From: Sulfodiicoccus acidiphilus
Lineage (GTDB): Archaea > Thermoproteota > Thermoprotei_A > Sulfolobales > Sulfolobaceae
Length of the DNA stretch: 64,000 nucleotides
Assembly (NCBI RefSeq): GCF_003967175.1
Contig: NZ_AP018553.1
Coordinates: 1,599,982 to 1,663,981, forward strand
Direction: 5' to 3'
How positions within the stretch are numbered: the first letter of the stretch is position 1; every line of letters starts with the position of its first letter. The position numbers and the translations under genes were made by a program. The notes under the pieces are model-generated. The model was not told the DNA's origin, did not search any database, and saw only the letters and a program-made list of their open reading frames with translations. Below are positions 1 through 64,000 of this stretch, piece by piece.

Positions 1-461
1 ACCTCCTCCAGTACCTCCTTGAGCTTCCCTGGATCCATTTCCTTGAAGTCCACGAAAACACAGTCAGTCACTACCAACTTCCTTCCCTCCTTGAAGAGCT
101 CGTCCACGAGGTCTTGCGTGACTTCCACCATCATTCTATCTCTCAATATCAATGGAGTCATCTCCTTCCTTTCCAATGGTTCGACGCTCTCCTCCTTTTG
201 AGTGGCCTCAGTACTTCCTGATACTCCCTTCAAGCTGAGTATCACGCCATACGCTCTTCTCCCCAGATCCGTGAGCCTGTAAGAGTCCTTGACCTTCTCA
301 ATCAGTCCCTCGAGTTTCCTCATGTGGAAGGCCAGTGCAGGGCTCTCTATTGAGAGCTCGTTCATTATTTCCGAGAAGGTCATCTCTTTCCTCTCCCCGA
401 GAAGTAGGATAACCTGCCTCCTTACTGGGTGCGAGACCGCCTCGAATATCCTGTCGTCCAT
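1..461 (-). CDS. ArsR-type winged-helix transcriptional regulator (partial, runs off left edge)
   Basis: About 153 residues are visible and the gene continues beyond base 1. The N-terminal 75 residues are a classical ArsR-like winged helix: they open MDDRIFEAVSHPVRRQVILL, followed by the recognition-helix segment IESPALAFHMRKLEGL and a wing ending in YRLTDLGRRAYG. The rest, rich in Val and Glu, is a separate domain whose end is missing, so the ligand or partner cannot be named. An AT-rich TATA-like element on the minus strand (bases 481-493) lies about 26 bases before the ATG at 461, which fits a leaderless transcript; an in-frame ATG at 470 is less well placed. It is probably a DNA-binding regulator in the cytoplasm. 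Confidence 0.75.
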   Translation of the reverse strand, partial: MDDRIFEAVSHPVRRQVILLLGERKEMTFSEIMNELSIESPALAFHMRKLEGLIEKVKDSYRLTDLGRRAYGVILSLKGVSGSTEATQKEESVEPLERKEMTPLILRDRMMVEVTQDLVDELFKEGRKLVVTDCVFVDFKEMDPGKLKEVLEE

Positions 462-1253
462 ATGGTGCATGGTAGACTTTACTATTATATTTTGGCGAGT
501 GAAGTGGACTTAACTTACGAAGCTCAAACTTATCGACGATTAGGGACTTAGGTGACATTCACGCTGTAAAGCGGAGTTTACAAAGAAGTGGGGGTTAAGG
601 GGGCGCAAAGCCTCGCCTCTCACGGCGGGGACGGACAGTCCCCTTATGGAAACCTTTTTACGGTCATCAAAATACTATTTCTAAGACCTCTACTGTGAGA
701 GCTGGGTCGCACCCTAGGGGCTGGGGGAACTCGCGCCCGTGGAGAGGAAACCCTCCGTGACCCCCCTTCCGTACTGTTCACAGAAAGGTTCCACGGAACC
801 TCCGCTACCGAAGGGGATCGAGGTATCTCTGAGGAGCGGGAAATCCCCACCGGGAGATGCCCCTCCGTGAGGGCGGGGTAGTTCACTGATATGGTACTAT
901 GGGGTGTAAAACTTAGCCGCCGGTAAAGGACGGCCCATTGGAGTAGTTAACACGCCCTTGGAAAATCTCTTACGTGACGTTACCACTCCGTAGCTCGATG
1001 GCAACGGAGAAGATGCGCTGCCATCCCCCCACCCGAAGTCCAAGGGAACTCGACGACGTATCCCCTAGGGTTAACCCATCTATGGTTGTTATCCGTGTTA
1101 GACCTGCCTATACGTAACCTCGAACCATCAGTGGGAACCACCCAGGAGAAGGAACCCTCACTGACCGCTAAGAAGTCGGATCTCTCTCATCTCCCCCAGT
1201 AAGTCCCCCTTTACTTTTCGGCTAATAATTGTAAATTCGAGTAACAGTAGATC
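462..1253. other. Gene-free stretch with an IS605-type remnant
   Basis: There is no convincing reading frame on either strand. Bases 588-890 carry palindromic IS200/IS605-type end sequences (separate entry). Bases 901-1250 show nothing recognisable apart from AT-rich sequence just upstream of the ABC ATPase gene, with a TATA-like element near 1221-1235. Confidence 0.6.
588..890 (+). mobile_element. Degenerate IS200/IS605-family remnant (tnpB 3' tail and palindromic ends)
   Basis: Two hairpin clusters lie about 200 bases apart. The left one has the stem GGGGAC/GTCCCC at 627-643, preceded by an imperfect hairpin at 610-630. The right one (841-890) ends in CCGTGAGGGCGGGGTAGTTC, the kind of palindromic tail found at the right end of archaeal IS605/tnpB elements and overlapping the tnpB-associated RNA. 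Bases 745-838 can be read as a Pro/Ser-rich TnpB C-terminal tail and align at roughly 70% with bases 7503-7592. No transposase reading frame remains, so this is a solo-end or internally deleted copy. Confidence 0.5.
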
Positions 1254-2056
1254 GTGATTCGCGCGGAAAACGTTTGGAAGTCCTTCAAAGGGAAAGTGGT
1301 CAACGAGGGCGTTTCCTTCGAGGTATACGAGGGAGAGATAGTTGCCTTTCTCGGCCCGAACGGGGGAGGGAAGACGACCCTAATGAGGCAGGTGTACGGC
1401 GAGCTGAGGAGCGATAGGGGCGAAATATCCGTAGACGGACTCTCCCCCTACCACGCCTTGGAGTTCGTGGGGGTTGTTCCTCAGGACGTCCGCCCAATCG
1501 ATGGTCTGAAGGCCTCAGAACACGTCTACGTAAACGCACTCATTAGGGGATTCCTCGAGATAGGGCCTGGGCCAGGGCAAGGGAGCTGATCAGGAAACTC
1601 GACGTTGAAGACAAGGCGGTGGACAAACTCTCCGTGGGGAACAAGAGGAAGGTATTGATCGCGTCGGCCCTGGTTAACGATCCGAGGTACCTCGTCCTGG
1701 ACGAACCAACAACTGGACTAGACCCTAAGTCGAGGAGGGAACTGTGGGACCTGTTGATAGGCCTCAAGGAGAAGGGGAGGGGAATACTCTTAACCACACA
1801 CTACCTGGAGGAGGCCGAGTACCTAGCGGACAGAATATACTTCCTCAATCGGAAAGTATTGCTGAGCGGGAAGACGTGGGAGCTCAGGAGCAAGCTCTCC
1901 CTCAAGTACGAGGTTGTCAACATAAGGACGGGGGAGAGGTACAAAGTCGAACGGAGCGAACTACCTCAGTTCCTCTACAGGTGCGACTTCGACTACGAGG
2001 TCAGGGTGAGGAGCCTCGAGGACGTGTATAGGGAGGTGGTGGGGAACGGAAGTTAG
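1254..2056 (+). pseudogene. ABC transporter ATP-binding protein, ABC-2 exporter type (single frameshift)
   Basis: Two frames together encode about 267 residues of a standard ABC ATPase. Frame one begins at GTG 1254 with MIRAENVWKSFKGK and has Walker A GPNGGGKTTL near residue 37. Frame two has the degenerate signature [16 protein letters not shown], Walker [14 protein letters not shown] and the switch histidine in [11 protein letters not shown]. Adding one G to the G4 run at 1546-1549 joins them as [18 protein letters not shown]. The C-terminal extension of about 80 residues is usual for exporter-type ATPases. It would energise the membrane protein encoded just downstream. Either a real frameshift mutation or a homopolymer error is possible. 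Confidence 0.75.
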
Positions 2057-2138
2057 GCTGAGGAAGTTCCTCGGGCTAGTTGAGCTGGTAGCGAGACAGA
2101 GCAAGGCCTACCTCGCCACCAGCCTCTTCTACGGGATA

Positions 2139-2753
2139 ATGTTCCCGGTCGCCTTCATTGTGTCTTTCGAGACATCCATCAGGAGCGCGCAGGTGTTGGC
2201 CGGGACGTTGACGATGTACATCTTCCTCAACACTTTCATTGGATCTGCCCAGAACACCGCTTTTCTGAGGTACTCAGGAGGAATGAGCCTGATCTACGTC
2301 ACGAAGACGCCGAGGTGGATGGTGACCCTGAGCTACGTCACGTTCCAGCTGGCCGCTACCGTTCCGATGGCAGTGGTGTTGGTACTACTGGGTGAGTCCC
2401 TGGTCCCCATCCACATCTCGTGGCCCCCTCTAATCTGCACCTTCGCTTTGGGTTCCGCCTACTCCTTCCTGCTAGGGACAGCCATGGGGTTAACGACTTC
2501 CGTGAGGACAGCGAACCAACTTTCACAGGTGCTGGGTTGGACGTTCGCCTTCTTCGCCCCCACGTTCGTCTCTATTTACTCCCTCCCCGTACCACTCAGG
2601 TTACTCTCTCTGGTGGAGCCCACCACTGCCATTGCCCAGGAGCTGGTCAGTAACCTGGAGGGACGAACGTCGTTGATCTACATCTTGTTAATGCTGGTGT
2701 ACTTCCTCGTCTCGTTTATCATGTACAGGATCGCCGAAGGAAAGGTCAGCTAG
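2139..2753 (+). CDS. ABC-2 type membrane permease (N-terminus uncertain)
   Basis: This is a hydrophobic protein with about six predicted membrane helices, partner of the preceding ATPase in an efflux complex. The first ATG, at 2139, lies inside the first helix. Protein-like sequence continues in frame back to about 2052 (RKFLGLVELVARQSKAYLAT), a typical ABC-2 N-terminus, but no ATG, GTG or TTG occurs there before a stop at 2007. The true start is therefore non-canonical or lost to a mutation or sequence error near the end of the ATPase gene. It ends with MYRIAEGKVS. The substrate cannot be inferred; drug, lipid or antibiotic exporters share this architecture. Confidence 0.7.
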   Translation: MFPVAFIVSFETSIRSAQVLAGTLTMYIFLNTFIGSAQNTAFLRYSGGMSLIYVTKTPRWMVTLSYVTFQLAATVPMAVVLVLLGESLVPIHISWPPLICTFALGSAYSFLLGTAMGLTTSVRTANQLSQVLGWTFAFFAPTFVSIYSLPVPLRLLSLVEPTTAIAQELVSNLEGRTSLIYILLMLVYFLVSFIMYRIAEGKVS

Positions 2754-3254
2754 CGAATTGAGGTCCAGATAACTGAGAAGTCGTTGAGGGCGTTCCAGTG
2801 AGATCAAACATCAATTTCTCTTCGTCTCAGGTTGACTGACCGCGAACCTATGAACCACCCTATGGTGACCCTCGCCCTTCGGGGGGAGATCAGGTGGATT
2901 GCGGTTAACTAATTTGTTGTGGAGACCTGAACGACTCAAGCGGAAATGTTTCACCAACTCAGTTCCTTAAGGGCGCGGTAGTTCAATTCGATGTGGCTTC
3001 CCGCTTAATTACTCCACCTTCCCACCCAGGATGGAGGTCCGCGGCAATTGTGGTTCACACTCCGCACGTTTCAAAACGTTGGTGGGCTACGGTGGCGGTC
3101 AACGGTCCAACCGGGGCAGGAAAACACGGAGCCTCAAATGTGTTGAAATGTGAAACCTACTCCGCGAGACGCTTCTCATCTTCCGTGCAGGACGCCGCTT
3201 CAACTATCGTAAGAGATATTAACTCAGGAGTGCTGAGTACTCAGGGGTGCTGAG
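2754..3254. other. Gene-free stretch with an IS605-like tail motif and a tandem duplication
   Basis: An 86-codon frame at 2993-3253 has unusual composition and no family signature, so it is not called. Bases 2970-2987 contain GGGCGCGGTAGTTCAA, resembling the IS605-type tail seen at 880-890. Bases 3223-3256 are a 17-bp tandem duplication (separate entry). Confidence 0.5.
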
Positions 3255-3256
3255 TT
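3223..3256. repeat. 17-bp tandem duplication, dyad-containing, at the AAA ATPase start
   Basis: There are two adjacent copies, CTCAGGAGTGCTGAGTA (3223-3239) and CTCAGGGGTGCTGAGTT (3240-3256), differing at two positions. Each contains the inverted pair CTCAG...CTGAG. The second copy overlaps the TTG start codon at 3255. Such a repeated dyad could be an operator or a chance slippage duplication. Confidence 0.7.
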
Positions 3257-4274
3257 GATTTTCGACGTCAAGCCCAAAGAGGACATGAGGGAGCTTCTCT
3301 TCAGAGAAAACGAAGCGAGGAAATTAAAGGAACTCGTGGAGAAAGGAGTGTGGGTAGTCGTCTTAGGCCCGAGAATGGTAGGGAAGACTAGCTTAATTAA
3401 GGTGACCTCAAGGGGGTTCAGGTCCATATACGTGAACCTGTGGGGAGCCAGAGGACTCAACGATCTTCTCGAGAGGTTGGTAAGAGGAGTTCCCCAGGAC
3501 TCTCTAGGTAAGAGGATACTGTCAAGTATAGATTCTCTCACATTAGGTCCTCTACCGAACGCGACCCTTAAGAACAGGACCAGGGTTATAGTGGACATAC
3601 TTGGAGAACTCGGAAGGCGGGGAAAAATTGTAGTAATACTGGACGAAGTTCAGGAGCTGAAGTCTGCTACAAAACCTCTCTGGGACCTCCTATCATACAT
3701 CTTCTACACCTTCCCTGACATATCGTTTATCTTCAGCGGCTCTATGACCGGCCTCATACGGGTTATACTGTCTCCTCCAGAGGGATCTCCCCTCGTCGGT
3801 AGGAAGCCGGTTAAAGTAGAGCTCTCTCCATTCACGGATAGCCAGTCAAGGGAGTTCCTAAGGAGAGGGTTCGAGGAGGTCGGAATGCAGATTTCAGACG
3901 AAGTCGAGGAGATTACGGCCGAGCTGGACGGGGTTCCAGGGTGGCTGACCCTTTACGGTTACTTGAGGGTTCACCAAGGAGTGGGACACAGAGAGGCCCT
4001 TGAGGAGACCAAAGTGGAGGCTTGCAAGGTCTTGAGGGAGTCCTTCTCCCACTTCCTTGAGGATAAGAGGAATAGAGAGGTCTATTTTCAGGTCATAAGG
4101 CGGTTACCAGGTAGGTGGAGTGAAATTAGGAAGGGTCTCAACGTGAGCGACGAGGTGTTGAACCAGTCCCTGAAGTCCCTTCAGGACTGGTTCTTCGTGA
4201 AAAAGATCAACGAGGTCTACGACGTCCACGACAGGATGATCAGGTACTGTGCCCTGAATGACCTTCTCGGTTGA
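3255..4274 (+). CDS. AAA ATPase of the archaeal ATPase_2 (MNS/STAND-like) family
   Basis: The protein has 339 residues and a cytoplasmic P-loop fold. It opens MIFDVKPKEDMRELLFRENE, the usual start of this archaeal family, supporting the TTG start. Walker A is LGPRMVGKTSL (near residue 37), Walker B is VVILDEVQEL (about 123-132), and the sensor region is DISFIFSGSM. The C-terminal 100 residues form the winged-helix tail (RWSEIRKGLNVSDEVLNQSLKS) that in this family follows the ATPase domain. These proteins are abundant and often multicopy in Sulfolobales; their molecular role is not established. A decayed paralogue lies at 11120-12216. A dyad repeat overlaps the start codon. Confidence 0.85.
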   Translation: MIFDVKPKEDMRELLFRENEARKLKELVEKGVWVVVLGPRMVGKTSLIKVTSRGFRSIYVNLWGARGLNDLLERLVRGVPQDSLGKRILSSIDSLTLGPLPNATLKNRTRVIVDILGELGRRGKIVVILDEVQELKSATKPLWDLLSYIFYTFPDISFIFSGSMTGLIRVILSPPEGSPLVGRKPVKVELSPFTDSQSREFLRRGFEEVGMQISDEVEEITAELDGVPGWLTLYGYLRVHQGVGHREALEETKVEACKVLRESFSHFLEDKRNREVYFQVIRRLPGRWSEIRKGLNVSDEVLNQSLKSLQDWFFVKKINEVYDVHDRMIRYCALNDLLG

Positions 4275-4597
4275 GATTGTGTTTCCTCAGGGTCTGAAAA
4301 GCGAAGGAGCAACAGTGATTGTCTTGATGTGCTGGTAATTCGAGTTTAACCTTACTGAGGGTTAAGGGGACGGAAGTCCCCTTCCGTGAAGACGGATAGC
4401 CCCTCATATTTAAATGCATCTTTTTCTAAACAACTTTTTTAGGATCCCAACACGCCTCGAGGAGGTTCGTTATGAGTACCCTAGTTAGTGTTATAAGGAG
4501 GAGACTTACGTCCCTCCCCAGGTAGGAGATCCTGAGAGAGAATCCCACCCTAATCCGTACTTAAAGTCTTTTTACTCTCACAACTCTCAAGTGTCTC
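4275..4597. other. Intergenic region with tandem hairpins and the rhamnosidase promoter
   Basis: It contains IS605-like hairpins at 4358-4400 (separate entry), an AT-rich stretch at 4405-4442, and the promoter of the rhamnosidase gene: the TATA-like CTTAAAG at 4560-4566 sits about 32 bases before the ATG at 4598. No reading frame is credible here. Confidence 0.55.
4358..4440 (+). mobile_element. IS605-type palindromic end fragment (two consecutive hairpins)
   Basis: Hairpin one is GGGGAC-GGAA-GTCCCC at 4366-4381; hairpin two is TCCGT-GAAG-ACGGA at 4383-4396. The first stem is identical to the stem at 627-643, and the preceding GGGTTAAGGGG is shared with bases 590-602, so both are copies of one element end. 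No transposase gene is attached. Confidence 0.4.
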
Positions 4598-7174
4598 ATG
4601 TCGGTTCAGGCTCCAGTGGAGCTGAGGTGTGAGTACGTAGTTAATCCAGTAGGGGTGGAGGGGAGGCCTAGGCTCTCCTGGGTGGTACAATGCCCAGAAA
4701 GGGGAGTCAGGCAGAGCGCCTTCAGGTTGATCGTGAGCACCTCTGAGGAGGTATCCCTCAAGGAGGTGGGAGATGTCTGGGATTCCGGTGAGGTGAACTC
4801 TGAACTCAATGAGGTGCGATATGACGGCCCTCCACTGAGAAGCAACTCGAGGTATTTCTGGAGGATCAAGTGGTGGGACTCGAGGGGGAGAGAAAGCCCG
4901 TGGAGTACCGTAGCCTACTTTCACACTGGCCTGCTCAAGGAAGAGGACTGGAAGGCCTCCTGGATATCAGGTGGGAAGCTCCTCAGGAGAGAGTTCGACG
5001 TCCTTAAACCGGTGAGGTTGGCCATGGTCTTCGTGACGGGCCTCGGATACTACGAGCTCAAGCTCAACGGGGAGAAGGTCGGTGACAGGGTCCTGGACCC
5101 AGCTTGGACGGACTACTCCAAGAGGGTCCTCTATGCGACTTACGACGTGACGTCGATGTTGAGACGCGGGAAGAACGTGCTCGGCATCATGCTTGGAAAG
5201 GGGAGATACGCGAAGGAGTATGGTTACGAGGACAGGAGGGTGGCAATACTACAACTAGAGATCGAATACACTGACGGAACGAGGGAGAGAGTAGTTACCG
5301 ACTCCTCGTGGAGATCCTCTGACGGCCCCATAGTCGACGACGATCTCTATAATGGGGAGGTTTACGATGCGAGACTTGAGAAGCCACACTGGGACTCACC
5401 AGGGTACGACGACCGAGACTGGAGGGAAGTGGAGGTAGTGAAGGGACCCGAGGGGAAGCTGAGGTCGAGCACACTTCCACCTATAAGGAGGGTCAGGACC
5501 ATCCAACCCCTCAAACTTCTTGTCCCCAGGCCTGGGGTTTACGTTTTCGACATGGGCCAGAACTTCTCCGGCTGGGCCAGGTTGAAGGTGAGGGGACCGA
5601 GGGGAACTGAGGTTAGGCTGAGGTTCTCCGAGCTCGCGGACGAGAGGGGCAACCTGGACAGGAGGAACCTGAGGAAAGCCATGGCCACCGACGTGTACGT
5701 CCTGAGGGGAGGAGGAGAGGAGATCTACGAACCTCACTTCACCTATCACGGCTTCAGATACGTCGAGGTCACTGGCTACCCTGGAGTGCCCACGCTGGAC
5801 AGCGTTGTTGGTGTCGTCGTGCACTCCGACGTGGAGCCCACTGGGTCCATAGCGACCTCCAATCCCCTCGTCAACTCAATACATCGAGCGGTGTGGTGGG
5901 GGCAACTAAGCAACCTCATGGGGGTTCCAACCGACTGCCCTCAGAGGGACGAGAGGATGGGTTGGACTGGAGATGCTCAACTCAGCGCGGAGGAGGCCTC
6001 CCTCAACTTCTGGATGGTCCCCTTCTACGAGAAGTGGGTCGAAGACATTCTTGACGCTCAGGCACCTGACGGCATGGTTCCCGGTGTTGCACCTCCCCAC
6101 TGGAGGGTTCCTGGGGACCCAGCGTGGGGGACAGCCATCGTTGTGGTGCCGTGGACTCTTTACCTGTACTACGGGGACGTTACGGTACTCGAGAGGGCCT
6201 ACGACGGAATGAGGAAGTGGGTGGAGTTCCTCTTCTCTAAGGCGGAGAGCTACGTACTTAGGTGGGGAACGTGGGGTGACTGGTGTCCTCCATCCCACGT
6301 TCACCCAGTGGAGACTCCACTGGAAGTCACATCCACTTGGATCCTGTACAGGGACTCACTGGTCCTCTCTGAGGTCGCCGGGGTGTTGGGCCGAGTCGAA
6401 GACCAGAGGAAGTACGGCAAGCTGGCCTCCATGGTCAAGGAAGCCTTCAACTCGGCGTTCCTCAAGGGGGACCACTACTCCACTGGCAGCCAAACGTGCG
6501 ACGTACTTCCCCTCTACTTGGACATGGTCCCTGAGGACAAGGTGGAGGCGGTGCTGAATCACCTCCTAAGGGACGTTCAGGTCAGTCACGACAACCACCT
6601 GAATACTGGTATTCTAGGCACGAGGTACCTGCTGGAGACCTTGAGCAAGTACGGAAAGTCGGACGTGGCCTACGCCATAGCCACTCAGGAGACCTACCCT
6701 AGCTGGGGATACATGTTAAGGGAGGGGGCAACTACAGTGTGGGAGAGGTGGGAGTACCTGGCTGGAGAGGGAATGAACTCCCACAACCACATCATGTTAG
6801 GGACGGTCGATGCGTGGTTCTACAGGAACTTGGCTGGGATAAGGGTGCTTGAGCCTGGTTTCAGGAAGTTTCGGGTAAGGCCGGACTACGTGGACCTGAA
6901 ATTCGTGGAGGCGTCGGTGTACACGCCCCGCGGGAGGGTGGAAGTGAGCTTGAAGAGAGGAGAAGGGACCGAGATGAGGGTAGTGGTACCTGTTGGCAGC
7001 GAGGCCGAAGTCAACGTCCCACTCACCGGGATCTCGGTCAAAGAAGGAGATGTGGAGATAGTGAGAGGTGGCGAGGTGAGGACATCGACAGATGGGATTA
7101 AAGACATCAAAGTTGAGGACCGTTACCTAAAGGTCGAAGTGGCGAGTGGGACCTACCAGTTCCAGGTGTACTGA
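4598..7174 (+). CDS. Alpha-L-rhamnosidase, glycoside hydrolase family 78
   Basis: The enzyme has 858 residues and would release terminal L-rhamnose from glycans or glycosides. An N-terminal fibronectin/jelly-roll part (residues 1-about 300) precedes the six-hairpin catalytic barrel. The GH78 active-site block DCPQRDERMGWTGDAQ lies near residue 445, carrying the Asp/Glu residues used in catalysis in this family, and GATTVWERWEY near 710 is the second hallmark. A C-terminal beta domain ends RYLKVEVASGTYQFQVY. There is no signal peptide, so the enzyme is probably cytoplasmic and acts on imported oligosaccharides. It has its own leaderless-type promoter. Nearby dehydrogenase and isomerase genes suggest deoxy-sugar catabolism. 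Confidence 0.95.
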   Translation: MSVQAPVELRCEYVVNPVGVEGRPRLSWVVQCPERGVRQSAFRLIVSTSEEVSLKEVGDVWDSGEVNSELNEVRYDGPPLRSNSRYFWRIKWWDSRGRESPWSTVAYFHTGLLKEEDWKASWISGGKLLRREFDVLKPVRLAMVFVTGLGYYELKLNGEKVGDRVLDPAWTDYSKRVLYATYDVTSMLRRGKNVLGIMLGKGRYAKEYGYEDRRVAILQLEIEYTDGTRERVVTDSSWRSSDGPIVDDDLYNGEVYDARLEKPHWDSPGYDDRDWREVEVVKGPEGKLRSSTLPPIRRVRTIQPLKLLVPRPGVYVFDMGQNFSGWARLKVRGPRGTEVRLRFSELADERGNLDRRNLRKAMATDVYVLRGGGEEIYEPHFTYHGFRYVEVTGYPGVPTLDSVVGVVVHSDVEPTGSIATSNPLVNSIHRAVWWGQLSNLMGVPTDCPQRDERMGWTGDAQLSAEEASLNFWMVPFYEKWVEDILDAQAPDGMVPGVAPPHWRVPGDPAWGTAIVVVPWTLYLYYGDVTVLERAYDGMRKWVEFLFSKAESYVLRWGTWGDWCPPSHVHPVETPLEVTSTWILYRDSLVLSEVAGVLGRVEDQRKYGKLASMVKEAFNSAFLKGDHYSTGSQTCDVLPLYLDMVPEDKVEAVLNHLLRDVQVSHDNHLNTGILGTRYLLETLSKYGKSDVAYAIATQETYPSWGYMLREGATTVWERWEYLAGEGMNSHNHIMLGTVDAWFYRNLAGIRVLEPGFRKFRVRPDYVDLKFVEASVYTPRGRVEVSLKRGEGTEMRVVVPVGSEAEVNVPLTGISVKEGDVEIVRGGEVRTSTDGIKDIKVEDRYLKVEVASGTYQFQVY

Positions 7175-7420
7175 GGTCCCCTACAATTGTCGACTACCCC
7201 AACTGTGAGTCCCTTCTCCCCCGGCGGAGAGGGGTTGAGCTTCACCGTTCGCGTCCCTCTCCCCGCATCGGAGCGGTTAGGGGATCCCACGACGGCGGCG
7301 AGGGACCGCTCCTACTGGACTCCCTTCAACCAGTTAGCGTGGAGAGCGTACGGTCACACGCATAGGTTGGACGACTTCGCGGACTACTCGTCTACTCTTA
7401 ACCCTAATCTCTTATAGAAA

Positions 7421-7441
7421 AGCTTTTTATAATAAAAAGCT
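7421..7441. repeat. Perfect 10-bp inverted repeat (AT-rich)
   Basis: The arms AGCTTTTTAT and ATAAAAAGCT are separated by a single A. It lies about 250 bases after the rhamnosidase stop. It could be a transposon-end footprint, a terminator-like hairpin or a protein-binding dyad; nothing decides between them. Confidence 0.6.
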
Positions 7442-7491
7442 AACAATTTCTGACCCTAAAGAGCTAGGTACACTAGGTATTGGGGAATTCC

Positions 7492-7600
7492 TTTGAAGGC
7501 GAACTCTCCGTAACTCCTCCTCCGTACGGCTCACGGAACGGTCCCTGGAACCTCTTCTCCCGAATGAGAATCGAGGTCTTCCGAGTAGAGTGAATCGTCG
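7492..7600 (+). mobile_element. Degenerate tnpB 3' tail (IS605-family remnant)
   Basis: Bases 7503-7592 align at about 70% with 745-838 over a block containing CTCCGTACGGCTCACGG, GGTCCCTGGAACCTCTTCTC and AATCGAGGTCTTC. Translated, the block reads SVTPPPYGSRNGPWNLFSRM, the Pro-rich low-complexity style of archaeal TnpB C-termini. No upstream transposase body is present. Confidence 0.4.
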
Positions 7601-7923
7601 CGATGACGCCTCGTCCGTAAAGGTGCAGTGTTCACATACGACTTCAGACTAGCTACCTCAAAGGTGCTCATGGACGAGGTGAGTGTGAAGGAGGCACCTC
7701 TCAAGCGAATGTCAATGAGGTGCCCACTCGACGAACTGCCTGGGTGGTGGAGGTTCGCGCTTGAGGAGTAGGAGCCGCCCCCTGTACCAAAGCGAAGCTT
7801 TAAAGCAGAAGCCCCCTCGTGTCGCCGGAGTAGTTCGCGAAGTCACGTTCAACTTCCTCACACACTGAGGATTTTAGCTTTGGGTAGAAATTTTTATAAA
7901 TCTCGTTCAACGCCCTCCTATCT

Positions 7924-8925
7924 ATGATAAGAATAGGTATAATAGGATGTGGCGGTATAGCCAACGCACACGTACTAGCCTACCTTCAACACTCGGAGAG
8001 GGTGAAGATACAGGCTCTAGCCGACGTCTACGTGGACGCGGCTGAGGGTTTGAGAAGGAGGTTTAAACTTGAGGCCCAAGTTCACCACAGTTACGAGGAG
8101 TTGTTGAAGAGGGAGGACGTGGACGCGGTAGACATCATGCTCCCTCACCACCTACACTGGAAGGCAGTAATGGACGCCATAATGGCTGGTAAGCACGTGT
8201 TGGTGGAGAAGCCCATGTGCGTGACTCCTGCCGAGGCGGACGCCGTTGTTGACGCCGTTAAGGCAGCCAAAACCAAGCTCTTGGTGGGTCACAACCAGGT
8301 CTTCTCTCCAGCCGTGAGGGAGGCGAAGAGAATGATAGAGGAGGGATACGTGGGGAAATTGTTCTCCGTGAGGACACAGGATTGCTTTAAGGGAAGGATT
8401 GGAGGATGGAGGTTGTCCAAGGAGAAGATAGGCGGAGGAGAACTCATAGACACCGGTTACCACCCAATGTACCTCCTAAGTTACCTATCCGCATCGAAGG
8501 TCTCCTCAGTGTACGCCGTGACGGGTAAGTTCTTCAATTTGGAAATGGAAGGCGAGGACACCGCCATGGTCCTTGTGAACTTCGCCGATGGTTCATTGGG
8601 CAGCGTGAATACCTCTTGGGCTTACGAATTACCTCCAGGGGACAAGAGGTTCGCGGTGGCCGGGGAGAAGGGACTCCTCTACGGAGATCTGTTAGTATTG
8701 GGATACAAGGTACCTGGAATGGGAGAGGCGAGGAGGGAGTGGCCTACTGTGAGGGATCCGTACACGGATACATTCATTTACGAGATCTCCCACTTCCTCG
8801 ACGTCGTGGAAGGAAGGTCAGAGCCCATTCAGGGACCGGAGGAGGGCAGATCAGTGGTGAGGTTGGTGACTGCTGCATACAGGTCTGTCGCCGAGAAGAG
8901 GGCAGTGGGGCTTGACGAGGTCTGA
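7924..8925 (+). CDS. Gfo/Idh/MocA family NAD(P)-dependent sugar oxidoreductase
   Basis: The protein has 333 residues. The N-terminal Rossmann domain shows the dinucleotide motif GIIGCGGIANAH (residues 4-15), and the family signature EKPMCVT follows near residue 97, with the catalytic lysine. The GGGELIDTGYHPM segment near residue 172 supplies the substrate-side Asp and His. It probably oxidises a sugar or inositol-like polyol. The leaderless-type promoter has a TATA-like element at 7890-7900. It converges with a second family member on the other strand (23 bases between stops), so the two are separate transcriptional units in one sugar-metabolism region. The exact substrate is unknown; rhamnose or fucose derivatives are plausible from context. 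Confidence 0.9.
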   Translation: MIRIGIIGCGGIANAHVLAYLQHSERVKIQALADVYVDAAEGLRRRFKLEAQVHHSYEELLKREDVDAVDIMLPHHLHWKAVMDAIMAGKHVLVEKPMCVTPAEADAVVDAVKAAKTKLLVGHNQVFSPAVREAKRMIEEGYVGKLFSVRTQDCFKGRIGGWRLSKEKIGGGELIDTGYHPMYLLSYLSASKVSSVYAVTGKFFNLEMEGEDTAMVLVNFADGSLGSVNTSWAYELPPGDKRFAVAGEKGLLYGDLLVLGYKVPGMGEARREWPTVRDPYTDTFIYEISHFLDVVEGRSEPIQGPEEGRSVVRLVTAAYRSVAEKRAVGLDEV

Positions 8926-8947
8926 CCTCATCCCTAACTCGACAAAC

Positions 8948-10078
8948 TCACGTAGTTACACTCTCCCACTTTCCGGTCTCAGACGACTTCGCTATCTTAT
9001 CCATAACGACGGCCGTCCTCCAACCGTCCTCGAAGGTGGCGGCCTCCGGTCCCACGCTCCTGTCCTCAGAGACCCTGAGCGTGAAGTGGTAGAGCTCGTG
9101 GGTGAAGGTGTGTTCCCACCCCAACACGTGTCCAGGAGGCCACCAGAACCTCATATAGGGATGGGTGGATTGAGTGGCCAGGACTGTTCTGAATCCCCTC
9201 GTTTCCCCGTCGGAGGTGTAGTATACCTCCAACTCGTTAAGTCTTTCCAGGTTGAACCTGAGGGCCCCCTCACTACCGTTTACCTCCAGGGAGAGGAAGT
9301 TATCATGGCCCGTCGCCATTCTCGAAGCTTCTATGACCCCACTGGCGCCGTTCTCGAATTTGACCAGGGCTTGAAAAGAGTCGTCCACCGTGACCTCTTC
9401 CTCGTTAAGGCCCTGGGGACTAGGCCTTCTCCTCACGAAGGTCTCAAGGTGCCCCTTTACTTCACTCATCTCGCCGATCAAGTACCTCGCAAGGTCGATC
9501 ACGTGACTTCCTAGGTCACCGAGCGCACCGTAACCCGCGAGCTCTCTCTTAAGTCTCCAAGAGATGGGAGCCTTGGGGTCGCTCAACCACTGCTGCAGGT
9601 AAAGCCCCCTGAAGTGATATATCTTACCGAGGGATCCTTTGGAAAGGATTTGCTTCGCGAGTACTATCGCTGGGACGAACCTGTAGTTGTGGGCGAGCAT
9701 GTGTATCGTCCCAGCCCTCTTGGCCGCCTTATACATCTCGTAGGCATCCTCGACGGTGTTGGCAAGCGGCTTCTCACAAACTACGTGTTTGCCGGCTTCA
9801 ATGGCCTCCACTATGGGCTCCCTGTGGAGGTAGTTGGGCGCGGTGTTGTCCACCACCTGGACCTCAGGGTCCCTGACCAGTTCCCTGAAGTCGGTGTAGG
9901 TCCTCCTGTAGCCGAACCTGGAGGCCACTGCCCTAAGCGCCTCAACGTTCCTACCGCTCATTGCCACCAGTGACGGAGTCAGGGGAGAGTCGGTTAGTTC
10001 GGCCACGTTCCTCCACCCCAGCGAGTGGGCCCTCCCCATGAAGCCGTACCCTATTACGCCTACTCCTAGGCCCACCAC
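8948..10078 (-). CDS. Gfo/Idh/MocA family NAD(P)-dependent sugar oxidoreductase (second copy)
   Basis: The protein has 376 residues. GVIGYGFMGRAHS (residues 7-19) is the nucleotide-binding loop and CEKPLANTVEDAYEMY near residue 97 carries the catalytic Lys of the family. GDLGSHVIDLARYL near 188 is the substrate-binding helix with Asp and His. This longer subfamily is typical of sugar or inositol dehydrogenases. Its start overlaps the end of the isomerase gene by 13 bases, so the two are translated from one transcript, which supports a shared pathway: dehydrogenation of a sugar and handling of the keto product. Confidence 0.9.
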   Translation of the reverse strand: MVGLGVGVIGYGFMGRAHSLGWRNVAELTDSPLTPSLVAMSGRNVEALRAVASRFGYRRTYTDFRELVRDPEVQVVDNTAPNYLHREPIVEAIEAGKHVVCEKPLANTVEDAYEMYKAAKRAGTIHMLAHNYRFVPAIVLAKQILSKGSLGKIYHFRGLYLQQWLSDPKAPISWRLKRELAGYGALGDLGSHVIDLARYLIGEMSEVKGHLETFVRRRPSPQGLNEEEVTVDDSFQALVKFENGASGVIEASRMATGHDNFLSLEVNGSEGALRFNLERLNELEVYYTSDGETRGFRTVLATQSTHPYMRFWWPPGHVLGWEHTFTHELYHFTLRVSEDRSVGPEAATFEDGWRTAVVMDKIAKSSETGKWESVTT

Positions 10079-11028
10079 GCCTCACCGGGCCTCTCCTTGA
10101 GTTGGACCTGCTTCAGGAGCTGTATCGCCTTCCTGAGCCCCTCCTCCGGGGACGTGAAAGCGTCCTCGTGCTCTATGCTCAGGACGTGGTCGTAGCCGTT
10201 GAGCCTGAGCTCGCTTACGAACTGCGCCCAGAACTCAGGACCGTGTCCGTACCCCACCGTCCTGAAGTACCAAGACCTCTCCCTGAGGTTCCTGTAGCTC
10301 TTCGGGTCCAAAACGCCGTTGACGTTGACGTTCAAGGGATCGACGTAAGTGTCCTTCGCGTGGACGTGGTAGATCGCGTCCCCCAGGGCCCTGATCGCCG
10401 CGATCACGTCTATCCCCTGCCAGAAGAGGTGGCTCGGGTCAAGGTTCGCCCCCACAGCCTTCCCCACTTCCTTCCTCAGCCTGAGTAACGTGCCCGGGTT
10501 GTACACAACGAAGCCCGGGTGCATCTCCAGGGCGATCTTCACGCCGTGCCTCTCCGCGAAGTCCGCCTCTCCTTTCCAGAACGGGACCACCTTCTCTTTC
10601 CACTGCCACTCCAGGACCTTCTGGAAGTCGTCGGGCCAAGGGCTCACCACCCAGTTGGGGTACTTGGCGTCCTCCGAGTCTCCTGGGCACCCCGAAAAGG
10701 TGTTGACCCTGTCCACACCCATGAGTTGAGCTAGCGTCACCGTATCTCTCTGGATCCTCCTGTGGGCCTCCGCCACCTCCCTGTTGGGGTGGAGGGGATT
10801 ACCGTGACAGCTCAGGGCGCTTATCACTAATCCCCTCTCCTCGACCGCCTTGGCCAATTGCTTGGCCCTCTCTGGCTCCTTGAGGAGCCTGGAGGGATCG
10901 CAGAACTCGTTCCCTGGGTAGTTACCACACCCTATCTCCACGGCCTCTAGGCCCAGCTTTACGACCTCGTCCAACATCTCTTCGAACTTCATTCCTCTGA
11001 AGAGGACCGTAAATACACCTATTCTCAT
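10066..11028 (-). CDS. Sugar phosphate isomerase/epimerase, xylose-isomerase-like TIM barrel
   Basis: The protein has 320 residues. Metal-ligand positions expected for the AP-endonuclease-2 fold are visible: EIGCGNYPGNEF near 30, ALEMHPGFVVYNPGT near 165, NLDPSHLFWQG near 193, HVHAKDTYVD near 220 and SIEHED near 282. These Glu, Asp and His residues bind the divalent metal used in aldose-ketose isomerisation or epimerisation. It is first in a two-gene minus-strand operon with the overlapping oxidoreductase. A TATA-like TTTAAATTT at 11050-11059 on the minus strand lies about 27 bases before the ATG. The substrate is not predictable from sequence alone. Confidence 0.88.
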   Translation of the reverse strand: MRIGVFTVLFRGMKFEEMLDEVVKLGLEAVEIGCGNYPGNEFCDPSRLLKEPERAKQLAKAVEERGLVISALSCHGNPLHPNREVAEAHRRIQRDTVTLAQLMGVDRVNTFSGCPGDSEDAKYPNWVVSPWPDDFQKVLEWQWKEKVVPFWKGEADFAERHGVKIALEMHPGFVVYNPGTLLRLRKEVGKAVGANLDPSHLFWQGIDVIAAIRALGDAIYHVHAKDTYVDPLNVNVNGVLDPKSYRNLRERSWYFRTVGYGHGPEFWAQFVSELRLNGYDHVLSIEHEDAFTSPEEGLRKAIQLLKQVQLKERPGEAWWA

Positions 11029-11119
11029 TATACGTTAGTTTGGCATCTAAATTTAAACTTTCCTCTAGAACGTCTGTCCTTCACTAGAGGGAAAATCTAT
11101 TAACTTGGAGGGGTGTGAG

Positions 11120-12216
11120 TTGCTCTTCGACCCGAGGCCCGAAACGTCCAGGAAAGACCTGTACGACAGGGAGGGGGAGCTGAGGTCCCTTATCGAGGGC
11201 GTTAGGTTTCCCCTGACCGTAGTTTCGGGTCTCAGGAGGACAGGAAAGTTTTCCCTGATTAGGGTGGCCATGGGGGAGGACGTGGGTAACCTGTGGATGT
11301 ACTTAGACATGAGGAAGTTCGAGGACTCTACCTTCATTTCTTACAGAGACTTTTTATGGACGTTAGAGGGAGAAATCAACGATGCCATCAGAAACTTTCC
11401 GAGGCTACTGGAGAGCCCGGAGAAGATAAGGGGACTCTCGATCTCAGGACTCTCAGTTTCGCTCGCTTGGGGAGGAGAGCTGAGATTCGCAAACCTGCTG
11501 GACGCCCTCCAGGAGTACGGGGAGGAGCACTCCAGGGACGTAATAGTGGTGTTCGACGAGGCCCAAGAACTTATCAAGTCGAGGGGGTTAGACCTATTGC
11601 CCCAGATTCCCTACGTTTACGACAACTTGAGGAGGATCAGGTTCGTGGTGGGGGATCGAAAGTTAGGATGCTCTTCAGGTTCCTGAGGGGGGAAGATCCG
11701 GACTCGCCCATGTACAGGAGAGCAGCGTGGGAAGTTTACGTGGGACCCTTCCCTAAGGGTGTAGCTAAGGACTTCCTGAGGACCGTTCTCAGAGAAGCGG
11801 GAATCGCATTCAGTGAGACTGAGGTGGGTTGAAGTTACTTCTAATCTGGGCGGAATTGGGGGTTGGTTGACCTACTACGGATTCAACAGGACGAGAATGT
11901 CCCACAGCGAGGCCCCTAGGAGGACCCTCAGGGAAGGGATCGAGATGGTCAGGTCGGAATTCTACGCCTTCCTGGTGGGGAGAGAGACTGCTAGGAGGAG
12001 GGGCTTCGAGGTCATGGCCAGTGCGGTGGCGGGTGTAGGTGGTCCGATGTGAAGAGGGCCGTCTCAGCAATGGAGGGCAGGGAGGTCAACGACAAGGAAG
12101 TCACTAGGCTGATCTCCAACATGGAGGAGGCCGGTTTCTTGGTCGAGGTAGGTGACCAGTATCTCCCTCCCGATCCAGTTGTAGGTCGAGCGTTTTCTAC
12201 TCGACCGCAGAGCTAG
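11120..12216 (+). pseudogene. Decayed archaeal AAA ATPase (ATPase_2 family), three frameshifts
   Basis: It is a paralogue of the ATPase at 3255-4274. The best start is TTG 11120 (LLFDPRPETSRKDLYDRE) behind GGAGGGGTG. The first frame has the P-loop SGLRRTGKFSL (Phe in place of the usual Thr/Ser) and Walker B VIVVFDEAQEL. Frame breaks occur at the G5 run 11650-11654, near 11826-11829, and near 12030-12040. The three downstream pieces keep family blocks: SKVRMLFRFLRGEDPDSPMY, GGIGGWLTYYGF and the winged-helix tail ending near LPPDPVVGRAF. With three lesions this is more likely a real pseudogene than a sequencing artefact. Confidence 0.75.
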
Positions 12217-12313
12217 GTCCCAACGTCGAGGGAGTCGACCTAGGGATTCGGGCTTAATGCGATTTCAACGAAAAGGACCGCCTCTCCGAAGTCTCGAGGA
12301 ACGTTCAGCTCCA

Positions 12314-13348
12314 TCAGGGAACCAACACCTGTCTGGCCGTCACCTTCGAGTACCTGAGGTTGTCTAAGGCCTGGTTGGCTTCCTCCAGTTTCATGAGTCT
12401 TGTGACCACCGGTTTCACCTTCCCCGCTTCCGCCAGTCTCATGATCCCTAAGAAGTCGTCGAGGTTACCCACCACGCTCCCGAGGATCTGCACCTCGCGC
12501 TGGGTCACATATGGAGCGTGATAGTTGATGTCCCCACCGTAGAGTCCTATTACTACGTATCTTCCCATCTTGTCGAGGGCGTCCACGAACTTTAGGGTGG
12601 AGTTGGAGCCCACCGTGTCCAATACGACGTTCACACCCCTTCCCTCCCCTATTCGTCTCACCTCCTCTACACCGTCCTTAGTGGCGTCAACCACGTAGTC
12701 TGCTCCAACCCTTTCAGCCTCCAGCAAGGCGTCCTCTCTAACGTCGACCCCTATCACCGTTGCACCCGCCACCTTCGCCACCTGAACCGCCATCGTTCCT
12801 AGCCCTCCTCCAGCGCCCAGCATGGCCACGGTCTCCCCAGGTCTCACCTGTGCTCTCTTCACCACGGCCCTGTAGGGAGTTATTCCAGCACACGGTAATG
12901 GGGAAGCTTCCCTAGGCTCCAACTTGTCTAACCTGAATAGGTACCTGTAGTTCGGCACTAGAACGTACTCCGCGAACCCACCGTCGACGGTCTCACCGAG
13001 CTTGACGGGGTTGTCGCATAGGTGCTCCTCTCCTATCCTGCAGTAGTGACAAGTGAGGTCACCCTCCCATGGATCTACTACCACCTTGTCCCCCTCCCTG
13101 AACCCCTTAACTCTGTCTCCAACTCTCGCGATCCTTCCACCTATTTCGTGCCCCGGCGTGACAGGTGTCCTGAGGCCCAGATCCCTCACTGATATCCTCC
13201 CGAACCGTCCCTCCACGAAGTGTAGGACGCTGTGGCACACTCCTGCACCCTCAACCCTGACCAACACCTCTTCTCCACGGGGTTCTGGAACTGGAACCTC
13301 CTCGAGCCTGAGGGGACTTCCGAATTCGATCAACCTCGCAGATAGCAT
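12314..13348 (-). CDS. Zinc-dependent alcohol dehydrogenase, medium-chain (Sulfolobus ADH type)
   Basis: The protein has 344 residues and would oxidise alcohols with NAD+. Catalytic zinc ligands lie in GAGVCHSVLHF (Cys near 37) and TPGHEIGG (His near 68). The structural-zinc loop reads EGDLTCHYCRIGEEHLC, where an acidic residue replaces the first of the usual four cysteines, as in the S. solfataricus enzyme. GAGGGLGTMAVQVAK is the Rossmann loop. The segment SVVGNLDDFLGIMRLAEAGK near the C-terminus is close to the Sulfolobus sequence. One deviation: Val replaces the usual Asp in CHSDLH. It sits alone on the minus strand and could act on lactaldehyde-type products of deoxy-sugar breakdown, which is inference. 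Confidence 0.93.
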   Translation of the reverse strand: MLSARLIEFGSPLRLEEVPVPEPRGEEVLVRVEGAGVCHSVLHFVEGRFGRISVRDLGLRTPVTPGHEIGGRIARVGDRVKGFREGDKVVVDPWEGDLTCHYCRIGEEHLCDNPVKLGETVDGGFAEYVLVPNYRYLFRLDKLEPREASPLPCAGITPYRAVVKRAQVRPGETVAMLGAGGGLGTMAVQVAKVAGATVIGVDVREDALLEAERVGADYVVDATKDGVEEVRRIGEGRGVNVVLDTVGSNSTLKFVDALDKMGRYVVIGLYGGDINYHAPYVTQREVQILGSVVGNLDDFLGIMRLAEAGKVKPVVTRLMKLEEANQALDNLRYSKVTARQVLVP

Positions 13349-13446
13349 TTAGTTAAGGTGCACCCTAATACCTAATAAGGAAATTGGTTAGGAAGTCACC
13401 GTCAGACTGCTTGCGACGACGGTTCTGCTCGTCTACTTAAAGCGGC

Positions 13447-14355
13447 TCACCTTAGAACGAGTTTCACTAAATAGTACACTGCCACCGACTCAGGCGCGTT
13501 TAGGGGGAGGAGCACGAGGGTTGCCAGCACCGTGAACTTGACGTCGAAGTCGTATATCCTGGCGAACACGGAGTCCGTCACCGCCGGGGGCATACTCGAC
13601 TCTAGAGCCACCTCCCTGAGTGCCACTGGGTGTCCCTTGAGAAAAACGAAGTAGCCTAAAAGGACCACTATGACCACCGACAACACGGACCTCACTAAGG
13701 CGACGAACTTGAGTCCGCTCCTGTGTTCAGGCGAAAGCTCCAGCCCGACCACTCTAAGCGTCACCCCGAAGGAGAATATTATTAAACTCAGCGCCATCAC
13801 TGTGGACAGCTGAACGACAGTATCCGGCACCTCGACGAAGAGGTGGACGATCCCTCCAACTACCACCCCCGCGATGGAGAGGCTTCCTTGCACATAGGTC
13901 CTGACTCCCGCACCCTTGGACTTACCCACGAGGAACCTGTAAGTGCCCATGGCCACTAGGGGCCTCAGGAAGCTAACCCCAGAGGCGAAGGTAGCAGCGA
14001 AAGAGTAGGTACCCTGAAGCACTAGGAGGAGGGAGAAGGGCAAGTTTACGCTGTTCATGAGGCAGGCCGCCAACACCACAGAGCCCAGGAGCGATCTTTC
14101 CCACCTCCTCCCGGCCACCAACGTCACCGGTATCACCAGGGCTAGGTAAGTGGCCAACAGGAGGTACATGTCGGCGTCAACCAAATCCAATCCCCTGTCC
14201 ACCACCCCCATGAAGAATAGGAGTGGAATCAGGGCCCACCCGTTCAACGGGTTCAAGACCTTAAGTGACCTCTCCGTCCTTCCGTCGACGGTCGTGAGAC
14301 CGTAGCCCAGGGCCCCGGCCAGGAGGAGCACCAGACCTTGTAGGTAAGGTAGCAT
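13447..14355 (-). CDS. AEC-family (auxin efflux carrier-like) membrane permease
   Basis: The protein has 302 residues and about nine or ten hydrophobic helices throughout. Features of the AEC/BASS-like fold are the repeated inverted halves, the polar break GACLMNSVNLPF in one half (residues near 100) and ALESSMPPAVTDSVFAR near the C-terminal half, the usual AEC motif with helix-breaking prolines. Family members export or import organic acids, such as malate, or related anions. No cytoplasmic regulatory domain is present. It is transcribed in the same direction as the alcohol dehydrogenase, separated by about 100 bases, and the ATG start follows a divergent intergenic region shared with the wHTH operon. 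Confidence 0.75.
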   Translation of the reverse strand: MLPYLQGLVLLLAGALGYGLTTVDGRTERSLKVLNPLNGWALIPLLFFMGVVDRGLDLVDADMYLLLATYLALVIPVTLVAGRRWERSLLGSVVLAACLMNSVNLPFSLLLVLQGTYSFAATFASGVSFLRPLVAMGTYRFLVGKSKGAGVRTYVQGSLSIAGVVVGGIVHLFVEVPDTVVQLSTVMALSLIIFSFGVTLRVVGLELSPEHRSGLKFVALVRSVLSVVIVVLLGYFVFLKGHPVALREVALESSMPPAVTDSVFARIYDFDVKFTVLATLVLLPLNAPESVAVYYLVKLVLR

Positions 14356-14427
14356 TAGGAAACGGCCTCTCTCCTGGATTTAGGCGTTTCTGTAGCATTA
14401 GAGTTACAGGGACAAGGCTTAATAACA

Positions 14428-14445
14428 TGTAATCTAGAGATTACA
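14428..14445. promoter_or_regulatory. Candidate operator: 8-bp inverted repeat overlapping the wHTH gene start region
   Basis: The dyad is TGTAATCT-AG-AGATTACA, with perfect 8-bp arms. It begins a few bases after the TATA-like CTTAATAAC (14418-14426) and ends 12 bases before the ATG at 14458. Its place between TATA box and start codon is what an autorepressed winged-helix regulator would need. Confidence 0.6.
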
Positions 14446-14457
14446 CGATGAAAATGA

Positions 14458-14751
14458 ATGGAAGAGTTAGAGGAGTTGGCCTCCAAGTTGGAGGCTCTGG
14501 GGCACCCAGTCAGGCTGAAGCTAGTGGCTACGCTCAGATTAGACGGTCCGCAGTACCTCTCGGAACTGGCAAAGAAGGCGGGAGTGAGCAGGGCCCTGGC
14601 GAAGGTACACTTAGTGAGGCTGCAGAGGGCTGGGATAGTGAAGTCCAGGGTAGTCCTCTCTCAGAAGGAGGCAAAGGCGCTACGCTACTACGAGTTGGTG
14701 GACTTCAGCATACTAGTCTCCCCGGACGAGATTGTGAGGTTGATGAGGTGA
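14458..14751 (+). CDS. Winged-helix (ArsR/MarR-like) transcriptional regulator
   Basis: The protein has 97 residues. The fold follows the ArsR pattern: ALGHPVRLKLVATLRLDGPQ (helix one and turn), LSELAKKAGVSRALAKVHLV (recognition helix) and a wing around VVLSQKEAKALRYYELVDF. The start MEELEELASKLEAL at ATG 14458 is preferred over an ATG at 14454, which is in another frame. A perfect 8-bp dyad just upstream suggests autorepression. The stop is five bases before the next start, so it heads a three-gene operon with a two-helix membrane peptide and a DUF4097 protein. Such trios are reminiscent of envelope-stress modules, but the function here is inferred only. Confidence 0.85.
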   Translation: MEELEELASKLEALGHPVRLKLVATLRLDGPQYLSELAKKAGVSRALAKVHLVRLQRAGIVKSRVVLSQKEAKALRYYELVDFSILVSPDEIVRLMR

Positions 14752-14755
14752 TAGA

Positions 14756-14995
14756 ATGAGCGAGCGTAGGACGGACTTCCTAGTCGCCACTTTGGTGGTG
14801 TGGCTCTCTGTGCTAGTCGTGTCGGTGTTCATGGTGGTGTTCACCGGAGTCCCGGGGGTCGTCTTCGCCTTCGTAGTGATCCTCGTGGCCCTAGGAGTGT
14901 GGAGGAGGACGAGGTGGAGGGACGACGAGGTGGCGCAGAGGTTGGAGTCCATAGAGAGGAAGCTGGACGAGATAAAGAAACAGCTGGAGGAGTAA
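14756..14995 (+). CDS. Small membrane protein with two helices and a coiled-coil tail
   Basis: The protein has 79 residues. Two closely spaced hydrophobic segments (about residues 8-28 and 32-48) are followed by a basic stretch RRTRWRDDE and a charged amphipathic helix AQRLESIERKLDEIKKQLEE, a short coiled coil. It is probably an integral membrane protein whose C-terminal tail can pair with itself or a partner in the cytoplasm. It is translated with the wHTH upstream and the DUF4097 protein downstream. The gene's GAG-rich 3' end supplies the ribosome-binding GGAGGAG for the next gene. Confidence 0.75.
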   Translation: MSERRTDFLVATLVVWLSVLVVSVFMVVFTGVPGVVFAFVVILVALGVWRRTRWRDDEVAQRLESIERKLDEIKKQLEE

Positions 14996-14997
14996 AC

Positions 14998-15816
14998 GTG
15001 AGACTGATTCTAGCTGTTCTAATAGTGTTACTGGTGCTGGCTGTAGCTGCGACGCTGGACGCGCTGATCTACCTAGGGCAACTGCCTTCAGGAACAAGGA
15101 CGTTCTCGTTAACAGAACCCTCAAACGTGACGAAGTTGAAGGTGAGCGACATAAACGGTTACGTTCAGGTCCACCAGTGGAGTCGCTCCTACGTGAAGGT
15201 GAACGGGACCGAGTCCTACCTCCCCCCTGGGGTCCGAGTACTAGTGGTGAGGAGTGGGACGGCACTGACGGTCGAGGTCACTAGGCCCGCTTTGCTATCC
15301 TTCCTCCCCATTCCCTTCTTCGTCAACCTACAGGTCTGGGTTCCCTGGAACCTGACGGCCTCGTACTCGGTCGGTGACGTCAACGGTTACGTTCAGCTCA
15401 ACTTACTGAACTTCACCTCCCTCTCCGCTTCCACAGTCAACGGGGAGGTGGTCCTGAATCTCAGGAACGGGGGAGAGGCCCTCGCCTCCACCACTAACGG
15501 CGAGATCGACGCTGCAGTGGGGCCCCTGGGGAAGTTGAGCCTGCAGTCCGTTAACGGTGAGGTCAGACTGACCCTCACCTCCCCAGTGCGGAGCGGATCT
15601 TACTTGGTGTCGACGGTGAACGGAGACGTATGGGTGACGCTTCCTGGAGGTTCTGGGGCCTCGGTTTCCCTAGCCACTGTGAACGGAGACGTGAAGGCCT
15701 TCGGTAACTTCACTGCGGAGACGTCCAGCTCTACCTCGTTCAGTGGGACGCTGGGAGGGGGAGGGGCCACCTTTCTGGCCTCGACCACCAACGGAGACGT
15801 GATCTTCACCGGGTAG
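14998..15816 (+). CDS. DUF4097-type beta-helix protein, membrane-anchored
   Basis: The GTG start at 14998 is two bases after the previous stop and follows GGAGGAG. The protein has about 272 residues. A hydrophobic N-terminus (LILAVLIVLLVLAVAATLDA) is a signal anchor or signal peptide. The body has a repeated beta-strand motif ending in NGEV, NGDV or NGYV roughly every 20-25 residues (at least nine copies), the hallmark of DUF4097 right-handed beta-helix proteins, which are thought to be surface or envelope sensors. It probably lies on the outer face of the membrane. Its genetic linkage to a wHTH regulator and a small membrane protein suggests one regulated module. Confidence 0.85.
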   Translation: MRLILAVLIVLLVLAVAATLDALIYLGQLPSGTRTFSLTEPSNVTKLKVSDINGYVQVHQWSRSYVKVNGTESYLPPGVRVLVVRSGTALTVEVTRPALLSFLPIPFFVNLQVWVPWNLTASYSVGDVNGYVQLNLLNFTSLSASTVNGEVVLNLRNGGEALASTTNGEIDAAVGPLGKLSLQSVNGEVRLTLTSPVRSGSYLVSTVNGDVWVTLPGGSGASVSLATVNGDVKAFGNFTAETSSSTSFSGTLGGGGATFLASTTNGDVIFTG

Positions 15817-15943
15817 CCCGAGCTGAAAGCTTCCCTTCGCGATCCCAGGTCCGGGAAGTCCCTCCACCGTGAGGTGCAAGTTGAAACCGTTCCTGAGAAG
15901 TTTAGTTTTCCGCTTAATTTGCCTCCCCCTAATTGCTCTCTCC

Positions 15944-18487
15944 ATGGACAAGTACGTCCTTGAGACCGACCTGAGCCACGACCTCTCGTTCAGGCCGGAA
16001 AAGGTGGAGGTCTCTGAAGGACTTCTCGTTGTTCGTCGCGGGGACGAGGTGGTTCTCAGGGTTCCCCTCAAGGACGTGGAGTCGGTGAGGGTCGAGGAAG
16101 GGCTGGGGGTGGACAAGCTAGTCCTCACTGTGGGAGGCAGGGAAGTGGAGGCGTGCTACTTCACCCCAGCCAAGAGGGAGGAATTCAGGAGACTAGCTAG
16201 AGTGGTGGAGACTGGGATGACACCTGAGGACAGGGGCCTCGAGACCAAGTCCTCCAAGGCCAGCACGCTCTCCTGGCTCCTTAAGTTCATGGCCCCCTAC
16301 AGGAGGAGGTTGTTGTTGGGTGTGTTGGTTTCCGTCCTACTTACGGGTCTGAACCTAGTCCCCCCTTACCTCCTGAAGGTGCTCATAGACTCCGTCCTCC
16401 TCGGTAACCACGATAGGTCCCTCTTCGTCGATCTGACAGCGATCCTAGCGGGATCCTACGGAGCCTACGCCGCGGCCAGTGCAGCCCAGAGCTACCTTCT
16501 CAACACCACTGGGCAGCGGGTGGTGAACGACTTCAGGGCGAAGCTCTTCGAGCACGTGATAAACCACTCGTCCAGCTTCATAGACAGGATGTCCTCAGGG
16601 AGGATAATATCTAGGTTGACCACCGACGTAGGGAACACGCAGTGGCTCATGGTTTGGGGCCTCCCCACACTCACTGTGAACGTGTTGACGTTGGTTGGAA
16701 TAGGAGTAATACTCTTCACGATGGACGTCTACTTGGCCCTATTCGTGGTTGTGCCCACTCCCGTAGTGATCTACCTGCTATTGAGGTACAGGGGGAAATC
16801 CCACAAGCTCTACCACAGGAACTGGAGGAGGAACTCGGACGTCATATCCACCTTCTCCGACACCATACCCAACTACGCCATGGTAAAGTCGTTCGCTAGG
16901 GAGAACTACGAGGTCGACAGGTTCGGGAAACTGGTGGATAGGCTGTACGACGCACAGAAGGACGTCACAAGGATGAACGTTTCCTATTGGCCCCTGATAG
17001 GGCTGATCACCTCCCTCTCGACCGTGGCCATCTGGTGGGTTGGAGGGAACCAGGTCATAGCGGGGAGGATACAGTTGGGCGTAATCACGGCCTTCATAGC
17101 CTACCTCTCCCTGTTCTACGGTCCAATTAACAACCTCAGCAACGTAATACCTTTCGTCCAACAGGCCGTGACCTCGGGGGAGAGGATAAGGGAGGTGCTG
17201 GAGTCCAAGCCTGACGTTCTCCCTCCCAAGGACCCCAAGAGGCCCAACATGAGGGGAGACGTCAAGTTCGAGGGGGTCTGGTTCGGTTACGACCCACTCG
17301 TTCCTGTGCTGAGAGGGATAGAATTGACCGTCAGGGCCGGCGAGAAGGTGGCAGTAGTCGGTAAGAGCGGCTCTGGCAAGAGCACCCTCTCCAAGCTCCT
17401 CCTCAGGTTCTACGACCCCACGGAGGGGAGGATAACGGTAGACGGAGTCGATCTAAGGGACGTGGACCTCCAATACCTCCGCTCGAGGGTGGGGTACGTC
17501 CCACAGGAGAGCGTCCTCTTCGACAGTACCGTTGCCTACAACATCGCCTACGGCTCCCTGCGCCCCGTCACCTCCCTCGAGATAGTTGCCGCAGCTGTGG
17601 CGGCCAGAGTGCACGACGAAGTTATGAAACTCCCCCTGGCCTACGACACCAACATGGGTGAGAGGGGCAACTTCCTCTCCGGGGGACAGAAACAAAGGAT
17701 ATCTATAGCCAGGGCCCTCCTCAAGGACCCAGACATAGTAATATTCGACGAGGCTACGTCTAACCTGGACGTCGAGAACGAGAGGGAGATATACGCCGCC
17801 ATAATGGGGCTGTCGAGGGGGAGGACCACGATCTTCGTTACACACAACGTGAACGAGGTCATGAGTTCGGACAGGGTGGTGGTTATGAGGGACGGGGTGA
17901 TAGTCGAACAGGGAAGCCCATCCGAACTCGTGGGGAGGGAAGGCGAGTTGAAGAAGCTCTTCGGAGATCAGGCCTGGGAGGTGAGGAAGTTGGAGGAGAG
18001 GGACATGGTGGGGGAGGTGAGGAAGCTCCTAGTTCCCCAAGAGGCCAAGTTCACCCAGGGCAATAGGCCGAGCAGGGTGGACTTGACGTTGGGCGGAGTC
18101 ACATATCGCTACCTCACCCCTAGGTTGGCGTTCCCCGTCACCGACCCTGGGTTCCTAGTACTTTACGACTCCGAAGGGAAGATGGTGGGGTTGATGGAGG
18201 ACTACAGGACGCACCCCCAGAGGGAAATCCTAGAGAGGGCGGTGTCCCTAAACGACATGGTGGTGAGGGTCAGGGGAGTCAGGAAGATAGAGCTGACGGG
18301 GGAGGAACTCAAGTGGACCGTAGTGACGGAGAAGGGCGAGGAGCTCACCGTCTCTACTAAGGGTAGGAGGAACGTGATGGAGGTGGACGGCAGGGTCGTG
18401 CTGGTGGACGTGAACGAGAGGGTCTTCGACGTGGAGCTCAGGAAGCTCGATCAGAGGAGCAAGAAGCTGGTGTCTCAGATACTTTAG
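15944..18487 (+). CDS. ABC exporter (fused permease and ATPase) with C-terminal DUF1854 domain
   Basis: Start ATG 15944 is preferred to an ATG 75 bases upstream, because a TATA-like element near 15906-15918 lies about 30 bases before it. It gives about 847 residues. Residues 1-90 are a beta-rich pleckstrin-like domain. Then six transmembrane helices (about 105-390) precede an ATPase with GKSGSGKST, the signature LSGGQKQRISIARALL and Walker B IVIFDEATSNLD. The last 160 residues match DUF1854, which in other prokaryotes is attached to ABC exporters, some linked to cyanophycin metabolism. It probably pumps an unknown substrate, with DUF1854 as a regulatory or docking domain. Confidence 0.88.
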   Translation: MDKYVLETDLSHDLSFRPEKVEVSEGLLVVRRGDEVVLRVPLKDVESVRVEEGLGVDKLVLTVGGREVEACYFTPAKREEFRRLARVVETGMTPEDRGLETKSSKASTLSWLLKFMAPYRRRLLLGVLVSVLLTGLNLVPPYLLKVLIDSVLLGNHDRSLFVDLTAILAGSYGAYAAASAAQSYLLNTTGQRVVNDFRAKLFEHVINHSSSFIDRMSSGRIISRLTTDVGNTQWLMVWGLPTLTVNVLTLVGIGVILFTMDVYLALFVVVPTPVVIYLLLRYRGKSHKLYHRNWRRNSDVISTFSDTIPNYAMVKSFARENYEVDRFGKLVDRLYDAQKDVTRMNVSYWPLIGLITSLSTVAIWWVGGNQVIAGRIQLGVITAFIAYLSLFYGPINNLSNVIPFVQQAVTSGERIREVLESKPDVLPPKDPKRPNMRGDVKFEGVWFGYDPLVPVLRGIELTVRAGEKVAVVGKSGSGKSTLSKLLLRFYDPTEGRITVDGVDLRDVDLQYLRSRVGYVPQESVLFDSTVAYNIAYGSLRPVTSLEIVAAAVAARVHDEVMKLPLAYDTNMGERGNFLSGGQKQRISIARALLKDPDIVIFDEATSNLDVENEREIYAAIMGLSRGRTTIFVTHNVNEVMSSDRVVVMRDGVIVEQGSPSELVGREGELKKLFGDQAWEVRKLEERDMVGEVRKLLVPQEAKFTQGNRPSRVDLTLGGVTYRYLTPRLAFPVTDPGFLVLYDSEGKMVGLMEDYRTHPQREILERAVSLNDMVVRVRGVRKIELTGEELKWTVVTEKGEELTVSTKGRRNVMEVDGRVVLVDVNERVFDVELRKLDQRSKKLVSQIL

Positions 18488-19015
18488 CGCTCTAGACGAA
18501 CTGACTCCCATCGTTGCCTTTCGAGCTAACCGTCGCCCGGCCAACACTCGACCTCTTCGTCGCTTCAACGATCTCACCCCCGAGAGTTCCCCTCTTTAGG
18601 GTGGACCACGACCTCCTCGATTTCACAGCTAGTCGAGTCAATGTACCGTAAAGGGGCGGAGATCCCCGCCTCCAGAGGTAGTTGGGAGTTGGCCATTCCG
18701 CCGACCTCGGACGCAGATCCGAAGCGTCGGTCTAGAAGTCCTCAGGAATCTCCAATAACGTAGTAAGGGATCCACGGGTGTACGAGACCAGTCCCACCGA
18801 TTTAAGGGGGGCTTAGCCAGCAGAACGCCCTCCACCATCTCCCTTATCCCTGGGACTGGAGAAGGACGACCCCTTCACTTCCCTTTCGACGCCATGGGGA
18901 GTTCCCTCGACTAGCAAGCAAAGACTCCCTTCAAACTGAGAACCCCCAGCGTTGAGGTGAGCGGAAACCACACTTATCCCCAAACCTTTTTACTCCATAC
19001 AGGGGATCGGCCCCT
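18488..19015. other. Gene-free stretch before the fucosidase
   Basis: No coding frame or known motif is supported here on either strand. The right end (18980-19000) includes the TATA-like CCTTTTTAC about 26 bases before the fucosidase GTG. Confidence 0.5.
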
Positions 19016-20455
19016 GTGAAGGATCCTTCTGAAGTAGTGAGGTCCCTCAGGACCTTGGGGGTGGAGTGGCCTTCCGGCCCGTTCCGTCCATCCTGGTCCT
19101 CCCTCTCGAAGTACGAGGTGCCTAGCTGGTTCACCCAGGCAAAGTTCGGTGTATTCGTCCACTGGGGCCCCTACTCGGTCCCAGCGTTCGGGAGCGAGTG
19201 GTACCCAAGGAACATGTACTTGGCCCAGAGGCCGGAATACAGGCACCACCTCGAAAACTACGGTCAACACAGCAAGTTCGGCTACAAGGACTTCTTCCCG
19301 CACTTCAGGGGGGAGAAGTTCGACCCCCACAGGTGGGTTTCCACCTTCCTCAGGGCCGGGGCTAGGTACGTCGTGTTGGTCGCGGAACATCACGACGGGT
19401 ACTCCATGTGGGACAGCTCCCTGAACCCGTGGAACTCCAAGAGGACTGGTCCAGGGCGGGACGTAGTGGGGGAGTTGGCCTCGGCCGCCAGGTCCGCCGG
19501 TCTGACCTTCGGTGTCTCCTACCACAGGGCAGAGCACTGGTGGTACTTCGAGGGCGGGAGGAGGTTCGAGTCAGACGTCCGCGACCCAGATTGCGCTTCC
19601 CTCTACGGCCCAGCCATGCCCAGGGAGACGAGTCCAGACGACAACTTCCTCACCGACTGGTTGCTCAGGGCCCTGGAGCTCGTTGACAAGTATAGGCCGA
19701 GCCTCTTCTACTTCGACTGGTGGATAGAGAACCCCGCGTTCGAACCTTACCTTCTCACCTTCGCCTCCTACTATTACAACTCCGCCCACCAGTGGGGGAG
19801 CCAGGTCGTCATAAACTACAAACACAACGCGTTCAAAGAGGGTACAGCTGTCCTCGACGTGGAGAGGGGAAGGCTGGGGAGCATCAGGCACCTCCCTTGG
19901 CAGACTGACACTTCTATCGATAGGAAGTCCTGGGGCTACGTCAGGGACTCCAGTTACGTCGACTCCGGCTCGGTCATCGCCGACCTAGTTGACGCAGTGA
20001 GCAAGAACGGCAACCTCCTCCTGAACGTGGGCCCGGACTCCGAGGGGGTGATCCCGGAGGGAGAGGTGAATGTGCTCCAGGACGTGGGAGACTGGCTGGG
20101 GATCAACGGGGAGGCCATATACGACTCCCGCCCATGGAAGGTCCACGGGGAGGGACCTACGAGGATCAGGGAAGGGGAGTTCACCGAGGGCGACGTTCAG
20201 TACACCGGGAGGGACCTGAGGTTCACCGCTCGAGGGGACGTTCTCTACGTCGTTGTAATGGGTGAGCCTGGAGCCAGTGTGAGGGTGAAGTCCCTCTCGA
20301 CCGACGTCCAACTGATCGACGACGTGGAGGAGGTCTCGCTCCTGGGTTCAGGTCAGGTGAGCTGGGGGAGGGACGAGTCGGGGCTGACCGTCTCCTCTTC
20401 CTCAGGCCCCCTGAGTGTCGTCAAGGTGAAGAGCGGGCGTGCCGTTTTCCGCTAG
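19016..20455 (+). CDS. Alpha-L-fucosidase, glycoside hydrolase family 29
   Basis: The enzyme has 479 residues and would remove alpha-linked L-fucose. GH29 hallmarks are FGVFVHWGPYSVPAFGSEWY near residue 42, AEHHDGYSMWDSSLNPWNS near 122 and SLFYFDWW near 228, whose Asp is in the expected nucleophile position. NLLLNVGPDSEGVIPEGE near 335 precedes a short beta-sandwich domain. There is no signal peptide. In S. solfataricus the homologous fucosidase depends on a programmed -1 frameshift; here the coding sequence is continuous. A leaderless-type promoter precedes the GTG. With the rhamnosidase it points to use of deoxy-sugar glycans. Confidence 0.93.
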   Translation: MKDPSEVVRSLRTLGVEWPSGPFRPSWSSLSKYEVPSWFTQAKFGVFVHWGPYSVPAFGSEWYPRNMYLAQRPEYRHHLENYGQHSKFGYKDFFPHFRGEKFDPHRWVSTFLRAGARYVVLVAEHHDGYSMWDSSLNPWNSKRTGPGRDVVGELASAARSAGLTFGVSYHRAEHWWYFEGGRRFESDVRDPDCASLYGPAMPRETSPDDNFLTDWLLRALELVDKYRPSLFYFDWWIENPAFEPYLLTFASYYYNSAHQWGSQVVINYKHNAFKEGTAVLDVERGRLGSIRHLPWQTDTSIDRKSWGYVRDSSYVDSGSVIADLVDAVSKNGNLLLNVGPDSEGVIPEGEVNVLQDVGDWLGINGEAIYDSRPWKVHGEGPTRIREGEFTEGDVQYTGRDLRFTARGDVLYVVVMGEPGASVRVKSLSTDVQLIDDVEEVSLLGSGQVSWGRDESGLTVSSSSGPLSVVKVKSGRAVFR

Positions 20456-20527
20456 ACCTGCTCTCCTTGGAAATACCTTCGTCCTGGTAACACCTCCCTT
20501 ATACAACTCCAAGATGTCAAAACAAAC

Positions 20528-20552
20528 AGTTTCGATCAACTGTCTTAAACTA
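20528..20552 (+). promoter_or_regulatory. Promoter of the PolB2 operon with an ANTTTC-like damage motif
   Basis: AGTTTC at 20528-20533 matches the ANTTTC hexamer reported upstream of DNA-damage-inducible Sulfolobus genes. It lies just upstream of TCTTAAACTAT (20543-20553), a TATA-like element about 30 bases before the ATG at 20581. A six-base match can occur by chance; its position next to a polymerase known to be damage-inducible raises its weight. Confidence 0.5.
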
Positions 20553-20580
20553 TTTGTTCTAGAGTTCCCACTTCATCGCC

Positions 20581-20820
20581 ATGGGGAGAACTCAACCGTC
20601 GTTCACTTCCGCGGTGGATAGGGAGTTGGGGTTGTTGTCCCTGGTGGCGAGGAGGGCTGGGATCTCCTCGCTCGCCGAGCTCTCCGTTCAGGCGTCGAGG
20701 AGGGTCAGGGAACTGCAGAACGCGTCGTACGACGAGGAACTGGATCCAAGGGACGTGGTGCTGCTGGCCCTGATCTCCGTCCTCGCTGAGAGGTGTGAAG
20801 GTGGAGGGGTACGTAGTTGA
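20581..20820 (+). CDS. Small acidic-helical protein of the PolB2 operon
   Basis: The protein has 79 residues, opening with the short leader MGRTQPSFTSAVDRELGLLS. It appears all-helical, with amphipathic stretches (AELSVQASRRVRELQNA and DVVLLALISVLAERC). I do not recognise a domain. It is first in an operon and overlaps the polymerase start by 26 bases, so it is probably co-translated. Small genes ahead of PolB2 have been reported in Sulfolobus damage-inducible operons, and it may be an accessory subunit or regulator, but this is inference. Confidence 0.7.
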   Translation: MGRTQPSFTSAVDRELGLLSLVARRAGISSLAELSVQASRRVRELQNASYDEELDPRDVVLLALISVLAERCEGGGVRS

Positions 20821-22492
20821 CGCCTTGCCGGGGGACGGCCACGTCACCCTGATCCTGGACGGCAACAGGAAGGTCGACGTGAGGACAACCTTCCCTCTCT
20901 ACGCGCTCACCGACGAACCCGAGAGGGTGATGGAGCACCCAGACGTTGTGGACCACGAGGAGGAGGTGTGGCGCGACTTGGACGGCAGGGAGGTCAGGTT
21001 GCACAGGTACGAACTGAGGAACCTCTGGGCCTACAGGTACGTGAGTCGCAAGGTGAGGACGGTGAACAGGATCCCCACAGTCCTCTCCCAGGCCCTCGCC
21101 AGGCTCGGCGCATCTCCCTTCAGGAGGGTGAAGGTGGAGGGCGGTCGAGTTCAGGTCCTCCCGCAGGACGAGCTGGCCTTCCCTCCAGTGAGGGTAGCAA
21201 CAGTCTCCACAGTGGACTGGTACGGACCCTCCACGTCGGGCACCGAGTACGTCGCTTCGGTGGACGGCAGAGTGCTCAGAGGGAGGCTCAGGGACCTCAA
21301 CCTCAGGGCGGACGTGGTCGAGTGTTCAGGTTCCTCGTGCGACAGGGTGGAGGCCGCCGTGAAGATCAGGTCGGAGGAGAAGAGGTCCCCCGTCTCCGTG
21401 AGGGGCCTGGTCGAGTGGTCGTTCCTGAGCAGGACGCCGTTGAGGGAATTGGCGTCTGCCACCATAGGCAAAGCCCTCACCACGAACGAGGCGTGGGTGG
21501 CCCTCAAGAGGAGGGTGGTGGTGTGGGACGTGGTACCCAGGGTGGAGAAGCCTAAGACGCTCGGGCAGCTCAGGGCCGCCGACAAGGGAGGGCTAATCTT
21601 GTTCCCTAAGGTCGGTTGCCACGATGGGGCAGTGCAGGTCGACTTCTCCTCCATGTACCCCTCCCTCATAGTGAAGTACAACATATCTGCTGAGACCGTG
21701 GACGCCTGTCGAGACCTGACGACTGAGGTGGGACACTCCCTCTGTCTGAGGGAGAGGGGGATCGTCCCAGAGGCCCTGAGTTGGCTGCTGAAGAGGAGGG
21801 AGGCCCTCAGGTCGGTGGACCAGGAGAGGGCGGAGGCGGTCAAGTGGATATTGGTGGCTTCCTTCGGTTACCTGGGCTACAGGAACTCGAGGTTCGGGAG
21901 GATAGAGGCCTACGAGCTGGTCACCTACTTCGCCAGGAAGACGCTCAGGGCAGCCTTGGACATGGCCGGAGAGCTTGGACTACAGGTCCTGCACGGGATA
22001 GTTGACTCTCTCGTAGTTAAGGGAGACAGGGCCCTGGACTTCCCCTCCCTCCTCCAGGAGTCCACGGGCCTCAGGGTGAAGTCCGAACCCATGGAGTGGG
22101 TAGCCTTCTTTCCGAGGGGGGACGGGTTACCGTACCCAGGCAGGTACGTGGCCAGGACTCCGGACGGCGTCAAGGCGAAGGGAGTCGTGAGGAGCAACCA
22201 GCCTAGACTCGTGGCAGACTTCCTGGTGGAACTCCTGGAACTCATGGGAGAGGCGCGGGACTGCGGCGAACTCAGGCAGGTCAAGGGAAAGGCCCTCGAG
22301 TTGTTGGGTCGGTACAGGGAGAAGGCCCTCTACGGCTCCCCGGCCGACTACGTGATCTGGGTGAGGGGAGTGCCCTACGTCAGGGGACCGCGAGGCTTCT
22401 ACGACGCCAGGAGGGGATACGCCGGAAGGGATGCTCTGTACTACGAGAACTACCTAAGGAGGACCTACGAGGAGGTGGTTGGTTGGCTCTGA
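20795..22492 (+). CDS. dpo2: B-family DNA polymerase, PolB2/Dpo2 type
   Basis: The protein has 565 residues, clearly shorter than replicative PolB1 and without the usual N-terminal exonuclease residues, as in the archaeal PolB2 group. Motif A is VDFSSMYPSLIVKYN (near 283), motif B is KWILVASFGYLGYRNSRFG (near 350), and motif C is HGIVDSLVV (near 399), where the usual YGDTDS is changed: only the final Asp-Ser remains. Dpo2 of Sulfolobus is reported to be active in damage-tolerant synthesis. The gene overlaps a small ORF upstream and a RecA-like gene downstream by 10 bases, forming an operon whose promoter has a damage-response-like hexamer. Confidence 0.9.
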   Translation: MKVEGYVVDALPGDGHVTLILDGNRKVDVRTTFPLYALTDEPERVMEHPDVVDHEEEVWRDLDGREVRLHRYELRNLWAYRYVSRKVRTVNRIPTVLSQALARLGASPFRRVKVEGGRVQVLPQDELAFPPVRVATVSTVDWYGPSTSGTEYVASVDGRVLRGRLRDLNLRADVVECSGSSCDRVEAAVKIRSEEKRSPVSVRGLVEWSFLSRTPLRELASATIGKALTTNEAWVALKRRVVVWDVVPRVEKPKTLGQLRAADKGGLILFPKVGCHDGAVQVDFSSMYPSLIVKYNISAETVDACRDLTTEVGHSLCLRERGIVPEALSWLLKRREALRSVDQERAEAVKWILVASFGYLGYRNSRFGRIEAYELVTYFARKTLRAALDMAGELGLQVLHGIVDSLVVKGDRALDFPSLLQESTGLRVKSEPMEWVAFFPRGDGLPYPGRYVARTPDGVKAKGVVRSNQPRLVADFLVELLELMGEARDCGELRQVKGKALELLGRYREKALYGSPADYVIWVRGVPYVRGPRGFYDARRGYAGRDALYYENYLRRTYEEVVGWL

Positions 22493-23051
22493 CCACGGGC
22501 TTCGGAGAGCTGGACTCCCTCCTGGCCCGGGACGAACTGGTCGAGTTCTACTCCACCGATTGGGGCCTCCTCAGGCTGTTCTATCACAGGGTCATCGCTC
22601 TCTCTTCCCCGATCCTGGTGGTGATAGTCGCGGAGAGGGGAGGATTGGACCCGCAGCTGGTGGAGAGGTTTCAGCGGACTTTCGGCGTCAGGGGGACGTG
22701 AGGATCATGAGGGCGTTCAAGGTGGAGGACGTCCCTCCCACCCTGAAGGCCACTCAAGTCGACACCGTGGTGGTGGACCCGTACCACCACAGGAGGAAGT
22801 ACTCCCAGGTGGTCGCGGCCCTGAGGACCTCCCCAGCGAGGAAGTTCCTCTTCAGCTTCATGGACAGGGAGAGGGAGGGATCGACCTTCGGCCTACACTC
22901 AGCCCACTCCGTCTTGGAGCTAAGGAGAGGGTTGAGGGGATTCGTGGTGAGGGTGGTGAAGAGCGCCGACGGCCCGGAGCTGGAGTTCCCCTACGGGACG
23001 TGGGACATGTTCGGGAGGGGAGGAGAGGGGCTGACCAAGTGGATTCGTTGA
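22483..23051 (+). pseudogene. RecA/RadA-like paralogue (ImuA-like) of the PolB2 operon, single frameshift
   Basis: Two frames together encode about 189 residues. The first (TTG 22483, after GGAGGTGG) begins LTTGFGELDSLLARDELVEF, like the start of RecA/RadA family ATPase domains (TGxxxLDxLL). The canonical Walker A lysine loop is lacking. The second frame has VDTVVVDPYHHRRKYSQVVA, a Walker-B-like strand, and ends in beta-hairpin sequences. One extra G in the G5 run 22691-22695 joins the frames. Inactive RecA paralogues beside damage-tolerance polymerases (ImuA in bacteria) suggest a role in recruiting Dpo2; this is inference. The frameshift may be a homopolymer error. Confidence 0.6.
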
Positions 23052-24451
23052 GTCCCCCCACCTCTCCCAGATTCAGCTGCTCTTTTCACTTCTCACCCCA
23101 CATCGGCGTGCATAGGGAGGCGACTCCTCTTCACCTTAGGCGAGACATTCAGGGAAGTAGGACCTCGTGGACCTCATCAATTCGGTCGAAGGAGGTTTCT
23201 CTACTCAAGCGTTGGGGACCTTCGACTGGACCGACGTAAACCTGCTTGGAGACGCGTTACCGCTCCTCGAGTGTAAGGCAGTTCACGGGGGGAACTGAGG
23301 ACTGCTAGGTCGTCGTATGAAAACTAAAGGTTTCTCCTGGGCCACGAAGGGGTGCGGAAAGAAGGAGGTCGACCCCTTACAGAGGTTGCTATTTTATATG
23401 ATGATTATCTAAAAATAGACATAAATATCTAAATTTTCGAACCAACGACATCGGCCATTTTTGGGAAGTGAATACCTTCCTTCCTGCAGGGCGTGGACCC
23501 AGGGCGGGACACCTACAGATCCCACGATCCCCTTACCTACTCGGCCTTGAAGTTCGCGACTGGGTGTCCGGACAGCCTCCTTTCTCCACGTAACTGTGTC
23601 GACAAAAATACCTATTATCCACATATTACTATATCTCAAGTGATATAAATTTGGCCGAATTGGTCCTCGACGCCCAAACTAATGAGTTAGAGGGCCACGG
23701 AAGTTCGGTTTAGGTCTTAGTAGATCGAGTAGTTCGCTCCATAGGGAGACGTTGGAGGAAAAGTGGTGCCCTCACAAGAGCGAAAGTGGCTTCTACGTAG
23801 TAACGTACGGCGACGAGTCCCTTCAGGAGACGTCGCTCCGTCAAAAGGGTCCCATAGCGAGGAACGAGAGAATCACGAGCAATTAGTTCGCCTCTCTATC
23901 TGCACCTTCAATTGCAAACTCGTAACCGAGGAAGTTCCTTCCCCAAGCACAACTCGACGATTACCGGCCAAAGGGAACCGTGAGCACCTGATGGGTTGCG
24001 GCTACATAATCCCGGGGAAACGGAACGCACAACTTCACGGGTCCAATTGCGTAGAAGAGCGAAGTGGCACTCGCGATCGACGAGACATTCTCGGGGAAAA
24101 AGTAGCTTCCGAATATCGTGGAGGAGAACGACGTTCAGGATTAGATAGACCGAGCTAAGTTTGGAGCGATCCTCATTCGAGTCCAGTCACTTCACCTGTT
24201 TCGACCCTCTCGTGCAAGTAACCCCTAGACTCAGGTGGGGTCAAAGGCAGCGAGGTGCCCCTTCAATGAGAGGCCTGTTCTCGAAACCAACCCCTCAAAC
24301 GATTGGTTAGTTGTATCAGAGTCGGAGTCCCAGGTCCAACACCAGGCCGACCTCGAGCCACGTTCCTTTTCCTTCGGTCGTTGAGTGTTTCCTAACATTG
24401 ATGAAAAAGTTTTAATATTAAGAGTTCATAGCAGTTCAAGGGTCGAGGTAA
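23052..24451. other. Long gene-free stretch (1.4 kb)
   Basis: Only short frames are present. The longest (23763-24158) has no recognisable family and mixed composition. AT-rich islands occur at 23388-23440 and 23590-23655. A TATA-like TTTTAATATT at 24409-24419 belongs to the next gene. Much of this may be decayed coding sequence; I could not identify a parent gene. Confidence 0.5.
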
Positions 24452-25068
24452 TTGTCCAGGCTATGTTCGGTGTGCGGAAGGGAGAACCCAGACGGGGCCG
24501 CCTTTTGTGGGTACTGTGGGAGTCCCATGGCCTCTCAACCCCCTCAGGTGGAACGACCCCTCAACAATTCGAGGGAGATCGAGGGGAAACCGTGATCTAC
24601 GTCATTTCCTTGGCAGGCTACGACAACGGTAGGTTTCCCACCACCGTCCTCTTGACAGACATAAGGACCATATGGGGGAACGTAGACAGTAAGATTACAG
24701 CCGTGAGAACGGCGGCCAGGATCTTGACAGGCGCCGCTCTACCTATACCAGGCGCCGTAGGGAAGTTGGCTGTGGACTTAGCGTACCGTAAGAAGAACAC
24801 TAAACTCCTCTTGGAGGCTGCCGATCCCTCACTACAGCTCCAGCGCGTCATGGCTCCCCTATCCTCGTTCACAAACCTAGGAAAGGCCACCTACCTGAAT
24901 CACTCAGACGTGAGAAAGGCGCGGATACACGGAGATAAAGAAGGAGTCGTCTTAACTCTGGAGCCTAGGAGGGGAGGCAAGTGGGTAAACCTGTTCGTGC
25001 CGCGGGTCACAGAGGACGCGATGAGGGGAGCACTGATGGAAACTCCACTCGCTTCGCTCCTCAAGTGA
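24452..25068 (+). pseudogene. Zinc-ribbon protein with hydrophobic segment (single frameshift)
   Basis: Two frames together encode about 205 residues. Frame one begins TTG 24452 after GAGG and reads LCSVCGRENPDGAAFCGYCG, a double CxxC zinc ribbon like those common in Sulfolobales membrane-associated proteins. Frame two begins ETVIYVISLAGYDNGRFPTT, continues with a hydrophobic stretch around ARILTGAALPIPGAVGKLAVDLA, and ends MRGALMETPLASLLK. One extra G in the G4 run at 24583-24586 fuses the frames without loss. The function is unknown. A TATA-like element at 24409-24419 is about 35 bases upstream. Confidence 0.6.
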
Positions 25069-25753
25069 ATTGCAGAGGCACACCAGGATCCGCAACGGTC
25101 TGGAGGGGGAAAATAGACCGACTTAGCTCATCGCTCTGATTCGATGAAGTTGGCGATTTGTTAGGAGAAGAGCTTGGCCCTCACCTCGCCGGTTGTCCTA
25201 TATTGATTTAGCTATGGGCGAGGCATAGATTAATTCGTTTGCGTCGAAGGTCTGGGACAGCTGCTGAGCGAATCCGATGAACCGGGGGCTACGTGGAACT
25301 CTACCTCTTGGCAGGCCAGGCTGGACGGTGTCGCGATATGGGTCGTCTGAACTCATGACGCCTGGTGTGGGAATTACCACGGATGGTACGACGTGAGTTA
25401 GTCGACCTCTGAGGTGCGCCTCACCTTGGAAGGGCCTAGACCGGGCCGTCCAAGGTGAGGGTTTCCCTAACCTAAACTTTCGTCTAGTTTACGACTCCCC
25501 TTCTGGACGCAGTCGGCTTCCTCGCAGAGTTTACTCTCCCCAGGGTGACACTCGTCTAGATGCGTGTCTATCTTCGTCCCCTTGGCCCTCAAGCGGGCAC
25601 GCACGACACCTAAACACGCTATTCCAAAATCGAACACGTTTAGTACCTCTCCAAGTTCAACAGACCGAATCCGTCGTCCTAGTATGCCTGAGGTCGGTTC
25701 AACTTCGACCTCCACCGCAACGTTTTAATATGGGCATACGTAAATCTCACACA
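25069..25753. other. Gene-free stretch with the promoter of the second zinc-ribbon gene
   Basis: Short frames on both strands show no family signal. The right end has a TATA-like TTTTAATATG at 25722-25731, 23 bases before the ATG at 25754. Confidence 0.45.
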
Positions 25754-26713
25754 ATGCCTAATTGCCCCTACTGTAAGTCTGAAGTCCCATACAACACGTC
25801 GTATTGTCCCAAGTGCAACAACTCGTTGGTCGGTTTTTGGGCCTGTCCATACTGTGGGACGTTCAATCCTCCTGGAACTTCCTACTGTGTTAGCTGCGGG
25901 AGAAAGCTGCAGACGCAGCAAGTTCCATCCACCGATCAGCCTAACTACTCCCTCCCCTACAGTCCTCCAACTTACACCCCACCCCGTAGGAGCGCAGCCA
26001 AGGTCGTTGGAATAGTCCTGGGAGTCGTACTGGTCTTGGCCATGATCGGTGGGGTCCTCTTCTACGTCGACGTAGTCCTCAACGCCCCCCACACCGTCCA
26101 GGTCCACACTTCGACGGTTCCCCCACCCACCTCTGGCAACGGGCAGCCGAGTAGCGTCTCAGTGGACTCCCTGGTGCACTCAACTTACTTCCTGACACCG
26201 GAGGCGAGTTTGAGTGAAGTCGACGGACTCTTGGCTGTCCAGTCATCCGCCAGCGTACAGGGAGTAGTGTTTCCGGTCAGGCCCTCTGGAAACGAGCTCA
26301 CTGTAACTCTCGTGGCTTACGTAGATAACTCCACACTCCCGATCGCCTACAACCCTGGAATATCGCTTTTGACAGGTGACGTTTCCGCCTATAACACCCT
26401 CGACCCCCAGGGGAGCGTGTGGATCACGATGTGGGGACAAGGAGGCGGGGCTAACGCGAGGGTCTTCGTTAACGGGAACTCGAACCCGTTGGTCCAGGAG
26501 TGGTCGGCAGGAGGAGGGGAATTCACCTTCCAATTCGTCAACGACAACGGGTACGTGGAACTCGCCCAGGTGGTGGTGAACGGGGCGGCCTACTCGCCCC
26601 ACCTGGACACGGGAATTCCGTGGGCCTCGGTCGACGGCGTGGGGATTGTCGCTGACAACGGGGTGCTGCTGGTTCAGAGCCTCGTCGTGAACGGCCAGGT
26701 GTTGGTGAGTTGA
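25754..26713 (+). CDS. Double zinc-ribbon, single-pass membrane protein
   Basis: Start ATG 25754 is preferred over 25730 because the TATA-like element fits a leaderless transcript. The protein has about 319 residues. Residues 1-55 contain two zinc ribbons: CPYCKSEVPYNTSYCPKC and CPYCGTFNPPGTSYCVSC. A Pro-rich linker follows, then one transmembrane helix (VVGIVLGVVLVLAMIGGVLF). The external part, about 200 residues, is beta-rich and includes GGGEFTFQFVNDNGYVELAQ. The zinc ribbons face the cytoplasm and the beta domain faces outward. Such proteins are common in Sulfolobales but uncharacterised. Confidence 0.8.
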   Translation: MPNCPYCKSEVPYNTSYCPKCNNSLVGFWACPYCGTFNPPGTSYCVSCGRKLQTQQVPSTDQPNYSLPYSPPTYTPPRRSAAKVVGIVLGVVLVLAMIGGVLFYVDVVLNAPHTVQVHTSTVPPPTSGNGQPSSVSVDSLVHSTYFLTPEASLSEVDGLLAVQSSASVQGVVFPVRPSGNELTVTLVAYVDNSTLPIAYNPGISLLTGDVSAYNTLDPQGSVWITMWGQGGGANARVFVNGNSNPLVQEWSAGGGEFTFQFVNDNGYVELAQVVVNGAAYSPHLDTGIPWASVDGVGIVADNGVLLVQSLVVNGQVLVS

Positions 26714-26755
26714 AGAAACGACGAGAATGGACAGGTTAAATGGCTGAAGGGTGGG

Positions 26756-26769
26756 TGTGAGATCTCACA
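26756..26769. repeat. Perfect 14-bp palindrome after the zinc-ribbon gene
   Basis: TGTGAGATCTCACA is a perfect palindrome. It lies 43 bases after the zinc-ribbon stop, between convergent genes, and could act as a terminator hairpin or a protein site. Confidence 0.5.
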
Positions 26770-26909
26770 GCGTCGCGGGTTCGAGTTACCCGTTCGTTTA
26801 ACGCGTTGACCTGGAAGTTTGGAGGGACTTCTGCCTCCAGGCGACGGGATTCCTCTCCACTAGCCGAGGTTCCGTATACCAGGTGGGAGAGACCCTCAGA
26901 GAGGCCGAA

Positions 26910-27602
26910 TCAGGTGTTCGAAGTAGCTCTCCAAGTCGGCACTAGGACCTCTATGGGGATGGATCTTCCAGCCACTTTTCCCCATCCATACCTCTTGCAG
27001 ACGTCGGCTACCTTCGCGAGTCTGGGAACGGAGGATCCTAGACTCACAGGAGGAAGGGGATTCATCTTTTTCCTTCCGGACATGAGGCGGTAGTAGTCCG
27101 GGAAGCGGGCAACTAGCATCTTCTCCTCCTTTGCGACTCTCCTGTCGTAGATGAAGTAGCTCAGTACCGGCACTATTAACGCTAGGAGTGAGTTAGAGAG
27201 CATCGTCAGCCTGACGACGGCCAGAAGAGCTCCTCCGTAGCTGGGGTGCCTGGCGTACCTGTAAGGTCCCCAATTCACTAAACGGTGTTCCTCTTGCACT
27301 TCAAGTACGGGCGAAAAGAACCTCCCGAGGGTGATCACCGCCCACAACCTGAGGCCGTAACCGATCGCCACAAAGGTCACTCCCGCCTCCGGAGGAAAGT
27401 GGAACTCCCCGACTCCACTGTAGAGGCTAAAGTAGGCCACGAAGAAGAGGAGGAAGAACTGGCCGAAGAGGGTGGCGGAGAACAGGGAGAACTCCCCCCA
27501 GTTCCTCCTCCCTCTGCTCCTCCTCAGGGCAGGTATGACGTAACCCGTCAACAACTCCACCGCGAACACAGACCAAGCCGCGTCGTACAGTAGGGCTAGC
27601 AC
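26910..27602 (-). CDS. Isoprenylcysteine carboxyl methyltransferase-like membrane protein
   Basis: The protein has 230 residues, with four or five membrane helices. The ICMT/PEMT hallmark GPYRYARHPSYGGALL lies near residue 132, followed by the loop ARFPDYYRLMSGRKKM, in the place where family members bind S-adenosylmethionine and lipid substrate. Archaeal members probably methylate lipids or isoprenoid-linked groups. The last 45 residues after KKMNPL are not typical of the family and could be translation past a lost stop. It converges with the zinc-ribbon gene on the opposite strand. Confidence 0.75.
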   Translation of the reverse strand: MLALLYDAAWSVFAVELLTGYVIPALRRSRGRRNWGEFSLFSATLFGQFFLLFFVAYFSLYSGVGEFHFPPEAGVTFVAIGYGLRLWAVITLGRFFSPVLEVQEEHRLVNWGPYRYARHPSYGGALLAVVRLTMLSNSLLALIVPVLSYFIYDRRVAKEEKMLVARFPDYYRLMSGRKKMNPLPPVSLGSSVPRLAKVADVCKRYGWGKVAGRSIPIEVLVPTWRATSNT

Positions 27603-28037
27603 GGGAGACGTTAAGGTGGCGGCTTATTAAGGGGTGATGGGAGTTCAAACATCGAACCGAGGTTCCACTGAACTAACACCTCTCGGAATTTGAGTAGGAC
27701 TCCTTCAGACTCGTCCTAATGTTCACTGAAGTCCGGCCCACCTGTGGTGATCCTAACTCCCAAGCGTACTTCGCTCCAGGTAGGACCCCTCGGATTCGTA
27801 CGACGCATAGCTAGCTTAGGTCGCCACCAAGGCCGTCGTGGAAGTTCCTTCCCGGACAGAAACGACTGTCGACCGATTTCGCTCGCCGTCTCAGGTCCAC
27901 CGCCGGTCCCCCAGCACATCCGGAGAGTCTCTGTGACTTCCTCCGCGACTCGGCCGAGGAACTCCTCGCGTTCGATTGCCATCTTTCTCAGTAGGTCGCG
28001 GAGGGTCACCCTGGACGAAGAACGTAGCCTGAAAAAC
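27603..28037. other. Gene-free stretch between ICMT-like and GNAT genes
   Basis: A minus-strand frame (27716-28009) starts with the helix-like segment LRDLLRKMAIEREEFLGRVA and then loses protein-like character; it may be a truncated relic. Nothing else is recognisable. Confidence 0.4.
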
Positions 28038-28775
28038 TCATTGACGAAGGAACCACCACCTCCTCCTCAACACCTCGAAACCTACGTCCTCGTAGGCCCT
28101 CACCGCCGGCTCGTTGTCTTCCCTCACGTGGAGGAGGGTGGTGGCCCCATTCCTCGAGGCGTGGGCTGCCACAGCCGACGTCACGGCCTTGGCGTGGCCC
28201 CTACCCCTGAAGCTGGGCAGGGTGAACACCCCTCCCACCACCCAGACCTCTGGTAGGGTCACATAGGCCTCCGCAACCGAAACCAGTTCCTTTCCTTCGA
28301 AGGAACCGTACACCACCCTCCGTTCGAGGTACCGGGAGGTCCTCTCGACGTTGTCCCCCCTTCTCCAAACGGATCTGATGAAGGAGAAGTAGGCGGGAGC
28401 GTCGGCCGGAGTGAGCCTCCTGGCGTCTCCCACCACGCGCGGCGACCTGCACGTCATGTCGAGGAACGGGACCCTCCCGAGTCCTACCTTGTGCTCGAGC
28501 TCGTCCAGTCTGGAAGTGTTGAAGGTCTGTAGAGTGTCGAAGTACCCGCTTACTAGCTCCACTCCGTCCCCGTAAAGCAGGAGGTCTCTCCTCCTCATTC
28601 CCCTGTACTCCTGCAGGATCGAACTGCCCTGCAGGGTCAGTCCAGACGCTACCCCCTCCTCTTCGTCCACCAAGTCGTTGAAGAGGTAGACGTAGGTGAG
28701 GGGGTCCCGCCTGTAGAGGCTCCTCACTAGCTCCCTCACGTCCTCTGGTAACGCGTCCATCCTCTGGAAGTACAC
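28038..28775 (-). CDS. GNAT-family N-acetyltransferase
   Basis: The protein has 245 residues. The C-terminal half is a GNAT domain: WVVGGVFTLPSFRGRGHAKA (beta4 and the acetyl-CoA loop R-G-R-G-H-A, near 175) and the strand LLHVREDNEPAVRAYEDVGF near 218, the usual last strand and helix of GNAT enzymes. The N-terminal half is a divergent, GNAT-like domain. It would transfer an acetyl group from acetyl-CoA to an unknown amine. It stands alone on the minus strand; no regulatory features are evident. Confidence 0.85.
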   Translation of the reverse strand: MYFQRMDALPEDVRELVRSLYRRDPLTYVYLFNDLVDEEEGVASGLTLQGSSILQEYRGMRRRDLLLYGDGVELVSGYFDTLQTFNTSRLDELEHKVGLGRVPFLDMTCRSPRVVGDARRLTPADAPAYFSFIRSVWRRGDNVERTSRYLERRVVYGSFEGKELVSVAEAYVTLPEVWVVGGVFTLPSFRGRGHAKAVTSAVAAHASRNGATTLLHVREDNEPAVRAYEDVGFEVLRRRWWFLRQ

Positions 28776-28928
28776 GAGGAGCGTTGAGGAAGTTCAGCCT
28801 ATTAAGCGTTCCTCGCCCATCTGTCCTGGGAGGTCAGGACAGGCAAACCAACTCAAGGGTGCCAACGAGTGGAACGGACCAGAGCCGGGGTCTCCCTTCG
28901 GTTCGCCGACATCTAACCATTGCGGAGG

Positions 28929-29843
28929 TCACAGAGGTGGATCCACTACTAACGCACCGGTCCCATAGTAGACCATGATTCTCCTCTTCAAGGAGGCCGC
29001 GAACTTCTTGGCTTCCTCCAGGGCCCTGTTCTCGTCATCGTAGACCCCCAGGGATTCTAGTGTTTCGGGGTTTACTACGGTGTACTCCCGCAGGACTTTC
29101 GTCAACACGTGAGGGACCTCGTACCCAGACGCCGTTCCCGTCTTAGGCGACACTATCCTCCTCTCCCTCAAGGCCTTGAGCACCTCTTCCGACACTTCCT
29201 TCCCCTCTAGGAGATCCTTCAGGGGCCTCGCCACGTCTTCCCTCAATGTCACCGGTACCCTAGGCAGGAACACCAGGTGGTCGAAGCTCTCGTGAAGGTA
29301 GTAGACGTCGACGTCGTAGAGCATGCCGAGCAAAGTGAGGTAAGCCCCCTCCGGCTTCAGGCCTGGTGAGGCGTGGAGGTAAACTCTGTCTCCAGCGGCG
29401 AGGGACTCGCTTATAGAAACGGCGACCTCGTTCGTCAGTTCCTCCATTCCACGCTCGAACTCACCTTGTCCTATCGACCTGATCGTCTTAGTTTCCACTG
29501 GTATTCCCCTCCCCTCCAACACCCGTTTGACCGCCTCTCCCGCCAGCGTGCCAGTGGGCGTGTTGGTGGCCACGAGGACCACCCGATCGCATCCAACCTC
29601 TTTCTGGGCCTTGAAGAGCCCGTTGAGCTCAGCTGACCTCCTCTCTGGGTCCCCGTTCAGGAAGTCCACCAACTTCCCTAGGAGGAAATCGTGATTTCGT
29701 CTCACCGTTTCTTGGAGCGGCGAGTCGAGTGGGATCCTAGATAAGTCCTGGTTTATCCCCAGGCCATTCATTAACTCCTGTTCCGTCCTGTAGAAGTGAC
29801 CGAGGGAGGAAGTACCCACCAACGAGATGTGAACCTTCCCCAT
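28929..29843 (-). CDS. CARF-domain protein, APE2256 / Crn1-like family
   Basis: Start ATG 29843 gives MGKVHISLVGTSSLGHF (304 residues) and is placed 26 bases after the TATA-like AATATTAAG; an upstream ATG at 29864 is less likely. The CARF features are the glycine-rich GTSSLG at residues 10-15, the conserved block RRSAELNGLFKAQ near 75, and HASPGLKPEGAYLTLLGML near 153. This family includes ring nucleases that cleave cyclic tetra-adenylate (Crn1) as well as sensors. The C-terminal part, from about residue 220, is helical and winged-helix-like. It is downstream on the same strand of a HerA-NurA pair. Whether it degrades or only senses a ligand is not visible here. Confidence 0.85.
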   Translation of the reverse strand: MGKVHISLVGTSSLGHFYRTEQELMNGLGINQDLSRIPLDSPLQETVRRNHDFLLGKLVDFLNGDPERRSAELNGLFKAQKEVGCDRVVLVATNTPTGTLAGEAVKRVLEGRGIPVETKTIRSIGQGEFERGMEELTNEVAVSISESLAAGDRVYLHASPGLKPEGAYLTLLGMLYDVDVYYLHESFDHLVFLPRVPVTLREDVARPLKDLLEGKEVSEEVLKALRERRIVSPKTGTASGYEVPHVLTKVLREYTVVNPETLESLGVYDDENRALEEAKKFAASLKRRIMVYYGTGALVVDPPL

Positions 29844-29998
29844 GGCGAACTGTTCAGGGGTCATCTTAATATTCGTTTCTATTCGCCAGATCTCCTCGGG
29901 ACAGCCTCTGGAAGTCCACTTCTAACTCCCTTCCGACGTATCCGTTCCCACGAACCCCGATTAGGGTGGAAAGTTCCATTGTCCTAGATCGAGTACCG

Positions 29999-31585
29999 CT
30001 ACGAGTTTGTCTCACTTTCCTCCTGGAACTTGAGGGCCCTGAAGGCAACGTCGTGCACTCCGACGGCGAAGGACCTCAACACTCCCAAGCCAGGCGGAGC
30101 TACCCTCAGTAGCCCCGAGTACTCCTCCATCTCAACCCTCTTCAGCGCGTCCTGATCCGCCCTCAGTGCGATCTTCGTGTTGGTGAGGGTGAGCACGATG
30201 TCGTTGAGGTCGGTGGGCCTGTGGGTGGCCAACACAGTCCCTATTCCCCTCACCCTACCCAATCTCATCAACCTGTTTATCATCCTCTCCATGGACTCCT
30301 TCCCCTCCTCCCTCCTGCCCTGTGGGAAGAACTCGTGGGCCTCGTCGAACACCAGCAGCATGGGGGTCTCCTTTCCCTCCTCCCTGTACCTCCTGTCCGC
30401 CATCTGGAAGAGCCTGGTGGCGACCACGAAGGCCGCCAGCACAGCTGACTGAACCCCTTCCTCTGCGGCCCAGCGCAGGTCGACCACCGTCACCCCAAAG
30501 CCCAGCTCCTCGTAGTCTGGCTCCCCGAGGTAGTTCCCACCCAACTTGACGTCCACGAGGCCAGTGTTCCTGAGCGCGTAGACCGACCTGGTTATGTTGT
30601 CGACGGTTTGTTGGTGCACCTTGAACTTGCTCAGGGACCTGGAACAGGTCTCCCAACTCTCTAGGTCTCCTCTACACTCCCTGGCCGCCTGCTTGAAGAA
30701 GTATGCGCCCTGAGCGCTGAAGAAGGGGGAGACGTCAGCTAGGAGCCCGTAACTCTCCCCGGACCTCACGCCGAACGGCCTGAGCCTGAAGGTCCTACTG
30801 CCGTCGGATAGGACGAATTCCGGCCCATCGTTCACCTCTATCGCCCGGAACCTCTCCAGGCCGCTCCTCCTCAGGAAGGTGTTCATGAAATCCGTGGGCC
30901 TTTCGTACCGGCCCGCTACTGGGACCAGCACCCTTCCTCCCGACGCGACAGCGGTGGAAACGTAGTCTCCTTGGACGTCGAACACCACCACTGGCCTCTC
31001 CGAGCCCGACACCAGCACCCTGAGGAGGTTAGTCTTCCCCGCACCGGTCGTGCCCACCACGAGGACGTGGTGCCTCAGGACTTCCCAGGTGAGCCTGAGG
31101 TCGACTCCCGACTCCCTGTGTCCCTCTGCCACGACACCGATCTTCACCCCGTCCACCGGAACTCCGAGCATCTTCCTCAGGAACTCCCTTCCTGGAAGGA
31201 AGACTGGGCTCTGTGGGTCTACGGGAGAGGTGGGTGGGACGACCTCACCTTGGACGTCCTCCGAGAGGAGCTCCAGCTCCAAGGCGAGGGGCGTGGTTAT
31301 GGCTGAGAGGTCCTCGGCCGGGGAGATGGCCGGCACCCTAGACACGGCGAGTATGTCAGCCCTCTCCACCGCCCTCACCCTGCCCAGGATCAGCGTCCCC
31401 GCCACTACCGGCGCCACCCCTAGGTAAGTTCCCACCCCCAACCTACGTCCTAAGTAGACCTGGAATGGAACCTCCACCCTTATCTCGGCCCTCTCCATGC
31501 CGTGCGATATGGGGACGACCCTGGAGGCCAGTCCGATCACCTCCCCCTCCTTGGAGGCCCTCTCCTTGGCCTCCCTGAACATCAT
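29999..31585 (-). CDS. HerA-like hexameric DNA translocase ATPase
   Basis: The protein has about 528 residues. The N-terminal 130 residues form the HerA beta-barrel domain. Walker A VLVVGTTGAGKTNL lies near residue 178, Walker B LLVFDEAHEFFPQG near 410, and the arginine-finger/sensor region TVLATHRPTDLNDIVLTLTN near 450. Start ATG 31585 overlaps the NurA stop as ATGA, which decides it against a GTG or other start upstream. HerA normally works with NurA in DNA end resection; this pair is flanked by two CARF genes, so it may be a defence-dedicated copy rather than the recombination one. Confirming that would need a check for a second HerA-NurA pair in the genome. Confidence 0.9.
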   Translation of the reverse strand: MMFREAKERASKEGEVIGLASRVVPISHGMERAEIRVEVPFQVYLGRRLGVGTYLGVAPVVAGTLILGRVRAVERADILAVSRVPAISPAEDLSAITTPLALELELLSEDVQGEVVPPTSPVDPQSPVFLPGREFLRKMLGVPVDGVKIGVVAEGHRESGVDLRLTWEVLRHHVLVVGTTGAGKTNLLRVLVSGSERPVVVFDVQGDYVSTAVASGGRVLVPVAGRYERPTDFMNTFLRRSGLERFRAIEVNDGPEFVLSDGSRTFRLRPFGVRSGESYGLLADVSPFFSAQGAYFFKQAARECRGDLESWETCSRSLSKFKVHQQTVDNITRSVYALRNTGLVDVKLGGNYLGEPDYEELGFGVTVVDLRWAAEEGVQSAVLAAFVVATRLFQMADRRYREEGKETPMLLVFDEAHEFFPQGRREEGKESMERMINRLMRLGRVRGIGTVLATHRPTDLNDIVLTLTNTKIALRADQDALKRVEMEEYSGLLRVAPPGLGVLRSFAVGVHDVAFRALKFQEESETNS

Positions 31586-32649
31586 TGAGAGAGCTCCTTC
31601 AGTGCCTCCTGGTACCAGTTCCAAGACTCGTAGCTCACCCCCACTAATTGATGGGCGTAGAGGAAAGCCTGAACGAAAGAGGCGGAGCCTAGCCTCCTAG
31701 ATAACCTGTCAGCCACCTCTATGAACGTCGGAATTCCCCTGAAGGAGGAGTGGAGGAGCGCCGTCCTCACCCCGGGACAGAGGAGGTCAGGGTTGGACGA
31801 CTCAACCCTGAAGGCAGAGTCCCTCACCCTCACGTATGTCATGTACCTGGAGACCTCCTCTTCACCTACCTTGACGTCCTCCTTGAGGACCGGGGAGACG
31901 TAAATCGCCTTCCCCCTCCCTAGGTCCAGGGTCAGCACCTCGTCCGAGGAGTCGGAACCGAGGGCCCGGGCCAACTTCCTGCTGAACTCCAACCTCTTCA
32001 CGATCCCCACTAAGTCTGGAAGCCTAGGTAGCCTCTCCTTCAGGAGTTGCTGGAAAGCGGCCTCGTACTTCGGGCCCATAGTGCTGGGGAACGGCCCCGG
32101 CACCACGGGCCCGTCCACGAATGTGATTCTATTCGAGGAGGTCACCGCGTAGTTCTCTAGGGAGATCCTGAGCTCGTCTAGGACGTTGTCCTCCTTGTAG
32201 TCCTGATCGTACAACTCGCCCGCTGGGCTCCTCAGCCGAACCAACTCGGAAAGCGTGGGATCCGAGGAGACTGCGGAGGCCACCTCCCTAGAGGCCTTGA
32301 GTCCCACGAAGGGGAACCTGGCCGGCGGGATCGTGAAGTGGTTCCCACCGTCGTTGGCGTATAGGGAGGCGACGAGGATCCTCGCCCCCCTCACGCTCAA
32401 CGTCCTGGAAGAGCTGTCCAGGTACGCGAACTCATCTAGGGGACCGCATTTCCCGAGCTCTCCCAGGAGGGTAACGGGGCCAGCCACCTCTCTCAGGCCG
32501 GGCTCCCCAGGCCCCAAGTAGGGTTTCTCCCTAGCTACTTGGGAGAGGAGCTCCATCAGCCTCCTGAAGACGTTGTGGGAGTCAAGGAATTGGAGGCGAA
32601 TCTCCAGGCTGGGGACCTTCGCTTCCCCCGAGGCACCCCCGCCCACCAT
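31582..32649 (-). CDS. NurA-domain nuclease
   Basis: The protein has 355 residues. The NurA motif I FAYLDSSSRTLSVRGARILV lies near residue 75, with the metal-binding Asp. TFVDGPVVPGPFPS near 172 is the second acidic motif, and GVRTALLHSSFRGIPTFIEV and DRLSRRLG near 305-325 complete the family core. NurA is a manganese-dependent 5'-3' exonuclease and single-strand endonuclease. Its stop overlaps the HerA start (ATGA), so they are co-translated. It has its own leaderless-type promoter (CTTTATTA at 32672-32679). Confidence 0.88.
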   Translation of the reverse strand: MVGGGASGEAKVPSLEIRLQFLDSHNVFRRLMELLSQVAREKPYLGPGEPGLREVAGPVTLLGELGKCGPLDEFAYLDSSSRTLSVRGARILVASLYANDGGNHFTIPPARFPFVGLKASREVASAVSSDPTLSELVRLRSPAGELYDQDYKEDNVLDELRISLENYAVTSSNRITFVDGPVVPGPFPSTMGPKYEAAFQQLLKERLPRLPDLVGIVKRLEFSRKLARALGSDSSDEVLTLDLGRGKAIYVSPVLKEDVKVGEEEVSRYMTYVRVRDSAFRVESSNPDLLCPGVRTALLHSSFRGIPTFIEVADRLSRRLGSASFVQAFLYAHQLVGVSYESWNWYQEALKELSQ

Positions 32650-32771
32650 AAAGAAAAGAACAGAAGATTCCTAATAAAGATTACCACTCCTCACCTCAGG
32701 ACGATCGGCCATATCCTACATAGGCCACCCTTAGGGCGGGCTCGCACGTCTCCGCCTGGGCGTCCGGGAGC

Positions 32772-33311
32772 TCAGTGGAGGAGTACTGTGACGGCCTGGG
32801 GGGAGAGGAGGGAACAGAGGGATGTGTCTTTGGAACAGCCCGCACTGAGGTCGAGGGAGTTTTCGTTCAGCTTCCTCGCCTCCTCCGTCACCCTGGCGTA
32901 CTCCTTGGTGCTGATTAAAGTGGTGAGCACGTGGGCACCCCTCTCCCTGGCCACAACCGCTGCCGCGACACTCATCACCTTCCTCCCCCCAGTGACGTCG
33001 ACGTAGTCGCCTGGGGAGACTAGCTTCAAGACAGCTCCCCTGAACTTAGCGTAGTCCTCGGGAGAGTCAACGTCGTTCAGGTCGAGGGGAACGTCCCGAA
33101 GAGGGGGACTCTCCTTCACGCAACACAAGAGGAGGGCCCTCAGGATCCTGAAGGCCCTCTCCACTTCCTCTCCCCTAGTCCTCACTACGTAGATCTCGTC
33201 TATCTTGACCGGTTGGTTCACCCCCAGGGAGGCATAGGTCCCCCTCCTCAGGTTTACGAGGCTCTCCACGAGGCCTCCAGGCGACGTGCCGAGAGTTGAA
33301 ATCAACTTCAC
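32772..33311 (-). CDS. CARF-domain protein (NE0113/Csx14-like)
   Basis: The protein has 179 residues. It starts KLISTLGTSPGGLVESLVNL, a CARF beta1/glycine-rich loop, and has YVDVTGGRKVMSVAAAVVAR near residue 102, the conserved DxTGGRK block of Csx14/Csm6-type CARF proteins. The rest resembles a short C-terminal helix, with no nuclease domain such as HEPN visible. A small CARF protein of this kind can be a ring nuclease or a ligand sensor. Its GTG start at 33311 lies 26 bases after a TATA-like element at 33332-33343. It is upstream of the NurA-HerA pair, 122 bases away, on the same strand. Confidence 0.8.
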   Translation of the reverse strand: MKLISTLGTSPGGLVESLVNLRRGTYASLGVNQPVKIDEIYVVRTRGEEVERAFRILRALLLCCVKESPPLRDVPLDLNDVDSPEDYAKFRGAVLKLVSPGDYVDVTGGRKVMSVAAAVVARERGAHVLTTLISTKEYARVTEEARKLNENSLDLSAGCSKDTSLCSLLSPQAVTVLLH

Positions 33312-33624
33312 GCGGTGACGGTTGGTTCTCCAGTAAAAAAGGTATCCCCTTCGCCGCTCTCTACTGGAGGGCGACGAACGCGTCGACTCTCACCACACCC
33401 TCCTTATAACCTAATTCGCTTCCACCAGCTCCACAATTCGCCTTCAAACAACGGCACTTAGGACTTCTGGGGACCACCTCGACCTGGACTTCCGTACCTC
33501 CCCGTCATAGTACAGGCGCTTACTTACGTCGTCCAGTCGCACTCATCGCTGCCAGTCACGGAGGTGTCACCGAAGGTCTTCCCCAGCGCAACAAACCTTT
33601 TATCTCCTCTTCCAATTCCCGCAC
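33312..33624. other. Divergent promoter region between CARF and Csa1 genes
   Basis: It contains two promoter-like elements: CCTTTTTTAC (33332-33343, minus-strand CARF gene) and AACCTTTTATC (33594-33603, plus-strand Csa1 gene). Nothing else is recognisable. Confidence 0.5.
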
Positions 33625-34533
33625 GTGTTCTTTACACCCGAGGACGTGGCCCTCTACGCCAAGAGGGTTAGGCAGACGCCCAGGCAAGTGGGAGAAGAGA
33701 TGAGGGGGTGGCGGTGGCCAGAACCACCTCTCCTCCCCCCTTCCGGCAGGACCCTCCCCGTCTCTGACGCTTCAGGGGCCCTCTGTCAAACCGGAAGGTA
33801 CGTCTACCTATCGTACGTCAAGTGGGTCAAAGCTCCGACTTCCCCGGAGGCAGCTAGGGGATCCCTAATACATGAGGCCTACGCCGAAAGCGTGGAGACC
33901 GTGAGGAAGCTCATCTACTCTGGTGAGGTGGTCGACGGTAACGCCCTGAGGTCGGCCATGCTTGACGAGTACTACGAGGCTGAGAGGAGGCTCTCCGAGT
34001 ACTCCTCCGTCCAGGACTTCCACAACGTAGTTAAGGCCATTTGGGACAGGGCTACGAGCGTCTTCGGCGCCTCTCTGGACAGGGCGAGGGAGAGGGCCAG
34101 GGGAAGGAGGGAGACCCTGGCCGCTGCCACCATCCCCTTCTTGGTCGAGTTCCCCATAGACGGGTCCCTGGTAGGTCTAAGCCCAAACTCGAGGGTGGAC
34201 GCGCTCATCCCCAACGTCCCCCTCGTGGTAGAGATGAAGACCGGAGCGAGGAGGAGGGCTCACGAGAGGGCCCTGGCGGGATACGCCCTAGCCTACGAGA
34301 GCCAGTACGAGGTGCCCGTGGACTTCGGCCTGCTGTGTTACGTCAGGGTGGAAGACAAGGTGAGCGACAGGTGTGAACTCCTGAAGATAGGTGAGGCCCT
34401 GAGGACTGAGTTCCTAGAGGAGAGGGATCGTAGGTTGCAAGTGTTGGAGGATGGGGTAGATCCGGGACTGCCAAAGTTCTGCGACAGGGAGTGTCCTTTC
34501 CTGAGTCACTGTGGTGGTAAGGTGGTTCAGTGA
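33625..34533 (+). CDS. csa1: Csa1 (Cas4-like exonuclease of type I-A CRISPR systems)
   Basis: The protein has 302 residues. The N-terminal MFFTPEDVALYAKRVRQTPR and the region EEMRGWRWPEPPLLPP are characteristic of Csa1. A cysteine near residue 53 (GALCQTGRYVYL) and the C-terminal block CDRECPFLSHCGG form the iron-sulphur cluster ligands. GSLIHEAYAES near 78 and RVDALIPNVPLVVEMKTGAR near 190 carry the RecB-like His, Asp, Glu and Lys. Csa1 helps trim and orient spacer precursors during adaptation. It is not next to cas1/cas2 here; the adaptation genes of this window are 28 kb away with their own Cas4. GTG start at 33625 fits a leaderless transcript. Confidence 0.85.
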   Translation: MFFTPEDVALYAKRVRQTPRQVGEEMRGWRWPEPPLLPPSGRTLPVSDASGALCQTGRYVYLSYVKWVKAPTSPEAARGSLIHEAYAESVETVRKLIYSGEVVDGNALRSAMLDEYYEAERRLSEYSSVQDFHNVVKAIWDRATSVFGASLDRARERARGRRETLAAATIPFLVEFPIDGSLVGLSPNSRVDALIPNVPLVVEMKTGARRRAHERALAGYALAYESQYEVPVDFGLLCYVRVEDKVSDRCELLKIGEALRTEFLEERDRRLQVLEDGVDPGLPKFCDRECPFLSHCGGKVVQ

Positions 34534-34733
34534 GGTCTAGGGCCGATCCTTCAACTCCGCGCGTAGGACTATACGTGGTAACTAAACAGGTCCAAACTTA
34601 GCGTTTAGAACCCGTGCTAGGACACCCGTTCCATTATCTCCACTCAGGCCGAGCGACTTCACAATTGTTGCAGGTCAAGTAGTTGTCTAACATATGGAAA
34701 AGAACTTAAGTCACCCCTACGTAAGTTACACTC

Positions 34734-35330
34734 GTGGAGTTCCTCAAGGTGTACTTCGACGTGAAGACCTACAGGCCAGACGAGGAAGCCATGAAGGACG
34801 AAGGGGTGATAGCTGTGGGTTACTTAGAGGACAGGGGAGGAGATCTCAGTAGGGAAGACGTTAAGGTCATCGCTAAGTGGGACCTGAAGTGGGAGGAAGT
34901 CGTAGTGAGGACTTTCTACTCCTACTTAAAAGGACTTCTCGGTAAGAAAGTCGAGCTGGTAGGATTCAACGTGCTCAGGTTCGACGTCCCACTCCTGACG
35001 TTGAGGGGAGTAGAGCTGGGCGTAGGTACCCTGAGGGAACTTACGGCGATCTGGAATTCCTTCATGGTCAGGGACCTCATGCAGGTTCTTTTGGCCGCCA
35101 ACGGGTGGAGGTACAGGGGGCTTAAGTTCTCTAACGTAGCTAGGGCAGCTGGGATGGACGTGGAGGACCACGGCGCTGAGACCGCAGAGGCCTTCGAGAG
35201 GGGAAGGTACGACCTGATAGAAAGGTGGTTGGTGGACGACGTCTATGCCCTATGGAGGCTCGACAGATCTAGGGCCGTGGAGAAGATGATCAGGAACTAC
35301 GTAGAGAGGGGCGTCAGGCTGGACCCGTAA
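34734..35330 (+). CDS. DEDD-type 3'-5' exonuclease-like protein (variant motif I)
   Basis: The protein has 198 residues. It resembles the exonuclease fold of B-family polymerases: VYFDVKTYRPDEE near residue 9 (motif I, where Lys stands in place of the usual Glu), VGFNVLRFDVPLLTLRG near 80 (motif II) and RWLVDDVYALWRLDRSR near 165 (motif III). A stand-alone exonuclease of this size with a DxK in motif I could be altered in metal binding or inactive. It is 200 bases downstream of Csa1 on the same strand with its own TATA-like element (34702-34712), and precedes a PD-(D/E)XK protein, so a nuclease-rich defence island is suggested. Confidence 0.65.
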   Translation: MEFLKVYFDVKTYRPDEEAMKDEGVIAVGYLEDRGGDLSREDVKVIAKWDLKWEEVVVRTFYSYLKGLLGKKVELVGFNVLRFDVPLLTLRGVELGVGTLRELTAIWNSFMVRDLMQVLLAANGWRYRGLKFSNVARAAGMDVEDHGAETAEAFERGRYDLIERWLVDDVYALWRLDRSRAVEKMIRNYVERGVRLDP

Positions 35331-35915
35331 AAGGAACCTATCGTCACATGCAGCACCCGCTTCTGACGGGAACTGGTGAACTTAGCCCTTCTCGGTTAGT
35401 TCTAAAACTCATACGATCCCAGAGATAGATAACGGTAAAGTCTTAGGGGGTCGAATACGCCCTTTGAGGAAGAGGGTACGAGATCTAGAAGTGTTGAAAT
35501 GCACTTTCCCAAGACATTGATCAAGTTCGGTGTGTTGCGGTAAATGGGCCCTAACATTCTACTCGCGTTTCTAGGTTTCCCTCTAGAAGGATACGCTCCT
35601 CACTTTTGACGTACGGAGCCACTTTTTCCCACATCGCCGAGTCGTCACCGGTTTCGAACTCCTTACTTCTATAACCGGACTCTTTGACTCCCAACCTTAG
35701 TCCAGCCTCCTTCTACGCTTCTGTGATTTAACTAAGAATTTAATTTAAAGAAATGGATGGAACTATGTTACTCTCTCCACGAGAAGGGACGGATCGTGAT
35801 CGGCGTCGTTGACGCTATTTGACCGACTTAGTAAACGTGCTCGAAGCACCGCGAGGCCGTAACTTACGCCACATCTCCAGAAACACTTAATTCCTGGTCC
35901 GCAGAGGGAAAATAC
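35331..35915. other. Gene-free stretch (585 bases)
   Basis: No credible frame or known motif. The AT-rich core at 35730-35760 could be a promoter-like or decayed intergenic remnant. The next gene's TATA-like element (ACTTAATTCC, 35885-35894) is at its end. Confidence 0.45.
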
Positions 35916-36704
35916 GTGAGCGGCGAAATAATATCGAGGTGGTTCGCGGGTAAGATAGACGAGATAGCAGCGAAGATAACGGAAGGAAAGACTCTCGCTC
36001 CGGACGAGTCCACGATGGTATTGTATTACCTCATGAAAGAGGAGGTCGTTAAGGAGAGTGTTAAGACTAGGGAGGCAGTCAGGGACCTTGAGACTAGGTT
36101 GACGTCCAGAATTGACGCCGTTGAGAGGAATCTCACGGCCGGTCAGAAGTCCCTCGAGGCCAACCAGAAGTCCCTCGAGGCCAACCAGAAGTCCCTCGAG
36201 GCCAACCAGAAGTCCCTCGAGGCCAACCAGAAGTCCCTCGAGGCCAACCAGAAGTCCCTCGAGGCCAACCAGAAGTCCCTCGAGGCCAACCAGAAGTCCC
36301 TCGAGGCCAACCAGAAGTCCCTCGATAACAAGATCGACAGCAACTACGCTAAGCTAAATAAGGCAATAGAACAACTCAGGTCCGACCTAGGCCTTGTAGC
36401 CGAGGAGACCTTCATGAATAGGGTGTTGGGCTTTCTCGAGAGGAAAGGAGAGAAGGTCGTAGACGTGGATAGGGGAGTGGAAACTCCGAGGGGAGAGGTT
36501 GACGCTGTGATAGTCTGTGAGGGCAAGGTGTACGTGGTGGAGGTCAAATTGAAGGTCGAATTGAGCGACGTCGACGAAGTTAAGTCGAGGGCAGTGGAAG
36601 TGGAGAAGTCCTACGGACTCAAGGCCCTCCCCGTGATCACGGGAGCGAGGATGGGAAAACACGTTAAGACCTACGCTACGGGTATTGGCGTCATAACGGT
36701 CTAA
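35916..36704 (+). CDS. Coiled-coil protein with C-terminal PD-(D/E)XK nuclease domain (DUF3782-like)
   Basis: The protein has 262 residues. Residues 1-75 are helical. Residues 77-132 are eight perfect copies of the heptad QKSLEAN plus a ninth partial copy, a long parallel coiled coil with Leu every seventh residue. The C-terminal 100 residues have ETPRGEVDAVIVCEGKVYVV then EVKLKVEL, the D...ExK layout of PD-(D/E)XK nucleases of the archaeal Holliday-junction-resolvase-like type. Similar proteins in Sulfolobales are often named DUF3782. The heptad length is set by a 21-bp tandem repeat, so length may vary between strains. Confidence 0.8.
   Translation: MSGEIISRWFAGKIDEIAAKITEGKTLAPDESTMVLYYLMKEEVVKESVKTREAVRDLETRLTSRIDAVERNLTAGQKSLEANQKSLEANQKSLEANQKSLEANQKSLEANQKSLEANQKSLEANQKSLEANQKSLDNKIDSNYAKLNKAIEQLRSDLGLVAEETFMNRVLGFLERKGEKVVDVDRGVETPRGEVDAVIVCEGKVYVVEVKLKVELSDVDEVKSRAVEVEKSYGLKALPVITGARMGKHVKTYATGIGVITV
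36144..36325 (+). repeat. Coding tandem repeat, 21-bp unit, 8 perfect copies
   Basis: The unit is CAGAAGTCCCTCGAGGCCAAC. Eight copies run without mismatch from 36144 to 36311, then a partial copy (CAGAAGTCCCTCGA). Every unit keeps the reading frame and encodes QKSLEAN, so changes in copy number lengthen or shorten the coiled coil by exactly two helical turns. Confidence 0.95.
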
Positions 36705-37343
36705 TTTCAACTTTAAACGTCCAAAAGATCTCGACGCGTCCTAATGTCGAAGATGTCTAAACTTGGGGATCTCCCCCTCATGGATCGGGCTAACGTAAGA
36801 AGGACCTATCTCGTGACGCAGACCTCCTTGGTTTACTCCCACGGTTTCTCGCCACGTACATCGGCGTTCACTTCTTTGTTAGATTTCACTCTACGGGAGC
36901 GACTTGGGGGAAGTCCACAGACCTTAACGACGTAGAGGAGGACGTTTTCGTGAGTCCGTCGAAATACGAAAGGGCCACTCGATAAACCTAACCTCAGTTC
37001 GCTCGACCTCTCCAATGGATTGAGACCTCCGTCCGAGGATCGTGAGGATGCGCCTTGGCAACGAGGACAACGAGGTGGAAGAGGATTGGGGTCTCTGAGG
37101 GACTTCTCCCGGTCCAATTCACTCGAGGAGTTGGGCCGTTCGAAGACACACCGCCTGCCTTTTTTACAGAAAATTGGCCCTCCACTTTCTCAGAGTTCGG
37201 CCCAGCGACGAGGAGACGGGGACGGTCTATAAGTAGGTCCTCGCAAATCACTAAGTTATCCAACTGTAGATGAGGAGATTTTCCCTCCACCACAAAAGCG
37301 TTTCCTGACCACTGGACAGCTTCCTCCGTCACTAAGGACCCCT
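36705..37343. other. Gene-free stretch (640 bases)
   Basis: A minus-strand frame at 36994-37425 has a protein-like middle (VVEGKSPHLQLDNLVICEDL) but no recognisable family and overlaps the phosphoesterase C-terminus. It may be a decayed gene. Nothing else was found. Confidence 0.4.
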
Positions 37344-38003
37344 TCAGAGGACGAACGATACGACTTCCTTCCGATTGTCGTACACCTTGACCTTCCCCCC
37401 TTCCAACACCGCGTAGTGCTTGCACTCCTGCGAACTATCTACTCTGAGGTAGTGTGTCCCCCACGGAAACCTGTAGTAGGTGTAACACTCCCCGGTCATG
37501 TGGCCGTTCAGGAAAAGCCTAGGAGACACCTCCCTGATGGCCTCGAGGGCCAGGAGTCCGCCCTCGTCTCTCCTCATGTTGGGATACACTTCCGGTAAGT
37601 ACGGAGGCTGGTGCATCACCAGGATGTCCACCTTCCTCCTTCCGGCCCTCCTGAAGGCGGCCGTGAAGTCCTCAGGAGATATGGAGTAAGGCCTGCCTGA
37701 ACCCACCAAACCGTTTATCCCAGCCACTCTGAAATCGTCAACTAGGTATGCCTTCCCGTCGTTCATGGCTATGGGCTTTATGAGGGGGAAGTTCTCGTGG
37801 TTACCGTAGACAGTGAGGAACTTGGTGAGGGAACCGATCTTCTGGAAGTCCTCCGGACTCATCCCCTCGTCCCAGTCGCCGGCGGAGATGAGGTAGTCCG
37901 GCTCCCACTTCTTTATCACCTTCAGGAGCCAGTCGACTGCCACAGTCTCGTCCACCCTCCTCCTCTTGTAGCTCTTGTGAACGTCGCTCACGAAAAGTAT
38001 CAT
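37344..38003 (-). CDS. Calcineurin-like metallophosphoesterase
   Basis: Start ATG 38003 fits a TATA-like element at 38023-38032. The protein has 219 residues. All metallophosphoesterase motifs are present in order: FVSDVHKSYKRR (Asp-x-His), ISAGDWDEGM (GDxx), TVYGNHENFP (GNHE), MHQPPY (His) and NGHMTGE (GHxT/H). These ligate two metal ions. It could hydrolyse phosphodiesters such as cyclic nucleotides or nucleic-acid ends, but no substrate is specified. It lies between a nuclease-like gene and the CARF-protease pair. Confidence 0.88.
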   Translation of the reverse strand: MILFVSDVHKSYKRRRVDETVAVDWLLKVIKKWEPDYLISAGDWDEGMSPEDFQKIGSLTKFLTVYGNHENFPLIKPIAMNDGKAYLVDDFRVAGINGLVGSGRPYSISPEDFTAAFRRAGRRKVDILVMHQPPYLPEVYPNMRRDEGGLLALEAIREVSPRLFLNGHMTGECYTYYRFPWGTHYLRVDSSQECKHYAVLEGGKVKVYDNRKEVVSFVL

Positions 38004-38228
38004 GGGTAGGAGTGAGGTGGAGGGGTTAAATCCTTGGTACTCCTTCGAAGGCGAGGGACGTCGAAGGGATACCAAGTCGACCCTCTCTCCACCTGCTTGT
38101 TAGTTCTCTGTGACGCTGGAGATCCTCTCTACGCGAGTTTAGATCGCGTTCAGTCTAAGAGCGGCGTCGCTCGTGAACGAGGTTGAAAGGCTCTTGAGGT
38201 ACCTTAAACTCGGGGAGGCCAGTTTTCG

Positions 38229-39515
<1,287 letters not shown>

Positions 39516-39969
39516 TGGCGGCGGCCTTTAAGAGGATTTCGGAGGAAGACGAGTTATAGACTTCCCCTAACGGTTGTCACCTCGAAACTTAAGGTTGGGG
39601 CAGTTGAGAATACGAAGACTCGTCGTAGATAGCGAGCTGCCCACGACCGAGGATCCCAACGCTAAGGTGGGGCTCAACGGAGAGATCCCTCTACTATCGC
39701 GGAACTGGGGGGTTCCATAGGGTGGGTTCCTACAGGCCTGAAAACGTTCCAGAGGATAGGTACATCTCCATCGACGTAGGTCTACGTAGCCGTCTTCGTT
39801 TTCGACGAGGGAAGAGACTCCGTGAATCCCCTCCTCTCTTCGGGGAATCTCCCGTTTCCTCACAAATTAGAACCTCGTTGGGGAAGTGAAAGGTAGATTG
39901 TAACCTATGCCTCTTTCGTTTCCCCAGGGTATTACTGTACCGTTCTTCGCAACCACTATTTCTCCACCT
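39516..39969. other. Gene-free stretch
   Basis: No credible reading frame. TTTAAGAG at 39528-39535 may be the TATA-like element of the CARF gene on the minus strand. Confidence 0.4.
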
Positions 39970-40659
39970 TCAAAGGATACGTTGTAAGGAGGTTCTAAAC
40001 GTCGTAAGTCGTAAGTCGTAAGTATATTGCTGCAAATCGACCGTTTCCAGGAGCGTTTTTCCTATTCCTGGCTGGTACCATAAGTTAGACGTTCCGGAGA
40101 CGGTTCCAGTTTCCCGGTACCCATTGTCTAGAGTCCACAGCAGCTGATTTACGTATTGCCGTCCCGTTACGACGACCGTCCAATATCCAGGATCCACCTC
40201 ATTCAACAGTATTTCGTTACCTTGTACGGGTACGTCCACCACTCCTGGTTCTCCATTGTCGTTGGCCCCGATCACGAGGACGTAAACTAGAGGCAAGTAA
40301 CCTGGATTTCCTGAGTTCAGTTCGTTGAAGTTGTTTACGGTAGTTACGACAGGGAGGAAGTCGCCTTCGACTTTGTAGTACCCCAAGACCTAACTGTCCG
40401 TCGAATCACCCTCCAACTCGTATCCCCCTTGACTCGACTGCGAAGGTACTAGAAACGCGTAAGGGGCGTTCACCCCCACCTCCTCGATGCCCAACGAGGG
40501 ACGAGTCGCTACACCCTCGAAGTAAAGGCCGAAGATCGCGAGGACCACGGCACCCACCACCATGGCGACCACCTTCCAGGAGGACCGGACTCCACGCCTC
40601 ACGGCCCACTCACCGTGGAGAAGAGAGAAGGAAGATCTCCCACGCGCCGCACCTTCCAC
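39970..40659 (-). pseudogene. Membrane-anchored protein interrupted by an in-frame TAG
   Basis: Two open frames in the same reading frame (40659-40390 and 40386-39970) are separated by one TAG at 40390-40392. Together they give about 229 residues. The first part has a single hydrophobic helix (VVAMVVGAVVLAIFGLYF) after a basic N-terminus; the second is beta-like (LPLVYVLVIGANDNGEPGVV). If the TAG were a sense codon, the product would be one secreted or membrane-anchored protein, so this is a nonsense mutant, or two genes with an internal TTG restart. The 3' end contains a 7-bp tandem repeat (three copies of GTCGTAA at 40001-40021). Confidence 0.5.
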
Positions 40660-41479
40660 TTACCCCAATTCCCAAGGAACGTACGGTAGTAACACCTGCA
40701 ACTCTTCGAGTAAAGCTCATTAATGTCGTTAAATTTAAGGTATTATAAAGTTAACTCGACCTACCGGACACGGTTGGGGAGGTGACTCAACCTGCCTTCC
40801 ACCGCTTCCTCGCCGGAGCTCCTTGCTACACTGAACCCGTCGGCACGAGGTGGGTTCGCAATTGGAAGGTCCTCGGTCGAAACGACGTTCGAATACAGCT
40901 GTGGAGACCACAGCCCTCCCGCTCGCGTCCTCGGAAATAGAACGTCGCAACCCTCCCTCTGGAGGAGACTTTCAAAACGTCGCGTTCACGGAGAAGATCG
41001 CATCTCGAAAATTGGAGCTGGACACAGCTTCAACCGTCCCTCGAACCACCTAGACAGTCGACATACTCAGCACACGTCGATCTGACGTCCACGACTAGTT
41101 CGTTGAGTGGTAGGGGTTAGGCTAAGTCCTGAAGCAGTCGAAGAGAGCTGGTTCCAAGGAGGATCGCCTAAGTGAGGCCTCCACACCTTCCACGACGAGA
41201 GTTACGAACAACTCACGTCAGACGTCCTCGGTGGCGGGCCCATACAATTCCACTTAAAGTAGCCCCAGCAGGGACGTCCCGTCTCCAGGGGCGTTTGGTC
41301 TCCGCGCCCCGTAGAGCGTCAGGTGATCCAGGGAGCAGTGTGGGGGTCAACCCGTTGCCTATTAGGAACTACTCCACACCAGCCTCCAACGCGTACCCGT
41401 GAGGAGTCTACTCGTCGACTCGTGTGCAGCCTCTCCGAATAACCGCTCTGCTTATTTCCCCGCCCTCTTAACTGCTCTA
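40660..41479. other. Gene-free stretch before Cas6
   Basis: No credible reading frame or known motif, apart from a TATA-like CTTATTTCC at 41450-41458 that belongs to the Cas6 gene. Confidence 0.45.
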
Positions 41480-42268
41480 GTGATAGTGAAGGCCGAATTC
41501 GGGGTGAGGTCCAAGGAGGAACTAGTAGTCCAACCCTTCTCTTCCAAGGTCTCGAGGACGGCCCTCATTCAAGCGAGCGAGAGCTACAGGAAGGCAGCAG
41601 AGTCAAACGAACCCCTCAAACCCTTCAGGGTCACGGCCCTAAGGACAGAGAGAGGCGTCCTCTACTCCAGGGGTCAGGGCTTCGTGAAGCTCTTCCCGGA
41701 CGTCCAGTACACCTTCTCCGCCACCTCAATCCAGGAGGACTTCACCGAAGAGTTGCTATCCAAACCGGCGTTCAGCTTCGAGATATACGGCAAGAAGCTC
41801 CTCTGCGAACTCCTCAAGCTAGAGGTAGTGAACCACCTGGACGTATCGGCGCAGGAATCGAGGCTCTACAAGGTGAACTTCCTCACCCCCACCCTCCTCC
41901 AGTTTCCGAGGCCCAGGCTCAAGAGGAAGAAGAACAGGTACATTCTCTTTCCGTATCCTCCTGTAATGTTCTCGTCGCTGGCCCAGCACTGGAACAGGTA
42001 CTTCAGCCCCCCCGTCAGTAGGGCCACCGGGACGAGGGCACTGTACTTCTTCAGGGAGGTGGACTACTCCCTCTCACCCGTCACCGTGAGGTACGACGAG
42101 GGGTTCGTGAGGGGCTTCGTGGGGTGGGTGCTATACTCCCTCGAGGCCAGGAAGGGGAGTAAGTTGAGAGCGGACGTCAGGAGGTTGTTGGCCTACGCCA
42201 ACTACGTGGGGGTGGGGAAGTCGAGGAGCGTCGGGTTCGGGGAGGTTATCGTTAAAGAGACAAGCTGA
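41480..42268 (+). CDS. cas6: Cas6 CRISPR pre-crRNA endoribonuclease (type I-D/III style)
   Basis: Start GTG 41480 fits a leaderless transcript (TATA-like element 26 bases upstream) better than GTG 41399, whose extra N-terminus is unlike the family. The protein has about 262 residues, with two ferredoxin-like domains. The C-terminal glycine-rich loop reads YVGVGKSRSVGFGEVIV near residue 245, the hallmark of Cas6. RRLLAYANYVGVG contains the substrate-binding helix. It would cut CRISPR transcripts within repeats. It lies 1.1 kb upstream of a large helicase on the same strand and is a different family member from the Cas6 at 57817-58539. Confidence 0.82.
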   Translation: MIVKAEFGVRSKEELVVQPFSSKVSRTALIQASESYRKAAESNEPLKPFRVTALRTERGVLYSRGQGFVKLFPDVQYTFSATSIQEDFTEELLSKPAFSFEIYGKKLLCELLKLEVVNHLDVSAQESRLYKVNFLTPTLLQFPRPRLKRKKNRYILFPYPPVMFSSLAQHWNRYFSPPVSRATGTRALYFFREVDYSLSPVTVRYDEGFVRGFVGWVLYSLEARKGSKLRADVRRLLAYANYVGVGKSRSVGFGEVIVKETS

Positions 42269-43334
42269 GTTCGATCCATGCGACCCGCTGCCCATTCTTT
42301 CGATCCCCATTCTTTCGATCCACGGTGTCGATCGCATAGATAGTTCCGACGCCACCTGCGCGCGGGACTTCGGCCTCTACCACGCTTGACGGTCGTCTTC
42401 GCACCTCCAGCAACAACTTTCGACTAATGCTTTCAGCTGCCGAGTACGTCTAAATACTCAGGAGAAACATTGAAGTCTCGAACGAGCATTCCCGAGGACG
42501 ATTTATCTCAGGCCGGGAGAGGGGGTCATCGAAGATCTCGAGCTTTTACCGAGGACGAAGACGAGGAGGCGAGAGATCCTCTTCCTTTAAGACCTATGCC
42601 GGACGTGGAGGTTTTCCACGAGAAGGTGGACGACCTTGCGGGAGGAGGACCTCCTCTTCGAAAGCAACTTCTATATGCTGGGATTGGGACGGGAAGTAGG
42701 GTGAGTGTCGCGGTAGAGTAGTTACAACCCTCGACACCATTCGACAGAAGGGAGTGACGGAAACCCTCGTCCTCCTCGAGGCCATCAACACCTCCGGGCT
42801 TGACCTCAGGGAGTCGAATGGGTCAACACTCTCCCCTCGGCGGCTCGCACCACTTAAGCGGAAGACGCGGTGGAGGGAATGGCTCTAAGGGATGAGAGGG
42901 GCGTTTTCCACCCGCGAAGGGCTCCGTGGTGATGTGGCCCAGAATCGGAGCGGAGGTGGTGAGCGTCAACACCGACTCGCGCTAGAGACTGGACCACTGC
43001 CAGTTCGCCAACAACGTGGGTTGAGGTACCACCTGTTTGGACGTTGGGTGACCCTCGTCGTCCCTAGGTGTCTCCTGCGCTAGGTCTCTCCACGAGTAAG
43101 TTCCCTCAAAGGGTACCTAACTCGGAACCACGTCACGCCACCTTCCGAGGAACCTCACGAGTTGAGGCCTGTCAGCCGAATCCTCTAAGTGGTGTAAGGT
43201 GGGCCTAGCTGGCCTAGGTAAGCCCAGGTAACTACAAGTCAGCCTGAGCCTAGAGCCATACGTCCACCCGAGGGCCAGTATTTTGGGAAGGTCCCAACTC
43301 AAAACATTTTAATCACTACAGCAGAGTTTCCGAC
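42269..43334. other. Gene-free stretch with a 15-bp tandem duplication
   Basis: Bases 42291-42305 and 42306-42320 are identical (CCCATTCTTTCGATC). A frame at 42892-43083 reads like an eroded gene but is not identified. The right end contains the TATA-like ACATTTTAATC (43303-43313) of the helicase gene. Confidence 0.5.
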
Positions 43335-46190
43335 ATGCTCTGCTCTTCCTCTGACCTGTTGTCCTCCCTCGGAGTCGCCTTCCAAGAGTCGGTGGAGAAT
43401 CCCGTCCCTCCCTCGCTCACCGACATCAAGTTCAAGGACGTGTTTCCCACCCTGTGCTCCAGGGCAGTGTCGTTCTGCGACAAGACCCTCTACCAACACC
43501 AGCTGGACGTGATCAGGTTACTCTCGTCTGGAAGGAGTGTGGCCCTGACCGCCGAGACCGGAGGTGGTAAGACGGAGGCCTGGCTGGGATACGCGATGGA
43601 AAGGCAGATCTCTCAGGACTTCAGGGCGCTCGCGGTTTACCCGACTAACGCCCTGTCCGGCGATCAGGTGGAGAGGATGTACAACTACTACACACAGGCC
43701 GGCTTCAACGTCTCCAAGACGGTCAGGGGGAAGGTGAAGGTGTTCGAGGGAGACCTGGTGAAGTACGACGGGGAGGTGGGTAAGTACGTGAGAGACCTGG
43801 GGAGGCCTAAGACCGTCCTCACGAACCCCGAAGTGTTGAAGAACGCCGTGGAGGGCCACCACAAGCTCTCTAAGTTCCTCTCTGGGCTCCGCCTGCTGGT
43901 GCTCGACGAGTTCGACTTCTACGGCAGCTTCAGGGCCACCTTCCTCCTTCACCTGGTGAGAAGGTTGAGGGACAGGTACGGCGTGAACCCGCAGGTCGTG
44001 GTGATGAGCGCCACGCTCTCCAACCCTTCCGTCGCGAGGCCCTTCGTCGAGTTGGAGCAAGTTGGAGGGAAGTCGTTCAGGCCCAGGAACGTCACCTACT
44101 TCCTTTTGGGTAGGGAGGAGGAGGTCAAGAGGATCTACTCTTCTTTGAAACTCGAGGTAAGTTACCAGGACTTCAGGAGGGATTTCTTCAAGTACGCCGC
44201 CGACCCCACTTACGCCAAGGCGTTCGCGGGTATATTCAGGGAGAACGGCGAACTGGCGGAACGGTTGCTCTCCGAGTACCTGAAATGCGACGAACTAACG
44301 ATCGCCTTCGCCAGGGGGATGAACGAGGCCAACAACTTAGTAGGGAGGCTGGGGGTAAAGGTGAAGTACGAGGGAAACGCTGTCGCAGTTCACCACTCGG
44401 GAGTGAGCAAGGAAAGTAGGCAGGCCGTGGAGGATGGTATGAGGTCTGGGAAAGTTAAGGTGGTGGTGACGGTCAAGACACTCCTCCAAGGAATCGACCT
44501 AGGAAACGTCACGAGGGTAGTTCACGTTGGTCTCCCCTACACGGTGAGGGAGTTCGTACAGAGGGAAGGGAGGAAGGGGCGGAGGTTAGAACTCCCCCAG
44601 GTGGAGAGCGTGGTGGTGCCCACCTCGTTGCAGGACGCCGTGCTCCTCTCGGAGTACTCCGAGAGCCTCAAGGAGTGGACGTCCCTAGGGCCCGAGGCCA
44701 TCGTGGTGAGTCCGGACAACGAGTACCTGAAGCTTTACGACGTGGTGATGGGCATAGACGACGACAGACGCTTCCTGGAGGAGGTGGGGGTGGACCCCGA
44801 CCACCTACCCAAGTTCAGGTTTTACGACAACTTCGCAACCACCGTTACCAGGTGGGTGCGGGATGGGAACGACTGCAGGGAGCTCGAGGACGTCACGAGG
44901 CGGGACCTAGTGGAGAGGTTCCAGGTCGGGTGCGTCGACCCCTTCAACGGAGCTGTCGTGCTCCAGAACGTATGGTCGAAGTCGGACCACAGGTGGACGG
45001 TGGTGGAGTCGACGGAGGTGATGCCCACGGACTGTCCGTTCCACGTGGAGCCTATACAGCAGCTAAAGGACGCCGATGGGAAGTACGTTCAGATATGTAA
45101 ACGGTGGAGAGAGGAGCCCAGGTTAGAGGAGGACGCGAAGAGGGGGAAACTCTGGTCCTCGGTCTCCTTAGATCTCCTCTTCAAGGGAGAGGGGGGATTC
45201 AAGATGGCCAAGGAGATAGCCAGGAAGGTGACGTGGTACGTGGAGTCGCGGGGGAGGATAACGTACCCGGACGGGGTGTCTACTTACGAAGTGGACAAGG
45301 TGGACCTCGATTACACCCCTCCTTATTGGCTCTCCTACGACTTCCCCACCTACGTTTACGCGTCTGAACTCGATCCGGCAGACTCTGACAAAGTGGAGGA
45401 GGGGATGAACTTCCTCCTCGCCGTGCTCAGGCTACGCTTCGGCCTCGACCTGAGGACCATAAACTTCGGCGTCTCGGGAGGGGGACTTCTGAAGGTCTGG
45501 GAGAGGGAGCCCGTCGGAGTGCTGAAGGCCCTCAGGGAGGGGAGGTCCGTGGAGCTGAGGGGGAGGGCCCTCAGCTGTAGGTCCCTGTTGGACGAGGTGA
45601 GGAACGTCCAGGACTCAAACCAGCTCAGAATGCTCCTCGAGTACCTAGATCCTTACACCTTCAGGAGGATGAACTTCAACGCGAGCAAGGCGGTGGCGGA
45701 GAGGTTCGTCCACTACGTGTGCGACACGGTCCCGTTCAAGGTCGAGGAGGTGGAACTCCTCGTGCCCAGGAACCCCAAGAGGAGGGCCGTGGTTCTCGAT
45801 TCGTTCCTCGGGCGGTACGCTGTGGTCAAGGAGGGGAAGGTGACCCTCTACCAGGACCGAATCGTGGCCTCTAAGGACGCACTGAAGGAGAGCATAGACC
45901 TCGACGGCGTCGTGGCGACATACGGCCACCAGGAGGTCGACCCCAAGTTCTCCTCTATGGTGGTGGACGTGGACAGAGAGGTGAACAAGTTGCTCGGAGG
46001 TCCGCTTAGCCTGGCCAAGGCCAGGGAACTCCTCACAGGAAGGAGGGACATTTTGGCGGAAGAGAACGATCTCTCCGCCTCGATCCAGGAGGGGAGGTCG
46101 GAGGAGGACAAGTTGATCGACCTGTTCAGGAAGAGGGCCGAGACCATCCAACTTCTCCTCAACTTAGTGGACTCCTTAGAGGGGACCTGA
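43335..46190 (+). CDS. SF2 DEAD/DEAH-box helicase, candidate type I-D Cas3'
   Basis: The protein has 951 residues. Motif Q-like YQHQLDVIRLLSSG near 55, Walker A TAETGGGKTEAW near 73, ALAVYPTNALSGDQ (motif Ia), LVLDEFDFYGS (motif II, near 190), MSATLSNPSV (motif III) and VQREGRKGRR (motif VI) form a complete helicase core. There is no HD nuclease domain. The size, and a Cas6 gene just upstream, resemble type I-D Cas3', whose HD domain is in a separate Cas10d; but no cas10d, csc1 or csc2 is visible. It could equally be a defence helicase outside CRISPR. C-terminal 450 residues are unlike any domain I recognise. Confidence 0.6.
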   Translation: MLCSSSDLLSSLGVAFQESVENPVPPSLTDIKFKDVFPTLCSRAVSFCDKTLYQHQLDVIRLLSSGRSVALTAETGGGKTEAWLGYAMERQISQDFRALAVYPTNALSGDQVERMYNYYTQAGFNVSKTVRGKVKVFEGDLVKYDGEVGKYVRDLGRPKTVLTNPEVLKNAVEGHHKLSKFLSGLRLLVLDEFDFYGSFRATFLLHLVRRLRDRYGVNPQVVVMSATLSNPSVARPFVELEQVGGKSFRPRNVTYFLLGREEEVKRIYSSLKLEVSYQDFRRDFFKYAADPTYAKAFAGIFRENGELAERLLSEYLKCDELTIAFARGMNEANNLVGRLGVKVKYEGNAVAVHHSGVSKESRQAVEDGMRSGKVKVVVTVKTLLQGIDLGNVTRVVHVGLPYTVREFVQREGRKGRRLELPQVESVVVPTSLQDAVLLSEYSESLKEWTSLGPEAIVVSPDNEYLKLYDVVMGIDDDRRFLEEVGVDPDHLPKFRFYDNFATTVTRWVRDGNDCRELEDVTRRDLVERFQVGCVDPFNGAVVLQNVWSKSDHRWTVVESTEVMPTDCPFHVEPIQQLKDADGKYVQICKRWREEPRLEEDAKRGKLWSSVSLDLLFKGEGGFKMAKEIARKVTWYVESRGRITYPDGVSTYEVDKVDLDYTPPYWLSYDFPTYVYASELDPADSDKVEEGMNFLLAVLRLRFGLDLRTINFGVSGGGLLKVWEREPVGVLKALREGRSVELRGRALSCRSLLDEVRNVQDSNQLRMLLEYLDPYTFRRMNFNASKAVAERFVHYVCDTVPFKVEEVELLVPRNPKRRAVVLDSFLGRYAVVKEGKVTLYQDRIVASKDALKESIDLDGVVATYGHQEVDPKFSSMVVDVDREVNKLLGGPLSLAKARELLTGRRDILAEENDLSASIQEGRSEEDKLIDLFRKRAETIQLLLNLVDSLEGT

Positions 46191-47269
46191 GTCGTTATAG
46201 GTCGTAGAGCAGCTGGAGCCCAACTCCGTCCAAGCCACCTCGGTAACGCCGAGGCGGTGGGAAACCCCGTGGAGTCCAACGTGGGGGAGCTACTTCTCTG
46301 AAAAGTCAGCCTTCGACGATTTCGGTTGAGTACGAGTTCATCGTTCGGTCTCAAACCTTCAGACGACGCTGAGATCCCAGGGAACCCAGGAGACCAACAC
46401 CTCAACAGACGCTCGGAGAATAGTTGAGGGCCGCGTCTACGCCTATCTCGGAAACAAACTAAGGTCCAAGGAAGGGGACGCGGGGGTCGATGAGAGTTGC
46501 GAAAGAGGGGTTTGAAGGGGTTGGAAAGTTTCCATTCACCGCCTATTCTCCCTTAGTACGAGTTCAAACGACGGTTCGCGGGAACTTCCGTAATACTCAA
46601 GGTCTGAATGAACGTAACCGAGATGAAGGAGGGGATCGACGTAACTCACCTCCACCCAAACCGTCGTGAGTCCCGAGGTGCCTCGGAGCCTGCGCAGTCC
46701 GCCTCCACCGTCGAGGGATGGACCTTTCGGCCAGGAAGCTCCCAGGGCTGGCTAACTCACTTCGACAGGGAAGTAGTACTTTACATTGGCCCAGCGTGTT
46801 GAAGGACGGTTGGCCCAGCGTGTTGAAGGACGGTCTGATTGGGAGTCGACACCTGGAGGGACGAGTCAAAGAACAAGACAAAGCGATAACGGACGTGGGC
46901 TCCGAGCTCGACGAGAAGTGAAAGGATCCATCGAGTCGCCGAGAGGACAGGGAACGACGAGGAAGGTTGTAATAACTGGTAGAGAGGGTCAGGAGGCCTT
47001 TCCCCTTCGTCATGGATCGTGAAGGAGAGCTACGCGGAGGGGAAGAGACCTCGGAGGGACTCTTGGGGTCACCTCACTAGGTTGTCGACCACCTTAGGAA
47101 GATCATCGATCTGAACGGTGGGAACCCTCCACGTCCACAGGGAACTGAGGTCGAGTGACCACCCCCCTCGGGAGGAACCTAGGTAATTGCGAGACAGTGG
47201 ACTGAAGCCCACTCCAGTAAGACATAAAATTCGATAAGACATAAAATTCGATAGGAGCGATCAACAGTT
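46191..47269. other. Gene-free stretch with a 24-bp and a 17-bp tandem duplication
   Basis: Bases 46786-46809 and 46810-46833 are identical 24-mers (TTGGCCCAGCGTGTTGAAGG then ACGG). Bases 47219-47235 and 47236-47252 are identical 17-mers that contain a TATA-like core (separate entry). No credible gene is found. Confidence 0.55.
47219..47252 (+). promoter_or_regulatory. Duplicated TATA-like element of the surface-protein gene
   Basis: Two perfect tandem copies of AAGACATAAAATTCGAT. The second carries ATAAAATT at 47241-47248, centred 26 bases before ATG 47270, the expected spacing for a leaderless promoter. The first copy (47224-47231) would give a transcript starting 17 bases upstream. Confidence 0.65.
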
Positions 47270-49557
47270 ATGAGTTCCCGGCCCCTCCCCGCACTCATCC
47301 TCCTGGTACTGGCGGCCTTCACAGTTCTCTCGATCGCGGCTAGTTCCCAGTCCGCCGCCGGGTTCGACGTTACTGCGATGGCCATGTACCCACAGGAAGT
47401 GAACGGAAGTTACCTCATCGCGGTCGGAGCGAAGGTCACCACCACCTTCCTGTTCATCTTCCAGAAGACCTGTTACTACCTGGACCTCTACAGCTACTCG
47501 GACGGTACTTTAACCCAGCTCTGGAACGTCTCGCTGAGCCACGAGGCCACGGCCGTCGCCCTCTCTCCTAATCTCGTGGCCGTGGGAGTCAGCTCCGGTA
47601 GCTCCATCTTCAGTTCGGGGAGTTCCAGCGTCGAGGTGTTTTCTACGTCGGGGAGCGGGATGTGGAGCGTGGAGTACTCTTACCCCACCGTCACGTCGCT
47701 CGCAATTTCCTCCGCCGACCAGGTGGCTGTGAGCGTAGGAGGGCCGTCCCCCGAGGGCGCCGTCTACGTTTACGACGAGTCGGGAGACCTGCTCTGGAAC
47801 TACTCGCCGTCGGGTTACTTCGGCGTCCACCAGCTCCTCTTCACTCCTGCGGGAGACCTTATAGTGGGCGCCGGGAACGGTTACGCCAACGGGGGGTGGG
47901 TGATCGACTTCTCCCAGACGGGGCGCGTGTTGTGGAACGTGTCTACCTACGACCCCACTTCCCTGGCCCTCGGGCCCAACGGGGTAGTTGTGGGGGCCTA
48001 CGTTTCCTACGCATTCGGGGGGGACAACTACGTCCTGGAGATAAGCGATGGGAGGCTGCTCTGGGTGAGGGACCTCGGACCCAACTCTCGAAACACCTCC
48101 CTAATATGGGTCTCCGACTCCCCCAACTCAGCCCTCTCGGCGGTGGCTGGAAACTACGGACTCCACTTCGTCACGGGCGACGGGGTTTACGTGCTCAACT
48201 ACTCCCTCCCCTTCGGTGACTCGGAAGTGGCCCAGTCCTCCAACGGTTCAGTCGTAGCAGTGGCCGAACTGGGCGGATCCCAACTCCTGGTCTTCGACTA
48301 CGGCGAGGAGATCGGGTCCTACAGTGTGGGACAGATCAGATCCCTGGCAGTGAACTCCCAGGGGAACCTGATCGTGGTGGGAACGTCCAACGGGTTGCAA
48401 GCAATACAAGTCACTCCCTCCCCATCGCGACGTTCACGGTCGTGTCGCAATTGCCGTCCTTCTACGTCGGGGACGTGGTCGCTTTCTCCAACTCCACCTA
48501 CCACCTCCCCGCCCCAGTGACCTTGAAGCTCCCCACCAACTCGACACGGGGAAGCGTGAGGTACCTGCTAGACTCGCTGCAGGTGTTGGGCTCAGGGTCG
48601 GGACTCGACCTCGGACCAGGGATATACTTGGTGAGGGCCAACTACACCCTCCAGTTCCTGGTCGAGGTCGTCTACCCGCAAACTACCTCCAGCGGTTGGT
48701 ACTTCTCGGGCTCGCTGATAACGTTTCCCTCCCTGATCCAGGTGAACTCCACGGTGAGGTACTCCCTAATCGGACGGTCCACCTTCACCGTCACAGGGCC
48801 CGCGAACGTCACTCCCGACTACGTGAAGCAGTACCTTGTGACCCTCTCCCTCCCCAACGGGACCCTCTCGTCGTGGATCGACCAGGACGCTGTGGCGACT
48901 ATCCCGGCCCTGATCCAGGTGAACTCCACGGTGAGGTACTCGCTAGTGGGGCCCTCGACCTTCATTGTGACCGTGCCGGCCGAGCTCACTCCCGACTACG
49001 TGAAGCAGTACCTTGTGACCCTCTCCCTCCCCAACGGGACCCTCTCGTCGTGGATCGACCAGGACGCTGTGGCGACTATCCCGGCCCTGATCCAGGTGAA
49101 CTCCACGGTGAGGTACTCCCTAATCGGACGGTCCACCTTCACCGTCACAGGGCCCGCGAACGTCACTCCCGACTACGTGAAGCAGTACCTGGTCGTAATA
49201 GACGGTAACTCGTCTTGGATGGACCAGGGATCTACCGTGAGGCTCTACCGGGAGGTCGGCTTCCCGTTCAACGTCAAATGGGTCGGGACCTACAACGTGA
49301 GCAACGGTCGGGTGGTGAACGTGAACGGTCCGATCGTGGAGAAGGCGGTGCGAGTCCTGAGCTTGGTCTCCCTTGCAGAGGTCGTAGTGCCCGTTGGAGG
49401 GGCGGGAGGGTTGGCCTACGCTCTGAGGAGGAGGACGAGGTCCGCGAGGACTTTCGTCGGGAAAGGGGAACTCGTCTTGGTGAACGGTGTTGTGGCGGTG
49501 GTCGTCGAAGTGAGGAGGGAGGACGGGAGGAACGTGTACTACGTCGACTTCGGGTAG
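47270..49557 (+). pseudogene. Large surface protein: beta-propeller, repeats and C-terminal membrane helix (single frameshift)
   Basis: Two frames together encode about 762 residues. The N-terminus is a Sec signal peptide (RPLPALILLVLAAFTVLSIA). A propeller-like region with repeated LxVGxxxG and DGxLLW strands continues to about residue 385. After the frame break at the C4 run 48420-48423 (one added C gives VTPSPIATFTVVSQLP) come three copies of a 59-residue repeat with VNSTVRYSLIG and TPDYVKQYLV. Near the end a transmembrane helix (VSLAEVVVPVGGAGGLAYAL) precedes a basic RRRTRSAR tail. It is likely a membrane-anchored S-layer-associated or adhesion-like protein. A frameshift or homopolymer error splits it. 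Confidence 0.7.
48735..49190 (+). repeat. 177-bp coding direct repeats (about 2.6 copies)
   Basis: The block beginning GATCCAGGTGAACTCCACGG occurs at 48735, 48912 and 49089, exactly 177 bases apart. Copies one and three are almost identical at the nucleotide level; the middle copy diverges in one stretch (GPSTFIVTVPAELTPDYVK). Such recent uniformity implies gene conversion or recent duplication. Confidence 0.9.
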
Positions 49558-50558
49558 TGCAGTTTAAACTCGAGGTCTGGACGGAACCAGAGGCAGGGGA
49601 GGCAGTTGGTCGTACCGCAGGGTCCAAACTCGAGGTCTGGACGGGGGCTTCCGCTGTTGAGTGGAACGCGGCAGAGAGCAATGGAAAGGACTTCGTCCTC
49701 GGAGAGTTGACGCCTCGAAGTGCGAATCACTCCACACTTCTCCCTTCCGTCAAGGATCCACGGCCTGGTCTATGGGTCGACCTCTCAGGGGGAAAGCCTG
49801 GAGCGCTGGGAGGGGAGGTACCTGGGAATTCCCACCGATGACCGGTTCAGGTGAATGATTTCCACCTCCACCCTAGAGTTGATTGTCCTTGGGCCAATTG
49901 CGAAGGACGAGCGAGATCGGGATCCTTACCAACGTTTCGCCCGAGCGTTCAACGTCGAGTTCTCAACTTCCCTCCTCAGCCTACTTCGTCTTAGTGCGGT
50001 CTCACATCCCTAGAGCCCCCACTCGCCTGGCCTCACGGAAGCCTGTTAGTTGTCCTCACACAGTGCGAACTCCACGTTCATCGCCGGAGGGAAGAGCCCG
50101 ACATCCTTCAATTGTCCTCACCGGCGTTCCGTTCTAGATTCTGAACGGAGTACCGAGGTTCTAAAGCGTGGCCTCCGAGACGTCTTCCTCAGTTCCGGTT
50201 GGACGTCAACGAGGAGATCACCACGTCTGAAATCCTCTATGGTACTTCGCACTGGAGTGTGCGGCGTCGATCTCCACATCGTCTGAACTCGCCAGAGGTT
50301 CTCTTCGGAGCGTTTCGGGGTTCACTCGGGTCAGCTTGGAACTCGTTCACCTCGTCGAGTTTCGCGGGCGAGTCGCTCGTTTCGTACAGTGAAGAGTTAA
50401 CTCTTTCAGGTGAACTCGGTGAAATCGTCTGCGTGCGTCCCGCCCAACTGTTTCCTCATTGCGAAACCGCAACGATCTCCCCTTTGTCGTCCTCTTAATT
50501 TTTCGAGGAGTCGAGAAAGCCTTCCTGGGGGTTAGTTTAGGGGCGAACTGACATATTT
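49558..50558. other. Gene-free stretch with a 19-bp direct repeat
   Basis: AAACTCGAGGTCTGGACGG occurs at 49566-49584 and again at 49626-49644, 60 bases apart. The remainder has no credible frame, no motif and only stop-interrupted GC-rich sequence. Confidence 0.5.
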
Positions 50559-51158
50559 TCACCTCATTACCTTAGGTAAGTACAGTAGTCCCTCCCCGAC
50601 CCTCACGAACTCTATCGTCCCTATCCTGTAGGCGTGACCGTTCACGATCACCACGATCCATAAGACGGGGGTTTCGGAAGGATCGAAGGTTTGTTCCATT
50701 ACGACCCAGTCACCGTTGGGGGTGGACACCGCATCGAAGCTAGCCCTAAACGTCTGGTTCCCGGCGTAGACTGTGGAGTTCAAAAACGTCACGACATAGG
50801 TCCGAGAGGACCAGCCGCTGTACACCGCGGGCGGCACGTGGCCGGGCGAGAAGGACGATGGAAGGTAAGTACAGGGGTTAGCTCCGAGGGGAACCTCCCC
50901 TGCCGCGAGGAATACCCTCCCCGAATAATGGGGTATCGTAACTTTGACGGAGTACCGCAGGCCGAGCGACGTCCCACTGATGTCGTTGGTGTGAACGTCA
51001 CTAACGTTGTATACGCACACGTGAGGTGTCGTGACGCTCGCGGTGAAAGTGTTTGCCATCTCCTCGACGGTAGGTGAGGACAACGACGGGACGCTGGCCC
51101 AAACCAGGTAAACCGCGGCGAGTGTGAGGAGAGCGAGATATGTCGACTTACGGGTCAC
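50559..51158 (-). CDS. Secreted protein with N-terminal signal peptide (unknown function)
   Basis: The protein has 199 residues. MTRKSTYLALLTLAAVYLVW is a Sec-type signal peptide. The mature part is beta-rich, with Asn-x-Ser/Thr sequons (YNVSDVHTND, FLNSTVYAGNQTF) that suggest N-glycosylation on the outer surface, and two cysteines (TPHVCVYN and NPCTYLPS) about 45 residues apart that could form a disulphide. I do not recognise the family. It lies alone on the minus strand. Confidence 0.7.
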   Translation of the reverse strand: MTRKSTYLALLTLAAVYLVWASVPSLSSPTVEEMANTFTASVTTPHVCVYNVSDVHTNDISGTSLGLRYSVKVTIPHYSGRVFLAAGEVPLGANPCTYLPSSFSPGHVPPAVYSGWSSRTYVVTFLNSTVYAGNQTFRASFDAVSTPNGDWVVMEQTFDPSETPVLWIVVIVNGHAYRIGTIEFVRVGEGLLYLPKVMR

Positions 51159-52007
51159 GGCCTTTCACCGTCCCTCCCAACTGAAGGGGGTACGGAATCG
51201 CGCTGTAGAAGTTTTGGCCGCTGGGTCCACCACGTTGTAAGAAGGGTCGAGGTAAACTGAGTCCCGACCGTACTGCCGACCTTCCCCTCTTTGGGCCGAA
51301 GGGTAGAGGGATCGTTCTCGGGTTCCTTTCGTGGGCCAGCTACGACGCCCGTCCGCCAGTCCTCTACGTGATTTGGAACCTCTCCGACTTCACTCGTCAC
51401 GGCCTGCACCACCACGTCGGAGTACTTTCTAACTCCGAACGATCGACGAACCTTCTTGGCGGTCCGTGTAGGGTTCCCCTGGACGATACGAGGCGTCCCA
51501 AGCGTTCCACCACCGATCTGCTACGTATCCCTACAATCCTTTCCGACGCGGTGTACGCTCGTCCTCGTCAACCCACTCAGTGGGGCTTTCCCTCGGCCAC
51601 GCGAGCGGACAGTACCCTCCTACCGTCGGTCGTATCTCAATGGCAGGAGCTTCCGTGGCCTCCTTTAAGCGAACTCTCCGTGGTCTGTGGGAACTGCGGT
51701 CTGAAGCGACATTTCCACCGTTCGGAAGCCCTCAGGTGCGGCCTGTTTAGGGCACAGGGACCGGAGGAGGTCGCGAGAGGGGAAACCTGGACCCGAGGGC
51801 GGCCCCCGTTCCGACGTCGATCTGGGGGCGACCTCCGTACTTGGGGTACGTCAGGAGTCGGGTCTGGAGACCTCTCGGGAGGGGGACGTCGTGTCCCCGT
51901 GTAGAAGTCCAGGGCTCCTCCGTCGACCTGGGAAGGGGATTCCCCGTGGCCAGTTCAGGTCGCCCCGCACCAGAACGTTTTTATTTTAACCCGTGCAGGG
52001 GAGCATC
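51159..52007. other. Gene-free stretch before the binding-protein gene
   Basis: No credible frame. The right end carries the TATA-like TTTTTATTTTAAC at 51977-51989, about 25 bases before ATG 52008. The remaining frames are short and uninformative. Confidence 0.45.
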
Positions 52008-52709
52008 ATGTTGGACCTCACGCTGGAGGGCTTCGATTTGCTCCAGGACTTGTACGGTAAGCTATCCGGAGTGAAGTTCTTCGCCGCCGGGAACCAGTGG
52101 TTCGTCCTAGAGGAGCTCGTTCCAAGCATGGGAGACGTCTTCGTCGAGACCCTGCCTCCGGGAGCGATCGTGAGGCAGATCGCGGGGGACGTGGTTAAGA
52201 TAGGCAACCTGTCGATAGACGTCAGGCCCGACGTGGTGTCGCTCCCGCCCTCCATGATGCGGCAGGTGGCGGACCTCGTGAAGGACCCCGTGGAGTACGT
52301 GGAGAACGAGGTCGTGGTCGCCACCAGGTTCAGGATGAAGGACATGTGCGACCTCGCTGGAATGAGGGTCGCCTTGCCCAACCCCGAGATCGAGGGTATA
52401 GGGGAGGTGTTCAGGAGCGCATACGAGGAGGAGTGCGGAGACTACTCCACTTTGAGGGAGAGGAGCTACGTGACAAAGGTGCATCACAGGGAGACCCCGG
52501 CCCTAATGAGGAGGGGACTGGTGGACGCGGGGGTGGTTTGGATGACCGAGGCCGTGAAGTGGGGACTCGAGAGCGTCCCCACCGGAAGGAAGGGGAGATT
52601 GTCCGTGGCCGTCACCAAGTTCGGGAACGGGGGCGAAAGGGTGAAGGACTTCCTCCTCTCTCAGGGCAGGGCCGTTTACGAGAAGTACGGCTTCAAGTGG
52701 TTGGGGTGA
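52008..52709 (+). CDS. Periplasmic-binding-protein-like (ModA/SBP type 2 fold) protein without signal peptide
   Basis: The start ATG 52008 is preferred over GTG 51993 because it lies 25 bases after a TATA-like element. The protein has about 233 residues. Its blocks (LSGVKFFAAGNQWFVLEELV, NLSIDVRPDVVSLPPSMMRQ, RVALPNPEIEGIGEVFRSAY) fit a type-2 solute-binding fold related to molybdate-binding proteins. There is no signal peptide, so it would act in the cytoplasm, for example as a sensor or carrier. Its stop overlaps the GTG of a DsrE-family gene (GTGA), implying a common transcript. Confidence 0.7.
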   Translation: MLDLTLEGFDLLQDLYGKLSGVKFFAAGNQWFVLEELVPSMGDVFVETLPPGAIVRQIAGDVVKIGNLSIDVRPDVVSLPPSMMRQVADLVKDPVEYVENEVVVATRFRMKDMCDLAGMRVALPNPEIEGIGEVFRSAYEEECGDYSTLRERSYVTKVHHRETPALMRRGLVDAGVVWMTEAVKWGLESVPTGRKGRLSVAVTKFGNGGERVKDFLLSQGRAVYEKYGFKWLG

Positions 52710-53044
52710 GAGCCTTGCCGGATCCCGAGGGAGGGCGCGCTTTGAAGGTGGTGGTACAGGTAGCCAACGACCCGGAGAAGGGGGTGAATTCGGTGATCAA
52801 CTTGCTGAGGGAAATGGACGTGGGGGAGGTCGAGGTGGTCTTCCACCAGGACGCGATCAACGCGGTGCTAGACCCCTCCCTGGTGGGTAGGCTCCACCCA
52901 GCCAAGGTGGTGGCGTGCAGGAACTCCCTGAGGGCCAGGGGAATAGACGAGTCGACACTCCCTCGTGGGACCGTGGTAGTCGACGCCGGGGTGGCCGAGA
53001 TAGTGAGGAGGCAGGCCGAGGGGTGGATCTACTTGAGGGTCTGA
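52706..53044 (+). CDS. DsrE-family protein
   Basis: The protein has 112 residues. It opens as a Rossmann-like alpha/beta protein (KVVVQVANDPEKGVNSVINL, VVFHQDAINAVLDPS) and has the DsrE pattern VVACRNSLRARGIDES, with the cysteine at residue 67 in the usual active-site strand. DsrE proteins carry sulphur during sulphur oxidation. The gene overlaps the upstream binding-protein gene by four bases. The conserved pair suggests a handling step for sulphur or a metal-sulphur compound, which is inference. Confidence 0.8.
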   Translation: MRALPDPEGGRALKVVVQVANDPEKGVNSVINLLREMDVGEVEVVFHQDAINAVLDPSLVGRLHPAKVVACRNSLRARGIDESTLPRGTVVVDAGVAEIVRRQAEGWIYLRV

Positions 53045-53633
53045 GGAGCGTTAGACCGCCTCCGCCGGTAGACTCGCACCTCCACCGAGTACCCTTCAAG
53101 TTACCCTTCCACCCCCTTAAGGACACACGTCCTTCCAGGGGACCTCGGCCGACGAAACGCCTCGACGTCCTTCGAAAGCGGATCGAGGGGCTCTTCCCTC
53201 CCCTCGACGGTCGGCCTCGATTTCCTCCCTTCGGCCTTCTACGAAACTTCGTCCACGACGAGGTTGAAACCCATTGAACCGCCATCGAACGCCAGAGTCT
53301 CTCCCATGGGGAGGCCTAACGGTTTCCTCTCCGGGCCCCCTAACCGGAGGTCCCCCACTAGGTGAATTTTCCGTCTCTCCGCTGTCCCGAAAAAGCCCCT
53401 CGAGGGGGGCCGAGATCGACGGTCCCGAATCGTGCAACGCGTCGATCGCCAGCCTCCGCTACCAATAGACGAGGTCGCGGAGGAACCGATCGTGCTCCCG
53501 GACGTCTTTCTGGACCCGTTACGCCCGACTAGAGCGAGAGGAAGAACCAGCTACGCGTGAGGAAACCTCAAACTAATTTGCGCAGACCTGACGTCCGAAA
53601 TACTTATAAGTAAGTTATTAAGTAGGTAATATT
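53045..53633. other. Gene-free stretch before the methyltransferase
   Basis: GC-rich sequence with no credible reading frame. The last 35 bases are AT-rich, with a perfect palindrome ACTTATAAGT (53602-53611). Confidence 0.45.
53602..53611. promoter_or_regulatory. Palindromic TATA-like element of the methyltransferase gene
   Basis: ACTTATAAGT is a perfect 10-bp palindrome centred about 27 bases before GTG 53634, and is followed by the related TAAGTAAGTTATTAAGTAGG. It is the TATA element, with possible use as a binding site for a dimeric regulator. Confidence 0.5.
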
Positions 53634-54419
53634 GTGTCAGCTTTCGACCGGTTCGCCGAAGAGTACGACTCTTGGTTCGTGAAGAACCGCAACGTGTTCC
53701 TCTCGGAGCTCGGTCTGGTTGAGGAACTCTTGAGGGGAGAGAAGGAGATCTTGAGCGTTGGATGCGGCAGCGGACTATTCGAGGCCGCGCTCAGGGAGAG
53801 GGGGATCGTAATTGAGGACTGCGTGGAGCCTTCGGAGATGGGGAGGATAGCTCGAGCTAGGGGGCTAAAGGTGTTGAGGGGTTTCGCCGAGGAATTACCG
53901 GTTCAGACCAACTACAGTACGGTCCTCATGAACGGCGTGATTCACTACTTGAACGACCCAGTTAAGGCACTGCTGGAGGTGAAGAGGGTACTGAAGGACG
54001 GGGGGCACTTAGTTCTCTGTTGGGTCGCGGGGGAGGGCTCATACGGCCTCCTCTATAGACTCGCCTCCGAGGTCGGTTGGGAGGACCTTAGGGACGTCTC
54101 CCCCGAGAACCCCTACCCCGCGAAGTTCTTGGAGGGAGCCAAGTGGCCGACCGTGGACGAGGTGAGGAAGCTTCTGGCCCAAACTCGCTTCAGGGAAGTC
54201 GAGGTCATGCAGACCTTGACGCGACATCCCAAGTACTCCAACCTGGAATACGAACTCCCTTCCCCAGGATACGACAGGGGAGACTACTTGTGCGTCAAAG
54301 CCCAGAAACTCCGAACCGAGGAAGGACAGTTCTCCTTCGAGCGAAAGGACCTAATGGCGCCCCCAAAGGGCGAACAAGGTACCAACGAATCACCGGCGGG
54401 TCGAAACTCGTCTACGTGA
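53634..54419 (+). CDS. SAM-dependent methyltransferase (class I)
   Basis: The protein has 261 residues. Motif I is EILSVGCGSGLFEAAL near residue 38 (SAM-binding glycine loop), motif II-like CVEPSEMGRIARARGLK near 62, and motif IV STVLMNGVIHYLNDPVKALL near 99, the pattern of the UbiE/Bioc-type methyltransferase superfamily. The last 35 residues are basic and polar and may lie past the natural end, so the stop could be displaced. Substrate unknown. It stands alone on the plus strand with its own palindromic promoter. Confidence 0.85.
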   Translation: MSAFDRFAEEYDSWFVKNRNVFLSELGLVEELLRGEKEILSVGCGSGLFEAALRERGIVIEDCVEPSEMGRIARARGLKVLRGFAEELPVQTNYSTVLMNGVIHYLNDPVKALLEVKRVLKDGGHLVLCWVAGEGSYGLLYRLASEVGWEDLRDVSPENPYPAKFLEGAKWPTVDEVRKLLAQTRFREVEVMQTLTRHPKYSNLEYELPSPGYDRGDYLCVKAQKLRTEEGQFSFERKDLMAPPKGEQGTNESPAGRNSST

Positions 54420-54578
54420 AACGGCGAACGACGGGTTCAGGGCTCCGCGACAGATTCGTTTTCCTTTAAATTTGGAAAAACATTGCCCCTTCGAGCGAGG
54501 TAGAGCTTGAGGAGATGGCGGGAAGTAGTCGTTGGGGGAGTGTCTCGGGGCAAAGGGGATTCAGATTAAGCTTATTAG

Positions 54579-54592
54579 TCTGATTGATCAGA
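54579..54592. promoter_or_regulatory. Candidate VapB operator
   Basis: TCTGAT-TG-ATCAGA, perfect 6-bp arms, lies between the TATA-like AAGCTTATTA (54568-54577) and GTG 54600. A second CAGATTA occurs just upstream (54562-54568). Placement is typical for AbrB-type antitoxin autoregulation. Confidence 0.5.
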
Positions 54593-54599
54593 TTATCCC

Positions 54600-54827
54600 G
54601 TGGACAGGGTGATAAGGGTCGGCAAGAGGAACTCCATATACCTTCCTAAGGACGTGGCCGAGAGCATTAACGTAAAGGAGGGGGACAAGTTGGTCCTGGT
54701 GAGCAAGGGAGACAGGCTGGAGCTGATCCCCTTGAGGAGACCCTCTAAGTACTGGACGGAGATCGACGTCGACGAGGTGGAGGAAGTTGGAGAGGAAGTT
54801 AGCAGATCTCTCGGAATTGATCGTTGA
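54600..54827 (+). CDS. vapB: VapB-like AbrB/MazE-fold antitoxin
   Basis: The protein has 75 residues. The N-terminal 45 residues are a swapped-hairpin AbrB domain: VIRVGKRNSIYLPKDVAESI, KEGDKLVLVSKGDRLELIPL. The C-terminal acidic segment (DVDEVEEVGEEV) would neutralise the toxin. It overlaps the PIN-domain toxin gene, as usual in VapBC loci. A dyad upstream of the start fits autoregulation. Confidence 0.88.
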   Translation: MDRVIRVGKRNSIYLPKDVAESINVKEGDKLVLVSKGDRLELIPLRRPSKYWTEIDVDEVEEVGEEVSRSLGIDR

Positions 54828-55224
54828 CACCACTTTCCTACTCCCCTTCCTCGGAGTCAAGGTCAGGGGGATCGAGAGCGATCGGCTCCTCGAGGGTAGA
54901 ACTGTTTATTACCCCTCCCTCATGTTGGTGGAGCTCCTCGCGGTGGTGTTCAAGGAGGCCAAGAGGTTGAAGTTGAGGAAGGTGCCCGAGGAAGCCATAG
55001 TTGGTTTGTCCTACCTAGTTAGCTCCCTCAGGTTCGTGAATTTGGAGGGTCAGGACGTACAGGTGGCCTACGACGTGGTGAGTAGGGGGTGGAACGACGT
55101 GTTCGACGCGACGTTGTACTCCGCCCACGCTACCACCAAGGTTCCCGTGGTCACCGCCGATCGCTCCTTTTACGACTTCCTGAAGAGGAACGGTTTCGAC
55201 GTCGACGGAGTGATACTCGTCTGA
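54787..55224 (+). CDS. vapC: VapC-like PIN-domain ribonuclease toxin
   Basis: The protein has 145 residues from TTG 54787 (SD-like GGTGGAGG upstream); an internal TTG at 54817 would give 135 residues starting MIVDTTFLLPFLG. PIN active-site acids are seen in LIVDTTFLLPF (Asp, near 15), LVELLAVVF (Glu, near 48), WNDVFDATLYSAH (Asp, near 105) and VVTADRSFYDF (Asp, near 125). It would cleave RNA when freed from the antitoxin, whose gene it overlaps by 41 bases. Confidence 0.9.
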   Translation: MERKLADLSELIVDTTFLLPFLGVKVRGIESDRLLEGRTVYYPSLMLVELLAVVFKEAKRLKLRKVPEEAIVGLSYLVSSLRFVNLEGQDVQVAYDVVSRGWNDVFDATLYSAHATTKVPVVTADRSFYDFLKRNGFDVDGVILV

Positions 55225-57816
55225 TGGGGAGGACCTTTCCACTCAACACAGAACGAGGTGAGTCGTGTTCCAAAGTCGTCGGTGGACCTCCGTTCCTCTT
55301 CCCTTTCGGAGGGTGTACCCCAAGGACGGAAGAGACTCGCACAACTGACGATTCCTCACTCCGACCGCGGTCGAGGTTCCCACTGGAGTGTCCTCTCGCC
55401 CGATGTTTCCACGACCCGTCGACGATCCCCTCGTCTAAGGGGGCTCCTCCGGGGCGACTCCCATCTTCGAAGGGTGGGCTCGGTCTCTAAAGCAGTTGGG
55501 ACCCCCTTCGCCCCGAAACTTCCTGAACTCCAGAGGAGGATCGAGACCCCAGCCTCATCGCCCCTCCTCCACAGTAAACGCGGACTTTCGAGATGACACT
55601 TTGAAGAAGTACAGACGAAGAGTAGGGGTCGAGGAGGACCAACTCGGGTGGGCAACTTGGAGCTGCTCGACAAGAGGGGAAGATCGAGGAGAGATGCGGG
55701 AAGACGGTTTAGGGGAAGGACTGCGATCCTTGGGGCTCGGCGAGGTCGCGGGGGTCTTCGCGAACTGCGACGGAAGGGGTTCAGAGGAAACCGTAAGGGG
55801 TGCACGGAATTGGAGGGTCGTGGAAGGACAGGAGGTGTGACCGTCTCCCGATCCGGACCTCCTACTCCCGGACGGCCGTAAACCATCCCCGTAAGCCCCT
55901 TCGAGAGGCCACGAAGTTCCCCTCTGGAACTCCGTACCCTCCGTCGAAAGCGCAATCGGGACCCTGTTTAAAAGTTTGTTTATTCGTAATTACCTCGCTT
56001 ACTTTTCTAGTTTTCAGTAACACCCGTCCTTCTGTTTGAATGAAATGAAATCTTTTGAAGCCGATTCGCTCTTCTTTCAACACTAATGATGGTATTACGG
56101 AAGGGAGTTTCTCATTTTCTTGAAAAGCAGGCTCATCCCTTCCATTTGGGGTGACCAACGTTGAGGCGTGTCAAGGGGAAAATTCAATTTCAATTAAAGA
56201 GAATGAATAAGTTCCCAATGTCTTGAACTAAAGTGGGGTAAGACCCTAGTCGGGGAGGCCAATGTCGCGACCCTGACGTTGAGGAACGTTCCTGGTCCGA
56301 CGTACGACCCGCCGAGGGGAAGACGGCGTGGAGAGAAAAACAGTTCGAAACAAAGGCTAGTACTCGACTTCCTAGAAAGAGTCCCGAGAAATGGGATCCA
56401 GGCGAATCCGAAGGTGCTCGTTGTGATGGCACTTCACACATGCCCTCGAGCACGTTGTGAGGACAGCGAACCTAAACACAATCCGATTCGTGGAGAGAAA
56501 GGTGGGGAGGAGCCTTCCGACCCTGAGGGCCCACACCGATTTCCTCAGCGCTTCTTGGACGGGCCTGGAGGACTGCTTTACGGCCAGGAGAAACTAAGCC
56601 TCCACCCCATCTGACTGACCCGCGAGCTCGGCACCTTCCCCGCCGTCCAGAGGCCACCCCACCGACGGTCCCGCTCCCAGTAAATAGACCCGCAGAGGCC
56701 AGACTGGGCGTGTCATGTAAGTCTTTTGAATTTAATTTTCCCGTTACTAATAAGGATTGTTCTGATTATATCCTTTTATAAGTCAACATTTATTATTATA
56801 TTTATTTTTTAGGATATTCATTTTCAAGATACCATTCCGACATCTTTTCAAGGCCGAATAATCCACCTTTGATTCACTTCTCCCACCGGCTGTGCGAGCT
56901 ACGTTTACACTTAAATCCCTTCAATAGAATATTTTCCACGAAACAAAGTCTAGGGTTCGGTGAGCTTCAGTGCTTTCGGCTAGAAGAATATTTGCATTGA
57001 TACCATCGAGGAGTTGAGGATTCCAAAGAAGTACGAGGAGAAGAACCAGGTAATCAAGGTGAAGGTTCGGTCGGATCTCACGGTAGACGGGGAGAGCCGT
57101 GGCCATCTCAGATGGATGTGGGAGGTTGGAGAGATTTTGTGCTTACTTCAAAAAGGCGAGAATCTAAACGTCCATGTAGAGAGACAATTCTCTGAACGAG
57201 GAGCATTGTTTTTAGAACGACAGTCAAACAGACCTAGCCCGAATAAGCCCTAGGGAATTGATTAGGGAATCGATAAGGAGGGCTTGGTGTTTTCGTAGAC
57301 CTGAATGAGGGCATTTACGCTTCCATCGATTGTAGTTAACGTAATAGTTCGCGAGGCGATAAGGACGACCAATGTCGAGCTCTGAGGGGGAACTCCCTCA
57401 AGCCGTGAGTCTAGGCCCAGTTCTAAGGAGTTGACAGGATGTTCACTTGGACGGTCGGGAGTAAGCTGGAAATAGCCTTCAGTTCGACTCTCGTCAACCG
57501 GTTGTACGTGAACTACAACTACCTCAATTTACACCTTCTCACAACGAGACGGTCTCTTTGAAGGAGTTGGCCATTAGGAATGAATGACCAAGCCTATGGT
57601 CTGTTCTAGTCTAACTGTGGTTGAGAACGTCTGGACTTGGAGAGAGGTTTGTCCAAAGCGATCGCGTTTCATCACTCTGGTTTAAAGGTCGAACTTGAGT
57701 CGTCAAAGCGTGAGGTATAAAAACCACTGAGACTTCTCCCTTCGCTGAGCTAGTTGCGAAGTTCGAGTATTCACCAAAGCATCATGAACTCGGGAGGTTG
57801 GAGGTAACGAGTCCTT
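55225..57816. other. Gene-poor stretch (2.6 kb) with a shift in base composition
   Basis: No credible gene. To about 55970 the sequence is GC-rich with frames interrupted by stops. From 55970 to about 57250 AT-rich patches dominate (for example 56720-56820). No CRISPR repeats, tRNA or transposase were found. A frame at 57014-57253 has no family signature. Confidence 0.5.
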
Positions 57817-58539
57817 TTAGCCTAGTAGGTCCCTCACACTTATTCCTTGAAACTCGAACATACCGAACCCCTGACTGTTCTTTGTTCCTAGACCTGCCAA
57901 GTAACCTATCATTATCGCGGTCTTCGGCGCGTTAAATTTGAACCTACCCATTGCCCCCACAACGACGTTCCCCTTGTACATGGTTACTGTCCTCCTCCAC
58001 TTCAGGAACCGAACCCTGACGGGAGACTTGATCTCCCTTCCCGTCACTACCTTGACTTTCCTTTTCACGTTTAGCTCCAACCAAAGAGAGTATTCCTCTT
58101 GATGAGGGAGGAGGTACTTCGTCACCTCGGTCTTCTTTGTGACCACCACTGGAGAAAGGGTGTAGAACTCCCTGTTCTCCAAGTTAGGGAACTTCACCAC
58201 CCTCATGCTGTCCACGGTGAGCTTGGCCTTTCCTATCCTCACTTCAGGGTGCTCTCCGAAATTCTTCATCAATGCCTTCATCTGCTTCGAGAACACAGAG
58301 GAGACACAGAGGTAGACAAAGTCTTTGAACACTAGGTCTTCTCCTCTCCTCGTGAAGTCTCCGTATAACCTAGAGAACGTGAAGAGTTTGAACCTCCTCG
58401 GACCCTCCTTGACTCCACCGTCATGAAGTAACTTCCTGGTTCTCTCAGGAAGCCGACGATATATGAGTGACTGAACTAAGTAGTTATAGTGAACGGGCAC
58501 CTCGCCCGACAGGACCCTGAGCTTAAGACATACCCTCAA
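57817..58539 (-). CDS. cas6: Cas6 CRISPR endoribonuclease of the type I-B locus
   Basis: The protein has 240 residues, beginning RVCLKLRVLSGEVPVHYNYL. The C-terminal glycine loop GLGTKNSQGFGMFEFQ near residue 215 is the Cas6 hallmark, and GAMGRFKFNAPKTAIMIGYL just before it is the typical strand. It would cleave pre-crRNA for the type I-B effector. It follows cas5 by about 40 bases and probably shares the cas8b-cas7-cas5 transcript. It differs in sequence from the Cas6 at 41480. Confidence 0.9.
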   Translation of the reverse strand: MRVCLKLRVLSGEVPVHYNYLVQSLIYRRLPERTRKLLHDGGVKEGPRRFKLFTFSRLYGDFTRRGEDLVFKDFVYLCVSSVFSKQMKALMKNFGEHPEVRIGKAKLTVDSMRVVKFPNLENREFYTLSPVVVTKKTEVTKYLLPHQEEYSLWLELNVKRKVKVVTGREIKSPVRVRFLKWRRTVTMYKGNVVVGAMGRFKFNAPKTAIMIGYLAGLGTKNSQGFGMFEFQGISVRDLLG

Positions 58540-58576
58540 AGGAAAACTATCCCTCTCCCTTCACATACGGCTCCCT

Positions 58577-59232
58577 TTAAGGGGAACCTAGCTGAACTGT
58601 GTAGGGGGACGCACTGACGGAGAAGAAGTAGTTCCTGGTCACGCCTGGTCTCCTGCCCTCCTTGAACTCCCGGGGTACGATGTCCTCCACTGAGAGTTGA
58701 ACCCCGGGCTCGAAGTCCACCTTCAAGCTAGAAGGTACTGCTCCAACCACCTTCAACTTACCCTGGGGCAGTTCCGAACATTCCACCACCTCCTCCTGCT
58801 CCGTCCAGGCCAGCATACCCGCTGTCCCCAAGGATAGGGGATAGGCGGGTCTCACGAAAGCCTCCTCGACTTTCGGTTCGGCTGGACTAATGTAGATCTC
58901 GTAACCCAGGAAATCACCGCTGGAGGAGACCACTACCTCTTTGGTGGTGGGCACTCTACCCCTAGTCCCCTCAGTTTAGTGACAGAAACCTGGTCCGTAT
59001 CGAGAACATCCTCACCAGTCACCAGCTTCCTCAAGGGAGTTAGGGCTGCTACACCTACATCGTACCAGTTTAGTTTCTCATAGTAGCTATCCCTCTCCAT
59101 TCCCAGGGCCGCGGCCATGATTCCTAGCACTGTTGTCCTAGGAGGAAAGTAGTAAGAGAGGGAGGTGGAGTTACTGTAAACCTTTCTGAAGTGGGCCATC
59201 TTTCCCTTGATCCTAACCCTCAGTAACCTCAA
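58577..59232 (-). pseudogene. cas5: Cas5 (type I-B), single frameshift
   Basis: Two frames together encode about 218 residues. The first (TTG 59232) has HFRKVYSNSTSLSYYFPPRT and VLGIMAAALGMERDSYYEKL, the Cas5 N-terminal ferredoxin-like domain. The second has PTTKEVVVSSSGDFLGYEIY and the C-terminal beta-rich part. One extra G in the G4 run (C4 at 58959-58962 on the plus strand) joins them as LRGLGGRVPTTKE. Cas5 caps the 5' handle of crRNA in the Cascade complex. It lies nine bases downstream of cas7. The break may be a sequencing artefact. Confidence 0.85.
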
Positions 59233-59241
59233 GTTAGCACC

Positions 59242-60147
59242 CTAGGCGGGATGTGGAAGGTTCACTACGTTAGCGACCTTCCTCATCTCCTCGCATACCT
59301 TGGACATCTCTTGGGAACACCTGGAGTACACCGTGGCTTGCTTAAGTTTAGCTATGAGGGCAGAGAAGTCCAGTTCGAGATCTTCCAGTCCCCTAACGGC
59401 CTCCTTCCTCTCCTTCACCTTTACAAACCTTCTCAGGTCTCCCTCGAATCTATCCGCCTCAGGCCATTCCACTCTCATGTACAGGTGAGGATAGTGCCCA
59501 ATCTTACTCCTCGTCACGGACTCCGACAGTATGGCCTCCCAGATGAGGTTGTCGAAGATCTTGAGGTCTTCAACGGAGGCCTTGGTCCTCTGGGCTCTTC
59601 TGTAACTGAATGCACCGTAGAAGGCCAGGAGGGAGTAGTAGACCCTGTAGTCCTTTCCTATGTTCCCCGCTCCAGTGTCCCTACCGGAAAAGATGGATGT
59701 TATGCTCCTAGTGTCCATCAGATCTACCCTATGCAGGGAGTAACCCCAACTCAGTTGGAGCGGTCCGGTGAAGGATATGGACTCTCCCTTCTTCTCTCCC
59801 TTCTTGGGAATGGTGGCCCCGAACAGCCTAGCGTCCACGCAGGAGTTTAGAACATCCTCTGGGTTCCCCCCGTACTTCTCTAACTTCGTCGTGGCATCTA
59901 CGTTCTTTCCGTCGACCTTGGATACCCAGACCTTGTCCTCACCTTGCCTCGATATGAGTAGATCCCTGAAGAATCTCTTAACCCTCACGTCCGTCACTAT
60001 GTTGGTCCTGGTCTTGGGGTCCATCCTAGGTCTGTTCTCGTCGTCCGGATCTCCATTGGGGTTAGCCATCTTCACTTCGTATATGAGGAGGATCTCCGAG
60101 TTCTTAGTAGGAGGGTTGTTCTTAGTTGGAGGATCCAAACCAATCAA
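59242..60147 (-). CDS. cas7: Cas7 (type I-B, Csh2-like) backbone subunit
   Basis: The protein has 301 residues from TTG 60147. Near residue 30 it has ANPNGDPDDENRPRMDPKTR, the Csh2/Cas7 hallmark, followed by RTNIVTDVRVKRFFRDLLIS. SFTGPLQLSWGYSLHRVDLM and GRDTGAGNIGKDYRVYYSLL are further family blocks. It forms the crRNA-binding backbone of Cascade. The N-terminus has a small internal duplication (PPTKNNPPTKN). A TATA-like CCTTATATAC lies about 26 bases before TTG 60147, so it may have its own promoter besides cas8b. Confidence 0.93.
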   Translation of the reverse strand: MIGLDPPTKNNPPTKNSEILLIYEVKMANPNGDPDDENRPRMDPKTRTNIVTDVRVKRFFRDLLISRQGEDKVWVSKVDGKNVDATTKLEKYGGNPEDVLNSCVDARLFGATIPKKGEKKGESISFTGPLQLSWGYSLHRVDLMDTRSITSIFSGRDTGAGNIGKDYRVYYSLLAFYGAFSYRRAQRTKASVEDLKIFDNLIWEAILSESVTRSKIGHYPHLYMRVEWPEADRFEGDLRRFVKVKERKEAVRGLEDLELDFSALIAKLKQATVYSRCSQEMSKVCEEMRKVANVVNLPHPA

Positions 60148-60196
60148 GTTAAGAAAGGAACTTCAGTATATAAGGTTTTACTCTACTTCAGGTGTA

Positions 60197-61924
60197 TTAC
60201 TCTCTGTGGGAAGTCGATTCGAGGATCTGTTTCGTAGTGTAGGAATAGCCCAAAAGGATTAGGAACACATTCTCTTGTGGATTCCTCAAGGATCCACTAT
60301 CCTCTTCGATCAATCTGAGGGCCTCCCCCAACTCAGCTTCATTATATTGAAGTACATTGTAGTCCCTGAGGGACTCGGCCAACCTGTTTGCGTATACCTT
60401 TACGTCCTCATAGTCCATCCCTTCGAAGTCTATCCTGTCAAGAATTGCCTTCCTCTTGTCCTCTTTCTTAGCCTGCTCCTTTCCAACCTGAGCGGTGAGG
60501 TAACCCAAGAGGTAAAGGCCTTTCCTGCCTCCCTTGAGTCCCATGGATTCGGCTATCTCTCCTGCTCTACTTCTGTCACTCTCACGAGGGAGGGCGGAAC
60601 TGACACTCATAAGTCCTAGTAGTCCCATGGAATATATAAATATATGCTGAAGTAGAACGAGATCCTCTAGGCTCCTCCTCATCGTCTCCCTGTTCTCGCA
60701 GGTCTCGTACCTCCTGCACCTCAGGGACTCCGTGAACGCCTTGTAGACGAAACTCGGATCCAAGGGGTAGTCCAAGACAATGGCCTCAAAGAAGTCCAGA
60801 AAGTACCTCGGATCTACTCCGTCCCTAGTCTCCCTCACGGGTAGGCTAGCGTAGAGGTCCTTAAAGGAAGGAGACCAAGAGAATCTGAGCAGAGAAGCGG
60901 ACCTGTTGAAGGTCTTGACCACGGCAATCAACCTCAGGTAACTCACCTCCGGTATTACCCTCCAGACCTTGAACTTGGCCTGCTGCCTCTTGCCGAAGAG
61001 GATAGTCAGTCTAGGTTCCACACTCAGGTCTCTTGCGGCGTCATCCACCTCTTTCTCCGCATTCCTTACGTCCTCTAGAGATTTTAGGAGGAACCCTTCT
61101 AGACTGGGTTCGTAGAGTTTCAGGAACTGCTCTAATCCCCGAGGTGGGAGGTCTGGAATGATGTAAGCGTTTATCGCTCCCATACTGCTCACGAGTCTCT
61201 GCTCCACGTAGTTGCTGCCTAGGACGAGGAGACTTCTACAGGAGGGGCACACACTGTGGGCCAGGGTCACATTGTCCTCAAAGAGGTGAGGGAGAAATCC
61301 CTTCTTGTCGGTGATGAATATCTTCAGGATGGATCCGTTGGGATAATCTGGGTTCTCCAGCACTTGATTGGAACCACAGATCTGACATGTTCCCTCCACT
61401 GTCTCCCCTGAGGCGGAGAGTAAGGACCTGTACTCCTTCTCCTTAGCCAGGATCACCTCTCTTCCGTTGTGAAGTATTTTCACCGTGTAGAGCTTACAGT
61501 CCTTCGAGTTCCTCACTTTCTCAAAGACATCCTTGAACTTATCCGGATCAGGAGTGTACCACGAGAGGACCGAATCCACGATATTGCCCAGCTCAGTTCC
61601 CTTGAGCCTCTGGGAGATAACCTGGAGGGCGAATTTCTTTTCGCGTTTCACCGCCTTGCCTTCTTCGTCGAACCCCAAGACGTACTTGAACTGGTTCGTA
61701 GTTACCCCTAGTTGATCCTTCTGGCCTCCGTAGTTACCCATGAAGGCTAGGTCCCTTTCCACATCTTCATACAGTTCAACCCTTTCTAGGGACACGGTCT
61801 TGGAATCGTCATCGAAAACCACGTAACACAAACTCCCTTCGTTGTCTTTCAACTCCTTAATCGGTAATTTCTCGTGACTCTCTTCCGAGCCCAACCTCCC
61901 TATCTCTCGCAGGGCTGCGAACAT
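60197..61924 (-). CDS. cas8b: Cas8b large subunit of type I-B Cascade
   Basis: Start ATG 61924 is preferred over TTG 61948, because the TATA-like AAGTATAAATT (61947-61957) would then be about 27 bases upstream. It has 575 residues. A zinc-binding pair is GTCQICGSNQVLEN (near 179) and VCPSCRSLLVLG (near 228). The later part is helical, with VEPRLTILFGKRQQAKFKVW near 310. The N-terminal MFAALREIGRLG fits Cas8b/Csh1 proteins. Cas8b recognises the PAM and closes the Cascade complex. It heads the interference gene run. Confidence 0.9.
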   Translation of the reverse strand: MFAALREIGRLGSEESHEKLPIKELKDNEGSLCYVVFDDDSKTVSLERVELYEDVERDLAFMGNYGGQKDQLGVTTNQFKYVLGFDEEGKAVKREKKFALQVISQRLKGTELGNIVDSVLSWYTPDPDKFKDVFEKVRNSKDCKLYTVKILHNGREVILAKEKEYRSLLSASGETVEGTCQICGSNQVLENPDYPNGSILKIFITDKKGFLPHLFEDNVTLAHSVCPSCRSLLVLGSNYVEQRLVSSMGAINAYIIPDLPPRGLEQFLKLYEPSLEGFLLKSLEDVRNAEKEVDDAARDLSVEPRLTILFGKRQQAKFKVWRVIPEVSYLRLIAVVKTFNRSASLLRFSWSPSFKDLYASLPVRETRDGVDPRYFLDFFEAIVLDYPLDPSFVYKAFTESLRCRRYETCENRETMRRSLEDLVLLQHIFIYSMGLLGLMSVSSALPRESDRSRAGEIAESMGLKGGRKGLYLLGYLTAQVGKEQAKKEDKRKAILDRIDFEGMDYEDVKVYANRLAESLRDYNVLQYNEAELGEALRLIEEDSGSLRNPQENVFLILLGYSYTTKQILESTSHRE

Positions 61925-62551
61925 ATAGGTAATTAGCCAGGTGAGCAATTTATACTTTGATGTTGTACTCTCGTCCTCCCACCAATTGACCTCTAACTCC
62001 TGGATGGAAATTTTCTGGGCATCAACGGTGAACCAATTAAGGACGTCACGAGGCTCAGTATCGCTAGATTATTAGGTGGATAAGGAAATCTTCGTACATC
62101 CTCAGGGATCGAGGAAAACCCGATGACAACTGCAGGGAATTCGAAATTCCGAGTCTCCACATCGAGGAAGTCTCAATCGTTCCTAGCCCCCCGTCACGTG
62201 ACCTTTCGAGTCCCAGTGACCCATCAAAACACATGGGGTTCTCAATGAGGTGAGCACGGGAACTCTAGGAAACCGGAGGGGTCGGAAGGAATCTATAAAG
62301 GTGTTCCATTCCGACCGTCCGTAAGTCAGAGATCGCTGGGCCACCCAACTTTCGCCCCCGTCTTTGTTCACTGTGCGAGTCCTTCTCACGTCCGAATCTC
62401 CTGGGGCTGGAGGTCACCCCAGGATAGATCATGGTTGTCTGTGGCGAGCTTTTCGAGGTCCCTTTCGTCGACCACTCAGAGCCCCGGTGAAGTTCACGAG
62501 GGCATCAGTAATTTCTGCAATTAATTTAATAGGGAAGGAGTAAAGTACCAC
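61925..62551. other. Divergent region between cas8b and cas2
   Basis: It has the cas8b promoter (61947-61957) on the minus strand and the cas2 TATA-like AATTAATTTAATAGG (62519-62533) on the plus strand. No CRISPR repeats are visible. Confidence 0.5.
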
Positions 62552-62809
62552 ATGTACGTGATACTCGTGTACGATTTCGACGAGAGTAGGGTCAACAGGG
62601 CTCTCCAAACCTGTAGGAAGTACCTAACCTGGGTCCAGAGGTCCGTGTTCGAGGGCGAGATAAGCGAGGGAAAATTTTACGCCTTAAAGGAGGAGCTACG
62701 CAGGATCATGAGGGGAAAGGACTCCGTCATAATATACCTCTTGGAAACAGGTAGGTACTTAAAAAGAGAAGTCTTGGGAGAGGAAGGACAGCCCTTCAAC
62801 GTCCTCTAG
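62552..62809 (+). CDS. cas2: Cas2 adaptation protein
   Basis: The protein has 85 residues, starting MYVILVYDFDESRVNRALQT. The Asp of YDFDES and the ferredoxin-like beta-alpha-beta fold match Cas2; SVIIYLLETGRYLKREVLGE is the usual C-terminal strand region. Cas2 bridges two Cas1 dimers to form the spacer-integration complex. The leaderless-type promoter is divergent from cas8b. It leads the run cas2-cas4-cas1. Confidence 0.93.
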   Translation: MYVILVYDFDESRVNRALQTCRKYLTWVQRSVFEGEISEGKFYALKEELRRIMRGKDSVIIYLLETGRYLKREVLGEEGQPFNVL

Positions 62810-63006
62810 ACTTGGAGTTCTACAAGTTACCACGTTTCCTAAATCTCGTCGATCACTTGACCGTCTGGACACGCCGAATCAGCCCCAGGCCTAGGCTTGT
62901 GACCGTAGGTCACTGAACTGAATTTCTCCCGACGTTGAAGGCCAAGTGAACTGTTCATGAGAATGATTGAGAAACCTTGATATAAAACTTCTAACAATTT
63001 AGTAAA

Positions 63007-63512
63007 GTGAACTACAAACTAGCTCCAGACGTGGTAGTGACGGGGACCCTCGTGTGGTACTCGCACGTGTGTCCCAGGGAAGTTTGGTTCATGGCTAGGG
63101 GATCACTCCCTACAGACACCACGCGAGGCTGGAGTTCGGTAGGGAAATTCACAGAATCCACTCCGAGGAGGTTCCGCTCTCCCTAGAGGGAATGAAGCTG
63201 GACAGGTTCAGGGAGGACAGTGGAGTAGTGGTGGAAATAAAGTCCACCTCGAGGCACCTGGAGTCGGCTAGGGCCCAGGTCGCGTATTACCTCTATAGGT
63301 TGAGGGAAGTAGGGGTGAGGGCCGGGGGAGAGATCTGGGTGCCGGAAGAGGGGTTGAAGGAGAAAGTCGAGGGATTTAGTGAGGAAGAGGTCGGAAAGGA
63401 CCTGGAGAGAATCAAGCATATAGTGGAGATGGAGAGACCTCCTCCCAGGAAATGGATAAGGTATTGCGGGAAGTGTGCCTACAGAGGCCTTTGTTGGGGT
63501 GAAGAAAGGTGA
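63007..63512 (+). pseudogene. cas4: Cas4 exonuclease, single frameshift
   Basis: Two frames together encode about 168 residues. GTG 63007 (leaderless; TATA-like GATATAAAAC at 62977-62986) starts NYKLAPDVVVTGTLVWYSHV with the N-terminal CPREVW, the first iron-sulphur cysteine. The second frame has EFGREIHRIHSEEVPLSLEG, GMKLDRFRED, VVVEIKSTSRHLESARAQVA and the C-terminal CGKCAYRGLC cluster. Adding one base near 63127-63128 (a G) joins the frames. Cas4 trims and orients spacer precursors. It sits between cas2 and cas1. The frame break could be a sequence error. Confidence 0.85.
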
Positions 63513-63601
63513 TCCGTCGTTGTCCTAAGGGACCCGGGAAGATCTCCAACTTCTGCCGCTGTGTTGGAGCGAGGTGAATCTTCGAATTGGGGAAGTCCTC
63601 C

Positions 63602-64000
63602 ATGAAAAGGATATACATCACATCCCACGGGGAGCTTAAAAGGAAGTCTAACACCTTGGCCTTCGTCACGAAGGAGGGAACTAAGTACGTCCCCGTGACT
63701 CAGGTGAGGTCCCTTTACGTGTACGGGGAGGTGAGGTTGAACAAGAGGGTCTTACACTTCATATCCAGGTACGGGATTCCTATACACTTCTTCTCCAGGA
63801 GGTACCTGGGCAGCTTCTTACCCAAGGTCCAGAACGTATCGGGCTTCGTGCTCCTGAAACAGGTCCAGGCCTATTTGGGAGAGGATAGGGTGAAGTTGGC
63901 GAAGGCCTTCGTGGAGGGCTCAATCAAGAACATGGCACTTGTGCTCAGGGAAAACGGGGAGGACCCAGGAAGGGTTAGGGCGTTGCTTGAGAGACTGGAA
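63602..64000 (+). CDS. cas1: Cas1 integrase (partial, runs off right edge)
   Basis: At least 133 residues are visible from ATG 63602: MKRIYITSHGELKRKSNTLA opens the N-terminal beta domain, followed by VRSLYVYGEVRLNKRVLHFI and IPIHFFSRRYLGSFLPKVQN. The block GFVLLKQVQAYLGEDRVKLA then begins the catalytic helical domain; its metal ligands lie beyond the right edge. Cas1 integrates new spacers with Cas2. It is the third gene of the adaptation run. Confidence 0.93.
   Translation, partial: MKRIYITSHGELKRKSNTLAFVTKEGTKYVPVTQVRSLYVYGEVRLNKRVLHFISRYGIPIHFFSRRYLGSFLPKVQNVSGFVLLKQVQAYLGEDRVKLAKAFVEGSIKNMALVLRENGEDPGRVRALLERLE

What the first reader, a model, noticed from the sequence alone, without database searches (positions are those of the whole stretch)
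28929..33311. HerA-NurA pair flanked by two CARF proteins in one strand-consistent cluster
In transcription order: a small NE0113/Csx14-like CARF protein (32772-33311), NurA (31582-32649), HerA (29999-31585, ATGA overlap with NurA) and an APE2256/Crn1-like CARF protein (28929-29843). HerA-NurA normally serves recombination. CARF domains bind cyclic oligoadenylate, so the arrangement could couple a second-messenger signal to DNA translocation and cutting. No cas10 is present to make the messenger, so it would depend on another locus. This is a candidate for a not-yet-described CARF-dependent resection system.
Basis: partly seen in the sequence, partly recalled or inferred. Interest (0 to 1): 0.82.

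Follow-up and report, generated by a model that had tools for sequence, protein, structure and literature searches.

The report
CRISPR-linked HerA-NurA pair beside ring nucleases
A heat-loving archaeon carries an extra copy of a DNA-unwinding-and-cutting enzyme pair, normally used for DNA repair, inside its CRISPR antiviral region and next to two enzymes that probably erase the CRISPR alarm molecule; a similar cluster was described in 2012 in other archaea, so this is a new variant of a known but unexplained partnership.

Summary
All four genes are present at the stated coordinates, but two labels change. The small CARF protein (32772-33311) is a Crn1 (Sso2081-type) ring nuclease, not Csx14. 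The larger one (28929-29843) is a Sis0811/SSO1393-type ring nuclease with catalytic Ser and Lys kept. NurA and HerA overlap and look intact. The genome has three other NurA genes.

The sandwich order is not conserved in the window's own HerA clade: 1 of 14 has APE2256 nearby. Yet 7 of 14 lie near CRISPR parts, against 2 of 70 other HerA loci. In a separate Thermoproteales-like clade, 20 of 20 HerA loci have an APE2256 CARF gene within 3 kb. That cluster (nurA-csm6-herA) was published in 2012, so the association is real and already known in kind.

The cluster lies about 32 kb from large CRISPR arrays and 83 kb from a Cas10. Its three parts have separate promoter-like boxes.

Best reading: a CRISPR-recruited HerA-NurA DNA-degrading pair in a CRISPR accessory island, with neighbouring ring nucleases that quench cA4. 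Direct CARF control of NurA-HerA is possible but unshown. Novelty: new variant of a known kind.

The parts
32772..33311 (-). Crn1 (Sso2081/Sis0455-type) CARF ring nuclease, GTG start
   Evidence: NF040581 220.2 bits, cut-off 125; phmmer to 7z55 E 4.5e-34 and SSO2081 7yhl E 3.7e-32; GTS at 8-10, GGRK at 108-111, Tyr in KEYA
31582..32649 (-). NurA nuclease, 355 aa
   Evidence: PF09376 49.5 bits, cut-off 21; AlphaFold model pLDDT 83.8, its 13 best PDB matches are NurA or TM1739 structures; invariant acidic positions across 13 relatives
29999..31585 (-). HerA-like hexameric helicase, 528 aa, ATGA overlap with NurA
   Evidence: PF01935 44.1 and PF05872 42.5 bits over cut-offs; Walker A GTTGAGKT and Walker B FDEAHE invariant or nearly so in 13 relatives
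28929..29843 (-). APE2256-family CARF protein with C-terminal domain, Sis0811/SSO1393-type ring nuclease
   Evidence: PF09651 109.8 bits; AlphaFold pLDDT 89.5; Foldseek to Sis0811 7pq3 E 4.1e-20, TM 0.74; Ser12 and Lys163 present
32671..32678 (-). TATA-like AT-rich box upstream of NurA
   Evidence: 7 of 8 A/T; 6.8% of random window positions reach this
33334..33340 (-). TATA-like box upstream of Crn1
   Evidence: 7 of 8 A/T
29866..29873 (-). TATA-like box upstream of the APE2256 start at 29843
   Evidence: 8 of 8 A/T; 1.1% of random positions reach this
33625..34533 (+). Csa1 (Cas4-type nuclease), divergent neighbour; also a neighbour of the pair in the same-genus genome G021
   Evidence: PF06023 299 bits, TIGR01896 275 bits; L052
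34734..35330 (+). DnaQ/PolB-like 3'-5' exonuclease, weak match
   Evidence: PF10108 23.4 bits, just under cut-off 24
38536..39264 (-). second APE2256/SSO1393 gene, N-terminal part out of frame (broken or pseudogene)
   Evidence: PF22165 133.5 and PF09651 96.9 bits; NF040951 matched only from position 84; N-terminal pieces lie in two other frames upstream
41399..42268 (+). Cas6
   Evidence: PF17952 71.1 and PF10040 66.4 bits
57817..61948 (-). type I-B genes: Cas6, Cas7/Csh2, Cas8b/TM1802

Best explanation
The window holds a paralogous HerA-NurA pair that has been recruited into a CRISPR accessory island. HerA threads double-stranded DNA into the NurA nuclease, and the pair probably degrades invader DNA during CRISPR immunity. 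Crn1 and the APE2256-type protein beside it are ring nucleases that remove cA4 made by the Cas10 complex encoded 83 kb away, so they are neighbours that share an island and a purpose rather than subunits of one machine. Shown here: gene identities, conserved active-site motifs, island context and statistical association. Inferred: DNA degradation as the role, cA4 cleavage by these two proteins, and use of the distant Cas10's messenger.
For: NurA/HerA identity and intact motifs. CRISPR parts within 8 kb in 7 of 14 loci of the window's HerA clade against 2 of 70 loci outside the two CRISPR-linked clades, Fisher p 2.3e-5. Metallosphaera-type relatives carry the pair downstream of or beside type I-A cas genes and Csa3, and one has a CRISPR array 1.6 kb from HerA. 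The same-genus genome has Cas4, Csa1 and Csx1 around the pair. Own genome: arrays at 1664810-1680863 and 1688612-1701835, Cas1, Cas10 with HD and GGDE motifs. Both CARFs carry ring-nuclease residues, and three promoter-like boxes separate the units. T. kodakarensis HerA-NurA cuts both strands of dsDNA and its authors suggest an antiviral role (PMC12977600, passages).
Against: Half of the clade (7 of 14) has no CRISPR part in reach, so a repair or other role is possible. The Cas10 is 83 kb away, and 3 of 13 family genomes with the pair have no detected Cas10 against 2 of 18 without the pair, so the pair does not track Cas10. The HMM seeds for several cas families came from loci of the same clade (ascertainment bias); with window-seeded families and arrays only the count is 6 of 14 against 2 of 70. 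No activity was measured. The relatives are few and related, so the p-values overstate independence.
Confidence: 0.45

Rival explanations
1. CARF-gated DNA degradation: one or both CARF proteins bind cA4 and physically switch the HerA-NurA complex on or off.
For: APE2256 CARF genes lie within 3 kb of HerA in 20 of 20 loci of the Thermoproteales-like clade, often touching or overlapping NurA or HerA. One such locus has APE2256-NurA-HerA-APE2256 on one strand (L159/L072). CARF partners of different kinds recur beside the pair (APE2256, Crn1, Csx1, Csa3). In the linked Thermoproteales CARFs the full Thr-Ser-Lys ring-nuclease signature is kept in 3 of 23 against 33 of 34 solitary ones, as expected of sensors.
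Against: The partner family varies, there is no fusion, and the window's own CARFs keep the ring-nuclease signature. Promoter-like boxes separate the units. Ser and Lys are still both present in 18 of the 23 linked CARFs, so loss of catalysis is not shown.
Confidence: 0.2
2. Spacer-acquisition helper: HerA-NurA makes DNA fragments that Csa1 and the nearby 3'-5' exonuclease trim into new spacers.
For: Csa1 is divergent beside the cluster in the window and near the pair in G021, which also has Cas4. Csa1 or Cas4 lies within 8 kb in several Thermoproteales-like loci (L156, L170, L172, L174, L176). Bernick et al. 2012 proposed a role in adaptation (PMC3396285, passages).
Against: The nearest Cas1 is about 31 kb away. 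The exonuclease match is under its cut-off and was found near a pair in only one other fetched locus (L058). Adaptation genes are absent from most loci of the clade.
Confidence: 0.17
3. Chance neighbours: a repair paralog that happens to sit in a CRISPR-rich region.
For: 7 of 14 loci of the clade lack CRISPR parts and sit beside transporters. The window's APE2256 groups with solitary proteins, not with linked ones. The genome has a canonical-type HerA/NurA elsewhere.
Against: Enrichment of CRISPR parts, 7 of 14 against 2 of 70, recurring in several genera and beside different CRISPR types.
Confidence: 0.18

Closest known systems
nurA-csm6-herA cluster of Pyrobaculum and other Thermoproteales (Bernick et al. 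2012, PMC3396285)
   Same: Paralogous NurA-HerA with an APE2256-family CARF gene near CRISPR arrays; several HerA-NurA paralogs per genome
   Different: Here APE2256 follows HerA instead of lying between the two genes, Crn1 is added upstream, HerA falls in a different clade in the free tree (AU p 0.068 for one joint clade), and the CARF keeps the ring-nuclease signature
Crn1 / Sso2081 ring nuclease
   Same: Small CARF, GTS and GGRK motifs, NCBIfam cut-off met
   Different: Lies beside NurA-HerA and Csa1, 83 kb from Cas10
Sis0811 / SSO1393 ring nuclease (APE2256 family)
   Same: Full-length fold match, catalytic Ser and Lys kept
   Different: 32% identity in the fold alignment; C-terminal domain not matched by the SSO1393-like winged-helix Pfam model; long branch in the CARF tree
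Canonical archaeal HerA-NurA (DNA end resection)
   Same: Fold, overlapping genes, Walker motifs
   Different: NCBIfam HerA models far below cut-off (69.7 against 970); not in a Mre11-Rad50 setting in the window
PADLOC HerA/NurA 'Type III coevolved' models (PDLC01055/PDLC01056)
   Same: Window HerA 196 bits, NurA 82 bits
   Different: The HerA model is not specific: the genome's own paralog scores 137 and the canonical-type HerA 81, while Thermoproteales-like linked HerAs score 495-584

Membership tests
NurA | NurA domain (PF09376) over cut-off | tested here: met
   49.5 bits, cut-off 21
NurA | NurA fold | tested here: met
   AlphaFold model, best Foldseek match 2ygk NurA E 8.8e-9, TM only 0.44
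NurA | Mn-dependent nuclease activity with HerA | not testable with these tools
   needs purified protein
HerA | HerA central and C-terminal domains with Walker A and B | tested here: met
Canonical archaeal HerA (NF040819/NF040937) | equivalog cut-off | tested here: not met
   69.7 against 970 and 44.2 against 800
Crn1 ring nuclease | NF040581 cut-off | tested here: met
   220.2 against 125
Crn1 ring nuclease | Thr-Ser, Arg-Lys and Tyr residues named for Sso2081 (PMC10018336, passages) | tested here: met
   GTS, GGRK and Tyr in the aligned helical insert
Crn1 ring nuclease | cleaves cA4 | not testable with these tools
   biochemical assay needed
Sis0811/SSO1393 ring nuclease | APE2256 CARF domain and catalytic Ser/Lys (S12, K169 in the PDB titles) | tested here: met
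   PF09651 109.8 bits; Ser12 and Lys163 in the GLKPE motif
Sis0811/SSO1393 ring nuclease | SSO1393-like winged-helix domain (PF22165) | tested here: inconclusive
   no Pfam match, but 268 alignment columns to full-length Sis0811; C-terminal pLDDT 55-79 in the last blocks
Csx14 / NE0113 | TIGR03642 or PF09623 cut-off | tested here: not met
   20.6 against 90.35; 18.8 against 23
nurA-csm6-herA cluster | NurA, HerA and APE2256 genes together | tested here: met
nurA-csm6-herA cluster | APE2256 gene between nurA and herA | tested here: not met
   NurA and HerA overlap; APE2256 lies after HerA
nurA-csm6-herA cluster | same HerA clade as the Thermoproteales cluster | tested here: inconclusive
   separate in the free trees; joint clade not rejected, AU p 0.068
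nurA-csm6-herA cluster | next to a CRISPR array | tested here: not met
   nearest array about 32 kb away
cA4-activated CARF effector | cA4 binding changes effector activity | not testable with these tools
   biochemical assay needed

The most novel reading that the evidence does not exclude
HerA-NurA is a recurrent arm of archaeal CRISPR immunity that has been joined to CARF proteins more than once. In Thermoproteales-like archaea a CARF protein with an altered ring-nuclease site is the sensor that gates HerA-NurA, and in the window's lineage the ring nucleases beside the pair act as a timer that limits how long invader DNA is degraded.
Probability: 0.18. Interest if true: 0.8.

Novelty: new variant of a known kind. 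Interest (0 to 1): 0.48.

Why it matters
HerA-NurA is known as a repair resection motor. If a paralogous pair is a regular part of archaeal CRISPR immunity, it would give these systems a processive DNA-degrading arm and a possible source of spacer DNA. The survey narrows the open question left by the 2012 report: it defines two CRISPR-linked HerA clades, shows that the CARF partner changes between lineages, and shows that the partner's ring-nuclease signature is altered in one clade and intact in the window. That makes the sensor-versus-eraser question testable with named proteins.

Tried and rejected
Rejected: Csx14/NE0113 label for the small CARF. Rejected: conservation of the four-gene order in the family; 1 of 14 loci of the window's HerA clade has APE2256. 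Rejected as specific evidence: the PADLOC 'Type III coevolved' label, because paralogs also match it. Rejected: absence of Cas10; TIGR02577 missed it but PF22335 found it, barely over its cut-off, 28.2 against 27. Looked for and not found: CARF-NurA or CARF-HerA fusions. Inconclusive: common origin of the two CRISPR-linked HerA clades (AU p 0.068). Not useful: the PF09651 search in the order of G050 (10 genomes); phmmer of NurA against PDB sequences, 2 chance-level matches. Class-level APE2256 search: 40 of 147 genomes match; comparing those places with the NurA places by eye, only the window's genome has an APE2256 gene within 5 kb of a NurA gene, but few Thermoproteales-like genomes were in that sample and the match list was cut. 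Rows dropped before the census counts: named loci L062-L069, L072-L076 and L078, several of them copies of G-genome loci, were left out of the HerA tree; L055 (broken HerA); several fragmentary or low-scoring matches were not fetched (for example G448:C122, G094, G457, G069, G020:C1:90992). HerA genes near APE2256 in L246 and L255 were not in the census, because only three candidates per genome were scored. Two of the 74 APE2256 sequences (L272 at 4929 and L169 at 7691) were dropped as too short from the CARF tree.
Full report
Observation. Pfam confirms NurA, HerA and an APE2256-family CARF protein over their cut-offs. NCBIfam identifies the small CARF protein as the ring nuclease Crn1, 220.2 bits against a cut-off of 125, and not Csx14. 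NurA and HerA overlap by 4 nt. Gaps of 122 and 155 nt separate them from Crn1 and APE2256. AT-rich boxes lie at -18 to -40 of Crn1, NurA and the APE2256 start at 29843; random positions reach 7 of 8 A/T in 6.8% and 8 of 8 in 1.1% of cases. HerA has no such box. The four genes are therefore probably three transcription units, although no transcript data were available.

The proteins. NurA's AlphaFold model (pLDDT 83.8) matches NurA structures best (2ygk, E 8.8e-9), although with TM-scores of only about 0.4. HerA keeps Walker A and B, which are invariant or nearly so across 13 relatives. The large CARF protein's model (pLDDT 89.5) matches the Sis0811 and SSO1393 structures over 266-268 alignment columns (TM 0.71-0.75 by the query). 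It keeps Ser12 and has Lys163 in the GLKPE motif; the Sis0811 mutants S12A and S12G/K169G are named in the PDB titles. The small CARF keeps GTS, GGRK and the helical-insert Tyr, residues reported as important in Sso2081 (PMC10018336, passages). Both CARFs are therefore predicted ring nucleases. Hoikkala et al. [quoted passage not shown]

The genome. The window's assembly is one contig of 2,353,189 bases. It has four NurA matches and seven DUF87 matches. CRISPR arrays begin just right of the window at 1664810, about 32 kb from the cluster, and continue with an interruption to 1701835. The window itself holds Cas6 genes and type I-B genes. Cas1 genes lie at 1663592 and 1686620. A Cas10 lies at 1713271-1715862 with an HD motif and GGDE in the palm (read by eye), beside RAMP genes over the Csx7 cut-off. 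Its own support is modest: PF22335 28.2 bits against 27 and Csm1 47 against 170.

Close relatives. A NurA match at E 1e-29 or better was found in 13 of 31 family genomes including the window's own. None of the 12 others has Crn1 or APE2256 beside the pair. Several are in CRISPR surroundings all the same. In L042 the pair follows Cas6, Csa3, Csa5, Csa2, Cas3 and Cas3-HD genes on one strand. In L043 it sits beside Cas6 and Csa3. In L044 Csa3 is directly upstream of NurA. In L048 a CRISPR array starts 1.6 kb from HerA. In the same-genus genome G021 (L052) the neighbours are Cas4, Csx1 and Csa1. Distances to Cas10 and Crn1 in the genome are short more often than expected: 6 of 9 and 7 of 11 within 100 kb, expected 1.2 and 1.5. 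Five of these genomes belong to one genus, so this is suggestive only. Presence of the pair does not track Cas10: 10 of 13 genomes with it and 16 of 18 without it have a Cas10 match.

Distant relatives. A HerA profile searched against 398 genomes of the phylum matched 78. I fetched neighbourhoods and annotated them with profiles built here. A HerA tree of 104 loci plus an outgroup holds a clade of 20, mostly from two families outside the window's class that I take for Thermoproteales (named members are Thermoproteota, Caldivirga and Thermocladium MAGs). In it 20 of 20 loci have an APE2256 gene within 3 kb and 10 of 20 have an array within 8 kb. The window's clade of 14 has CRISPR parts within 8 kb in 7, a CARF gene within 3 kb in 4, and APE2256 within 3 kb in 1. 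The remaining 70 loci have 2 with CRISPR parts (L232, L077) and 1 with a CARF (L077). Fisher tests give p 2.3e-5 for CRISPR parts in the window's clade and 4.5e-18 in the Thermoproteales-like clade; kinship among loci makes these too small. Some family profiles were seeded from the window's clade. With only window-seeded families and arrays the window's clade still has 6 of 14 against 2 of 70, p 1.7e-4. Arrays alone do not separate it (2 of 14 against 1 of 70, p 0.07). Pfam independently confirmed the APE2256 assignment in 5 of 6 linked proteins checked; the sixth was below cut-off.

History. The free HerA tree places the window's clade with non-CRISPR paralogs and not with the Thermoproteales-like clade, but a joint clade is not rejected (AU p 0.068). 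The window's APE2256 groups with solitary ring-nuclease-like proteins (support 0.905, long branch 1.42) and not with the HerA-linked ones. The association may therefore have arisen more than once. The linked proteins keep the Thr-Ser-Lys signature in 3 of 23 complete sequences, against 33 of 34 solitary ones. The loss is mostly of the Thr; Ser and Lys are both present in 18 of 23. The window's protein keeps all three.

Interpretation. I favour a CRISPR-recruited HerA-NurA pair that degrades invader DNA, with ring nucleases as neighbours that quench the signal (0.45). CARF gating of the pair (0.2), a role in spacer acquisition (0.17) and chance neighbourhood (0.18) remain open. T. kodakarensis HerA-NurA cleaves both strands of dsDNA, and its authors raise antiviral defence and cite the Pyrobaculum cluster (PMC12977600, passages).

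Novelty. Bernick et al. 2012 (PMC3396285, passages) described nurA-csm6-herA beside CRISPR arrays and stated that csm6 there was previously named APE2256. Makarova-type classification (PMC12669027, passages) had no HerA or NurA in its main text. My paper searches found no account of the arrangement with Crn1 and APE2256 seen here, but the library lacks most subscription journals. I file it as a new variant of a known kind.

Noticed in passing
38536-39550: The ortholog of the SSO1393/Sis0811 ring nuclease looks broken: its N-terminal parts lie in two other frames, which suggests two frameshifts, while the divergent APE2256 gene next to HerA is intact.
   Followed up: partly
35916-36704: A protein with eight or more tandem copies of a 21-nt unit (reading S-L-E-A-N-Q-K) as a coiled coil in front of a PD-(D/E)XK-like C-terminal part.
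   Followed up: no
genome C1:1713271-1715862 (L151:3271-5862): Cas10 reads GGDE instead of the usual GGDD in the palm and scores low on standard models.
   Followed up: partly
L246 and L255: A more distant HerA gene lies within a few kb of APE2256 (and Crn1 and Csa1 in L255), with no NurA detected by the profile used.
   Followed up: no
L077:7170-11131: A Desulfurococcales contig has APE2256, Cas4, NurA and HerA together; its CARF groups with solitary ones, another possible independent pairing.
   Followed up: partly
33625-34533: Csa1 stands without Cas1; the nearest Cas1 is about 31 kb away.
   Followed up: partly
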